Shown here in pieces: positions 1-48,870 of a DNA stretch of 48,870 nt; within the stretch, counting starts at the first letter, position 1, and each line of letters opens with the position of its first letter. Source of the stretch: Marinobacter sp. Lineage in GTDB: Bacteria > Pseudomonadota > Gammaproteobacteria > Pseudomonadales > Oleiphilaceae. A model generated the notes under the pieces. The model was not told where the DNA came from. It did not search any database and saw nothing but the letters and a program-made list of their open reading frames with translations. The stretch covers positions 1-48,870 of the forward strand of contig JABURI010000032.1 of assembly GCA_014762755.1 (NCBI GenBank), written 5' to 3'. A program made the translations under genes and the position numbers.

Positions 1-339
1 GGGCGTTAATGGAAAAGGCTTCGGTCTTTTGGGTGGCTTTGTGACAGTAGCCTTGGTGTAGGGATTGGCAGCCAAACCCGCTTAACTTGGTGAGCACCAA
101 AGCCGTCAGAGTCTGCATCCGATTTTGTTGCTTCAATCAGCAAGGGTGTTGGTAGTACATCGGCGTTCGTCGCTAAAAATGTCGAAACATAACTATCGGT
201 TCCAAGCGACGCCCATAGAGCAGAAGGTGGGAATACCATAAGATAGGCGGGTGACTGGCTGCGAGCGTGGTGCCGTCTTAGCCGGGTGCTGTGCGCAGTT
301 TTATTTTTCCAACCCAATCATCAAGATAAGTCATTACCT

Positions 340-1332
340 ATGTTGAATGCCTCGTCGACCCGCCTCAATAAATACATCAGCAGCAGCGGTATGTGCTCGC
401 GCCGCGAAGCGGACCGTTACATTGAACAGGGCAACGTATCTCTGAATGGCCGGCGTGCTGAGGTGGGCGATCTGGTCATGCCCGGAGATACGGTAAAGGT
501 TAACGGGCAGCTGATCGAGCCGCCAGAGCCCGACGACTTCGTTTTCATTGCACTGAATAAACCCGTGGGCGTCGTCAGTACGACGGACACCAGTGAGCCT
601 AATAACATCCAGCGCTTTGTGGGCCACGGTACCCGAATATTCCCCATTGGTCGGCTGGATAAAGACTCCCAGGGCCTGATCTTTTTAACCAGTAACGGCG
701 ATCTGGTGAATAAGATTCTGCGCGCTGGCAACGAGCATGAAAAAGAATACCTGGTGGACGTGGATAAGCCCATTACCAAGGGCTTTATTGAGGGGATGGC
801 CAAAGGAGTGCCGATTCTGGGCACCGTGACCAAGAAGTGTAAGGTGCAACAGGAGTCCGCCAGGGTCTTCAGGATCACCCTGGTGCAGGGCTTGAACCGC
901 CAGATCCGCCGTATGTGCGAACACTTCGGTTACGATGTGGTCAAGCTGGAGCGTGTTCGCATCATGAATGTGAACCTCAAAGGCCTGGACGTTGGCGAAT
1001 GGCGCGACCTCACCCAGAAAGAGCTGAATGGCATTATGGACGCCATCAAAGACTCATCGTCTGAGGCGCCGGCCGGGCAGAAAACCACGCAGAAACGGTC
1101 CGGTAAAAAGCCCGGTCAGAAACGTGGTGGCCCACCCAAAGCCAAAAAAGCCGGCGCTAGCCCCAAGGGCCGGCAACAGTCGGGGAAACCATCCGGCAAA
1201 CCGGTGAAACCCGGCAAGGGCGGTCATAAAAACAGGCCGGGTGGCAAGCCTGGCGGTAAACCAGTCGGTAAAAACACGGGGCCAAAGTCAAAACGGCCAC
1301 GCAAGCCAAGCGTCAAGAAAGCGCGTGGCTAG
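340..1332 (+). CDS. rluF: 23S rRNA pseudouridine synthase, RluF-like, with long basic Gly/Lys/Pro-rich C-terminal tail
   Basis: S4-like N-terminus ([21 protein letters not shown]) and RsuA/RluF catalytic motif [14 protein letters not shown]; internal ATG at 340 preferred over the ORF start at 286. Confidence 0.9.
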
Positions 1333-1949
1333 TCTTTGAAGCCTTTGGCCACCACGTAGACCTCGCGGGAGCGGGCGCGTGACGCATCGGGTTTGCGAAT
1401 CAAGACCTTGCTGAACGACGAACGCACGTCTTTGAGGTACTCGTCATAGCCCACCCCCTGAAACACCTTGGCGACAAAACAGCCGCCGGGCTTCAGGACC
1501 TGGCGGGCCATATCCAGGGCCAGCTCCACCAGATACATGGACGCTGCCTGGTCGGCCACATTGATACCGCTGATGTTGGGGGCCATGTCCGAGACCACCA
1601 GGTCCACCGGGGCGTTGTCCAGGGTGGCCATGATGTCGTCAAAGACTTCGTCTTCGGTAAAGTCTCCCTGGATGAAGTCCACACCCGCTATGGCATCCAT
1701 GGGCAGAATATCGGACGCGATCACGCGGCCCTTGGCGCCGACCCTGGTCGCCAATACCTGCGACCAGCCGCCCGGTGCACTGCCAAGGTCCATGGTCACC
1801 ATGCCGGGGCGAACCAGCTTGTCTTTCTCAATTAGCTCAAGCAGCTTGTAGCTGGCGCGGGAGCGATAGCCATCAGCTTGCGCGCGTTTCACATACACAT
1901 CATTGACGTGCTCATCAAGCCATTGCTGGCTGCTTTTGGATCTGGCCAT
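1329..1949 (-). CDS. rlmE: 23S rRNA (uridine-2'-O-)-methyltransferase RlmE (FtsJ/RrmJ)
   Basis: [37 protein letters not shown] motifs. Confidence 0.95.
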
Positions 1950-2070
1950 GTCATTGCTCTGAATAGAACCTGAAGTGTGCGCGGATTATACCTGCTCCGG
2001 CAGGGGGCTGTAACATGGGGAAATCCCGATCCATGCTAGTATTCACTGGCTTATTGGTTTGAGTAGCGCG

Positions 2071-2817
2071 ATGAAACTGGATGACATAAAAAAGCTGCAT
2101 AAGAAAAAAGGCCGCAAAGATCTGGGCTGTTTTTTGGTGGAAGGCGAGCACCTGATCCTGGAGCTGGAAAAGGCGGCCAGAGCCATTCCTGCATTCCGGC
2201 AGGCGAAAGTTTATGTCAGTGAAAGTTACGGCGACGTGGCGACATCGCTGGAACAGGTACGTATTACTGACAAGCAAATGCAAAAGATTGCCGATACGCA
2301 GACCCCGCAGGGCATTGTTGCGGTGGTGCCGTTTCGTACTGCTGAGCCGCTCTCTGCGCCTTCTGTTGATGCGGGTGAAACACCCCACGAAAAAACCATT
2401 TATTTATACGAAGTTCAGGACCCGGGCAACCTGGGTACCATTTTGCGAACCTTGGCCTGGTTCGGCGGTTTTCGCTGCGTATTAAGCCCCAACAGTGTGG
2501 ACCCCTATAACCCAAAAGTGGTGCGCGCGAGTATGGGGGCGATTTTCCATTTGCCCATTGAATTGGATGTGAGTATCAACGAGCTGAAAACGCGCTTTGA
2601 TCACTTTGCGTGCCTGGATATTGCCGGAGCACCACTCTCCAGTGAAAGCTTTACAACGCAACAGTGCTTTATATTTGGCAATGAAGCGCGCGGAGTTCCC
2701 CACGACGAACTGGCCGGGCTTGATGTGACCGCGTATTCCATTAAAGGGGCCGGCGTTCTTGAATCGCTGAATTTGGCCACGGCCGTCAATATGTGCGCGT
2801 ACGAACTGAATCGCTAG
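2071..2817 (+). CDS. TrmH/SpoU family RNA methyltransferase
   Basis: VQDPGNLGTILRT, FIFGNEARGVPHDEL and SLNLATAVNMCAYEL SPOUT motifs; ATG at 2071. Confidence 0.92.
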   Translation: MKLDDIKKLHKKKGRKDLGCFLVEGEHLILELEKAARAIPAFRQAKVYVSESYGDVATSLEQVRITDKQMQKIADTQTPQGIVAVVPFRTAEPLSAPSVDAGETPHEKTIYLYEVQDPGNLGTILRTLAWFGGFRCVLSPNSVDPYNPKVVRASMGAIFHLPIELDVSINELKTRFDHFACLDIAGAPLSSESFTTQQCFIFGNEARGVPHDELAGLDVTAYSIKGAGVLESLNLATAVNMCAYELNR

Positions 2818-2991
2818 CTTCGACACCGCTCACAGATCCGGTCATGGGGTCTCGGAATCCTGCAAGAAAAGGCCTCCGTTTGAGGTATAAAAAAAAGGAT
2901 TTAACAATCGGCTGCACAGCGACCGATTTTCCACCGCTTCGCTCTGCTTTTGTTTGCAGCTCATGGGCGACGTTAACGATATGGAGTCTGT

Positions 2992-3486
2992 GTGAAGTAT
3001 TTTGCGTACGGATCCAATATGTCTCTCCCAAGACTGAAAGAGAGGGTGCCCGGTGCCGAGCGAATCGGTATGTTCACGCTTGTTGAGCATTCTCTCCGGT
3101 TTCATAAGTGGAGCAGAGTAGATGGTTCGGCAAAGTGCGATGCGCTGTTTACTGGAAATCCCGATGACCACATCATTGGCGCGCTTTTCGAGATACCGGT
3201 GCACGAGAAAGGAGCGCTAGACCAGGCTGAGGGACTAGGCTTCGGCTATCAGGAGAAACGGGTTACGGTAACGGATGCTCAGGGGAATGCCCTTGAAGCG
3301 TTTACCTACTATGCAACCGATACCGATCCATCCTTGATGCCTTATTCCTGGTATTTGCATCACGTGATCTACGGCGCGAAAGAAATTGGGGTTCCAGACG
3401 ACTACCTGGAGGCCGTCTCAGCCACGAAAAGCCGGGAAGATCCTGATCGGGAAAGAGATGCCAGAGAGCGGGCAATATACCGCTAG
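2992..3486 (+). CDS. gamma-glutamylcyclotransferase family protein (AIG2-like)
   Basis: N-terminal YFAYGSNM signature and GALFEIP motif. Confidence 0.85.
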   Translation: MKYFAYGSNMSLPRLKERVPGAERIGMFTLVEHSLRFHKWSRVDGSAKCDALFTGNPDDHIIGALFEIPVHEKGALDQAEGLGFGYQEKRVTVTDAQGNALEAFTYYATDTDPSLMPYSWYLHHVIYGAKEIGVPDDYLEAVSATKSREDPDRERDARERAIYR

Positions 3487-4538
3487 AAAATGGGCTCGCC
3501 CGTCGCTTTGACCGCATAGAACAGGCAGTCACTCTTCGCAATCACCGGGTTGGTGGTAATCATGAAGGCTTTTAGGGCCTGGGCGGGGTAGATCTGCCCA
3601 TCCCTGACCCGAAGAACCTGTTCCATGTTCTCGGTCCGGTTGTGGCTGATCGCCGTGAGTATGCCAAGGCCTTTTTCTCCAACCCATCCCAGAGGCTCGT
3701 CCGGGGAAACAATCCCGAAATTGCGATGTTCGATGTCTGGCGGAAACGTGAGGTCAGCCTGACCGCTTGGCTCAAGGCGGTATTCGATGGTCGCTTCAGG
3801 CGCCAGCTCCACCCGGATCGGATTTCGCAGTAAGGCGACGTCCCACTCGGCTTTTTCCAGCGATAGCACGTCGGGTCTTGAGGTGTAGCGAACGAGTCCC
3901 TCGTACGCCAGTTCATGGGCCTGATCATCCTGGGCCCCGCCACACTCGATGGTCACCGTGGGTACCTCCTGTTCCGAATATTCCATCAGCGCTCCCAGGC
4001 GAAGATCCGTCATGATGAGGCGGTCGGTGAAGAGGGAGGTCAGCGCCTGATGGGCGGCGTCATTGGTGATGGTCACAGCGAAGGCCGGGCCTGTGCCTGA
4101 GGTGTTGTGCACGTCCAGCAGGCATTCGGGGTTCGTGTCGCGAAGCTCTTCCAGCATGGCCCTGGCAATCGCCCCTTCCTGCCCCTCAAAGGGTTCTTTA
4201 AAACACCGGTTGAGGTCGCGCCCATCGGGCAGCTGGCGTAGTGACAGCGCGGGCGGGATCTTCGCGGGATAGACGCCGCCCAGGAGAAACAGCATGTTGA
4301 CCTCGGGCGTGTGCTGCTCAAGCAGCCACCGGTGAAGCGCAAACAGCCCCGACGGTTCATTGCCATGGATCAGTGTTGCCATGGCCCGGGTACGGGAGCG
4401 ATCGCGACCGGCCACCCGAACCACCGTGGGCTTGTGCAAACGGTCCAGCCACTTCAGGGGGGAGCGACCCAACGTTTGGGGTGACGGGTCATTGAGGTAC
4501 TCAAGTACGTTTGAATTGCTCACGTTGACAGTGTCCAT
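3483..4538 (-). CDS. succinylglutamate desuccinylase/aspartoacylase family protein (M14-like Zn hydrolase)
   Basis: LIHGNEPSGLFAL, DGRDLNRCF, LLDVHNTSG, TIECGG motifs. Confidence 0.85.
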   Translation of the reverse strand: MDTVNVSNSNVLEYLNDPSPQTLGRSPLKWLDRLHKPTVVRVAGRDRSRTRAMATLIHGNEPSGLFALHRWLLEQHTPEVNMLFLLGGVYPAKIPPALSLRQLPDGRDLNRCFKEPFEGQEGAIARAMLEELRDTNPECLLDVHNTSGTGPAFAVTITNDAAHQALTSLFTDRLIMTDLRLGALMEYSEQEVPTVTIECGGAQDDQAHELAYEGLVRYTSRPDVLSLEKAEWDVALLRNPIRVELAPEATIEYRLEPSGQADLTFPPDIEHRNFGIVSPDEPLGWVGEKGLGILTAISHNRTENMEQVLRVRDGQIYPAQALKAFMITTNPVIAKSDCLFYAVKATGEPIF

Positions 4539-6004
4539 TCATGGAGCGGCACGTTTTTCTTCTGGTTGGTCATGTAAAGAGACAGCATGCTCCGGAACGC
4601 CTCATCGGGGCTCCGGGATTTGAATAAAGACTCGGTGATGTGGCGCTGCCATCGGGCACCCGACATGCCGGTTTCAATGCGGCCCTCGATGATGCCCAGC
4701 AGGCGGTGAATTTCCCTCTCGTCCACGGCTGTTTGTTGCAATGCTTCCCGGGCGCGGGCCAGCAGCTCACGGGCCACGGTCAGCAGGGGCGTATCCTGCA
4801 ACTGGACCTGATCCTTGTGCGGCCAGATGATGTCTGCGCCGATGCCGTCTTTGGCGGCGCGGTAGAAATTGTGTTCGGTGTAATGGAAGGGGAGTATCGA
4901 CGTCAGATGACGGATGTCATCGAGCACGGCCAACGCAGCCCCGATCACGAACAGCCCGTTAGCACACATATCAGTGGCAGTCGGACCCGCAGGCATGGAA
5001 CGAATCTCGATGCGCAGGTGCCCCCCGTCTGCATGGTCGTAGATGGCCCGGTTCCAGGGCCAGGTGGTGCCCTGGTGCAGTCGCAGCTCGGAAAGTTTTG
5101 GTACCTCGCCACAGTCAATCACGGCCATGGGGTCTTCATCCGACATCACTGGAATGATGGGCGGATACAGCGATGCGGAAGCCGCAAACAGTTCCCAGGC
5201 GCTGCGGGCCCAGCCGTTGCCGTAATAGACCCGTGGCGGGTGGCGCCAGGTTTTACGATTGGGGGAGCGGCTGTCGATGGATTGCTTGAACAGGGCAATA
5301 CGGGTTTCGTCCCAGAGGTGGTGGCCAAACAGGCTGGGTGAATTGCTGGCCAGGGCCAGGACAATCGGCGTGACCAGCTGGATCGCATTGAAATAATCCG
5401 CAAAGCGCTGGGCAGGCACACGCCAGTGCAGCTGGAACGAGGTATTGGCCCCTTCCATGTAGACGTCGTCCGCTTCCAGATCGATGACATCGTTGCCACC
5501 GATATGGATGCTGAACGGCTCGCCCCGTTGCTTGAGCAGCGCGTTGGACAGGGCATGGTAGCGGGGCACGTCTGTCATCACATGCGCGCCCATGTCGGAC
5601 TGGCGCAGGGTGGGCAGAATTCCGATCGGTACCAGCTCTCCGTCCAGTGGTGCGGCGTGCTGGTTGATTCGCCGGATGGCCGCGAGCAGCTCCTGCTCTG
5701 TTCGGGCAAATGGTTGTCCCCTGAAAGCCTGGGGGCTGAGGTTGTATTCGAGATTGAAGCGGTTGAGCTCAACGGTCAGTTGGGAGTCCTGAACGCTGGC
5801 GGCGATTTCTGTGTTGATGGGTTGAACGCGCAGCTCAGGGTTTACGATGTAGAACTCGACCTCGGCTCCAATGGAGCTCTCACCCTCACCGAAGCCGGGT
5901 CGGTCCAGAAGGCGGGTGAGTGCTGTAAGGTCCGTCCGGACCTTGGCAGCAAAACGCTCGAACTCTTCCGGCGCAAATTCTGTTGTTCTGATCGATAGTC
6001 CCAC
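4520..6004 (-). CDS. glutamate-cysteine ligase family 2 (GCS2) / carboxylate-amine ligase-like protein
   Basis: IGAEVEFYIVN, VELNRFNLEYNLSP, EGANTSFQLHWRVP motifs; overlaps the start of the downstream desuccinylase-like gene by 19 nt. Confidence 0.78.
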   Translation of the reverse strand: MGLSIRTTEFAPEEFERFAAKVRTDLTALTRLLDRPGFGEGESSIGAEVEFYIVNPELRVQPINTEIAASVQDSQLTVELNRFNLEYNLSPQAFRGQPFARTEQELLAAIRRINQHAAPLDGELVPIGILPTLRQSDMGAHVMTDVPRYHALSNALLKQRGEPFSIHIGGNDVIDLEADDVYMEGANTSFQLHWRVPAQRFADYFNAIQLVTPIVLALASNSPSLFGHHLWDETRIALFKQSIDSRSPNRKTWRHPPRVYYGNGWARSAWELFAASASLYPPIIPVMSDEDPMAVIDCGEVPKLSELRLHQGTTWPWNRAIYDHADGGHLRIEIRSMPAGPTATDMCANGLFVIGAALAVLDDIRHLTSILPFHYTEHNFYRAAKDGIGADIIWPHKDQVQLQDTPLLTVARELLARAREALQQTAVDEREIHRLLGIIEGRIETGMSGARWQRHITESLFKSRSPDEAFRSMLSLYMTNQKKNVPLHEWTLST

Positions 6005-6250
6005 CGTAAGTCGTCTCTAGTACTGACTTACCTTGATATTAGTGGAAGATGCGCCCGGCACCAGCCCCATTGAAGCAGACCCTCAGGAACGGATTGTCGC
6101 GGTTTGCTATTGATCATTTTCTTGCCTTGAAGCAAAACGGACAGATCAGGCTGTGTAACAATCACTCTTGAGCTATCCTGATGTCCGAAACTGACAGAAA
6201 AACAGTGACAGCATTCCCGCTATAGCTGGGCTTTGATAACGGAGTGTCCC

Positions 6251-7240
6251 TTGCACATACTCGTTACCGGTGGCGCCGGCTTCATCGGCTCCAACATTGC
6301 TGAATACCATCTTCAACGCGGCGACAAGGTACATGTGGTGGATAACCTCAGTACCGGGTCGGAAGCCAACATTGCCGCCTTTCGTGATAACCCGAGCTTC
6401 CGCTTCGATCAGGCCGACATTGTCACCTGGGGTGACCTCGATATGGCCGTGGCCTGGGCGGACCGCATCTACCACATGGCCGCCGTGGTCGGCGTGTACC
6501 GGGTGCTCAGCGAACCGGTAGGAACCATGGCCACCAACATCGCCGGTACCGAGCGCCTGCTGAGATCGGTCAACCGGGACAGCTGGTCGCCGCAGGTGAT
6601 TCTCGCCTCCAGTTCCGAGGTTTATGGGCCGCACAACGAGGCGCAGCTCAGTGAAGAGGACTCCCTGATCATCCAGTCCGGTGCTCCGCTGCGCTGGAAC
6701 TACGCCATCAGCAAACTGGCGGACGAGGGATTCGGGCTAGCCTACGCCCGCGAGCACAATATTCCGGTCATCATTGCCCGGTTCTTCAATACGGTGGGCC
6801 CCAGGCAGACAGGTCGTTATGGCATGGTGGTGCCGCGCTTTGTGCAGAAGGCTGTGGCCAACGAGCCGATCACTGTATTCGGCGATGGCGAGCAGTCCCG
6901 TTCCTTCTGCGACGTGCGCGATACCGTGGTGGCGCTCGACCGGCTGGCCTCCATGCCTGATTTGCCTACCGGCGAGATCGTGAATGTCGGCAGCGAACGG
7001 GAAATCAGTATCAACGAGCTCGCCCGCCTGGTCATCGAATGCGCCGGCAGCAAGTCCACCATTGAGCACATTCCCTACAGGGAAGCCTACGGCGCGGAGT
7101 TCGAGGATATCCGCCACCGTCGTCCTTCACTGGCAAAACTTCGTCGGCTCACCGGCTTTGAACACGCCTGGACCCTGGAAAAAACCCTTACCGACCTGAT
7201 CAATCGGGCCCGCACGCAGCACAAGGAAGGGGAGAAGTAG
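6251..7240 (+). CDS. NAD-dependent epimerase/dehydratase (extended SDR, nucleotide-sugar type)
   Basis: VTGGAGFIGSNIAE Rossmann motif, SSSEVYGPHNE, YAISK catalytic YxxxK; TTG start with upstream GGAG. Confidence 0.9.
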   Translation: MHILVTGGAGFIGSNIAEYHLQRGDKVHVVDNLSTGSEANIAAFRDNPSFRFDQADIVTWGDLDMAVAWADRIYHMAAVVGVYRVLSEPVGTMATNIAGTERLLRSVNRDSWSPQVILASSSEVYGPHNEAQLSEEDSLIIQSGAPLRWNYAISKLADEGFGLAYAREHNIPVIIARFFNTVGPRQTGRYGMVVPRFVQKAVANEPITVFGDGEQSRSFCDVRDTVVALDRLASMPDLPTGEIVNVGSEREISINELARLVIECAGSKSTIEHIPYREAYGAEFEDIRHRRPSLAKLRRLTGFEHAWTLEKTLTDLINRARTQHKEGEK

Positions 7241-7241
7241 T

Positions 7242-8636
7242 ATGGCAACGGCGCCCTGGTTCGTCATTGGTCCGAGCACACTGGTGGCCTTCATCGGGCT
7301 TCTTCGCGGACCGGACAAAACTCCCCCCGAAAGCTCGGAGGACTGGCACGATGCCACGGTGGACGTGATCATCCCGGCTCTCAACGAAGAGCAGAACATC
7401 TTGCTTGCCCTGAGTTCCATTGCCCGCCAGAGCTTCAAGCCTCGCAAGGTCATTCTTGTGGACGACGGGAGTACCGACCGGACTGCCGAAGTGGCCCGCG
7501 CCTTTGGCGAAGATCTGGGGCTGAACCTGGAAGTGATCCGGCGCGAGCAATCCATCGGCAAGACACCCACTCTCAAGCGGGGTGCCCGTGAGCTGGATGC
7601 CGATGTTGAGGTGGTGCTCGATGGTGACACCTTCCTGGAATCGGAAAACTACATCGAGCGTCTGGTGCAGGAACTCTATAAGGCTCCCGGCGTGGCTTCC
7701 GCCTGCGGGGTGGTGCAGCCGATGCGGGAAAAAGACCGGCAGGAAGTGACGAACGCAGCACCCCTCAGGGGCTTCCTTGAAAAACACGCGAATTATGTGA
7801 CGCCCCGCCCAAGCGCCTGGCACCGCTTCAACCGGGCCATCACCAATTTTTACCGCGGCATTCTCTACACCTTTCTCCAGCGCTTCGTGTACCGGGGCCA
7901 GATGGTGGTGTTCGGCAGCATTATCAATCCGGTGGGCTGTGCCGTGGCCTATCGCCGCGAATACCTCAGAAAACTGTTCGACTACTACGAGCCGATCCTG
8001 GGAGACGACCTGACCAACTCCGAAGACATCTTCATCGGCTTTGCCCTGCTGAACGAGGGCTACCGCAACGTCCAGCTCCAGGACGTGGCGGTCCGGTCGC
8101 TGGAACCGGAGTTTCCGCGGCTGGCGCACCAGCTGTACTTCTGGTCCTCCAGCTTCCTTCAGAGCTGCTATTACTTCGATGGCCTGTTGCGCAGTCCGTT
8201 CAAGGGCTTCCGTCGGTATCGTCAGAAGCATGAGGCGAAACACTACGAACAGGAGCATCCGGACACTCGGAACCATATCCACCGGCGCGGCGAACCCTAC
8301 CGTCAGCCCTGGGGGCAGGGCTATACCAAACAGTTCGGCCGGCCCATGGGCTGGGCTGTATTCATGGCCGCGCTGGAGAAGATTGCCTTTCCCACCGCGC
8401 TTTTGATCATGCTGATTCTCCAGCTGTGGGGCCCGTTGCTGATTACCTTCCTGGCCGAAATGACCCTGGTCATCCTGATCCTCATGTTCAATGCCCCGGG
8501 GCACCGATTCCGTGCCTTCTGGGAGGCCATCGCGGTCACCCCGCTGCGATACGGCAGCCTGCTGTTTGATGCGGCGAACATCGGACGGTTCGCTACCGAT
8601 CTCTGGATCACCCGCAACCGGAGGTGGCGCAAATGA
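7242..8636 (+). CDS. membrane-anchored family 2 glycosyltransferase
   Basis: VDVIIPALNEEQNI, LVDDGSTDRT, VLDGDTFLE; C-terminal TM helices; 4-nt overlap with the downstream CDS. Confidence 0.9.
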   Translation: MATAPWFVIGPSTLVAFIGLLRGPDKTPPESSEDWHDATVDVIIPALNEEQNILLALSSIARQSFKPRKVILVDDGSTDRTAEVARAFGEDLGLNLEVIRREQSIGKTPTLKRGARELDADVEVVLDGDTFLESENYIERLVQELYKAPGVASACGVVQPMREKDRQEVTNAAPLRGFLEKHANYVTPRPSAWHRFNRAITNFYRGILYTFLQRFVYRGQMVVFGSIINPVGCAVAYRREYLRKLFDYYEPILGDDLTNSEDIFIGFALLNEGYRNVQLQDVAVRSLEPEFPRLAHQLYFWSSSFLQSCYYFDGLLRSPFKGFRRYRQKHEAKHYEQEHPDTRNHIHRRGEPYRQPWGQGYTKQFGRPMGWAVFMAALEKIAFPTALLIMLILQLWGPLLITFLAEMTLVILILMFNAPGHRFRAFWEAIAVTPLRYGSLLFDAANIGRFATDLWITRNRRWRK

Positions 8637-10438
8637 GACAACTTTTCGCCGGATTGATCCTCTCACTATGCGCGGGCGCGCTTCACGCTGCCCCTGCCGT
8701 GCCGGAAGCGGGCCTGAAGGCCGAAATGGCCGGCGAGTGGGAGAGGGCGCTGACGGTCTACCAGTCCGTGCTTGAGAGTCAGCCCCAACGCGTGGATCTT
8801 TGGCTGAGGATGGCGGATATCTACCACCACCTGGAACGCCCGGAAGAGGCCCTTGATGCCCTTGAAAAGGCCGGCGAATTGGTGCCGGACAACCCGGACG
8901 TCGCCTTTCGGCTGTCCCGCACCTACGCCATGGCCGACCGCCCCGCGGACGCCCTGCAGCAATGCCAGCGCGCCTCCGAACTGGAGCCGGGCAATGTCGA
9001 CTATCTGCATACCTGCCTGAAGCAGGCCAATTGGGCACGCAATCGGCCAGCGGCGGAGCGCACTATTGAGTCGCTGCTGGCGATTTCCCCCACCGACCAC
9101 GATGCCCTGTTGAGTCGGGCCCTCTGGCACAGCTGGATGGGGGAGTATGAGCAGGCCGCCACGGCCTATGACGAGTACCTGCGCCATTACCCCGAGGACC
9201 ACGACGCCACAGTTGCCCGTATCCAGGTGCTGGGCTGGGCCGGCGACCATGACGGAGCCGAAAAGGCCCTGGTCGGGTATCGCCAACGCTTCGGAGACAC
9301 GGACGCCTATCAGCGGGCCCAAGCCCAGATATTGCTTCAACAGGGCCGGTATTACTCGGCCTCGGACCTGCTCACCCCCTTGGCCGAACGCCACCCGGAA
9401 GATTACGACATCCATTTTGCCCGGGTACTGGCCACCCGTGCTTCGGGTCAGCCTTCGGAGGCGCTGGAGAGCCTGGCGGTCATGGAGACCCGGAAGCCGG
9501 ACGAGCTTGAAACTCGCGAGCTGGCCCGGGTCACCCGTGCACCGTTGCGTTCGCTGGTGGGAATCACCGGTGACCATCAGTTTGATGCCGATGACATCCG
9601 CATTACCACCGGAAAAGTATTCGGTGAGCTCGCGCTCAGTCCCGAAACCCGGGCTCTGATGGGCTACAGTGCCCGCCGCGTGAGCACCCGTCAGGGCTCG
9701 GAATTTGTGGCCGCGGATGGCGACCGCTCCACCATGGACTATTACGGCTGGTTAGGTGTTCGCCACCAGTTGCACCGTCGAGTGGCGGTGGAAGCCCGCG
9801 TGGGCCGGGGCAACATCGAGGGTGGTGGCGATTATGGCTACTACCGGCTGGAGGGCGATTGGCACCCCCATGATGACTGGTCCCTGCAGCTCTCCCGGGA
9901 ACGCGCCCTGTATGCCTTGTCACCGCTTTCTGTGTCCCGGGAAATCGTCGAAACCGAGAACCGCCTGCGCGCCCTCTGGCACGCGGGCACGCTGTACCAG
10001 GTGGAAGGCTGGATCAGCGCCTCGGATTTCTCGGACAGCAACAGCCGGCTGGAGTTCTACCTGGCGCCCAGCCGCCGTGTCTACCAGAACGGCCCCTGGG
10101 GCGTGAACCTTGGCCTCTCCGCCCAGCGCTTCACCTTCGACAAGGACCTGGACAACGGCTACTACGACCCGGACTACTTCAACCGCTTCGCTGGCACCGC
10201 GCTGCTCTACTGGAGCCCGAACGTGGACGACTGGGTAGGCCTGCGCACCAGCCTCGGCTGGCACAAGGACGACACCTTCTCCAGCTACGAATTCGGCTCC
10301 GATGTGGAGCTCGAAGCCCTCATCGGTCGCTACCGGGACTGGCAGTTCCACGGCCGGGTCGCCTATGCCGACCGCCTGCAGGAAACCGGACGGTATTACG
10401 GCACCTCGATTCATCTCGGGGTGATTCGAAGGTTTTAA
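8633..10438 (+). CDS. TPR-repeat protein with C-terminal outer-membrane beta-barrel (YaiO/PgaA/PelB-type EPS export component)
   Basis: signal peptide, repeated TPR units (residues ~30-290), C-terminal alternating aromatic beta-strands ending in LGVIRRF. Confidence 0.82.
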   Translation: MRQLFAGLILSLCAGALHAAPAVPEAGLKAEMAGEWERALTVYQSVLESQPQRVDLWLRMADIYHHLERPEEALDALEKAGELVPDNPDVAFRLSRTYAMADRPADALQQCQRASELEPGNVDYLHTCLKQANWARNRPAAERTIESLLAISPTDHDALLSRALWHSWMGEYEQAATAYDEYLRHYPEDHDATVARIQVLGWAGDHDGAEKALVGYRQRFGDTDAYQRAQAQILLQQGRYYSASDLLTPLAERHPEDYDIHFARVLATRASGQPSEALESLAVMETRKPDELETRELARVTRAPLRSLVGITGDHQFDADDIRITTGKVFGELALSPETRALMGYSARRVSTRQGSEFVAADGDRSTMDYYGWLGVRHQLHRRVAVEARVGRGNIEGGGDYGYYRLEGDWHPHDDWSLQLSRERALYALSPLSVSREIVETENRLRALWHAGTLYQVEGWISASDFSDSNSRLEFYLAPSRRVYQNGPWGVNLGLSAQRFTFDKDLDNGYYDPDYFNRFAGTALLYWSPNVDDWVGLRTSLGWHKDDTFSSYEFGSDVELEALIGRYRDWQFHGRVAYADRLQETGRYYGTSIHLGVIRRF

Positions 10439-10669
10439 GTGCCCGGGCTCTGCACCTGACCGGATCTGCAAGCAAGCCCGCTCGAAGCTTTCGGCAGGCA
10501 GTATGTGAACGCCACCGTGAAGACTGGCATCTGATCAGCGGTGAGCAAACTCCTTGCCGAGCCAGTCGTCGGGAGATTCACCACGACAGTTCCGCTTTCA
10601 GAGCTAGACTAAGCTTAAGAAACGCCGCGGCCCATCCTGAACTGAAACGACGTGGAGACAAGGTGAGAA

Positions 10670-11143
10670 ATGAAAGCACTGACTATCCGTTGGCAACGCC
10701 TCGTTGATGAAAAGGGGAGAACATGTGACCGCTGCGCGGCTACAGAATCTGGTGTAGAGGCGGCCGTTGATAAGCTGAAGCGGGCCCTGGGAGAACTGGA
10801 TATAGACGTCGTTCTGGAAAAGAACACCGTGGATCCTGCCACATTCAACAAAGATCCTATGCAATCCAATCGTATCTGGATTGGCGACAGGTTGCTCGAA
10901 GATTGGTTGGCCGCAACAACTGGCCAAAGCCAATGCTGTTCCACATGCGGTGAGGCCGACTGCCGGACCGTGACGGTCGGCGGAAAGACCTACGAAGCAA
11001 TTCCTAGCCAACTGATCCTCAAGGCAGGACTCATGGCGGGTGCACAACTGCTCGACCCTCAATTTCCGGAGGGATACGGCCCTGCGGTATGTGCTCCGGA
11101 GGGTAAAGGTGGATGTTGCCCGCCATCTTCGGGCGCCGGGTAA
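10670..11143 (+). CDS. DUF2703-like cysteine-rich protein
   Basis: RTCDRCAATE, CCSTCGEADCRT and C-terminal GGCCPP; resembles DUF2703 proteins. Confidence 0.72.
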   Translation: MKALTIRWQRLVDEKGRTCDRCAATESGVEAAVDKLKRALGELDIDVVLEKNTVDPATFNKDPMQSNRIWIGDRLLEDWLAATTGQSQCCSTCGEADCRTVTVGGKTYEAIPSQLILKAGLMAGAQLLDPQFPEGYGPAVCAPEGKGGCCPPSSGAG

Positions 11144-11261
11144 GTCCAATCATAGGCCAGGCACTGTTCGCGGCCCCAACCAAGCTGGGTTCCGGCTGCC
11201 TGACAGGGTGTGGTTCAGCCTTTATCCATAATACCGGCGCCGATAAAGTTTTAGCATTTTT

Positions 11262-11381
11262 TGAACACCGTGCAAAATAAGAACAAAAATACTGGACACT
11301 GTTCAAAATAAGGTTATGATTCTGATCAGTGTCCATAAAATGATTCAAAGTATAACGGCTTCATTTTTTGAACGGTGTTCA
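11262..11381. promoter_or_regulatory. cluster of four 13-bp imperfect palindromes (consensus TGAAC-N3-GTTCA), putative TetR operators
   Basis: TGAACACCGTGCA 11262-11274; TGGACACTGTTCA 11293-11305; TGATCAGTGTCCA 11323-11335; TGAACGGTGTTCA 11369-11381, directly upstream of the TetR ATG at 11384. Confidence 0.8.
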
Positions 11382-11383
11382 TA

Positions 11384-11986
11384 ATGGCGAGAAGAAAGGA
11401 CCATACTCCTGAAGAGCTCACTGAGCTTGTCTTGAGCCAGGTTAATCGATTTCTACAGAGCGAGCCTGCCCACCAATTGAGTCTTCGCAAGTTAGCGAAG
11501 ATGGTTGGCTATTCACCCGGTACGCTGATCAATCTGTTTGGGAGCTACTCCAGACTCATTCTGGCGGCGAACGCTCAGACCCTCGATCAGATCGCGCAAC
11601 GGCTTGGCGACAGGATGGAGCAGGATGAGTCTGCTGAAACCAGGCTTCATCGCTTTGCCGAGGCCTACCTGGCGTTTGCTCAGGAGCATCCCCACCAATG
11701 GCGGCTCCTGTTTGAGCATCACCTGGATGAGGGCGAGGAGCTACCCCAGTGGCAGTGGTCTCGTATTGATCGCCTGTTCGACATGATCGAGCAGTGCCTC
11801 TATGAGCTCAATAAAAATTCGCGGGCAGAGGACCGTCACGAAGTCTCACGGACCATATGGGCGAGTGTTCATGGCATTTGCGCATTGTCGATTGATGACA
11901 AGCTGTTTGCCCGGACAACAGTCAGCGCTGAGAGCATGATCAGCGCTCTGTTAACCCATTTCTTATCTTCATGGAAGCAGTATTAA
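11384..11986 (+). CDS. TetR/AcrR family transcriptional regulator
   Basis: N-terminal HTH: HQLSLRKLAKMVGYSPGTLINLFGSYSRLI; alpha-helical C-terminal domain. Confidence 0.88.
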   Translation: MARRKDHTPEELTELVLSQVNRFLQSEPAHQLSLRKLAKMVGYSPGTLINLFGSYSRLILAANAQTLDQIAQRLGDRMEQDESAETRLHRFAEAYLAFAQEHPHQWRLLFEHHLDEGEELPQWQWSRIDRLFDMIEQCLYELNKNSRAEDRHEVSRTIWASVHGICALSIDDKLFARTTVSAESMISALLTHFLSSWKQY

Positions 11987-11998
11987 AGGACCTATCCC

Positions 11999-13885
11999 AT
12001 GTCAGAGCAACGCTCCCAGTTCCAACTACTCAGAAGCCGCCGTTTTTTGCCTTTCTTTGCCACTCAAGCCCTTGGCGCATTCAACGATAATCTATTCAAA
12101 AACGCCCTATTGCTGTTCATTGCGTTCGGTGGTTTGGCCGCCGCTGATCAAACGGCTTTGTACACGAACCTGGCGGCGGGCTTGTTCATTTTGCCGTTTT
12201 TTCTCTTCTCGCCCCTTGCCGGTCAGATTGCGGACAGGCAGGAGAAGTCTCGGTTAATCCGCCAGATAAAAGCACTGGAAGTGGTGATCATGGTGCTGGC
12301 TGCGAGTGCGCTTTTTTGGGGTAGCTCAATGCTGTTAATGGGGCTTCTCTTCTTGATGGGCCTGCAATCAGCGCTCTTTGGACCGGTTAAGTTTGCTCTT
12401 TTGCCTCAGCATTTAAAAGACGAGGAACTGGTAGGGGGAAATGCGCTTGTTGAAATGGGCACCTTCCTGGCCATCCTGGGCGGAACCATTCTTGCCGGTG
12501 TCCTTTTTGGACTGGAGCAGGCCAAGCCATGGATTGCTTCCGGGTTGGTTGTGCTCGCGGTCGGTGGTTACCTCGCCAGTCGTTTCATTCCTGAAGCCAG
12601 GCCCAATGATGCCGGGCTGGTGATTAACTGGAATCCGGTATCCGAAATTAGAAATACACTTCGTAAGGCCCGGCAATCCCGTTCAGTTTACCTTTCCATA
12701 CTGGCAATCAGTTGGTTCTGGTTCCTGGGGGCCAGCTACCTGACCCAGTTTCCCAACTTTGCCCGGGATTACCTGGGTGGGAACACCCAGATAGTGACGT
12801 TATTGCTGACCTTGTTTTCCCTGGGGGTTGCACTGGGATCACTGCTCTGTGAGCGGTTATCGGGTCACAAAATTGAGCTGGGTATTGTCCCGATTGGCTC
12901 CATTGGCATGAGCGTGTTTGGGATCGATCTGTTTTTTGCCTGTCAGCAACTCAGTGTCAGCCCGAACATGAGTGCCATGGAGTTCCTGTCGGCTTCAGAC
13001 AACTGGCGATTGATGTTCGACATCGCGATGATCAGCGCGTTCGGTGGCATTTACGTCGTGCCACTGCAAGCACTGATCCAGCATCGTAGTGACGATAAAA
13101 GCCGGGCACAGATCATCGCGGCGAATAATCTGCTGAACGCGTTTCTGATGGTGGCCAGCGCGGCTGTAAGCATTCTGTTACTGAGCGTTCTCGACATGAC
13201 ACTGCCGCAGTATTTCCTGCTGCTGGCTTCGGTGAATGTGGTCGTGGCTGCCTTTGTTTATCAGCAGGTCCCCGAGTTTGTGCTTCGGTTCTGTATCTGG
13301 ATGCTGAGTCACACCCTATACCGGGTGACTCATAAGGACCTGGAAAAGATCCCGGATGAGGGTGCGGCTGTTCTCGTATGCAATCACGTCAGCTATGTGG
13401 ATGCCTTGATTCTCGCGGGATGCCATCACCGTCCAATCCGCTTTGTCATGGATAAGAGCATCTCGGAAATGAAGGGACTCAAAACCTTCTTCAGAATGGC
13501 CAAGACCATACCGATCTGCTCGCCCAAGCAGGACGCTGAAACATATGAGATGGCCTTTAAACGAATCAAAATGGAACTCGATGAGGGGCATCTTGTGTGC
13601 ATCTTCCCGGAGGGCAAGCTGACCAAATCTGGGGAAATCGAAGAGTTCAAAGCGGGGATTGAACGCATCATCAAGGAAACTCCGGTCCCGGTTATTCCTA
13701 TGGCGCTGGAAGGCCTGTGGGGGAGCTTCTTCAGTCATAAAGGTGGCCATGCGTTGACCAAGAGGCCGAAGCGATTCTGGTCAAAGGTCCAGGTCATAGC
13801 GGGAGACGCGCTTCAACCGGAACATGTCACCGCACCAGGGTTGCAGTCCCGGGTTGAATCACTGCACCAGCAGCTCGCGTCCTGA
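11999..13885 (+). CDS. MFS transporter (LplT-like) fused to C-terminal PlsC 1-acylglycerol-3-phosphate acyltransferase domain
   Basis: MFS start FFATQALGAFNDNLFKNAL; acyltransferase motifs NHVSYVDA (NHxxxxD) and FPEGKLTKSG. Confidence 0.9.
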   Translation: MSEQRSQFQLLRSRRFLPFFATQALGAFNDNLFKNALLLFIAFGGLAAADQTALYTNLAAGLFILPFFLFSPLAGQIADRQEKSRLIRQIKALEVVIMVLAASALFWGSSMLLMGLLFLMGLQSALFGPVKFALLPQHLKDEELVGGNALVEMGTFLAILGGTILAGVLFGLEQAKPWIASGLVVLAVGGYLASRFIPEARPNDAGLVINWNPVSEIRNTLRKARQSRSVYLSILAISWFWFLGASYLTQFPNFARDYLGGNTQIVTLLLTLFSLGVALGSLLCERLSGHKIELGIVPIGSIGMSVFGIDLFFACQQLSVSPNMSAMEFLSASDNWRLMFDIAMISAFGGIYVVPLQALIQHRSDDKSRAQIIAANNLLNAFLMVASAAVSILLLSVLDMTLPQYFLLLASVNVVVAAFVYQQVPEFVLRFCIWMLSHTLYRVTHKDLEKIPDEGAAVLVCNHVSYVDALILAGCHHRPIRFVMDKSISEMKGLKTFFRMAKTIPICSPKQDAETYEMAFKRIKMELDEGHLVCIFPEGKLTKSGEIEEFKAGIERIIKETPVPVIPMALEGLWGSFFSHKGGHALTKRPKRFWSKVQVIAGDALQPEHVTAPGLQSRVESLHQQLAS

Positions 13886-13922
13886 TGGGGCAGGTCAGTC
13901 GCACCGCGGCTGTACTACACCG

Positions 13923-13964
13923 TTTCATGATACTGACTACAGTGGATGGAAAGTCCGTGTGGAT
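13923..13964 (+). repeat. copy 1 of 42-bp promoter-like dispersed repeat
   Basis: TTTCATGATACTGACTACAGTGGATGGAAAGTCCGTGTGGAT; ~34 of 42 positions identical to 25438-25479. Confidence 0.75.
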
Positions 13965-13994
13965 CGTACGGAACCGGCGGTAACAAGGGCAGGG

Positions 13995-14033
13995 TTATTT
14001 CCGAGAGAGCACGTTATCATTTCCCGGAAATAA
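13995..14033. terminator. inverted repeat between convergent genes (possible transcript-end structure)
   Basis: TTATTTCCG (13995-14003) / CGGAAATAA (14025-14033), 9-bp perfect arms, 21-nt loop. Confidence 0.4.
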
Positions 14034-14084
14034 TTCTGCCTCGCTTTATCCGCTGCCCGGCTTCAGTTGAGCTGGACAGTTCGG

Positions 14085-15008
14085 CTATTTACCTGATTTC
14101 TTTTTCTTAAACAGCTTGCCGCCAAGCGCCACTAGACCGGCAATGATGAATACGCCAAACTTTTTCAGGAATAACAGGGCACCAGCGAAAACGCCGGCTT
14201 TTGCGGCGGCTTTTCCTGCGACAAGAGCACCCAGACCATACGCTGCGACGGTATCCATCTCCGGGTTGAAGTCGCTATAGCGATGTCCCTCATTAAATTG
14301 TGCCATGCCTAACACGGTGTCTAGATTGGCCTCAATTTCTGGTAATTGATTCATGTCAGCGATGAAGTTCAGAAGCAGAACGCCCTGTCGCCCGAGCACC
14401 CGGATGTTGTAGTTCAGGATATGATCTGGATCCTCACCGAACTGGAGTTCCTGCGCCCAATAGAGCTTGTGCGATGCCTGGTTGTAGTGAGGGGCTGACG
14501 CCCACCCCACAAGGTCGATGGGGGCGTAGCCGGCTTCCACCCGTTCCGGGTTTACGTCGCGTGTATCTTCCTGCATCTGTTCAAGCAGTTCGTCGTAGTC
14601 AATGTCGGAGGCATTCTCGTCCGAAACATATCCATCTTCTTCATACTCGATGGTGACTCCCCAGGAAGCTTCATCCAGTGGTGCAAATTCCGAAGGGAAC
14701 AGCATTCCTAGCGTTTCGCCGCCGGGTGGGTTGCCCCAGGCTTCTACCAGAACCCGCTGGGTGTCTTCGGGGGAAAGATAGTAGAAGTTCTCCGGAACAT
14801 TCAGGGTAGCAACCCCATTGGGGAGGCGGATCTCTCCCCGCTGGTAGTTCAGGCTGTTTACAAATTGCTCGGCCCACTGCTGGTATTCCTGTTCTTGGTC
14901 CATCGCCTCGGTTTCGGCCGCGGCTGCCGCATCGGACTGCTCGTTGGCCAGGCTGAACTGACTGCAAATGGATAGCAAAATAGATGTAAGTAATATAACC
15001 TTTTTCAT
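14085..15008 (-). CDS. DUF2167-like membrane protein
   Basis: signal peptide MKKVILLTSILLSICSQFSLA; GVATLNVPENFYYLSPEDTQRVLVEAWGNPPG; C-terminal TM segment followed by lysines. Confidence 0.8.
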   Translation of the reverse strand: MKKVILLTSILLSICSQFSLANEQSDAAAAAETEAMDQEQEYQQWAEQFVNSLNYQRGEIRLPNGVATLNVPENFYYLSPEDTQRVLVEAWGNPPGGETLGMLFPSEFAPLDEASWGVTIEYEEDGYVSDENASDIDYDELLEQMQEDTRDVNPERVEAGYAPIDLVGWASAPHYNQASHKLYWAQELQFGEDPDHILNYNIRVLGRQGVLLLNFIADMNQLPEIEANLDTVLGMAQFNEGHRYSDFNPEMDTVAAYGLGALVAGKAAAKAGVFAGALLFLKKFGVFIIAGLVALGGKLFKKKKSGK

Positions 15009-15093
15009 GGTATTTCCTTGTGGCTTGGCGAATTTCCCCTTAGAGGGAAAAGACAGACTGCGGCGGTGCATCACGCCCGACGGTTAAGCAAAA

Positions 15094-15786
15094 TCAGCGA
15101 ATGGCACTTCTCAGGATCATGAGCCATCGCCCCAGCCGCAGAATGTCCATTAATGCCGCGGCTACATAGGTGAATGCGGCTGCTCTTAGGACGCTGTTGA
15201 CTGCGTCATACTGGTGCTTCCGGATGTATTCTCCTGTCACCAGAATTGGCATGGCTTTATTGAAACTGGCATCCCATTCCATCGGCAAGATGACGAACTG
15301 GATCAGCACCGAGGCCAACATTGCCAGCACACCGATCAAAGCCGTTAGCAGAGCCACATGGGGCACTTTGAAGATGGCGACGACTAAGGGAATAGCAAAC
15401 AGGAATCCGACAGCAATCTTCTGGACTATCATGGCAGCCGGCAAATACCGTTGGCGTAACGTCGTGATTGCTTCCTCGCGATGGTATTGAATGGCATGGC
15501 CCACTTCGTGGGCCGCCACCGCGACCGCTGTAATAGAGCGGCCATCAAATACACTACGTGAAAGGCGAACGGCTTTTTCAGAAGGCGAGTAGTGATCACC
15601 TTCATCAGTCAACTCCACAACAACGTCCGAGAGTTCGAACCGGTTGATGAGATGTTGGGCGAGTTCACCGCCCGTACCGGGCATACCTGCATCTGGCGCG
15701 CCATGTTTTTTCATGACATGTCGAATCCAGAGGTGGGGCCCATAAACAAGGAGCAGAATCAGAACTGAGGTAATAACAAACAGCAT
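15094..15786 (-). CDS. membrane zinc metallopeptidase (YugP / Zn_peptidase_2 type)
   Basis: AAHEVGHAIQYH (HExxH) with flanking TM helices. Confidence 0.88.
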   Translation of the reverse strand: MLFVITSVLILLLVYGPHLWIRHVMKKHGAPDAGMPGTGGELAQHLINRFELSDVVVELTDEGDHYSPSEKAVRLSRSVFDGRSITAVAVAAHEVGHAIQYHREEAITTLRQRYLPAAMIVQKIAVGFLFAIPLVVAIFKVPHVALLTALIGVLAMLASVLIQFVILPMEWDASFNKAMPILVTGEYIRKHQYDAVNSVLRAAAFTYVAAALMDILRLGRWLMILRSAIR

Positions 15787-15948
15787 ATCCTTTGCTTCAA
15801 GTAAAATATTTGTTCTGAGTATACCAACCGTATTTCTTCAAAAGGCCAATCACGTCTCAGTATTGAAGCGAGTCGAAGACAATTAATTGACAAACCTCTC
15901 AGGCCCTCAGCATCGCGCAATAGGTCAGCGAATTACCCAGACGGGACA

Positions 15949-18900
15949 CTAGTTCTCCCTGATTTCGACCTTCTCCAGGAGCTGTTTCTCGATACTCAAA
16001 AGCTGATTTTTGATCTCGGACATCGTCCTGTAGGTCCTGAGATCGAGACCGGTCTTCCCACGCAGGACCTTGATCAGTGGTCCGATTGAGCGTTCATAGA
16101 CTTCTGCCAGCGAAACCAGTGCTTCTCTCAGGCCATCGGGCCCCTGGACGGTCACCTGCGGGGACACCTCAAGGCGGCCAACAGATTCCTGGATACCTTC
16201 GATCAAGGGTGTCCAGTCCACGCTTCTGCCTTGATCAGACCGGGATGATTCGGCGATTGCGGAGCCCAGGGTCTTCAGCTGCTCACCGATGCTGACCAGC
16301 TGACGGACCACTTTCTCGCCGGTATCACCGTCGCCGCCTGCCTGTATTCGGGCTCGGTAAGCCGATTTGATTTCGGCCCAGCGTTCGGCTTCAGGCCCGG
16401 CCAGGGTTCCCCGGAGCTCCTTGAGTTTCAGCAGGTTTTCCTCGGCACCCTGGGTGAGTAATTGCGCTTCACCCTGGTAGTGATCGTCGATCAGCCGCTC
16501 CAACTCGTCGTCGGTCATTACCGGGGTGACCTTTTCAGCCAGCTTGTTCATGTTCCGGTAGCTGCCCTGTAGCTTAAAAGGTGGCTCGGTCCGGTAGGCA
16601 TCGTCCTGGCCGCTGGAGGCGATGTAGGTTTCGTTGACCCGGAGGATTACGTCTCGCACTCTGAGGAGGCGTTTGAGGACAGCAACGATTTCTTCACGCT
16701 CTGCTGCGCTGTAGTCGTGTTCGAAATCCGCAGAGTTAACTTCCTTGCCTGCGGCGATATCGGCAAACCGGTAAAAATCGCCCATGCCACGTGAGGCGAG
16801 GGGGGCTGTCACGGGATTGGAGCTCATGCTGTTTTCGAGATAGGACAGAGCAAAAATGTCCTCCATGCCGCTGAGCTGATCGCCGAGGTTCCGGACATCA
16901 GCACGGTTGGCCAGCATGTCCGGAATCTGGAAGACTTCGCCGGATTCGGTGTACGGGTTGCCGCCCATGCAGATGGCAAAGCGTTTGCCACGCATGTCGT
17001 AGGTCCTGGAGCGGCCGTTCCAGATACCCTCGATTCGGCGGGTTCCGTCACATAAGGATATGAATTTCTGAAGAAATTCCTCGTGAGTATGCTGGATATC
17101 GTCCAGATAGAGCATGACGTTGTTGCCCATCTCCAGAGCCAGGTTGAGCTTTACCAGTTCTGTCCTGGCGGTGGAGTGTGGGGCCTTTTCAGGGTCCAGG
17201 GATGTTACATCGTGGCCAAGTGACGGGCAGTTGATCTTCATGAAGATCAGGCCAAGACGGCTTGCGACATACTCCATGAGGGTGGTTTTGCCGTAGCCCG
17301 GCGGCGAAATCATGATGAGGAGGCCCATCAGGTCGGTGCGCCGGTCGTCACCGACGGTCCCCATCTGCTTGGCCAGGTTGTCACCCACCAGCGGAAGGTA
17401 GACTTGCGAGATCAGCTTGTTCCGTACGAATGAGGTCAGCGGCCTTGCCGTGAATTCTTCGACCCGTAGCCGGTCCTTCTGTTCTTCCAGAATTTCATGG
17501 CGCACTTTCTGGAGCGCTTCCCAACGTGGCAGACGATCATTGATGTGGCGGCGTAACCTTGTCTCGAATTCATCAAGCGCCAGGGACAGGCTCTGGTTCT
17601 CCAATCTTTGGTGGCGGCCCAGAAGCCCCCCGATGGCAAACGTGAGTTCTACAGCCCTCGGCTCGAACCGGGTCTCTTCGCAGAGGGTATTGGCGATCAA
17701 AAGGAGCGCGGCTTCCGGGGCGAAATGGACCGCCAGATCATTGTCAGTCTGGCGGGCAAATGCAGCCAGCCAGGCCAGTGCTGTATGCCAGAGGCTCTGG
17801 GCACGGCCCTTTGATTGATCGAGAACCTGATCGAGCGCAGGCTGCTGGTCCTGGTCTGCGATGTACTGCTTAAAACGGGCATGAAGGTCATATCCCGTCG
17901 AGGATACCTCCACGATTCCCGGTGTGGTTGCCAGGGTCTGACAAAGATAATCCGCTGCTTGCTCAAGCGCCCATGCCTCGAAATCCAGATGATTGTGCTC
18001 GGAAAAATCAATCATATCCCTGAGGAGTGTTGCCTGGGCTCGCTGCACGAGATCGGATGTCCGCATGAGGGATTGCAGCACACCCGCACTCATACACTCC
18101 GCGGTTCTGTGTTTGCGATAGTCGATGTCCTGAAGAAACCAGAACAGCAGGGCCGCGCCACGTACAGCCGGTGCGAATCTCAATAAGCCAGCGTCGGCTT
18201 TGGCCGGGGCCAGCTTCTCTATGATCCTGGCAGCGTCGTGGTCGTGGATGCCCTTTTCGTACCCGTCCCGGTAACGGGGGCCTGAAAACCGCCGTACCGC
18301 CTCGTCCAGGGCTTCCGGATCAGAGAGGTCCGGCATCTGGATCTTGCCGGTTTCGACGGCTTCCATAAACCGGTAGGCAAGGTATTCGCCTTTGTACACA
18401 TCCGGGGCCTGTGAGGGGGTGTGCAGATCCCAGCAATCTTCCAGTTGGTTCAGCCTTGAGTCCCGAACCGTCTCGAAAAATTGTGTGCCTGAGATGTGCA
18501 GGCGCAAGCCCTCCTGTTGGGGCACCAGCGTCAGCGCCGGCTCTTGTTGGTTGACGGAGAAACGGTGACGCGGCCCCAACCTGATCACCGATCCACCGTC
18601 CTCGTACATGTCCGCTTTATCGCGGACCGACCGCTGCGCATTGTCCTGCGCTGCTTTCAGCTGGCCCTCCAGATCATCTGCCTCGAGAGGTGCGTCCAAC
18701 CCCCGCAACCTTCCGGCCAGGTCACGGACTTTGGCCACCATGGCATCCCCGGCAAAAAAAGTATGCACTTGTTGAACGTCGGTGAACTGGTCGGTTCGCT
18801 TGGTCAGGCTGTTGAGGATACGCTGGCCGGCATCCTTCAGGGAGGAAGCCTTCCTTTGTCGTTCCTGGGTCAGTTGCTGACGACGGGCTTCAATGGTTTC

Positions 18901-21162
18901 CTGAGTGGTTTCCCGTTGCTCGATCAGTGTAGACAGAAATTCGTCATACTCACCGAACTGGCTTTCGATTTCCTGCAACTGGTTGAGCATTCGTGCCAGC
19001 AAATCATCACATTCCGAGGGAGCGCTGACGGTATGAACCCCGTTAGCCAGGCTCTGTTCATAGAGTCGTAACTTGGACGCGAACTGAACCTTGGCTTCCT
19101 CCCGGCCACAGTCGCTCAGCTTGATTTCTGCCCGGGATCGGTCCTGGTTCACCCGGGAATACAGGGAGGACAGGTTATCCGCGATGGCTGCCTGCTGTTC
19201 GGTGTCGTCGGTTGCCAGGGAGGACAGCAGTTCCTGGACAAAATCCAGCCCGGCAGTGATCTCCTGGTACTCGTTGACCAGTTCCTTGAGTTCTCGACGA
19301 TCGTCGGATTCCTCAACCCGCTGGCGCAGCGTATCGACCTGCTCTGTATACCTCGTCAGGGCCTCGGGCCGTGCGAGGAAATCGAGCGTCCGGTCGGCGA
19401 GTTTGTCCACGGCACTTGCCGCCCGGTCATCGAGAGCATCGAGGCGGGCCCGGTCAATGTATCGGCGTTCGGCGAGCGACCGAATCAGCCCACGGTGATC
19501 TTGCAGTTTTTTCAGGTGCGTCACGAACTGATGCGGTTCCCGCCATGATTCCGGGCGGGTTTCCTGTATGAGGAGCGAGAGCGTCTTTTCAGCATCGGTT
19601 AACGACTGGTTGGATTGCTCCCGAACAACCTCGACTTTTTCGTATTCGTCGATGACCAGTTCGGCGGTTGAGCGAACCTGGTGAAGAGCCGAATTGATTC
19701 CCGAGAAATAGGGCTCATGCAGCCAGAATCGCTGGTCGATCAGTTTATCGATACGCTTGATCAGGCTGTCGAAGTGCCGAACGGCGGCTTCCTCCGTGTC
19801 AGCCAGTGTGACCACTGAGTAGAGGTCGGCAACGCCACTGACGAGCTCCGGATTACCGATGCGGCCGAGCTCGGAATCATCGGACGTTGTCTTGTCCGCA
19901 TAGTTGGCCTGTGATTCGAACGGCGTCTGCCATAGCCGGATGGTGTGGACCTGGGAAGGCTTGTCATCAGCAGTAAAGACCGCCAGTTCCCCGGTGTCGA
20001 AGAGGGCATAGCCGTGACCCGTAATGGGAGGCGCGGTGGTCCGGGAAATCAGGTTGTAACGAATCAGCGTGACGGCACCGGATTCGGGTGCGTAGAAGAT
20101 TATGAGTACATCCTCTCCGTTGGGCGCTTCCACCATGCGCTTGAACCGAAGACCTTCGGGCACGTCGACGGTTTTTAGATCATCGCTGAAAAGATAGATC
20201 CCTCCCGGAAAGACGATGCCGTGGTCTTCGGGTAACGACCGGACCGAACCGGAGAGCGCATCCAGACGATGAAGCGACTTCTCCATCGGGTTGAACACGT
20301 AGTACCGGGTGACCGGTTCGTTGTAAGGGCGGATACGGACCAGATAGATGTCACCCCGGCGTGCATACTCAAACGTTCCATCACTGAGCGACTGGCTCGC
20401 GGCTTCGACAGGGTCCTCGAAGATCCCTTGCCCGGTAGTTGTATTGTTCTCCACCTTGAAGGTGATTGCCCCGCCGGTGTTGTCGACGAACAGTCGGTCC
20501 TCGATGGAGTAGTGTGGGGAGACCCCCTGGACCACGTTCTCCCTGGTCAACCGGATCCACTCGAAGTCGAACCGTTCGGGTAAACGGAAATCTTCGGCAC
20601 CACGGTCATCGATATAAGACCGGACCGAGCCATCGTTATTAAGGGCCCAACGAAATACCTTCAGATGATCGCCCCGGTCACCAACCTGAAAAACCATCAA
20701 CAGACGGCCATCGCTCGCGACCAGTTGAATGAGTTTCGCTTCCTTGTGGAAGCGGTGCAGGGAGGCAAAGTCGGCCTTAAAACTTTCAGTTTGCAGAAAC
20801 GAGCCATGGAGACTGGACTGCGTGATTTCCCATCCTCCGTTTTCCGCCTCAAGGCGGTAGAGGCTGAAGATATCCTCGAGTTCAACAGTCTGCTTGAGTC
20901 CGTGCTCTGTGTGGAAGCCGAATAGCAGAAACTCACCGACCCGGACAACATCCCGAGCGACACAGTTGTGGGGCGTTCTGGCGCGAACCCGGCCCAGAAC
21001 TTCCATGGTTGAGGCTCCGAATTTCGCCTCCCGCTGCTCGTTGAGGGACTTCACTGCGTCCCTCAGAGTTTTGGCGTTGTCGGTCAACCGCCTTTTCAGG
21101 GTGGCAAAGGTGCCGCCTTCCCGGACGATAGCCTCGGTGGTCAGGGTTTCTGCAGATCCCAT
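15949..21162 (-). CDS. giant AAA ATPase of the type commonly annotated 'DNA repair ATPase' (~1737 aa): propeller-like N-terminus, coiled-coil middle, C-terminal AAA+ module
   Basis: Walker A ISPPGYGKTT (17281-17310), Walker B NVMLYLDDIQH (~17098-17130), sensor-like CMGGNPYTESG; extended heptad-rich centre. Confidence 0.82.
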   Translation of the reverse strand: MGSAETLTTEAIVREGGTFATLKRRLTDNAKTLRDAVKSLNEQREAKFGASTMEVLGRVRARTPHNCVARDVVRVGEFLLFGFHTEHGLKQTVELEDIFSLYRLEAENGGWEITQSSLHGSFLQTESFKADFASLHRFHKEAKLIQLVASDGRLLMVFQVGDRGDHLKVFRWALNNDGSVRSYIDDRGAEDFRLPERFDFEWIRLTRENVVQGVSPHYSIEDRLFVDNTGGAITFKVENNTTTGQGIFEDPVEAASQSLSDGTFEYARRGDIYLVRIRPYNEPVTRYYVFNPMEKSLHRLDALSGSVRSLPEDHGIVFPGGIYLFSDDLKTVDVPEGLRFKRMVEAPNGEDVLIIFYAPESGAVTLIRYNLISRTTAPPITGHGYALFDTGELAVFTADDKPSQVHTIRLWQTPFESQANYADKTTSDDSELGRIGNPELVSGVADLYSVVTLADTEEAAVRHFDSLIKRIDKLIDQRFWLHEPYFSGINSALHQVRSTAELVIDEYEKVEVVREQSNQSLTDAEKTLSLLIQETRPESWREPHQFVTHLKKLQDHRGLIRSLAERRYIDRARLDALDDRAASAVDKLADRTLDFLARPEALTRYTEQVDTLRQRVEESDDRRELKELVNEYQEITAGLDFVQELLSSLATDDTEQQAAIADNLSSLYSRVNQDRSRAEIKLSDCGREEAKVQFASKLRLYEQSLANGVHTVSAPSECDDLLARMLNQLQEIESQFGEYDEFLSTLIEQRETTQETIEARRQQLTQERQRKASSLKDAGQRILNSLTKRTDQFTDVQQVHTFFAGDAMVAKVRDLAGRLRGLDAPLEADDLEGQLKAAQDNAQRSVRDKADMYEDGGSVIRLGPRHRFSVNQQEPALTLVPQQEGLRLHISGTQFFETVRDSRLNQLEDCWDLHTPSQAPDVYKGEYLAYRFMEAVETGKIQMPDLSDPEALDEAVRRFSGPRYRDGYEKGIHDHDAARIIEKLAPAKADAGLLRFAPAVRGAALLFWFLQDIDYRKHRTAECMSAGVLQSLMRTSDLVQRAQATLLRDMIDFSEHNHLDFEAWALEQAADYLCQTLATTPGIVEVSSTGYDLHARFKQYIADQDQQPALDQVLDQSKGRAQSLWHTALAWLAAFARQTDNDLAVHFAPEAALLLIANTLCEETRFEPRAVELTFAIGGLLGRHQRLENQSLSLALDEFETRLRRHINDRLPRWEALQKVRHEILEEQKDRLRVEEFTARPLTSFVRNKLISQVYLPLVGDNLAKQMGTVGDDRRTDLMGLLIMISPPGYGKTTLMEYVASRLGLIFMKINCPSLGHDVTSLDPEKAPHSTARTELVKLNLALEMGNNVMLYLDDIQHTHEEFLQKFISLCDGTRRIEGIWNGRSRTYDMRGKRFAICMGGNPYTESGEVFQIPDMLANRADVRNLGDQLSGMEDIFALSYLENSMSSNPVTAPLASRGMGDFYRFADIAAGKEVNSADFEHDYSAAEREEIVAVLKRLLRVRDVILRVNETYIASSGQDDAYRTEPPFKLQGSYRNMNKLAEKVTPVMTDDELERLIDDHYQGEAQLLTQGAEENLLKLKELRGTLAGPEAERWAEIKSAYRARIQAGGDGDTGEKVVRQLVSIGEQLKTLGSAIAESSRSDQGRSVDWTPLIEGIQESVGRLEVSPQVTVQGPDGLREALVSLAEVYERSIGPLIKVLRGKTGLDLRTYRTMSEIKNQLLSIEKQLLEKVEIREN

Positions 21163-21201
21163 CACTTACTGTCCTTGCTTGATTCAATCTGGCTTGAGAA
21201 C

Positions 21202-21226
21202 CGGTAGGGCGACTCACGCCCTACCG
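21202..21226. other. perfect intercistronic hairpin between flotillin and giant ATPase genes
   Basis: CGGTAGGGCG-ACTCA-CGCCCTACCG, 10-bp stem, 5-nt loop, no U-tract. Confidence 0.7.
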
Positions 21227-21238
21227 CGAGGGTGATGT

Positions 21239-23143
21239 TTAGTCACGGGTATCGGCAGATTCACTGTCCGATTCGATCTTCCCTCTGGTTCCGCCATTCA
21301 TGATTTTTTCCATGATGCTGCTGACGAAGGGCGTCATGCTGCTGGCGTTTTTCATGAAATGGTCTGCGGCACGGCCGTAACCGATGCCCTGGGCAACCTT
21401 GTTGAAGACGTCGCCATCGCCACCGATGAATTCGAGCTTGGCGTTGGCCAATGCATCGCCCATCGCTTTCGCCTGGGCCTCGCTGATACGGACATTGGCC
21501 TCGATACGGGAAAGGGTTTCTTCCTTGTGGATGTCGAGATTACGGTTCATTACCTCAAACTCACGACTGGACTCGTCCATGCGTTCGTAAGCCTCTGCTT
21601 TCTTGGTAATTCCCTCGGCCTCCGCTTCGGCCATCTTCAGTGCAGCAGCGGCCTTGGCGTTACCCAGCTCCTCTTCACCCTTGGCGCGGGCCAGCAGCAT
21701 ATCTTCTTCATTCTTCGCCCGGGATTCACCTTCCTGCCGCTCGGCTTTTGCAGCTTCGGCGCGGGCATAAGCCTCCGCTTCGGCCTCTTTGCGCGAGGCA
21801 GCTGCATTGGCTTCGCGAATCTGGGCCTGGGCAAGGCCGTGGGAGGCTGCCTTGGCTTTCTCGCCCTCGGCCAACTCGATCATTGCGGCTTTGCGCAACT
21901 GAGCAGACTCCTGCTCGGCCTTGGCACCCTCAACCTGTTCAACTCGCCCTTCCTCGGCTTTCGCTTCCGCCGAAATAACCACGGTTTCTTTATTTCTTCT
22001 GGCCTCTTCGCGGTTTCGCATGGTGAGGATGTTTTCTTCCTCTTCAGCGACGCGCGACTCCACCTGAATCCGCTCGGCCTGAATGTCGGCGATTTCCTTC
22101 TGTTTGACCTCCAGAACCTTGTCTTTCTCGATGCGCTCTTCCTCGACCCGGCGCTCACGATTGATGTGTTCGAGTTCCGTGGCTGACTGGATAGCGACCT
22201 CTTCAACAGCAATGGCTTTTTCCCGTGCCTTCGCCGCTAATTGCTTCTCTCGCTCACGCTCTTCTTCAGCAATGTCGATGGCCTTCTGTGCCTCGGTTTT
22301 GGCCAGTTCGGATTGTTGACGTTGCTCTTCGTGCGCTTTGTTTTTGCGAGCGGTTTCCCTGGAATCGATCTCGGCGATCTCGCGATTGGTCCGGGCCTCG
22401 GTTTCGGACTGGGCTTTACGGAGCGCTTCCTTTTGCTCAAAGGCAGTGGTGTCGCGCTCGGCGATGGCCACTTCGGCGTCACGCTCAAGGTTGTTCGTTG
22501 CCACCCGGTTACGTTCAGTGATTTCCTTGATCCGCTTGATACCATCTGAATCCATGATGTTATAGGGATCAAGCTGGTCGACCGGGGTTTGCTCAAGGTA
22601 GTCAATGGCGACGTCTTCCAGGACATAACCGTTCAGGTCATCGCCAATGAGCTTGACGATTTCCTGGCGGAACTCCTGACGTTTTTCGAAGAGTTCGACG
22701 AAATTGAATTTTTTGCCGACGGTCTTCAGCGCTTCGGAGAATTTCGCATTGAACAGCTCATCGACTGCCTCTTTATCCGAGGCTCGGGCGACGCCGACAG
22801 ACTTGGCCACGCGGAGGACGTCGTTCGGGGTTTCATTAACGCGCAGGTACAGGCCTAGAGAAATGTCGGCGCGATAGTTGTCCTTACAGATCAGACCATT
22901 TTTCCCCCGCCGGTCGATTTGCAGTGGAATGACGCTGATGCGCATTCTCTCCGCCCGGTGAATGACCGGCAGAACCATGGCCCCGGTAAAATGCACCCCG
23001 GGAGTTTTGGCCAGGGTGTTCACGATCAGGGCTTCGCCCTGGTCAACTTTGCGGTAGAACGCTTTGAACAAAAGCAGAATGCCCAGCAACGTGACGAATG
23101 CCACACCGATGAACATCATCACCGGCAGAATCCACTCCAACAT
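21239..23143 (-). CDS. yqiK: flotillin-like SPFH protein, YqiK family
   Basis: N-terminal TM helix, SPFH domain (AFYRKVDQGEALIVNTLAKTPGVHFTGAMVLPVIHRAERM), long Ala/Glu coiled-coil flotillin domain. Confidence 0.9.
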   Translation of the reverse strand: MLEWILPVMMFIGVAFVTLLGILLLFKAFYRKVDQGEALIVNTLAKTPGVHFTGAMVLPVIHRAERMRISVIPLQIDRRGKNGLICKDNYRADISLGLYLRVNETPNDVLRVAKSVGVARASDKEAVDELFNAKFSEALKTVGKKFNFVELFEKRQEFRQEIVKLIGDDLNGYVLEDVAIDYLEQTPVDQLDPYNIMDSDGIKRIKEITERNRVATNNLERDAEVAIAERDTTAFEQKEALRKAQSETEARTNREIAEIDSRETARKNKAHEEQRQQSELAKTEAQKAIDIAEEEREREKQLAAKAREKAIAVEEVAIQSATELEHINRERRVEEERIEKDKVLEVKQKEIADIQAERIQVESRVAEEEENILTMRNREEARRNKETVVISAEAKAEEGRVEQVEGAKAEQESAQLRKAAMIELAEGEKAKAASHGLAQAQIREANAAASRKEAEAEAYARAEAAKAERQEGESRAKNEEDMLLARAKGEEELGNAKAAAALKMAEAEAEGITKKAEAYERMDESSREFEVMNRNLDIHKEETLSRIEANVRISEAQAKAMGDALANAKLEFIGGDGDVFNKVAQGIGYGRAADHFMKNASSMTPFVSSIMEKIMNGGTRGKIESDSESADTRD

Positions 23144-23165
23144 TGATTACTCCTTTTCTTGGTGA

Positions 23166-23795
23166 TTACCGGGTTACACCGGTGATGAAGTCGGCCTCGG
23201 GAATTACCTGATAGGCCTTGAGCTCGCGGTGATACTTGATCACCACCGCTTTTTCGCCAGGCTGGATGGATTGGTTGCTCCTGGCCTGGAGGCGCACGTG
23301 GGCGCCATTGACGAAACAGTCGATCTGGCCCGCGTCCGGGGAAATGGCGTAGGCCACGGTTCCCGTGATACCGAGAACATCCCGGGACGAGGCTTTCGTG
23401 GATTTGAATAGTCCTCTTAGGGGTTTTATCAGAAGCGCAGCGAGCTTCGCACCGATAACGAGGGAAAGGAGGAAAAGAAGAGTGCCCGCGACCAGGGAGA
23501 GCAGGCCGGGAGAGAGCATGGCCAGGAGTAGCAGATCGCCGAAGTAGGAGGCCATCCATCCGCTGAGGCTGAATGCAGTCAGTACTACAGGCAGAGGAAC
23601 ACCGGTTAAGCCCAGGGTGGCCATAAGACCGGTCAGTCCACCGCCCGCTGCTTCGGTCAGGTCCAGATCAATGTCAAAGACATCAAAGTCAGCGATACCG
23701 ACCATGGCGACAACCCAATACAACAGGCTGAACAATAGTACGGCCGTCCAGATTAGGGTGGGGAAACCAAACGCAATCTGAAGAAACGTATTCAC
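23166..23795 (-). CDS. yqiJ: YqiJ-like inner-membrane protein with C-terminal OB-fold (NfeD-like)
   Basis: several TM helices, C-terminal GITGTVAYAISPDAGQIDCFVNGAHVRLQARS OB-fold-like strand pattern; immediately upstream of yqiK in the same operon. Confidence 0.8.
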   Translation of the reverse strand: MNTFLQIAFGFPTLIWTAVLLFSLLYWVVAMVGIADFDVFDIDLDLTEAAGGGLTGLMATLGLTGVPLPVVLTAFSLSGWMASYFGDLLLLAMLSPGLLSLVAGTLLFLLSLVIGAKLAALLIKPLRGLFKSTKASSRDVLGITGTVAYAISPDAGQIDCFVNGAHVRLQARSNQSIQPGEKAVVIKYHRELKAYQVIPEADFITGVTR

Positions 23796-24179
23796 GGGTG
23801 CAGAGGCCTTTTTCTATCCATGAAACAACACGCATTGAACGACAGCGACCGACTCCGTTCGGTAAGGATCTCGTGGCATGTTTCTTTAATTCAGTAACAT
23901 ACGATTGTTTTAAGCGCTGAGGATCCACCATCGGGCACTATGCAGTAATTGGAACACTATTAAATCTGGTCAATTTTCACAAAAAAAAATTCCCGCAGTG
24001 AGAAGAAAGGCGCAAAAAAGATCCGACAAATGATTGATGCTCTTGGTCAACCGTTTTTAAATGCGGCAGGCAAGCTTCCAACCAATTGCAATGCCTCAAG
24101 AAAATGGTTAGCTTGAATTCCGAATCAGCGACAGGCCGGAACCGCCGCTACGCTAACCCCGTTGTAAAGGAACCATTGC

Positions 24180-25370
24180 ATGGACGATCTCACGCACCAC
24201 ACCAAGCTTCATTCATCAGAACTTACTGACCATTCAACGGATGAGAAGAAGGAAAAACTGCCAGTTTTTCAAAGTAAGGCTGCTGAGGTGCTGGAGCGAC
24301 TGGTGGCAGTAGGTGAGCGCGACCTCAGTGAAAGAAGGGAAGTAATACTTGAGGTTGAAGGCCTGGGTAAAGATGCGGAATACAAACTGTCCAAAGCCAG
24401 CGCCTTGCTAAAACGCCCCGTGCACGAATTGGCGCAGGCCGCTGATGAGGGCAGCGCAATCGATGAGGCGCTTCTGTCGCTCCAGGGGAAGGTGCGCGAG
24501 GTAAACCCTAATGAAGTCGATTTTTCAATGGGCTTCGTCCGTCGCCTCTTATCCAGATTGCCGTTCGTCGGTACTCCGGTCTCCCGGTGGGCTGCCAGGT
24601 ATCAGGCTGTGAGTCGGGTCATCGAGGATATTGCCAATTCGCTTCGTCTGGGCATGCAACAACTCTCCCAGGACAACGTGGATCTGGCAACTGATCGTGA
24701 CCGGATGCGCGAACTCACCTTTGAGCTTGAGGACTATGTAGCCTTTGGCCAACTCCTTGACGCTGAACTCGAGGCGCAGATTGAGAAAGAGGCGGATGAC
24801 AGTAAAAGAAAGTTCCTCGAAGAGGAGGTCCTGTTCGCGCTACGCCAGAGGATCATGGACCTGCAGCAGCGTCTCGCTGTAAATCAGCAGGGCGTTCAGT
24901 CGGCTGACTTGCTGATCAGCAACAATAAGGAATTGATTCGCGGTATAAAAAGGGCTCTGGATGTCACCATCGAAGCTCTCGCCATTGCTTCAAATATTGC
25001 GATGGGCCTCCAGCGGCAGAAAAAACAGCTGGAAGCATTGAATGCTTCGAATGAAACCGCATCAGAACTTTTGTATCAGACATCCCAGAGGCTGCAGGAA
25101 CAAGGCGTCGAGATTCATAAGCAGGCCTCTCAGGCGTCGCTGGATATGGAGAAACTCAAGGCGACGTTTGCAAACAGCCTTGCCGCCTGGGATGCGATCA
25201 ATAGCTTCAGGCGCGAAGCGCTGCCTAATATGAAGCAGACCATTACGGAACTTGAAAGTCTTTCCGAGCAACAGGCACAACTTACCGAGAAAATGGAACG
25301 TGGTAGCCAGATGCGGCATCATTTTGCGGGCATGTTTTCCCTGGAGTCAGGCAAGACCGACGCCAAGTAG
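24180..25370 (+). CDS. TelA family toxic-anion-resistance-like protein
   Basis: LQQRLAVNQQGVQSADLLISNNKELIRGIKRALDVTIEALAIASNIAMGL typical of TelA; long helical protein. Confidence 0.88.
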   Translation: MDDLTHHTKLHSSELTDHSTDEKKEKLPVFQSKAAEVLERLVAVGERDLSERREVILEVEGLGKDAEYKLSKASALLKRPVHELAQAADEGSAIDEALLSLQGKVREVNPNEVDFSMGFVRRLLSRLPFVGTPVSRWAARYQAVSRVIEDIANSLRLGMQQLSQDNVDLATDRDRMRELTFELEDYVAFGQLLDAELEAQIEKEADDSKRKFLEEEVLFALRQRIMDLQQRLAVNQQGVQSADLLISNNKELIRGIKRALDVTIEALAIASNIAMGLQRQKKQLEALNASNETASELLYQTSQRLQEQGVEIHKQASQASLDMEKLKATFANSLAAWDAINSFRREALPNMKQTITELESLSEQQAQLTEKMERGSQMRHHFAGMFSLESGKTDAK

Positions 25371-25437
25371 GCACCGCGCGCCTTTAAATTGTGGGGAAAG
25401 CAGATTTCGGGTGCTTGAAAAGTGCGGACTCACGTCC

Positions 25438-25479
25438 TTTCATGAAACTGACTGCAGTGAGTAGGAAGTTCGTGTGAAT
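25438..25479 (+). promoter_or_regulatory. copy 2 of 42-bp promoter-like repeat, upstream of GDCCVxC gene
   Basis: TTTCATGAAACTGACTGCAGTGAGTAGGAAGTTCGTGTGAAT; contains near-palindrome ACTGACTGCAGTGAGT; ~22 bp before the ATG at 25501. Confidence 0.65.
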
Positions 25480-25500
25480 TGGATGCAACAGGAGGCAGTT

Positions 25501-25728
25501 ATGGCCGAAGTGATTCTCGAGTCCACCATCACCTGTCCGGAGTGTGGTTATCAAAAAACGGAAGTGATGCCGACGAACGCCTGTCAATATTTCTATGAGT
25601 GCGAGGCGTGCCAAGCGTTGTTAAAACCGAAGTCTGGCGACTGCTGTGTTTTCTGCTCGTACGGCACAGTTCCCTGTCCTCCCATTCAGCAGGGGATTGG
25701 GTGTTGCGCCTCAAGTGAAAGCAAGTAA
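25501..25728 (+). CDS. GDCCVxC-domain small cysteine-rich protein
   Basis: CPECGYQK...CEACQALLKPKSGDCCVFCSYGTVPCPP; AGGAGG ribosome-binding site. Confidence 0.85.
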   Translation: MAEVILESTITCPECGYQKTEVMPTNACQYFYECEACQALLKPKSGDCCVFCSYGTVPCPPIQQGIGCCASSESK

Positions 25729-25759
25729 AAAAATCTGTGTTAAGGCCCGGCTCAGGGGC

Positions 25760-26242
25760 TCAGCTTTTCTGCAATACGAACATCTGGTAGCCGAACTCAC
25801 CCAGATGGTTCCGGTAAATTCCCAGTTCGTGTTCGATATCCTTCAACAGGGGGCGCCATGCCTCGAAAGCTTCGGCTACGCATATGATGTAGGCACTGCC
25901 TTCTGACCAGATCACATCGAAACTGGCAGCGTTGAAGGGCAGTTCCTGCATACTGTGGCAGGCGGTTTCGATGCGGTCAGAGAGTCCCGCTTCCCGGGTT
26001 CTCTCCCGCAGGCGGGCCAGAGCCGGCTCGTCGTTATCCACCGCAACGATATGCGCCGAGGTATGAGTGGCCAGCACGGTTGTAGCAACCCCCTTGCCGC
26101 AGCCGATTTCCAGGATGAATTGGGGCTCGAATGGCACCATGGACAATGCCTTCAGCGTATCCTGTTCCGAACCCGGGCCCCAGCGGTCCAGTTCGGAAAA
26201 CACGCGCATGAAATCAGACATATATTGTTCGTGTGTGCTCAT
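25760..26242 (-). CDS. class I SAM-dependent methyltransferase, apparently internally deleted
   Basis: ILEIGCGKGVATTVLA (motif I), FDVIWSEGSAYII, abruptly joined to family C-terminal segment DIEHELGIYRNHLGEFGYQMFVLQKS. Confidence 0.75.
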   Translation of the reverse strand: MSTHEQYMSDFMRVFSELDRWGPGSEQDTLKALSMVPFEPQFILEIGCGKGVATTVLATHTSAHIVAVDNDEPALARLRERTREAGLSDRIETACHSMQELPFNAASFDVIWSEGSAYIICVAEAFEAWRPLLKDIEHELGIYRNHLGEFGYQMFVLQKS

Positions 26243-26368
26243 ATTTTTCGATTACCATTTGGATTCGGACGTGGGCTCTCGCTCAACCCCGGCGATCAGT
26301 TTCTGTTTGCGGTAAGTAAACAATGGCGCCGACGGACAGGTCAAAGGAAAGACGGACGGCAATCGATC

Positions 26369-26830
26369 ATGAACGCACTTGAACTCAAGATCCCACCCCT
26401 GCTGCTGGTCATAATCTTCGGAGGGGCCATGTGGGCGGTTTCCCGTATTCTGCCCGCCGGTTACCTCACCATCCCCGGCAAGCTATGGATTTCCGGGGCC
26501 GTTCTGGCTGTCGGGGGATGCATTGCTCTGCTGGGGGTTATGGAGTTCAGGTCGGCTGGCACAACCGTGGATCCCCGCATACCGCACCAGTCAGAAAGCC
26601 TGGTGGTGAAGGGGGTGTATCGTTTTACCCGAAATCCGATGTATCTGGGATTCCTGCTGATGCTTGTCGCATGGGGCCTGTTCCTGGGCAGCGTATTCGC
26701 TGCTTTGTTGTTGCCTCTGTTTATCGTCTACATGAACCGCTTCCAGATCCTGCCGGAGGAACGGCATATGCGGGCGCTGTTTGGCGAGACCTATGACCGC
26801 TATGCATCCCAGGTGCGCCGGTGGTTGTGA
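26369..26830 (+). CDS. isoprenylcysteine carboxyl methyltransferase/PEMT-like integral membrane methyltransferase
   Basis: GVYRFTRNPMYLGFLLML ... PEERHMRALFGETYDRYASQVRRWL. Confidence 0.88.
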   Translation: MNALELKIPPLLLVIIFGGAMWAVSRILPAGYLTIPGKLWISGAVLAVGGCIALLGVMEFRSAGTTVDPRIPHQSESLVVKGVYRFTRNPMYLGFLLMLVAWGLFLGSVFAALLLPLFIVYMNRFQILPEERHMRALFGETYDRYASQVRRWL

Positions 26831-26907
26831 GGTCACTCTCAGTGCGGGGTAGGCAAGCCCGATCCTACTCGTTAAAGTTCGGCCTTTTCTGCATTGGGTA
26901 GTCATTG

Positions 26908-27240
26908 ATGAAAAGCTGGATTTTTCTGGGTATCGCCATTGTCGCCGAGGTACTCGCAACCTCGGCACTGAAAGCCAGTGACGGGTTTACCAAACTGGTG
27001 CCGAGCGTTCTGGTGGTCGGCGGCTACGCCGTCGCGTTCTATTTTCTGGCACTCACGCTCAAGACAATTCCCGTGGGTATTGCCTATGCTGTATGGGCCG
27101 GCCTGGGCATTTTGCTGGTGGCATTGATTGGCTGGCTGGCCTTTGGTCAGCGGCTGGATCTGCCGGCGGTAATCGGGATGACGCTGATTGTCTCGGGAGT
27201 GCTCGTTATCAGTCTGCTTTCGAAATCCAGTGCTCATTAG
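26908..27240 (+). CDS. small multidrug resistance (SMR) family transporter, EmrE-like
   Basis: four TM helices; [32 protein letters not shown]. Confidence 0.93.
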
Positions 27241-27283
27241 TGGGAGTAAACAGGGGCACTGCTGAAGAGGTTCAGGTAGCTTC

Positions 27284-27514
27284 ATGAAAGAGGATGATCT
27301 GGATACATTATTGGAAACCATTCCCGATGTGCGAGACGGTTTGACCCGCACCGAGCGGATCATCCTCTATGTGCTGAATGAAACCCAGCGGGAATTGAAT
27401 GGCCGCAACGTGCCCACGGTTATGCTCTATGGCCGGGTGCTGGAGTATGTGAACATCAGTGAGCAGGAGCTCCACGTTTATCTGGACCGCTTGGGCGTCA
27501 AAGGAGACGGATAA
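27284..27514 (+). CDS. small hypothetical protein (76 aa)
   Basis: good ORF, tightly spaced with the downstream DUF3147 gene. Confidence 0.6.
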   Translation: MKEDDLDTLLETIPDVRDGLTRTERIILYVLNETQRELNGRNVPTVMLYGRVLEYVNISEQELHVYLDRLGVKGDG

Positions 27515-27516
27515 CC

Positions 27517-27867
27517 TTGGTTTACTACATCACCAAAGTGGCTGTGACTGCTGTCCTTGTGGTCCTCATTTCTGAAATTGCCAAGCGCAGCTCCGTCATT
27601 GGCGCTGTTCTCGCTTCAGTTCCTCTGACCTCCGTACTCGCCATGATCTGGCTGTATGTGGATACCGGGGATGTCCAGAAAATCAGTGACCTGGCGTCAA
27701 GCATCTTCTGGCTGGTACTGCCTTCTCTCGCCCTGTTCATTGCTCTGCCCCTGTTGCTGGGCAAGGGCATGAATTTCTACCTGAGCCTGATTATTTCAAT
27801 CGGTATCACTGCGGTCTGTTACCTGGTGATGGTGCTCGTATTAAAGCACTTCGGGATCAGTCACTAG
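27517..27867 (+). CDS. DUF3147-like membrane protein
   Basis: four TM helices; SEIAKRSSVIGAVLASVPLTSVLAMIWLY; TTG start with upstream GGAG. Confidence 0.78.
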   Translation: MVYYITKVAVTAVLVVLISEIAKRSSVIGAVLASVPLTSVLAMIWLYVDTGDVQKISDLASSIFWLVLPSLALFIALPLLLGKGMNFYLSLIISIGITAVCYLVMVLVLKHFGISH

Positions 27868-28685
27868 CCCGGATTCAGCGGGTCGAATCGGTAGTAGTCT
27901 TCTAGGGCCTTGAACACTTTCGGCTGCTCGTGCCGCAAGTGCGCCGGCTGCTGGAAGAACGCCTCGGTCAGCACCGCGAAGAATTCTGCCGGCTCGGTGG
28001 CGCCGTAAGGATCGAGCCAGGGTTTGTGGTGGTGCTCGATGGTGGTTTGCAGGTGTTCGTAGGCCTCTGTCATAGTTTGCTGCCAGTGGCTGGCGTGTTC
28101 ACCGCTGAGCGGCGGCGCGCCATCGGCAGAGCCGTCCAGGTAATCGAGCTGGTGGGCAAACTCGTGGAGAATCACGTTGTGCGGGCTGTGGGAATCGTTG
28201 GCGGCGTGCACGCATTCGCTCCAGGCCAGCACCACCTGCCCGTGGCTTGAAGCCTCGCCCGCCCGCACTTCCTCGCCCTCGTGAACGATCATGCCGTGTT
28301 CCCAGGCGTGCTGTACGCGGTAGACATCCGGATACACCAGAATACTGCGGATATCATCGTAGTGGGAAAAGGAGCGCCCCAGGATCAGCAGGCAGGCGTG
28401 ACCGGCAATGGTCAGGCGAACCCGTTCGTCCACTTCAAAGCCATCGCACCCATAGAAGTCTTTCTCCAACAGGAAAAGCTGGACGTATCTCTCCAGGAGT
28501 TCTTTTCGTGCTTCCGGCAACCGGCGATAGAAGGGTACCTGTTCCTCAAGTACTGAACGCCATGGGGCCGGAAAGGGTCGCCGGAGTTCCCGATTGCGGC
28601 GCCAGTTCCGGTAGAAAAACAGGTAAAACACCGAGAGCGATATCAGGATGACCGCAAAAACGGCAAAAACCACGGGTGATGACAT
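27864..28685 (-). CDS. mtfA: zinc-dependent peptidase, MtfA (M90) family
   Basis: NVILHEFAHQLDYLDGSADGAPPL. Confidence 0.92.
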   Translation of the reverse strand: MSSPVVFAVFAVILISLSVFYLFFYRNWRRNRELRRPFPAPWRSVLEEQVPFYRRLPEARKELLERYVQLFLLEKDFYGCDGFEVDERVRLTIAGHACLLILGRSFSHYDDIRSILVYPDVYRVQHAWEHGMIVHEGEEVRAGEASSHGQVVLAWSECVHAANDSHSPHNVILHEFAHQLDYLDGSADGAPPLSGEHASHWQQTMTEAYEHLQTTIEHHHKPWLDPYGATEPAEFFAVLTEAFFQQPAHLRHEQPKVFKALEDYYRFDPLNPG

Positions 28686-28767
28686 ACAACTCCTGCCGGA
28701 TGGGCGTCGAATTACTCCTGATCATACCTGAAAGTCTCATAATCCACCGAACGTGAGAGAGTGGGGG

Positions 28768-28792
28768 CTCCGGGGCAGACACCGCCCCGGAG
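28768..28792 (-). terminator. GC-rich hairpin downstream of truncated osmC-like gene
   Basis: CTCCGGGGC-AGACACC-GCCCCGGAG, 9-bp stem, just past the remnant's stop codon on the minus strand. Confidence 0.55.
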
Positions 28793-28799
28793 TTGTCGG

Positions 28800-28945
28800 T
28801 CAGGCCCGCTCGAGGGTAACCGGCACCGGCCGGCAGACCGTATTGCAGACCGGAGAGTGATCCCTGGCAAAACTCAGCAGGTCATTCAGTTCGTCGTCGC
28901 TGCAATCGGCCTCGATGTCCATCACGATGCGGATTCTGCCGTCCG
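28800..28945 (-). pseudogene. 3' remnant of OsmC family protein gene
   Basis: minus-strand reading ends ...TDGRIRIVMDIEADCSDDELNDLLSFARDHSPVCNTVCRPVPVTLERA*; no N-terminal part follows upstream. Confidence 0.82.
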
Positions 28946-29279
28946 TAAATGCGAGGACTGGCTCAAGGAGCACTACAGGGAACCAGGCGCCATTACCCGG
29001 CTGGTCGAAGCCTCGGCGTTGCCGGAGCGAACCCTGAAACGGCGGTTCAAAGATGCCACCGGGACCTCGTTGTTGGGATACCTTCAGAACCTGCGGATCG
29101 AGGAAGCAAAGAGGGCCCTTGAGCAGGGCAGCCTGTCGGTGGAAGAGGTCAGCGTGGCTGCCGGCTACGAGGATGTCTCGTTCTTTCGCCGGTTGTTCAA
29201 GCGACTGACCGGACTAACTCCGGGTGAATACCGGCGCCTGTTCCGCCCGCTGCTGGAGGAGTCGGAAGTCCCGCTGTAA
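28932..29279 (+). pseudogene. 3' remnant of AraC/GlxA-type transcriptional regulator gene (HTH domain only)
   Basis: ADSAVRKCEDWLKEHYREPGAITRLVEASALPERTLKRRFKDATGTSLLGYLQNLRIEEAKRAL...GLTPGEYRRLF; upstream part of the ORF is antisense to the osmC remnant. Confidence 0.82.
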
Positions 29280-29347
29280 GCAGTTGGCTTTAGGAGCATG
29301 GGCGCTTATGCTCTCATCACACATGTTCCTTAATCGGGAGTCTCCCT

Positions 29348-29803
29348 ATGAGTCTGGCTGTTGCACTGCACGTTCTTTCCGCTGTGATCTGGGTCGGCGG
29401 TATGTTTTTCGCCTACATGGCCATGCGGCCGGCAGTGGTCGAGGTGATCGAAGCGTCCCAGCGCGGGGTGCTCTGGTGCCACACACTGTCCCGATTCTTC
29501 CGCTGGGTGTGGGCCGCCGTCATCCTGTTGCTGGTGACCGGTTACTGGATGGTTTTCAATGTGTTTGGCGGCATGGCAGGGGCCGGGTGGCATATCCACG
29601 CCATGCAGGGGCTGGGGATCGTGATGATGCTGCTCTACTTTCACGTGTATTTCGCGCCTTTCCGACGGCTCAAGCTGGCCGTGGCCAACAAGGATCCCCA
29701 GGAAGGCGGGCGCCAGGTGGGGCAGATCCGCAAGCTGGTGGGCACCAACCTGATCCTGGGATTGATCGTCGTGGCGATCGGTGCCGGTGGCCGCTATCTC
29801 TGA
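29348..29803 (+). CDS. CopD family membrane protein
   Basis: LHVLSAVIWVGGMFFAYMAMRPA; four TM helices. Confidence 0.82.
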   Translation: MSLAVALHVLSAVIWVGGMFFAYMAMRPAVVEVIEASQRGVLWCHTLSRFFRWVWAAVILLLVTGYWMVFNVFGGMAGAGWHIHAMQGLGIVMMLLYFHVYFAPFRRLKLAVANKDPQEGGRQVGQIRKLVGTNLILGLIVVAIGAGGRYL

Positions 29804-29835
29804 GTCAGGCCATCGTTGATCGGAGATCAGGATCG

Positions 29836-30306
29836 ATGTCACCCATACGCGAGAAAGCCATTACCGGCCTCAAAGCCGGCGACTCCTTTACCATCACCCG
29901 CACCTTCACCGAGGAGGAAACCCTGGCGTTCGGTGAGATCAGCCGGGACCATAACCCGGTGCACTACGATGACAGGTTCGCCGGGGAAAAGAACCTGCAG
30001 GGCCGAATCTGCCATGGCCTGCTGGTGGGTGGGATGATCACCGAGGTGGGCGGTCAGATCGGCTGGCTTGCCTCCGGGATGAACTTCCGGTTCAGGCGGC
30101 CGGTGTATTTCGGAGACACCGTCGCGTGTGTCTTTACGATTACCGAGGTGGACGAAAGGAACCGGGCGAGGGCGGAGGCGGTATTGACGAATCAGCACGG
30201 TGAAACCGTCATCGAAGCTTGGCTGGCCGGTGTGCTACCTGGCGAACCGGAGCGGCAGATTATGGCGCAGTCCGCTGCCGGTTCTTGTATTACTCAAAAG
30301 AGCTAA
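29836..30306 (+). CDS. MaoC-like hotdog dehydratase ((R)-specific enoyl-CoA hydratase type)
   Basis: FGEISRDHNPVHYDDRFAGE ... RICHGLLVGGMI. Confidence 0.9.
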   Translation: MSPIREKAITGLKAGDSFTITRTFTEEETLAFGEISRDHNPVHYDDRFAGEKNLQGRICHGLLVGGMITEVGGQIGWLASGMNFRFRRPVYFGDTVACVFTITEVDERNRARAEAVLTNQHGETVIEAWLAGVLPGEPERQIMAQSAAGSCITQKS

Positions 30307-30348
30307 TTCCAGGGGCTGGAGAAAACAGACACGGGAAGTCCTGGGACC

Positions 30349-31182
30349 ATGACGATCTATTTACTCAGCATATTGATCATTCTCGTCCTTGCCGGACTGT
30401 CTGCAAGGCGTTATGCCGATCGCTGGGCAGATTGGCAAGTCATGGAGTCACTGGTCCGGAACCAGCCGCGGGATCCCGCCCGATTTGACCCGGCCATGGT
30501 CGACCACCTGCCGGAACCGGCCCGGCGTTACTTTCATTACACCATCGCCCCGGGAACGCCGCTCTACACCGTAGCGACGCTTTCCATGCAGGGAAAATTC
30601 GGCATGGGCGATCGTGACAAGCCAGATTACCTGGCGATGTCGGCTCGGCAGACCCTGGCGGCGCCGGTCGGTTTCATCTGGAGCATGAATGCACGGCGCG
30701 CCTGGATGCGGATCTCCGGTTCGGACACCGGTCGCTGGACACGATTCTGGTTAGTGGGGTTGCTGCCGGTGGCCCGCATGGGGGGGACGCCGGATCACGC
30801 CCGCTCGGCATTCGGGCGTTACGTGGCGGAAGCCGTATTCTGGACACCCGCGGCGCTGCTTCCGGGTTCAAACGTGCACTGGGAACTCGTGGATGTGAAC
30901 GTCGCCCGGGTAACAGTGCGCCATGGTGGGTTATCCCAGTCGGTGGATGTGACGGTTGCAGAGGATGGCCAACCGCTTCAGGTGTATTTTGACCGCTGGA
31001 GTAATGCCAACCCGGACAAGGAATACCGATGGCAGCCTTTTGGCGGATACCTCTCCGAATTCAGGGAAGTGGAGGGATTCCGGTTGCCCATGCATGTTGA
31101 GGCCGGCAACCATTTTGGCACGGAGCGCTATTTTCCGTTCTTTGTGGTGGATGTGACGGAGATTGGGTTTCCCCATGACTGA
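30349..31182 (+). CDS. conserved hypothetical protein (DUF6544/DUF6920-like)
   Basis: PEPARRYFHYTIAPGTPL, AEAVFWTPAALLP. Confidence 0.65.
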   Translation: MTIYLLSILIILVLAGLSARRYADRWADWQVMESLVRNQPRDPARFDPAMVDHLPEPARRYFHYTIAPGTPLYTVATLSMQGKFGMGDRDKPDYLAMSARQTLAAPVGFIWSMNARRAWMRISGSDTGRWTRFWLVGLLPVARMGGTPDHARSAFGRYVAEAVFWTPAALLPGSNVHWELVDVNVARVTVRHGGLSQSVDVTVAEDGQPLQVYFDRWSNANPDKEYRWQPFGGYLSEFREVEGFRLPMHVEAGNHFGTERYFPFFVVDVTEIGFPHD

Positions 31183-32008
31183 GCGGCGACAACAGGCCTT
31201 CAAATTGAGGACCTGGGTTCAGGGGCATCCGGTGCTGGCGTTTCCTCTGGTGTATCTGGGTTGGGCTTACCTGTTCTGGACACCGGTGCTGCTCTCGGAT
31301 TCTTCCGTCTGGGCCTTTCCCAATCTCCTGTGGTTCCTGCTGGGAGGTGCCAGCCCGGTGGTAGCGGGACTGTCGCTGGCGGCGATTTCCGGCGGCCGGC
31401 GCCGGTTGCGTGACCTGGGCCGGCGATTGGTGGACTGGCGCCGGATTCCTGCCGTCTGGTGGCTGGGGCTCCTGGTGTTCTGGCTGGTTTTCGATCTGGC
31501 CAAGGCCGGCATCGCCGTCCTTCTGGGCATCACAGATACACCGCTGGATCCTGACTGGGGACTGTTCTTCAATCCCGGTCCGTTGTTGTTTCTTCTGCTG
31601 TTATCTTTCGTGTTTCCGGCAATCGAGGAAGTGGGCCTGAGGGGCTATTACCTCGAGACTCTGCAACAACACCTGAGCCCGGTCCTGTCCGGCCTGATCA
31701 ATGGCCTGGTCTGGGCCGCCTGGCATGCGTCCTTCGTATGGTTCCCTGGCTACTATGCCAATACCACCTTCAACCCGGAGCTATACTGGTGGGTGCCCAT
31801 GATCGTCTGCCATACCCTGATGATCATGCATGTCTATAATCGCACCGGGCGCAGTATCCTGGCGGTGCTGGTTTTTCACGCGATGATGAACTTCACTGGC
31901 GAGTGGCTGCGCATTTCGCCGGACATGTATCCTTTCATGCTTGCCGGTAATGTCATTCTCGCCGCACTGGTTGTGCTGGTGTGGCAGAAACGGCCTTCAC
32001 CTGCCTGA
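31175..32008 (+). CDS. CPBP family intramembrane metalloprotease
   Basis: EEVGLRGYYLETLQ and AAWHASFVW motifs; overlaps previous CDS by 8 nt. Confidence 0.88.
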   Translation: MTERRQQAFKLRTWVQGHPVLAFPLVYLGWAYLFWTPVLLSDSSVWAFPNLLWFLLGGASPVVAGLSLAAISGGRRRLRDLGRRLVDWRRIPAVWWLGLLVFWLVFDLAKAGIAVLLGITDTPLDPDWGLFFNPGPLLFLLLLSFVFPAIEEVGLRGYYLETLQQHLSPVLSGLINGLVWAAWHASFVWFPGYYANTTFNPELYWWVPMIVCHTLMIMHVYNRTGRSILAVLVFHAMMNFTGEWLRISPDMYPFMLAGNVILAALVVLVWQKRPSPA

Positions 32009-32018
32009 TGTCCTGTGC

Positions 32019-32438
32019 TTAGCGAACAACAAAGATCGACACATCGCTGTGTTTTACCAGCCTGGCAGCGTTGGAATGCAGAATGTGCAGCCGGTCGCCG
32101 GTGCCGGGCGGGTGAGAGGCCATCACCACGAGATCCGCGCCGGTTTCCTTGATCACATCCAGGAGCCTGTCATCAAGTTCCACCGCAGTGTCTGGCGTCT
32201 CAATCACTTCTGACTGGGTCTTGATGCCGTGGGCCTTGCCTTGCTCCTCAGCGAATTCCTTGAGTTTCGCCGCCAGCTCCTTGGGGTTGTGCGCGGCCGC
32301 ACCGGGCGTGGTGTTGGTGACGGTCACGTAGCAGAGCGTGGAGTTGTAATGCTTGGCAATATCGATCGCCGTCTCCAGCGTTTTGGGCATTTTCTCCAGG
32401 TGTGACAAGTCCACCGGAATCAGGATCTTGCTGTACAT
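32019..32438 (-). CDS. universal stress protein (UspA family)
   Basis: MYSKILIPVDLSHLEK ... VVMASHPPGTGDRLHILHSNAARLVKHSDVSIFVVR. Confidence 0.92.
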   Translation of the reverse strand: MYSKILIPVDLSHLEKMPKTLETAIDIAKHYNSTLCYVTVTNTTPGAAAHNPKELAAKLKEFAEEQGKAHGIKTQSEVIETPDTAVELDDRLLDVIKETGADLVVMASHPPGTGDRLHILHSNAARLVKHSDVSIFVVR

Positions 32439-32598
32439 AGCGCGTACCTCCTGTGTGGGTTGGCAAAAGTGTCTTTTGCTACATACTTCAAGAGTGGCAT
32501 TCAAACGCGGATGCTGCCAATTCTTTGGCTGTTTGTTTGATTCGTAGCAAATTCACTCGGACTATGGCAGTGAAGCCGTGGAGAAAAAGGAGCGAGCG

Positions 32599-32931
32599 AT
32601 GAAATATATCTTCGAAGTCCGGGTGCTGGAAGGCCACACCGCCGAGGAATACGCCGACGCCTGGGTTCGGGCCAGCGAACTGATCCAGCAGGCGCCGGGC
32701 GCCCGCGGCACCATGCTCCACCGGAAGATTGGCGAGCCGAATACCCTGATCGCCATCGCATCCTGGGACAGCAAGGAATCCCGGGATGCCATGGAGGCCA
32801 ACAAGGATCCGAGGATTACCGAGATCATCCGCAGCGCCGCGCCCTTTGTGGAGATTACGCCACTGGGTGAGTTCGAGGAGCCGGAGTGGGTGGTGATGCC
32901 GCCGGATTCGGGGCAGGAGTGGGGAATGTGA
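32599..32931 (+). CDS. antibiotic biosynthesis monooxygenase-like (dimeric alpha/beta barrel) protein
   Basis: GARGTMLHRKIGEPNTLIAIASWDSKESRDAMEAN. Confidence 0.7.
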   Translation: MKYIFEVRVLEGHTAEEYADAWVRASELIQQAPGARGTMLHRKIGEPNTLIAIASWDSKESRDAMEANKDPRITEIIRSAAPFVEITPLGEFEEPEWVVMPPDSGQEWGM

Positions 32932-33010
32932 ACGCTGTCTGATCCGGCGGTGAACGGTACTTTGGACTATATTTATCCGACGCCCTGTATCGTTCATCCG
33001 GAGGTCAGTC

Positions 33011-34510
33011 ATGTCTGTTCGTGAAATACCCCTGTTCATTGATGGTAAGCCAGTCCGTTCGGAGAGTTCGGAGTGGCGAGATGTCGTCAATCCTGCCACC
33101 CAGGAGGTCGTTTCCCGGGTGCCGTTTGCCACCGAGGCGGAAGTGGAGCGGGCCGTCGCGTCTGCCAATGAGGCGTTCCGCGAATGGCGGAAGGTCTCGC
33201 TCGCCCAGCGCATGCGTATCATGCTGAAATTCCAGGCTCTTGTCCGAGAGCACACCAAAGAGCTGGCGGCGCTGATCACCGAGGAACACGGCAAGACCCT
33301 GCCCGATGCCGAAGGCGAGGTTGGCCGGGGTCTGGAAGTGATCGAACACGCCTGTTCGATCACTTCCCTGCAGCTTGGTGAGATCGCCGAGAATGCGGCC
33401 GGTGGAGTGAATGTCTATTCCCTTAACCAGCCCCTGGGCGTAGGGGCAGGCATTACGGCTTTCAACTTCCCGGTGATGCTGCCCTGTTTCATGTTCCCGC
33501 TGGCTATCGCGACCGGCAACACCTTTATTCTCAAGCCTTCCGAGCAGGATCCCAGTTCCACCATGCGGCTGGTGGAACTGGCTCATGAAGCCGGCATTCC
33601 TGCTGGAGTTCTCAATGTGGTCCATGGCGGCCCGGACGTGGCCAACATGATCTGTGATCACCCGGACATCAAGGCGCTCTCTTTCATCGGTTCCACCCAC
33701 GTGGGCACCCACATCTACGACCGTGCCGGTGCGGCCGGAAAACGCGTCCAGGCCATGATGGGCGCGAAGAACCACTGCGTGATCATGCCGGATGCCAACC
33801 GCAGCCAGGCCATCAACAATATGATCGGTTCGGCCTTCGGTGCGGCCGGGCAGCGCTGTATGGCCAACTCGGTGCTGGTCCTGGTGGGCAAGGCCCGGGA
33901 ATGGCTGCCGGAAATCATCGAGAAATCGAAGAACCTGAAGGTTGGCCCCGGTATTCAGCGGGATGCGGATCTCGGCCCCCTGGTCTCTCCCCAGGCCCTC
34001 AAACGAGTGGTCGGTCTGATCGACAAAGGCGAGAAGGAGGGCGCGACCCTGGCCCTCGATGGCCGCGGCTGCACGGTTGAGGGGTACCCGGAGGGCAATT
34101 TCGTGGGGCCGACCATCTTCACAAACGTGAAGCCGGAAATGACCATCTACCGGGAGGAAGTTTTCGGGCCAGTCCTCTGTGTGGTGGAGGTGGATACCCT
34201 GGATGACGCCATCGAGTTCATCAACCGCAACCCCAACGGCAATGGCACGTCCATTTTCACTGGTTCCGGTTGGGCCGCCCGTCGCTTCGAGAATGACATC
34301 GATGTGGGGCAGGTAGGTATCAATGTGCCGATCCCGGTTCCGGTTGCTTTCTTCAGCTTTACCGGCTCCCGGGGCTCCAAGTTGGGGGACCTTGGTCCCA
34401 ACGGCAAGCAGGCGATTCAGTTCTGGACCCAGACCAAAACCGTCACTGCACGATGGTTCGAGCCTGACAATTTGTCCGAAGAGGTCAATACTACTATCTC
34501 GATGAAGTAA
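33011..34510 (+). CDS. mmsA: CoA-acylating methylmalonate-semialdehyde dehydrogenase
   Basis: [84 protein letters not shown]. Confidence 0.93.
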
Positions 34511-34517
34511 AAAAAGC

Positions 34518-34535
34518 GGGCCGGGCGACCGGCCC
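34518..34535. other. intercistronic hairpin between mmsA and dctP
   Basis: GGGCCGG-GCGA-CCGGCCC, 7-bp perfect stem. Confidence 0.55.
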
Positions 34536-34587
34536 ATCGGTTCATCTTTCCAAAACCAATGTACGAACAACAAAAGGAAGAGAAACC

Positions 34588-35640
34588 ATGACTCAGAAGT
34601 TGAATGTTTCCGCAGCGCTGGCAGCCGGCTTCACCGCCCTTACCCTGTCAACGGCCATCCACGCCGCTGGTCCGAAGAAGCTGGATGTGGCCAGTACCTT
34701 CAACACCAACATCTTCATCGGTGAGGGTGCGGTCCGCTTCGCGGAGGAACTGAACACCGTGACTGATGGCAATGTCGAGCTGGAGGTCCATAACCCCGGT
34801 GATCTGGTACCCGCATTCGAGGTATTCAACTCGGTGTCTTCCGGCGCCATACCTGCCGGCTGGGACTGGATCGGTTATTGGGCCGGTACCGTACCGGTGA
34901 CCAACCTCTACGGTGCACTGCCTTTCGGTCCCACTCCCGAGGCGTTTATGTCCTGGATGTGGTCCGGTGAGGGCACTGAGCTGCTCCAGAGTGCCTACGA
35001 TGACTACAACGTGAAGGTATTGCCCTGCTTTATCTCGCCCCAGGAGACCGGTGGCTGGTACAACAAGGAAATCAACAGCATCAAGGACTTTGATGGTCTG
35101 CGTATCCGGATTTCCGGCCTCGGTGCCAAGGTATTGAACAAATACGGCGCGTCCACCCAGCTGATTCCAGGCGGTGAGATCTATCTGGCTCTGGAGCGTG
35201 GGCGTATCGATGCCACCGAGTTCTCCGTGCCCCAGGTGGATCAGCTCATGGGCTTCGAGGAGATCACCAAGTATTACTATTTCCCGGGTTGGCACCAGTC
35301 AGCCAGCTGGTTCTCGTTCATCATCAACAAGGATGTCTGGAACGAGTATGACGACGCCACCAAGGCCAAGTTCGAGACCGCCTGCCGGGCAACCCTGCAG
35401 TGGTCCATGGCAGAAGCACCGGCCGAGCAAATGCGTGTCATCGGCAAGCTGAAGGAGAAGGGCATTGAGGTCAAGCGCTTCCCGGATGAGGTCATTTCCC
35501 AGCTGCGCAAGGGCTGGGATGAGGTCCGTGCCGAGGAGATGAAGAACAATCCGCGCTTCAAGGAGGCCTATGAGTCGCTGATGGAACATACCCAGTTGGT
35601 CAACGACTGGTACGACCTGCAGGCCATTCCGAGGGATTGA
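34588..35640 (+). CDS. TRAP transporter substrate-binding protein, DctP (TakP-like)
   Basis: signal peptide; ETGGWYNKEINSIKDFDGLRIRISGLGAKVLNKYGAS; GEIYLALERGRIDATEF. Confidence 0.92.
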   Translation: MTQKLNVSAALAAGFTALTLSTAIHAAGPKKLDVASTFNTNIFIGEGAVRFAEELNTVTDGNVELEVHNPGDLVPAFEVFNSVSSGAIPAGWDWIGYWAGTVPVTNLYGALPFGPTPEAFMSWMWSGEGTELLQSAYDDYNVKVLPCFISPQETGGWYNKEINSIKDFDGLRIRISGLGAKVLNKYGASTQLIPGGEIYLALERGRIDATEFSVPQVDQLMGFEEITKYYYFPGWHQSASWFSFIINKDVWNEYDDATKAKFETACRATLQWSMAEAPAEQMRVIGKLKEKGIEVKRFPDEVISQLRKGWDEVRAEEMKNNPRFKEAYESLMEHTQLVNDWYDLQAIPRD

Positions 35641-35655
35641 TTCGGTAATGCTCGT

Positions 35656-35683
35656 GCCGGCGGTGGCGAAAGTCACCGCCGGC
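35656..35683 (+). other. strong intercistronic stem with GAAA tetraloop between dctP and dctQ
   Basis: GCCGGCGGTGGC-GAAA-GTCACCGCCGGC; 12-bp stem with one G-U pair. Confidence 0.75.
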
Positions 35684-35723
35684 GTTCCACGACTCTTTCA
35701 GGCCTGACGGATACACCTGCAGT

Positions 35724-36365
35724 ATGAACTCCAACACTGGTCATTATTCCGATTCCCTTCCGCCCTGGCGTAATGGACTCGCCAGAATTCTCGCAACAAT
35801 TGCTCGACCACTGATCGCTATTGGCGTGTGGCTTGGCCGGGTGTCGAGCTGGCTTGTGCTGGCCATCATGTTTGTGGTGCTCACCACGGTGGTGATGAAC
35901 GCCGTGGGGTGGAATGAACTGTTTAGCTGGGATGACAAGGTCCTGTTGCTGGGCAATGCCATCACCATTAATTCGGTGACGGAGATGCAGTGGCATTTGT
36001 TCGGCCTGATGACACTGATCGGTGGCAGCTATGCCCTCCACTCCGACACCCATGTCCGGGTGGATATCCTGCACCACCGCCTTGGACCCGCTGGCAGACA
36101 CTGGGTCGACATCATCGGACACCTTGTGTTTCTGATTCCCTTCTGCGTGTTGATCGCCTGGTTATCGAAGCACTTTGTGCAGATGTCCTATGTCTCGGGA
36201 GAGCAATCCAACTACGGCGGGCTGACGGACCGGTATCTGATCAAGGGGGCCTTGCCCGCCGGCCTGGTCTTGCTGGCGATCAGCGGTCTGGGGCAGATCC
36301 TCGATCGCCTGGCCAGGATCCTGGATCCGCGCCGTGATGCAGAGGAGGCCGGTCATGCTGGATGA
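35724..36365 (+). CDS. TRAP transporter small permease, DctQ
   Basis: four TM helices; LFGLMTLIGGSYALHSDTHVRVDILHHRLGPAGRHWVDI. Confidence 0.9.
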   Translation: MNSNTGHYSDSLPPWRNGLARILATIARPLIAIGVWLGRVSSWLVLAIMFVVLTTVVMNAVGWNELFSWDDKVLLLGNAITINSVTEMQWHLFGLMTLIGGSYALHSDTHVRVDILHHRLGPAGRHWVDIIGHLVFLIPFCVLIAWLSKHFVQMSYVSGEQSNYGGLTDRYLIKGALPAGLVLLAISGLGQILDRLARILDPRRDAEEAGHAG

Positions 36366-37710
36366 ATACGGTCTCGCCATTGCCATGGTGGTTGCCCTGT
36401 TGCTTGGCATCTTCAGTGGTTATCCGGTTGCCTTCCTGCTCGGCGGCCTGGGTATTCTTTTCGCGTTTATCGGTGATATTCCCCTGCCATTTCTCGGCAC
36501 AGTGTCCTCCCGGATTTTCGGGGGCGTCATCGAGAACTGGCTGTTGATTGCCATTCCCCTGTTTGTGTTCATGGGGTTGATGCTGGAGAAATCCGGGGTG
36601 GCCAGGAACCTCCTGCTGACCCTGCAAAGGCTGTTTGGCCGGGTCCGGGGCGGCCTGGCGATTTCGGTGGCGTTACTGGGCATCGTGATGGCGGCGAGTA
36701 CCGGCATCATCGGTGCGTCTGTGGTCATGCTCGGTCTGCTCGCATTGCCGGTAATGACGCGGCAGGGCTACAAACCGGAAATTGCCTACGGGGTGGTGGC
36801 GGCCTCCGGCACCCTCGGAATCCTGATCCCCCCCTCGATCATGTTGGTGCTGATGGGCTCCATCATGAACCTGTCGGTGGGTGACCTGTTCAAAGCTGCC
36901 CTGTTCCCGGGATTGTTGCTGGGTGGTCTGTATGCGCTGTATCTGCTGGTGATTGCCCACCTCAAGCCTGAATGGGCACCTTTGGCGGAAGAGGGTGGGG
37001 AAGCACACCTGACCGAGGAACATTCGCCGCTGGTCATCGCCCTGCTCAGGGACCTGGCAGGACCGGTGGTACTGATCGTCGCGGTACTCGGTTCGATCAT
37101 GGCAGGTATTGCAACGCCGACCGAAGCCGCAGCCATCGGTGCCGCGGGCTCGCTGGTCCTTGCCCTGGGCCTGAGGCAACTGAACCTGGGCGCACTTCGT
37201 CAGGTCTGTCGCGATACCTCGAGAACCTCGGCGATGATCCTGTTCGTGGTGATTGGTGCCACGTGCTTCAGCGTCGTGTTCAAACGCCTGGGCGGCGATG
37301 ACATGATCGTGGATATCATCACCGGTACCGGTCTTGGCCCGTATGGCCTGTTGCTGCTGCTTATGGGGCTGATCTTCATTCTGGGTTTCTTCCTGGAATG
37401 GATCGAGATCAGCTTTGTGGTGCTCCCGCTGCTGCTGCCGGTGGTGGAAGGGCTCGAGTTTGCGGGGGTGAGCAGCACCGGCCTGATGGTCTGGTTTGCC
37501 ATCCTGGTGGCGATCAACCTGCAAACCAGCTTCCTGACGCCGCCCTTTGGCTATGCGCTGTTTTATCTGAAAGGCATTGCGCAGGGCAATGTCAGTATCG
37601 GTGTGATCTACCGTTCGATTATTCCGTTCGTGCTGTTGCAGCTGACCGGCCTGATCCTGTGCATCGTCTTCCCGGCGATCGCGCTGTGGTTCCCCGGGTT
37701 GACGGACTAG
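36355..37710 (+). CDS. TRAP transporter large permease, DctM
   Basis: multi-TM; VAASGTLGILIPPSIMLVLMG, ATPTEAAAIGAAGSLVLAL; ATG at 36355 overlaps dctQ. Confidence 0.94.
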   Translation: MLDEYGLAIAMVVALLLGIFSGYPVAFLLGGLGILFAFIGDIPLPFLGTVSSRIFGGVIENWLLIAIPLFVFMGLMLEKSGVARNLLLTLQRLFGRVRGGLAISVALLGIVMAASTGIIGASVVMLGLLALPVMTRQGYKPEIAYGVVAASGTLGILIPPSIMLVLMGSIMNLSVGDLFKAALFPGLLLGGLYALYLLVIAHLKPEWAPLAEEGGEAHLTEEHSPLVIALLRDLAGPVVLIVAVLGSIMAGIATPTEAAAIGAAGSLVLALGLRQLNLGALRQVCRDTSRTSAMILFVVIGATCFSVVFKRLGGDDMIVDIITGTGLGPYGLLLLLMGLIFILGFFLEWIEISFVVLPLLLPVVEGLEFAGVSSTGLMVWFAILVAINLQTSFLTPPFGYALFYLKGIAQGNVSIGVIYRSIIPFVLLQLTGLILCIVFPAIALWFPGLTD

Positions 37711-38684
37711 TCCCCTTGGGCCGGTTCTGGCCGCAGCGTGAGATCCTTGTGCAGACGGTAGGTGTGAAGATCCCGGGCCAGGTATAGCGTACCCCGGTAG
37801 AGGCCGGTCGCCTCGGCCTCTACTTCGCCGATGTGGGGATAAGCATCCCGGCTGAGCTGATAACGCGAGCTGAAATGCGTCAGCACCAGGTTGGGAATGC
37901 CCACTGCCTCGGCAAACCGGGCGACCTGGGCCGCAGAACTGTGCTGCGGCCAGGATCCGACACGGTCGGCAACCTCCTGGGTGTAGGTGGCCTCATGGAT
38001 CAACACGTGGGCGTCCTGGCAGGCGGCTTCGAGTAATTCCGGGTTGTCGTTGTCGCCGCCCACCACAATCTTTCTGGGTTGCCGGGTAATGGCAGTGTAC
38101 CGTTCGCTGCGAAGGACCGTCCCGTTCTCCAGCACCACGTCCCTGCCTTGCTGCAATTCGCCCCAGGCCGGGCCCGGCTCGACACCGTCGGCCTCGAGCT
38201 GGTTCTTCAGCAACTGACGCTCAAGGTTTTTCTCGGTAAAGGTGAAGGCACGGCTGGAGACCCGATGGGAGAGCGGAGTGGCCATGACCTCGACGGCATC
38301 GTCTTCCCAATAGAATTCGTCGGCTTCCGAGTCGATGTATTTGAGCTCATAACTCAGGCTCGAATCGCTGTTGCCGAGGGCGGTTTCCACAAAGGTTTTC
38401 ACCGGCCTGGGAGCAACCAGGAACAGGGGATCGGTACGGCCGAGCATGGAAGCACTGGTGAGCAAACCGGGCAGGCCGAAGGTGTGGTCGCCGTGCACAT
38501 GGGTGATGAAAATCGCCTGCAACTGCATCACCGAGTGGCGGGTATGCAGCAACTGATGCTGAGTGCCTTCACCGCAATCGATCAGGTACCAGTGCTTCGG
38601 TTTGCCGTGCATCAAAGCCAGGCCGGTGACATTTCTGGCCTTTGTCGGTGTGCCGGCGGAGGTGCCGAGGAAGGTGACATCCAT
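37707..38684 (-). CDS. rnz: ribonuclease Z (ElaC-type MBL)
   Basis: VTFLGTSAGTPTKARNVTGLAL, IDCGEGTQHQLL, FITHVHGDHTFGLPGLL. Confidence 0.95.
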   Translation of the reverse strand: MDVTFLGTSAGTPTKARNVTGLALMHGKPKHWYLIDCGEGTQHQLLHTRHSVMQLQAIFITHVHGDHTFGLPGLLTSASMLGRTDPLFLVAPRPVKTFVETALGNSDSSLSYELKYIDSEADEFYWEDDAVEVMATPLSHRVSSRAFTFTEKNLERQLLKNQLEADGVEPGPAWGELQQGRDVVLENGTVLRSERYTAITRQPRKIVVGGDNDNPELLEAACQDAHVLIHEATYTQEVADRVGSWPQHSSAAQVARFAEAVGIPNLVLTHFSSRYQLSRDAYPHIGEVEAEATGLYRGTLYLARDLHTYRLHKDLTLRPEPAQGD

Positions 38685-38753
38685 GGGGTTTCCTGTTGGG
38701 GCTTTTGAAAGAGTATAAAATTGAAAAGCAGGATCACAAGGCGGGAGTCACCG

Positions 38754-39392
38754 ATGGCACAACCGACAATCATGCAGGTCCAGTTGCTTTCCCCGGATGA
38801 GGTGGTGGACGCCTGCGATGAAGTCGCGCGGCATATCCTTGCAAGCCGGTTTCGGCCGGATGTGATTGTCGCTGTTGCCCGGGGCGGCTTCATGCCCGCC
38901 CGTTTTCTGTGTGATTTCCTGAATCTTGGCACGTTGTGCTCCATCCGCGTTCAGCATTATGCTGCTGGCGCCAGCCAGGAAAAGGAGGCCCGGGTGACCA
39001 TACCGCTGGCAACGGATATTCGTGGAGCCCGGGTACTGGTGGTTGATGATGTCAATGACAGCGGCGATACCCTGCGGGCGGCCCGCTCTTACCTGGAGCC
39101 CCTCGGCCCGGCAGAGCTCCGGACTGCAGTTCTCCACGAAAAACTGGTGACCACCTGCCCGGCGGATTTCAGTGCCGGCGAGGTGCGAAAGTGGCGCTGG
39201 ATTCTCTACCCCTGGGCCATGGTGGAGGATATTGCGCAGTTTATCCGGGAAATGGAGCCTGCTCCCCGGAACGCAGAGGAGACTTTTGAACGTTTGCAGG
39301 CCTGTTACGGGCTGTACCTGACGCCCGCTCAACTGAGCCGCGTGGTGTACTTTGGCGGGTTACCGAAGGCTTTGCGGCCTGATGCCGGATAA
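38754..39392 (+). CDS. phosphoribosyltransferase family protein
   Basis: DVIVAVARGGFMPARFL and PRPP loop RVLVVDDVNDSGDTL. Confidence 0.9.
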   Translation: MAQPTIMQVQLLSPDEVVDACDEVARHILASRFRPDVIVAVARGGFMPARFLCDFLNLGTLCSIRVQHYAAGASQEKEARVTIPLATDIRGARVLVVDDVNDSGDTLRAARSYLEPLGPAELRTAVLHEKLVTTCPADFSAGEVRKWRWILYPWAMVEDIAQFIREMEPAPRNAEETFERLQACYGLYLTPAQLSRVVYFGGLPKALRPDAG

Positions 39393-39395
39393 CAG

Positions 39396-39422
39396 GAACC
39401 CGCATCCGTCAGATGCGGGTTC
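39396..39422. terminator. hairpin terminator-like structure between convergent genes
   Basis: GAACCCGCATC-CGTCA-GATGCGGGTTC, 11-bp perfect stem; no long T-tract. Confidence 0.65.
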
Positions 39423-39440
39423 TGGTGCAACAGAGGCGAC

Positions 39441-39959
39441 TTACCAACCCCGATAATACTGGCGCTGGCGATCCCGGAGCTGCTGACGTTGCTCGTCGGT
39501 GAGCACGTCGTTCATTTCATCCTGGAATTTCTGGCGTCGCTCATACATCTCCTGCATCCTTTCCTGTTGCTGTTGCCAGTGCCGGTTCTGGATTTCCTCC
39601 ATGCGCTTTCTCTGATCATCCGTCAGATCCAGTCCTGCACCTGGCCCCATGCCCGGGTAGCCTCCCATCATGCCCGACCCGGGACCATAGCCCGGTCCGG
39701 GGCCATACCCCATGCCTGGACCGTAGCCCATCCCGGGGCCCATGCCATGCATGCCCGGGCCGTAGCCCGGTCCGGGTCCATATCCCGGTCCGGGGCCATA
39801 GCCCATGCCCGGACCGTAGCCCATGCCTGGCCCCATGCCATAGCCCATCCCGGGGCCCATGCCCGGGCCCATGTAGCCCTGGGCCGCCGCCAGGCCGGAA
39901 AGACCGAGCCCTAAAACAGAGACCAATAATGTTTTCCTGAACGCTTTTGAAGTGCCCAT
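39441..39959 (-). CDS. Spy/CpxP-like periplasmic protein with Met/Gly/Pro/Tyr-rich repeat region
   Basis: signal peptide; GPGMGYGPG repeats; LTDDQRKRMEEIQNRHW...LTDEQRQQLRDRQ (LTxxQ motifs). Confidence 0.8.
   Translation of the reverse strand: MGTSKAFRKTLLVSVLGLGLSGLAAAQGYMGPGMGPGMGYGMGPGMGYGPGMGYGPGPGYGPGPGYGPGMHGMGPGMGYGPGMGYGPGPGYGPGSGMMGGYPGMGPGAGLDLTDDQRKRMEEIQNRHWQQQQERMQEMYERRQKFQDEMNDVLTDEQRQQLRDRQRQYYRGW
39656..39880. repeat. degenerate in-frame coding tandem repeat encoding GPGMGYGPG-type units
   Basis: recurrent CCCGGTCCGGG, CCATAGCCCATGCC and GGACCGTAGCCCAT blocks. Confidence 0.8.
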
Positions 39960-40196
39960 TCCGGCTTCCTCCCTGTTAAGTCAGATCGTAAACCCTGAAA
40001 AAGGATTTGTTCATCCTAAAGCTTGGCACAAGTTTGCCTGTCGGCAAGCTGTGGAGAAGAGTTGTAATTTCCGCCTTTCGCCCTTGGCAGTTGATCGGTA
40101 TATTCGGAGACAATCACGGAAAATAAACAGAAATTAGTTGAAAATATTGCGAAATTTCCGATTTCAGCGTTGTCAATGATCCGACGGAGACAAAAC

Positions 40197-41051
40197 GTGA
40201 CCGAACCCTTTTCCTATCAGAGTTTCGCGGTTGATGTGTCTGACCACATCGCCCATGTCCAGTTCAAGCGGCCGGACGCCCTCAATACCATGAACAAGGC
40301 CTTCTGGCTGGAATTGCCCCGCTGCATGCAGGATATCGAGGCCAACACCGATGCCCGGGTCATTGTGATCTCGTCCACCGGCAAACATTTCTCCGCCGGC
40401 ATGGATCTGGGGGTGTTTACCGATTCCAAGGCCGTGCCCATGGGGGGCGACCCGGGCCGGATGGCCGAGAACCTGCGCCGGGTGGTGCTGCAGCTGCAGG
40501 ACACCCTGAGCTCGTTGGAGAAGGTGCGCCTGCCAGTCCTTGCGGCGGTTCATGGCGGCTGTATCGGGGGTGCCCTGGATCTGGTGTGTGCGGCAGACAG
40601 CCGGTACTGCACCACCGATGCCTATTTCACCATCAAGGAAACCGAGCTGGGTATGACGGCGGACGTGGGCACCCTGCAGCGCCTGCCGAAACTGATACCT
40701 GAGGGTGTGGTGCGTGAGTTGGCTTACACAGGACGCAAGTTTGGCGCGGACGAAGCTCACCGGCTCGGATTCGTGAATACCGTATACGACAATCACGAAG
40801 CCCTGCTGGAAGGTGTGATGGACACCGCTGCCCGGATTGCCGCTAATTCGCCTCTGGCCGTCACCGGCTGTAAGGAAATGATCAACTACAGCCGGGACCA
40901 CTCGGTGGAAGACAGTCTGAAGTACATGGCCACCTGGCAGGCCGGCATGTTCCGCCCCAACGACATGATGAAGACTTTCCAGGCCAAGGGGCAGAAACAG
41001 CCGCCTGCATACGATGACCTCTTCCCGGTGAAAGACCTGTTCAGCCAGTAA
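40197..41051 (+). CDS. crotonase/enoyl-CoA hydratase-isomerase family protein
   Basis: SSTGKHFSAGMDLGVF, VHGGCIGGALDLVCAADSRYCTTDAYFTIKETELGM; GTG start. Confidence 0.93.
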   Translation: MTEPFSYQSFAVDVSDHIAHVQFKRPDALNTMNKAFWLELPRCMQDIEANTDARVIVISSTGKHFSAGMDLGVFTDSKAVPMGGDPGRMAENLRRVVLQLQDTLSSLEKVRLPVLAAVHGGCIGGALDLVCAADSRYCTTDAYFTIKETELGMTADVGTLQRLPKLIPEGVVRELAYTGRKFGADEAHRLGFVNTVYDNHEALLEGVMDTAARIAANSPLAVTGCKEMINYSRDHSVEDSLKYMATWQAGMFRPNDMMKTFQAKGQKQPPAYDDLFPVKDLFSQ

Positions 41052-41054
41052 ACC

Positions 41055-41651
41055 ATGGCAAAAACCGGAGGTTCTTCCATCTCTACCCGCGCCGCTCTGG
41101 TTTTTCAGGGCGGCATCGGTGTCGTTGGCCTGTTGGCGATCTGGTTATTCAATATTCCCGTGCAATGGGGCGGCCTGGGTGGTTTCGAGGTATTGCTGTA
41201 CGGGGCTTTGGGCGCTGTCGCCACTTACCTCATCCTGATTCTGGTGACCCGGATCCCGGGGTTGTTCCCGGACAATCTGGAACAGCAGATGCGCGGGCTG
41301 CACCGTTTCGCCCGCAGCTTTTCCTGGACGGTACTGCTGGCCTTGTCAATACTCGCCGGTGTCGGGGAGGAGTTGCTGTTCCGGGGCGCGGTACAGGGCT
41401 GGTTGATCCAGTACACCGGTCCGTGGACTGCCGTCATGGCATCGTCGGTCCTGTTTGGCCTGGTCCACTATGTGTCATTTACCTATTTCCTGGTGGCCAC
41501 CGGGCTCGGTCTGGTGCTGGGGATTGCCTACTATCTCTCCGCCAGCCTCGGCATGGTCATGCTCTGGCATGCACTTTACGACGTGCTGGCTCTCTATTGC
41601 CTGCTCCGTTTCCCCCACTGGTTCGGAATCGACTCCACTGGCTCACGGTAA
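41055..41651 (+). CDS. CPBP family intramembrane metalloprotease
   Basis: GEELLFRGAVQGWL and FGLVHYVSF motifs. Confidence 0.85.
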   Translation: MAKTGGSSISTRAALVFQGGIGVVGLLAIWLFNIPVQWGGLGGFEVLLYGALGAVATYLILILVTRIPGLFPDNLEQQMRGLHRFARSFSWTVLLALSILAGVGEELLFRGAVQGWLIQYTGPWTAVMASSVLFGLVHYVSFTYFLVATGLGLVLGIAYYLSASLGMVMLWHALYDVLALYCLLRFPHWFGIDSTGSR

Positions 41652-41656
41652 TCGTT

Positions 41657-42061
41657 TCAGTTCTGGCTTTCACTTTTTCGCGCCTCGAAGTTGGAGAGCT
41701 CCACGTTGATTGCGTTGGTGGAAATCTGGATTTCGTACAGCGAGTAGAGGAGCGATAGCGACAGCAAGACCAGGCTGATACCAAACGCCACAATGCCCGG
41801 CATTTCGGATCCCAGAAACAGCAGGAACATGGAGACGGTGCACAGGAAAAAGCTGAGCACGCCAAAGGTCTGCATGCGCTTGGTCAGTATGATGCGCTTT
41901 CTCAGCATACCGATCTGTCGGGCAATCAGGGCGTGATCGTCTTCGGAGTCCATCTGCTTGAGCTGGCGGATCAGCTGTGCCAGCACCAGGAACCGGTTGG
42001 TGTAAGCCAGCAAGAGCAGTGAGATGGCCGGGAAGAGCAGGGCGGGGGTGGTCAGGTCCAA
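41657..42061 (-). CDS. DUF2721-like membrane protein
   Basis: LTTPALLFPAISLLLLAYTNRFLVLAQLIRQL, TM helices; TTG start preceded by AAAGGAG. Confidence 0.75.
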   Translation of the reverse strand: MDLTTPALLFPAISLLLLAYTNRFLVLAQLIRQLKQMDSEDDHALIARQIGMLRKRIILTKRMQTFGVLSFFLCTVSMFLLFLGSEMPGIVAFGISLVLLSLSLLYSLYEIQISTNAINVELSNFEARKSESQN

Positions 42062-42075
42062 GTGTGAAAGCTCCT

Positions 42076-42951
42076 TTACCGATAGGAAATGCGGTTTGAC
42101 TGCAGGGCCTGCGTAAGGCGATCCATGGCTCCTCCGCTGTGGCGCCAGAAGTGCCAGTATAGCTTTACCTCCAGTTGCTGCCCGGCAGCGATGCTCGTCA
42201 GTCTTCCCGCCGCCAGTTCCTCCCGCACCTGGATTTCCGGGATCATACCGTAGCCCATACCGGCGGTGGCCAGTTTCACAAACCCTTCTGAGGACGGGCA
42301 CAGGTGATGGAGGAAAGAACCATGGAAACCGCATTGGGCCAGGAAACGGTGTTGCAGCTGATCGTTTGGTCCAAAGACGATGGCTGGTGCGTGGCGGAGC
42401 GAATCATCGGTCAAACCGTCCGGAAAGTAGCGATGGATGTAGTCGCCTGTGGCCAGGGGCAGATAGTTCATCGAACCCAGTGGCACGCATCGGGCGCCAG
42501 CGACGGGTTGGGGGCTACTGCACAAACAGGCCGCGACATCGCCTTCGCGCATTCTACGCAGGCCAATGTCCTGATCCTCTATGACCAGATCCAGTAACAG
42601 CTCCTCCTTGCGGCAGAATTCACTGATGGCGTCAGCCCACCAGGTGGCGAGGCTGTCGGCGTTCAGGGCAATGCGCAACCGTGCCGAGGGCTCGTTCAGG
42701 GTGGGTAGGGATTTCGCCAGGTCCCGCTCCAGCAACTGCACCTGCTGGACATGATTGAGCAGCCGCTGGCCGGCGGGTGTGGCCTTCAGCGCTGGGCTGC
42801 GAACGAGCACCGGTTGTCCGAGCCTGATCTCCAGTGTGCGGATCCGCTGGGAGACGGCCGATTGGCTGAGCCCGAGCGCATCCCCGGCGCGTTCAAAGCC
42901 TCCGCATTCAACAACCGTCGCCAGCGCTTCCAGCAGTTTGTAGTCAATCAT
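42076..42951 (-). CDS. argP: LysR family transcriptional regulator ArgP (IciA)
   Basis: MIDYKLLEALATVVECGGFERAGDALGLSQSAVSQRIRTLE; divergent from a LysE-type exporter. Confidence 0.9.
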   Translation of the reverse strand: MIDYKLLEALATVVECGGFERAGDALGLSQSAVSQRIRTLEIRLGQPVLVRSPALKATPAGQRLLNHVQQVQLLERDLAKSLPTLNEPSARLRIALNADSLATWWADAISEFCRKEELLLDLVIEDQDIGLRRMREGDVAACLCSSPQPVAGARCVPLGSMNYLPLATGDYIHRYFPDGLTDDSLRHAPAIVFGPNDQLQHRFLAQCGFHGSFLHHLCPSSEGFVKLATAGMGYGMIPEIQVREELAAGRLTSIAAGQQLEVKLYWHFWRHSGGAMDRLTQALQSNRISYR

Positions 42952-43039
42952 AAGTAAAACTGATGCAATATTACTAGTATGAATTTCCAGTATATAGCCG
43001 TCGCGGTATGCTTGCGCCAGTTTTTCAGGGAGATTGAGC

Positions 43040-43645
43040 GTGCTTGAGAGTTATCTGACCGGGTTGGTGGTTTGTGGCGGGATTATTGTGGCGATCGGGG
43101 CCCAGAATGCCTATGTGTTGAGCCAGGCGATCCGCCGTGAGCATCACTGGTGGTCGGCGGGGCTGTGCATGGCTTCGGATGTGATCCTGTTTACCCTCGG
43201 CATGTTCGGCGTGAGCGCGGCACTGATGGCCATGCCCGAGGCTCTTGAGCTGCTGCGCTGGCTGGGGGTGGTGTTTCTCGGTTGGCTGGCCTTGCAGGCA
43301 CTGGTGCGCGCAAGCCGGGGCCGGGTGGCACTTGAAGCAGGTGAAGTGACCCGGCGCAGTCTGAAGGGTGTCCTGTTTACCACCCTGGCTGTCACCCTGC
43401 TCAACCCTCAGGTTTATCTCGACACCTTGCTCCTGATCCCCGCTGTGGGTGCCCAGCAGGAGGACGCCACCAGCTTTGTCGCAGGTGCGAGCAGCGCGTC
43501 GATCCTGTGGTTTGGCGGGCTGGCCTGGTGCGGCTCGGCACTGGCTCCGGTCCTGTCCAGGCCGGCGGCCTGGCGGGTCATCGACGGGGTAATCGGTCTG
43601 ATGATGGCCGCCATCGCCTTGCAACTGGCCATCGGTGGTCTGTAA
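43040..43645 (+). CDS. argO: LysE/ArgO family amino-acid exporter
   Basis: VAIGAQNAYVLSQAIRREHHW; LNPQVYLDTLLLI. Confidence 0.92.
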   Translation: MLESYLTGLVVCGGIIVAIGAQNAYVLSQAIRREHHWWSAGLCMASDVILFTLGMFGVSAALMAMPEALELLRWLGVVFLGWLALQALVRASRGRVALEAGEVTRRSLKGVLFTTLAVTLLNPQVYLDTLLLIPAVGAQQEDATSFVAGASSASILWFGGLAWCGSALAPVLSRPAAWRVIDGVIGLMMAAIALQLAIGGL

Positions 43646-43674
43646 TTCCGGCTGCAGCCGGTTGTAGAACCGGT

Positions 43675-44178
43675 TCAGTCCTCTCCGAAACGCCGTGCCT
43701 CGGTGAAACGGTCGGCCCAGTAATAGCCGTCCAGCTCGGAAAGGGTAACGCCGACAGAAGTGGACGCATGAATGAACCGGTTCTCGCCCATGTAGATGCC
43801 GGCGTGCTGCTCCTTGCCGTCAATCCTGAAAAACACCAGGTCCCCCGGTTGTACCTGAGCCGGCGAAACCTCTCGCCCATGGCGAAGCATTTGTGCCGTG
43901 GTGCGGGGCAGTTGCTGGCCGAGGCCTTCCCGATAGGCGGTAATAATAAACCCGGAACAGTCGAATCCCCGTGCTGACGTGCCGCCGTATTGATAGGGCG
44001 TTCCCTGGTAGCGTTCGAAGACCTGCCACAGCCGGTCGACCTTCTCCGGCGAATGCGGCGTTTCCACCGGCGAAAACTGCACAGGCTCACCGGTTTGCAG
44101 GTGCTGATTACTGGCACAGCCGCCCAGAACAAAGCCCAGCACTGTCAGAACCAGTATTTGCCGCAGCATTGACGCCAT
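43675..44178 (-). CDS. NlpC/P60 family (C40) lipoprotein endopeptidase
   Basis: lipobox LGGCAS; GFDCSGFIITAYREGLG; QPGDLVFFRIDGKEQHAGIYMGENRFIHAST. Confidence 0.92.
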   Translation of the reverse strand: MASMLRQILVLTVLGFVLGGCASNQHLQTGEPVQFSPVETPHSPEKVDRLWQVFERYQGTPYQYGGTSARGFDCSGFIITAYREGLGQQLPRTTAQMLRHGREVSPAQVQPGDLVFFRIDGKEQHAGIYMGENRFIHASTSVGVTLSELDGYYWADRFTEARRFGED

Positions 44179-44231
44179 GCCGTTACTCCGCAACATTGAA
44201 TCTGTATAAACCTTATTACTGATTGGGCCGG

Positions 44232-46193
44232 ATGTCAGGTTACGGCTTGTTTGACGTTGGCAGGAAGCAATCTGTGGGAGCAGGAAAACGTACGAGGGCA
44301 AGCAGGATCGGCCGGTGGTTAGCCGCGGCCGCTGTTGTTCTGTTGCTGGTGGTAATCGGTGCCGGTGTCTATGCCCGGGACGCCTGGCAGCAGCTGATGG
44401 CGAATCAGGCGATCCAGAAGTTCGACTGGCAGGGAATGCACCTCTCGTTGGCCGGAATTCGTGCCGATGGCTTCTCTTTGGTCAGCTCCGATCCGGCGCG
44501 CCCGTTCTCGGTAAGCGGTTCGGGTTTTGTGCTGGGCTGGGACTGGCAGAGCCTGTCGCTGGCCAGTGTCCGGGTTGAGCAGCTGGAAGTTGATATACCG
44601 GAATGGCCGGAGCCTGCACCGGGTGGATCGGGGGCGAAACCATCGCTGTTGCCCGGGCAGTCGCCGACGTGGCTTCCGGACACCATTTCTGTGAATAGTT
44701 TACGGGTTGATCTGCCCGAAGAAACCAGAATCCGCGGAAACCTATACGTTGAGCTGGCGCCGGACCCGGAGCAGTGGCGTGCGGAGACGACCGAACTCTG
44801 GATCAACGGTTCGTTGCCGGACTCCGAGCCTGGAGGTTGGCACATGGACGGCATTGATGGGCGTATCGGACTGGCCGGAACCGCGGGTGTGGCGTCAGCC
44901 AGGCTGGAGGTCCTGGCCGGTTCAATCCTGAAGGTGAAGCGAGTGGCAAGTCCGGATGGGGGCGAGACTGTCCGTCTGGAACAGGTGGAGGTGCGGCCGG
45001 GTGTTGGCACGCTGGAAGCCGCCTATAGCCTGAGTGAGCGAAGCCTGAAGAAGATGCGATTGGCTGGCTCCCTGGAGCTTGAGGTCGGGACGTTACAACA
45101 GGCCAATCTCAAACCACAGCTCTGGAGCTTCGAGGGCCAGCTGAATGCGACTCTCAATCGGATCGATCTCCGCGGTGTGGCAAAGGGCAATGCTGGGCTG
45201 GGATTGGATTTGGATGTCCGCTGGCCCTTCAGTGGGACTCCACAGGTGGCCCTCAGCACGGAGCTGGAGGGCAGTCAGGCGAGCCGGGTACTGGCGGAAA
45301 CCCTGGTGCAGTGGCCAGCCGGAATCGAGATCAGCGATGGGCGCCTCTCTGCGCAGGCCAGTATTCGCCTGCCGGACACGGGGCCAGAGCTTGAGGGCAA
45401 GGTAATCGCCAGCGGGATGTCCGGAATTGTGGACCGGATGGCCTGGACCGGACTCATTGGCACTCTGGAGCTGTCCCTGGAAGATACCCTGGTGGCCCGA
45501 AGTACGGACCTTCAGTTAGAACAGCTCAATCCTGGTGTGCCGCTGGGGCCTGTGTCTGTCACTGGCAGCTACCGGACACCATTGCGGGCGTTGGCGGAAG
45601 GAACGGTATCACTGGTCCGGGCTCGCGCCGGTTTTCTGGGGGGGGAACTGCGGGCCAGGCCGGGGGAATGGAACCTGGCCAATCTGCCCGTGACCGTCCG
45701 TGTGTGGCTCAACGGTATACAGGTCGACCGCCTGATGACGGTATATCCCGCCGAGGGCTTGGCGGGCAGTGGCACGCTTGAGGGTGAGGTGCCGCTGGTA
45801 ATCACCCGGCACGGTGTGCAGGTTGCCGGAGGTAACATCCGGGCGGTGGCACCCGGAGGCACCCTGAAGCTCCCGGCGGACCGGTTGCAGGCGCTGGCCG
45901 GGAACAACGAGACCATGGATCTGGTGGTCCGGGCCCTTCAGAATTTTAACTATTCCGTGCTCAACAGCACGATAGACTATGATCAGGAAGGTACGCTGAA
46001 CCTTGGTCTCAGGCTTGAGGGCAGCAATCCGCAGGTGCGCGATGGACACCCGATTGTGGTGAACATCAATCTGCAGGAAGACATTCCGGCACTGTTGACC
46101 AGCCTGCAGCTAAGCGGCCGGGTGAATGAAGCAGTGACAGAGAAAGTCCGGAAACTGATGGAAAAGCGTGACGCCGGCAACGCGGACGATTGA
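44232..46193 (+). CDS. ydbH: YdbH-like AsmA-family intermembrane protein
   Basis: single N-terminal TM; large beta-rich body; followed by ynbE- and ydbL-like genes. Confidence 0.82.
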   Translation: MSGYGLFDVGRKQSVGAGKRTRASRIGRWLAAAAVVLLLVVIGAGVYARDAWQQLMANQAIQKFDWQGMHLSLAGIRADGFSLVSSDPARPFSVSGSGFVLGWDWQSLSLASVRVEQLEVDIPEWPEPAPGGSGAKPSLLPGQSPTWLPDTISVNSLRVDLPEETRIRGNLYVELAPDPEQWRAETTELWINGSLPDSEPGGWHMDGIDGRIGLAGTAGVASARLEVLAGSILKVKRVASPDGGETVRLEQVEVRPGVGTLEAAYSLSERSLKKMRLAGSLELEVGTLQQANLKPQLWSFEGQLNATLNRIDLRGVAKGNAGLGLDLDVRWPFSGTPQVALSTELEGSQASRVLAETLVQWPAGIEISDGRLSAQASIRLPDTGPELEGKVIASGMSGIVDRMAWTGLIGTLELSLEDTLVARSTDLQLEQLNPGVPLGPVSVTGSYRTPLRALAEGTVSLVRARAGFLGGELRARPGEWNLANLPVTVRVWLNGIQVDRLMTVYPAEGLAGSGTLEGEVPLVITRHGVQVAGGNIRAVAPGGTLKLPADRLQALAGNNETMDLVVRALQNFNYSVLNSTIDYDQEGTLNLGLRLEGSNPQVRDGHPIVVNINLQEDIPALLTSLQLSGRVNEAVTEKVRKLMEKRDAGNADD

Positions 46194-46228
46194 TGCGCAT
46201 GAGCCGGCGACAAAGAGGGGAGAGATCT

Positions 46229-46450
46229 ATGCAAATGCAGAGCCGGACATTCCCCGGCACCGCCCGGTTGCGACAGGGGGCTGTGGTGATCACCCTGGCC
46301 CTGCTGTCCGCAGCCTGCACGCCAACGGTGCAGATGGCGGCGCCAAAGGAACCCATAACCGTCAACCTGAACGTCAAGATCCAGCATGAGATCTACGTGA
46401 AAGTTGATAAGGAAGTGGACGAGTTGTTCGAAGACCAGGGCCTGTTCTGA
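46229..46450 (+). CDS. ynbE: YnbE family lipoprotein
   Basis: lipobox LSAACTPTVQMAAPKEPITVNLNVKIQHEIYVKVDKEVDELF. Confidence 0.9.
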   Translation: MQMQSRTFPGTARLRQGAVVITLALLSAACTPTVQMAAPKEPITVNLNVKIQHEIYVKVDKEVDELFEDQGLF

Positions 46451-46481
46451 TGGTCGCGGACGCTTCAATGGGGAGAGAATC

Positions 46482-46826
46482 ATGAGATTGTTCAGTAAAT
46501 TCGGTGTGCTCCTGCTGGCACTGTGTCTGAGTCTTCCGGCCCTGGCGATGAGCCTGGAGGAAGCCAAACAGCAGCTCGACACCGCGAAGCAATCAGGCCT
46601 GGTGGGTGAGACGCCGACAGGTTATCTGGAGGTGGTCAAGGCTGAAGGAAATGCACGGGAAATCGTCGAAGCTATCAATCAGGCCCGGCGCCAGGAATAC
46701 AGCCGCATTGCCTCGAAGCACAACATTCCGGTGGCCGAAGTGGAGGCTGTCGCCGGCAAGAAGGCGGTGGAAAAGACGCCCGCCGGCCAGTTTGTCCGGA
46801 TAGGTGACAAGTGGGTGCGGAAATAG
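46482..46826 (+). CDS. ydbL: YdbL family (DUF1318) periplasmic protein
   Basis: signal peptide; AKQSGLVGETPTGYLEVV ... INQARRQEYSRIASKHNIPVAEVEAVAGKKAVEKTPAGQFVR. Confidence 0.92.
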   Translation: MRLFSKFGVLLLALCLSLPALAMSLEEAKQQLDTAKQSGLVGETPTGYLEVVKAEGNAREIVEAINQARRQEYSRIASKHNIPVAEVEAVAGKKAVEKTPAGQFVRIGDKWVRK

Positions 46827-46841
46827 CGGTTCGTCGGCTGT

Positions 46842-47513
46842 CTATTTAACCCTTCGCAAAAGCTCCGGATCGTTGTGGCGGGGATTGTTGACCGCCTGGG
46901 AGACTTCGTATTCCTCAAGACGCTCCGGAGGCAGCCGGTTGGTTGCCGCCCGGATCTCGCCGCGTTCGGTGAGCTCCGGGTTGAGCCAGTCCCGCAGGCA
47001 GCCGGGGTCAAGCACCACCGGCTGGCGGTCGTGGATGTGTTTCAGGGCTTCGTGGGCCGGTTCGGTGATGATGGCGCAGGCGGTGGTTTCATCCCCTTCC
47101 ATGGGCGTCCATATGCCGGCAAAGAACATGGCCGGATCCTTATCCGGAGATTTCATGGTCAGGTAATGGGGCTCCTTGCCATGGTCCGTGACCATCCATT
47201 CGTACCAGCCGTTGGCGGGAATCAGGCAGCGGTGGTGGGCGAAGGCCTCCCGGAAATACTTTGATGTTGCTACGGTTTCCGCCCGGGCGTTGATGGGAGA
47301 GGGCGCCTGCTCGCCCGCCCAGACCGGACGGAAACCCCAGTGGGAGTGGGCCATGACCAGGGTGCCGTTCATGGTCATGCGTATCATCGGAATGCCCACG
47401 CCGGGCGTGATGTTGTAGCTGGGCTCGAACTGGCCATCCACTTCCAGACCCTCCGGAAAGTACTCAAGGATCAGGGTTTCGGGGGGCGTGTAGAAAGTGA
47501 AGCGTCCGCACAT
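46842..47513 (-). CDS. SOS response-associated peptidase (SRAP/YedK-HMCES family)
   Basis: MCGRFTFY; YNITPGVGIPMIR; INARAETVATSKYFREAFAHHRCLIPANGWYEW. Confidence 0.95.
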   Translation of the reverse strand: MCGRFTFYTPPETLILEYFPEGLEVDGQFEPSYNITPGVGIPMIRMTMNGTLVMAHSHWGFRPVWAGEQAPSPINARAETVATSKYFREAFAHHRCLIPANGWYEWMVTDHGKEPHYLTMKSPDKDPAMFFAGIWTPMEGDETTACAIITEPAHEALKHIHDRQPVVLDPGCLRDWLNPELTERGEIRAATNRLPPERLEEYEVSQAVNNPRHNDPELLRRVK

Positions 47514-47521
47514 GGGGCAAC

Positions 47522-48586
47522 CTATTCGCTCTTGCCGGCCTCAATATCGGCCAGGAATTCCCGGATGTCTTCAAAGGCTTCTTCGGCCTCCGGAAGCATC
47601 TCTCCAAAAATGTGCCACACGTGCACCATGCCTGGCCAGGTATGGAGCTCCACCACGGACCCTTCGGACTGGGCCTTGGCCGCGTAGCGCCTGGCGTTAT
47701 CCAGCAGCATTTCGGTATCACTGGCGTGAATCAGGGTCGGTGGCAGATTGGCAAGACTGCCTCGCAACGGCGAGGCGACCGGATTGGTGGGCGACACCCG
47801 GAACGCCGCCAGGGTACCCCACCAGATGATCGGCAGCGGAATCTTGGCCAGGCCGCCAAATACCGGGCCCAGTAAGGGGTCGGTGGGAATGTTGTTGCGG
47901 TTGCTGGGGGCGGTCAGGGTCAGGTCGGTTGAGGGCGCCAGGGCAACCGCCACATCCGCCTGCCTGAGCCCGTTGTCCCTCGCCCAGGCCAGCAGGCTGA
48001 GGGTATGGCTGCCGCCGGCGGAATCACCAGCCACCACGATAAAACTGGCCCGTTCCCGGCCATCCGGGCCGTGGTCCAGCAGCCAGCTGTAGGCCCTTTG
48101 ACAGTCCCGGACCCCATCCATGAAACGGTGTTCCGGCATCAGCCGGTAGTCCACGGCGAAAACTGCGGCATTGGCCAGGCTGGAAAACCGGTCGGTGATG
48201 GTCCGGTGGCTCCTGGGGCTGCCGGCGGCCCAGGCGCCGCCGTGGATGTAAAGCACCCGCCGGCGGGTATCGACACCCGGTGCAATCACCCATTCACCCC
48301 GGGGCTCTTCGTTGTGCCGGAACTCCGACACCAGCTTCATGCCTTCGCTGAGGGTGTCCATGTGCTGGCGCAGGGCGATCAGCCTGGCCTTGCCCTTGAG
48401 GTCCTTGGCGGCTTCCCTCAGTTCCCGGAGTTGGCCCAGAACCTGTTGATGTCCCTCGCTGGGGGTGCTTCCCCGCACCGGATAATCCCGGTCGTCCAGA
48501 TGGGACAGATCCTCGATCCTGAACAGGAACAGGGTGGCGGCCACGATGAGCAGCACGATGGCCAGAACAATCCAGATGATATCCAC
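47522..48586 (-). CDS. alpha/beta hydrolase, HSL/acetyl-esterase-like, membrane-anchored
   Basis: LYIHGGAWAAGSPRSHR (HGG), VVAGDSAGGSHTLSLLAW (GDSAGG), N-terminal TM helix. Confidence 0.9.
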   Translation of the reverse strand: MDIIWIVLAIVLLIVAATLFLFRIEDLSHLDDRDYPVRGSTPSEGHQQVLGQLRELREAAKDLKGKARLIALRQHMDTLSEGMKLVSEFRHNEEPRGEWVIAPGVDTRRRVLYIHGGAWAAGSPRSHRTITDRFSSLANAAVFAVDYRLMPEHRFMDGVRDCQRAYSWLLDHGPDGRERASFIVVAGDSAGGSHTLSLLAWARDNGLRQADVAVALAPSTDLTLTAPSNRNNIPTDPLLGPVFGGLAKIPLPIIWWGTLAAFRVSPTNPVASPLRGSLANLPPTLIHASDTEMLLDNARRYAAKAQSEGSVVELHTWPGMVHVWHIFGEMLPEAEEAFEDIREFLADIEAGKSE

Positions 48587-48688
48587 TGCGTATCCTTGAT
48601 GGCTCCCCGGAGCGGGTGGGTCTATGCTGAAATCATAACCCCGTTAACGAGCGGGTGCTGCCCTGAATGTCACAGAAGGAGTAGGCCT

Positions 48689-48870
48689 TTGCAAATAGCC
48701 TATCGGGCCCGGGACATTACCGAAGCACACATTGTAGCCGGGTTTCTGGAAGTCCACGGTATCGAGTCCTACGTTGGCGGCCATTACCTGCAGGGTGCGC
48801 TGGGGGAGATCGGTGCGGCGGGTTTCAGCAATGTCCACGTGGAGGATGAAGACCTCTACCGGGCCCGCGA
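48689..48870 (+). CDS. DUF2007-like protein, truncated by window end
   Basis: TTG start after GAAGGAG; LQIAYRARDITEAHIVAGFLEVHGIESYVGGHYLQGALGEIGAAGFSNVHVEDEDLYRAR. Confidence 0.75.
   Translation, partial: MQIAYRARDITEAHIVAGFLEVHGIESYVGGHYLQGALGEIGAAGFSNVHVEDEDLYRAR

What the first reader, a model, noticed from the sequence alone, without database searches (positions are those of the whole stretch)
14085..25370. DUF2167 / Zn-peptidase / giant AAA ATPase / flotillin / YqiJ / TelA locus: candidate membrane-stress or conflict system
About 11 kb in which nearly every gene points to membrane integrity or stress. A minus-strand operon-like set carries yqiJ, a yqiK flotillin, a ~1737-aa AAA ATPase, a membrane Zn-metallopeptidase and a DUF2167 protein. 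A TelA gene is divergent across an AT-rich ~385-bp spacer. YqiJ-YqiK pairing is known and TelA belongs to the tellurite/toxic-anion resistance families; the joint function with the giant ATPase is not established to my knowledge. Hypothesis: flotillin microdomains recruit the ATPase as a large remodelling scaffold.
Basis: partly seen in the sequence, partly recalled or inferred. Interest (0 to 1): 0.72.

Follow-up and report, generated by a model that had tools for sequence, protein, structure and literature searches.

The report
Flotillin–ATPase membrane-stress operon using TelA
A marine bacterium carries a known but untested membrane-stress operon (a flotillin raft protein, its small membrane partner and a giant ATPase) in which the usual membrane-repair protein PspA has been replaced by TelA, a widespread "tellurite resistance" protein of unknown action, which suggests that TelA does a PspA-like job.

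Summary
The six genes are real and intact, but only four belong together. Across 97 other loci with the giant DUF3686/AAA+ ATPase, YqiJ–flotillin–ATPase is a near-invariant trio. DUF2167 and the Zn-peptidase accompany it in none, so they are bystanders. The trio is not new: Ravi et al. 2024 (PMC11237479) described it as a PspA-linked envelope-stress operon, usually beside DUF2170/CesT-Tir–PspA. That holds for most loci here too.

What I could not find described is TelA. In this Marinobacter and two close relatives, TelA sits in the divergent slot where other Marinobacter have PspA–DUF2170, and no PspA passes the cut-off anywhere in these genomes. In Lysobacteraceae, TelA from a different, remote subfamily lies just downstream of the ATPase (the two sets are not one clade, AU p=0.0004). 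There all 18 TelA genomes also have the ATPase, and the linked PspA is diverged or lost. Other gammaproteobacterial TelA genes often neighbour a different SPFH gene (Band_7_1 family).

Best reading: a PSP-type flotillin/AAA+ membrane-maintenance system in which TelA takes PspA's place. The genetics is well supported; the mechanism is inferred. No structural kinship of TelA with PspA was found.

The parts
23166..23795 (-). YqiJ-like 3-TM / NfeD-like membrane partner (209 aa)
   Evidence: Profile match to E. coli YqiJ; adjacent to flotillin in about 90 of 97 loci
21239..23143 (-). YqiK-type flotillin / SPFH protein (634 aa), divergent subfamily
   Evidence: 28% identity to E. coli YqiK; Band_7 hits in sister members
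15949..21165 (-). Giant ATPase (1738 aa): DUF3686 34-479, DUF7902 601-682, AAA+ about 1240-1600
   Evidence: Pfam; Walker A PPGYGKTT 1288-1295, Walker B YLDD 1353-1356, sensor-1 N1403 and R1421 invariant; MoxR-like fold
24180..25370 (+). TelA (396 aa), in the slot where other Marinobacter have RHH-PspA-DUF2170
   Evidence: PF05816 7.9e-58; neighbourhood comparison; only TelA over cut-off among 58 related genomes
23796..24179 (.). Divergent intergenic region between yqiJ and telA (384 bp, 45% GC)
   Evidence: no sigma-70-like site found; not conserved with relatives
15094..15786 (-). Zn_peptidase_2 (bystander; not part of the system)
   Evidence: PF04298; absent from every other locus held
14085..15008 (-). 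DUF2167 membrane protein (bystander; not part of the system)
   Evidence: PF09935; in G020 and G042 it lies elsewhere in the genome

Best explanation
A TelA variant of the PSP-associated flotillin/YqiJ/giant-AAA+ membrane-maintenance operon. Shown: the conserved trio, TelA's place, its independent recruitment in two lineages, and its occurrence with loss or divergence of PspA. Inferred mechanism: the flotillin, with YqiJ, forms an oligomeric SPFH assembly on the inner membrane. It recruits a soluble, largely helical effector to damaged membrane, PspA in most hosts and TelA here. The MoxR-like AAA+ ring, with its long N-terminal propeller/coiled-coil arm, uses ATP to remodel or disassemble that effector or a membrane complex held by the flotillin.
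For: Trio near-invariant in 97 loci, DUF2170 and PspA beside it in about 51-55. TelA in 11 of 98 loci; of these only one also has a PspA over threshold (Fisher p=0.001, not corrected for kinship). All 10 related genomes with the ATPase have PspA against 11 of 47 without it; the window's genome has the ATPase, no PspA, and the only TelA over cut-off. Eight TelA-type genomes have no PspA over cut-off; of 27 ATPase genomes with neither gene at the locus, 25 have PspA elsewhere. Lysobacteraceae, 199 genomes: 18 of 18 TelA genomes have the ATPase (p=1e-13), 14 adjacent. TelA-linked PspA scores 25-77 bits (one at 141) against 129-185 without TelA. Two TelA origins: AU p=0.0004. TelA next to a Band_7_1 SPFH gene in 7 of 11 XpaC-TelA loci. 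B. subtilis sigma-W regulon holds pspA-ydjGHI, yuaF-floT and xpaC-yaaN(TelA) (PMC3498285); the SPFH protein YdjI recruits PspA (PMC8581546).
Against: Only two independent TelA recruitments, so the large p-values count related genomes. In 11 of 14 Lysobacteraceae loci with linked TelA, PspA persists in diverged form, so TelA may be an addition there rather than a swap. PspA is uncommon in Marinobacter without the operon, so its absence in the trio's genomes is partly base rate. The TelA model is poor (pLDDT 67) and has no significant structural match to PspA/ESCRT-III. The window's genome is 82% complete. No experiment bears on this ATPase.
Confidence: 0.6

Rival explanations
1. TelA is an extra adaptor of the flotillin/ATPase machine, working with or upstream of PspA, and does not replace PspA's function.
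For: In Lysobacteraceae TelA coexists with a diverged linked PspA in 11 of 14 loci and with a normal one in Lysobacter prati L116; four further TelA genes lie elsewhere in PspA-positive ATPase genomes.
Against: Stenotrophomonas, Luteimonas and the Marinobacter trio have TelA and no PspA over cut-off; PspA divergence follows TelA presence.
Confidence: 0.25
2. TelA is an independent tellurite/toxic-anion resistance gene that happens to sit beside the operon.
For: Divergent transcription and a separate spacer here; most TelA genes in other Gammaproteobacteria are not near this ATPase.
Against: Two unrelated TelA subfamilies converged on the same operon; TelA over cut-off is absent from the 57 other related genomes; 18 of 18 Lysobacteraceae TelA genomes carry the ATPase.
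Confidence: 0.1
3. DNA repair: the giant protein acts on DNA, as its Pfam/NCBI name 'ATPase involved in DNA repair' implies.
For: Annotation only; AAA+ fold matches include RuvB and MCM.
Against: Near-invariant linkage to membrane proteins and PspA; best fold matches are MoxR proteins NorQ/CbbQ.
Confidence: 0.04
4. The reader's six-gene system including DUF2167 and Zn-peptidase.
For: Same strand, short gaps and no clear terminator between them in this genome.
Against: Zero of 97 other ATPase loci have either gene; DUF2167 in two relatives lies in unrelated places.
Confidence: 0.03

Closest known systems
PspA–CesT/Tir–band-7/flotillin–AAA+–YqiJ operon of Ravi et al. 2024 (PMC11237479)
   Same: Same flotillin, YqiJ and novel AAA+ with N-terminal coiled-coil/propeller; same partners (DUF2170, PspA, phospholipase D) in relatives
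   Different: No PspA or CesT/Tir here; TelA in their place. TelA is not mentioned in that paper
B. subtilis pspA-ydjGHI, SPFH protein YdjI recruiting PspA (PMC8581546)
   Same: An SPFH protein plus membrane partner recruits a soluble helical effector under envelope stress
   Different: YdjI is a different kind of SPFH protein; no giant ATPase; effector is PspA
E. coli yqiJ-yqiK and Shewanella SO1376-SO1377 (PMC1468410)
   Same: Homologous NfeD-like/flotillin pair
   Different: No ATPase, PspA or TelA reported with the pair; 28% identity to YqiK
XpaC–TelA operons (B. subtilis xpaC-yaaN; Listeria lmo1966-lmo1967)
   Same: TelA family; envelope-stress regulation and nisin tolerance reported (PMC3498285, PMC12791056)
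   Different: No XpaC partner here; different TelA subfamily; no giant ATPase
MoxR AAA+ ATPases (NorQ, CbbQ)
   Same: Closest AAA+ fold; pre-sensor-1 beta-hairpin in the model
   Different: Fused to DUF3686 and a long helical region; no vWA partner gene at the locus

Membership tests
Ravi-type flotillin/YqiJ/AAA+ operon | Adjacent YqiJ-like 3TM protein, band-7/flotillin protein and AAA+ with N-terminal DUF3686/coiled-coil | tested here: met
   The beta-propeller nature of DUF3686 was not tested and is taken from PMC11237479
Ravi-type flotillin/YqiJ/AAA+ operon | CesT/Tir (DUF2170)–PspA dyad in the full form of the operon | tested here: not met
   Absent at the locus; no PspA found in the 82%-complete genome. 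Abbreviated forms without the dyad are described in PMC11237479
SPFH/flotillin (YqiK, SPFH2) | N-terminal TM, SPFH domain, coiled coil | tested here: met
   Homology to E. coli YqiK over residues 6-445; Band_7 in 5 of 46 sister proteins; the window protein itself has no Pfam hit; TM and coiled coil not computed separately
TelA family (PF05816) | Score above the family cut-off (30 bits) | tested here: met
   196.5 bits
TelA family (PF05816) | XpaC or other small helical partner gene upstream, seen in most TelA loci examined | tested here: not met
   t1/t2 partners in 21 of 23 other loci; none at the window's TelA
ESCRT-III/PspA superfamily (TelA as a member) | Sequence or fold match to PspA/Vipp1 | tested here: not met
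   No relevant PDB sequence match; Foldseek has no match below E=0.001; the model is weak, so kinship is not disproved
MoxR-like / pre-sensor-1 beta-hairpin AAA+ | Beta-hairpin between the Walker-B helix and the sensor-1 strand | tested here: met
   Model strands 378-383/386-391 before 397-403; top hits NorQ and CbbQ, TM only about 0.4-0.6
Classical AAA (Vps4-like) ATPase | No pre-sensor-1 hairpin; best fold match to the Vps4/p97 group | tested here: not met
   weak sequence matches to p97/Rix7 cover only about 33-67 residues around the P-loop
Anti-phage defence system | Matches to known defence families or a defence-island context | tested here: not met
   PADLOC: only marginal coiled-coil hits to the ATPase, E>=0.0015; no phage homologue
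Functional PSP-type stress system | Induction by and protection from envelope stress | not testable with these tools
   Needs experiment

The most novel reading that the evidence does not exclude
TelA proteins, known only as 'toxic anion resistance' factors, are functional counterparts of PspA/ESCRT-III: helical membrane effectors recruited by SPFH proteins. They have replaced PspA at least twice, independently, as the effector of a flotillin/MoxR-like-AAA+ membrane-repair machine.
Probability: 0.3. Interest if true: 0.75.

Novelty: new variant of a known kind. Interest (0 to 1): 0.52.

Why it matters
TelA is widespread in bacteria and occurs in archaea, yet its action is unknown. Convergent capture by a PspA-type operon, with divergence or loss of PspA, gives a concrete testable role: SPFH-recruited membrane effector. 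It also supplies natural PspA-less hosts in which to study the flotillin/giant-ATPase machine, and it would reframe 'tellurite resistance' as membrane protection.

Tried and rejected
Six-gene unit with DUF2167 and Zn-peptidase: rejected, 0 of 97 loci. Defence/conflict: rejected. Simple swap of PspA for TelA in every case: softened after one search showed diverged PspA retained in 11 of 14 Lysobacteraceae loci with linked TelA. TelA as a structural relative of PspA: no support. Vps4-like AAA: replaced by MoxR-like after the model. Shared regulatory motif in the yqiJ-telA spacer: none found. PDB sequence searches with flotillin and YqiJ profiles gave nothing. A first gene-calling pass by ORF length gave false antisense ORFs and was redone with codon scoring.

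Full report
WHAT IS THERE. The window lies in a Marinobacter genome: the closest ATPase relatives are M. oulmenensis and M. confluentis (75-77% identity). Minus strand, in order of transcription: YqiJ-like 23166-23795, flotillin 21239-23143, 1738-aa ATPase 15949-21165, Zn_peptidase_2 15094-15786, DUF2167 14085-about 15008. TelA is divergent at 24180-25370. The spacer is 384 bp and 45% GC. The flotillin and YqiJ assignments rest on homology to E. coli YqiK and YqiJ, since Pfam does not recognise the window's own proteins.

CONSERVED CORE. I read 97 other loci with the DUF3686 ATPase: 80 named genomes and 17 from related and phylum-wide genomes. YqiJ-flotillin-ATPase is near-invariant. DUF2170 and PspA (identified) lie beside it in about 51-55 loci. 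The same trio occurs on megaplasmids of Pseudomonas (pQBR103, with YjfI-PspA) and Hymenobacter and, with shorter forms, in Deinococcus and Streptomyces. This is the operon described by Ravi et al. 2024 (PMC11237479), who proposed membrane-associated assembly with PspA. DUF2167 and the Zn-peptidase occur in none of the 97 loci; in two relatives DUF2167 sits elsewhere, without the peptidase. They are bystanders, although co-transcription in this strain cannot be excluded.

TELA. In the window and its two nearest relatives TelA occupies the divergent position that holds RHH-PspA-DUF2170 in other Marinobacter. Among 58 related genomes (the window's own included) TelA over cut-off is found only here. 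In Lysobacteraceae, TelA lies downstream of the ATPase after a roughly 250-aa helical protein. The two TelA sets share only 18-19% identity, fall in different subfamilies, and holding them together is rejected (AU p=0.0004). The ATPase tree also places the TelA loci in separate parts. So TelA was recruited at least twice.

PSPA. All 10 related genomes with the ATPase have PspA, against 11 of 47 without it (p=8e-6). The exception is the window's genome, which has TelA and no PspA found. Of 27 ATPase genomes with neither gene at the locus, 25 have PspA elsewhere; the two without are metagenome bins, which may be incomplete. Eight TelA-type genomes, including a complete Stenotrophomonas genome, have no PspA over cut-off. 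In 199 Lysobacteraceae genomes, all 18 with TelA have the ATPase, 14 adjacent (p=1e-13). There the picture is graded: normal PspA without TelA (129-185 bits), diverged PspA with TelA (25-77 bits in 11 loci, one at 141), and none in Stenotrophomonas and the Luteimonas group. Related genomes are not independent, so these p-values describe the pattern, not independent events.

WIDER SUPPORT. In 7 of 11 XpaC-TelA loci of other Gammaproteobacteria the gene after TelA is a Band_7_1 (PF13421) SPFH protein. In B. subtilis the SPFH protein YdjI recruits PspA to the membrane (PMC8581546). That YdjI belongs to the same SPFH family as these Band_7_1 proteins is from my own knowledge and was not tested here. 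The B. subtilis sigma-W regulon contains pspA-ydjGHI, yuaF-floT and xpaC-yaaN (TelA) together (PMC3498285). Listeria TelA disruption raises nisin susceptibility 4-fold and tellurite susceptibility 2-fold (cited in PMC12791056). On Vibrio plasmids TelA sits in an ABC/OmpA/vWA operon resembling one that PMC11237479 reports for PspA/Snf7.

THE ATPASE. Walker A, Walker B (YLDD), sensor-1 N1403 and R1421 are invariant. The AAA+ model (pLDDT 83) has a beta-hairpin before sensor 1, and its best fold matches are the MoxR proteins NorQ and CbbQ, so it is MoxR-like rather than Vps4-like. TM-scores are modest. The model of TelA is helical and weak (pLDDT 67), with long helices at 132-203 and 207-288 and no significant fold match.

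MECHANISM. Inferred: flotillin plus YqiJ form the membrane platform; TelA (or PspA) is the recruited effector; the AAA+ supplies ATP-driven remodelling. Steps shown: gene content, linkage, convergence, correlation with PspA. Steps not shown: any physical interaction, localisation, or phenotype of this ATPase. I did not find TelA linked to this operon in the papers searched, but that library is partial.

VERDICT. A new variant of a known, uncharacterised system. The core finding is not new; TelA in the place of PspA is the part worth following.

Noticed in passing
L132, L169, L174, L176, L177, L179, L181: XpaC(PF10112)-TelA followed by a Band_7_1 SPFH gene (mostly with GYF_2) in other Gammaproteobacteria: a second TelA-SPFH association unrelated to the giant ATPase.
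   Followed up: partly
L161, L163 (Vibrio plasmids), L168, L170: TelA in an operon with ABC transporter, OmpA-domain, vWA and substrate-binding proteins, resembling the PspA/Snf7 operon type of PMC11237479.
   Followed up: partly
L022 (G036): The giant ATPase reading frame is broken into several pieces in one Marinobacter genome; pseudogene or assembly errors.
   Followed up: no
window 11375-13885 (+): TetR-type regulator followed by an MFS transporter–acyltransferase fusion, possibly LplT-Aas-like phospholipid repair, convergent with the DUF2167 gene.
   Followed up: no
window 25474-25728 (+): GDCCVxC-domain (seleno)protein family member directly after telA on the same strand; absent from the other loci.
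   Followed up: partly
L117 (pQBR103 83446-106548): Plasmid-borne super-operon YjfI-PspA-rhomboid-DUF2491-DUF350-DUF1190-glutathionylspermidine synthase-YqiJ-flotillin-ATPase.
   Followed up: no
L099, L100, L105, L106, L108, L112, L114, L116: A small, uncharacterised helical protein (about 230-290 aa, no Pfam family) lies between the ATPase and TelA in Lysobacteraceae.
   Followed up: partly
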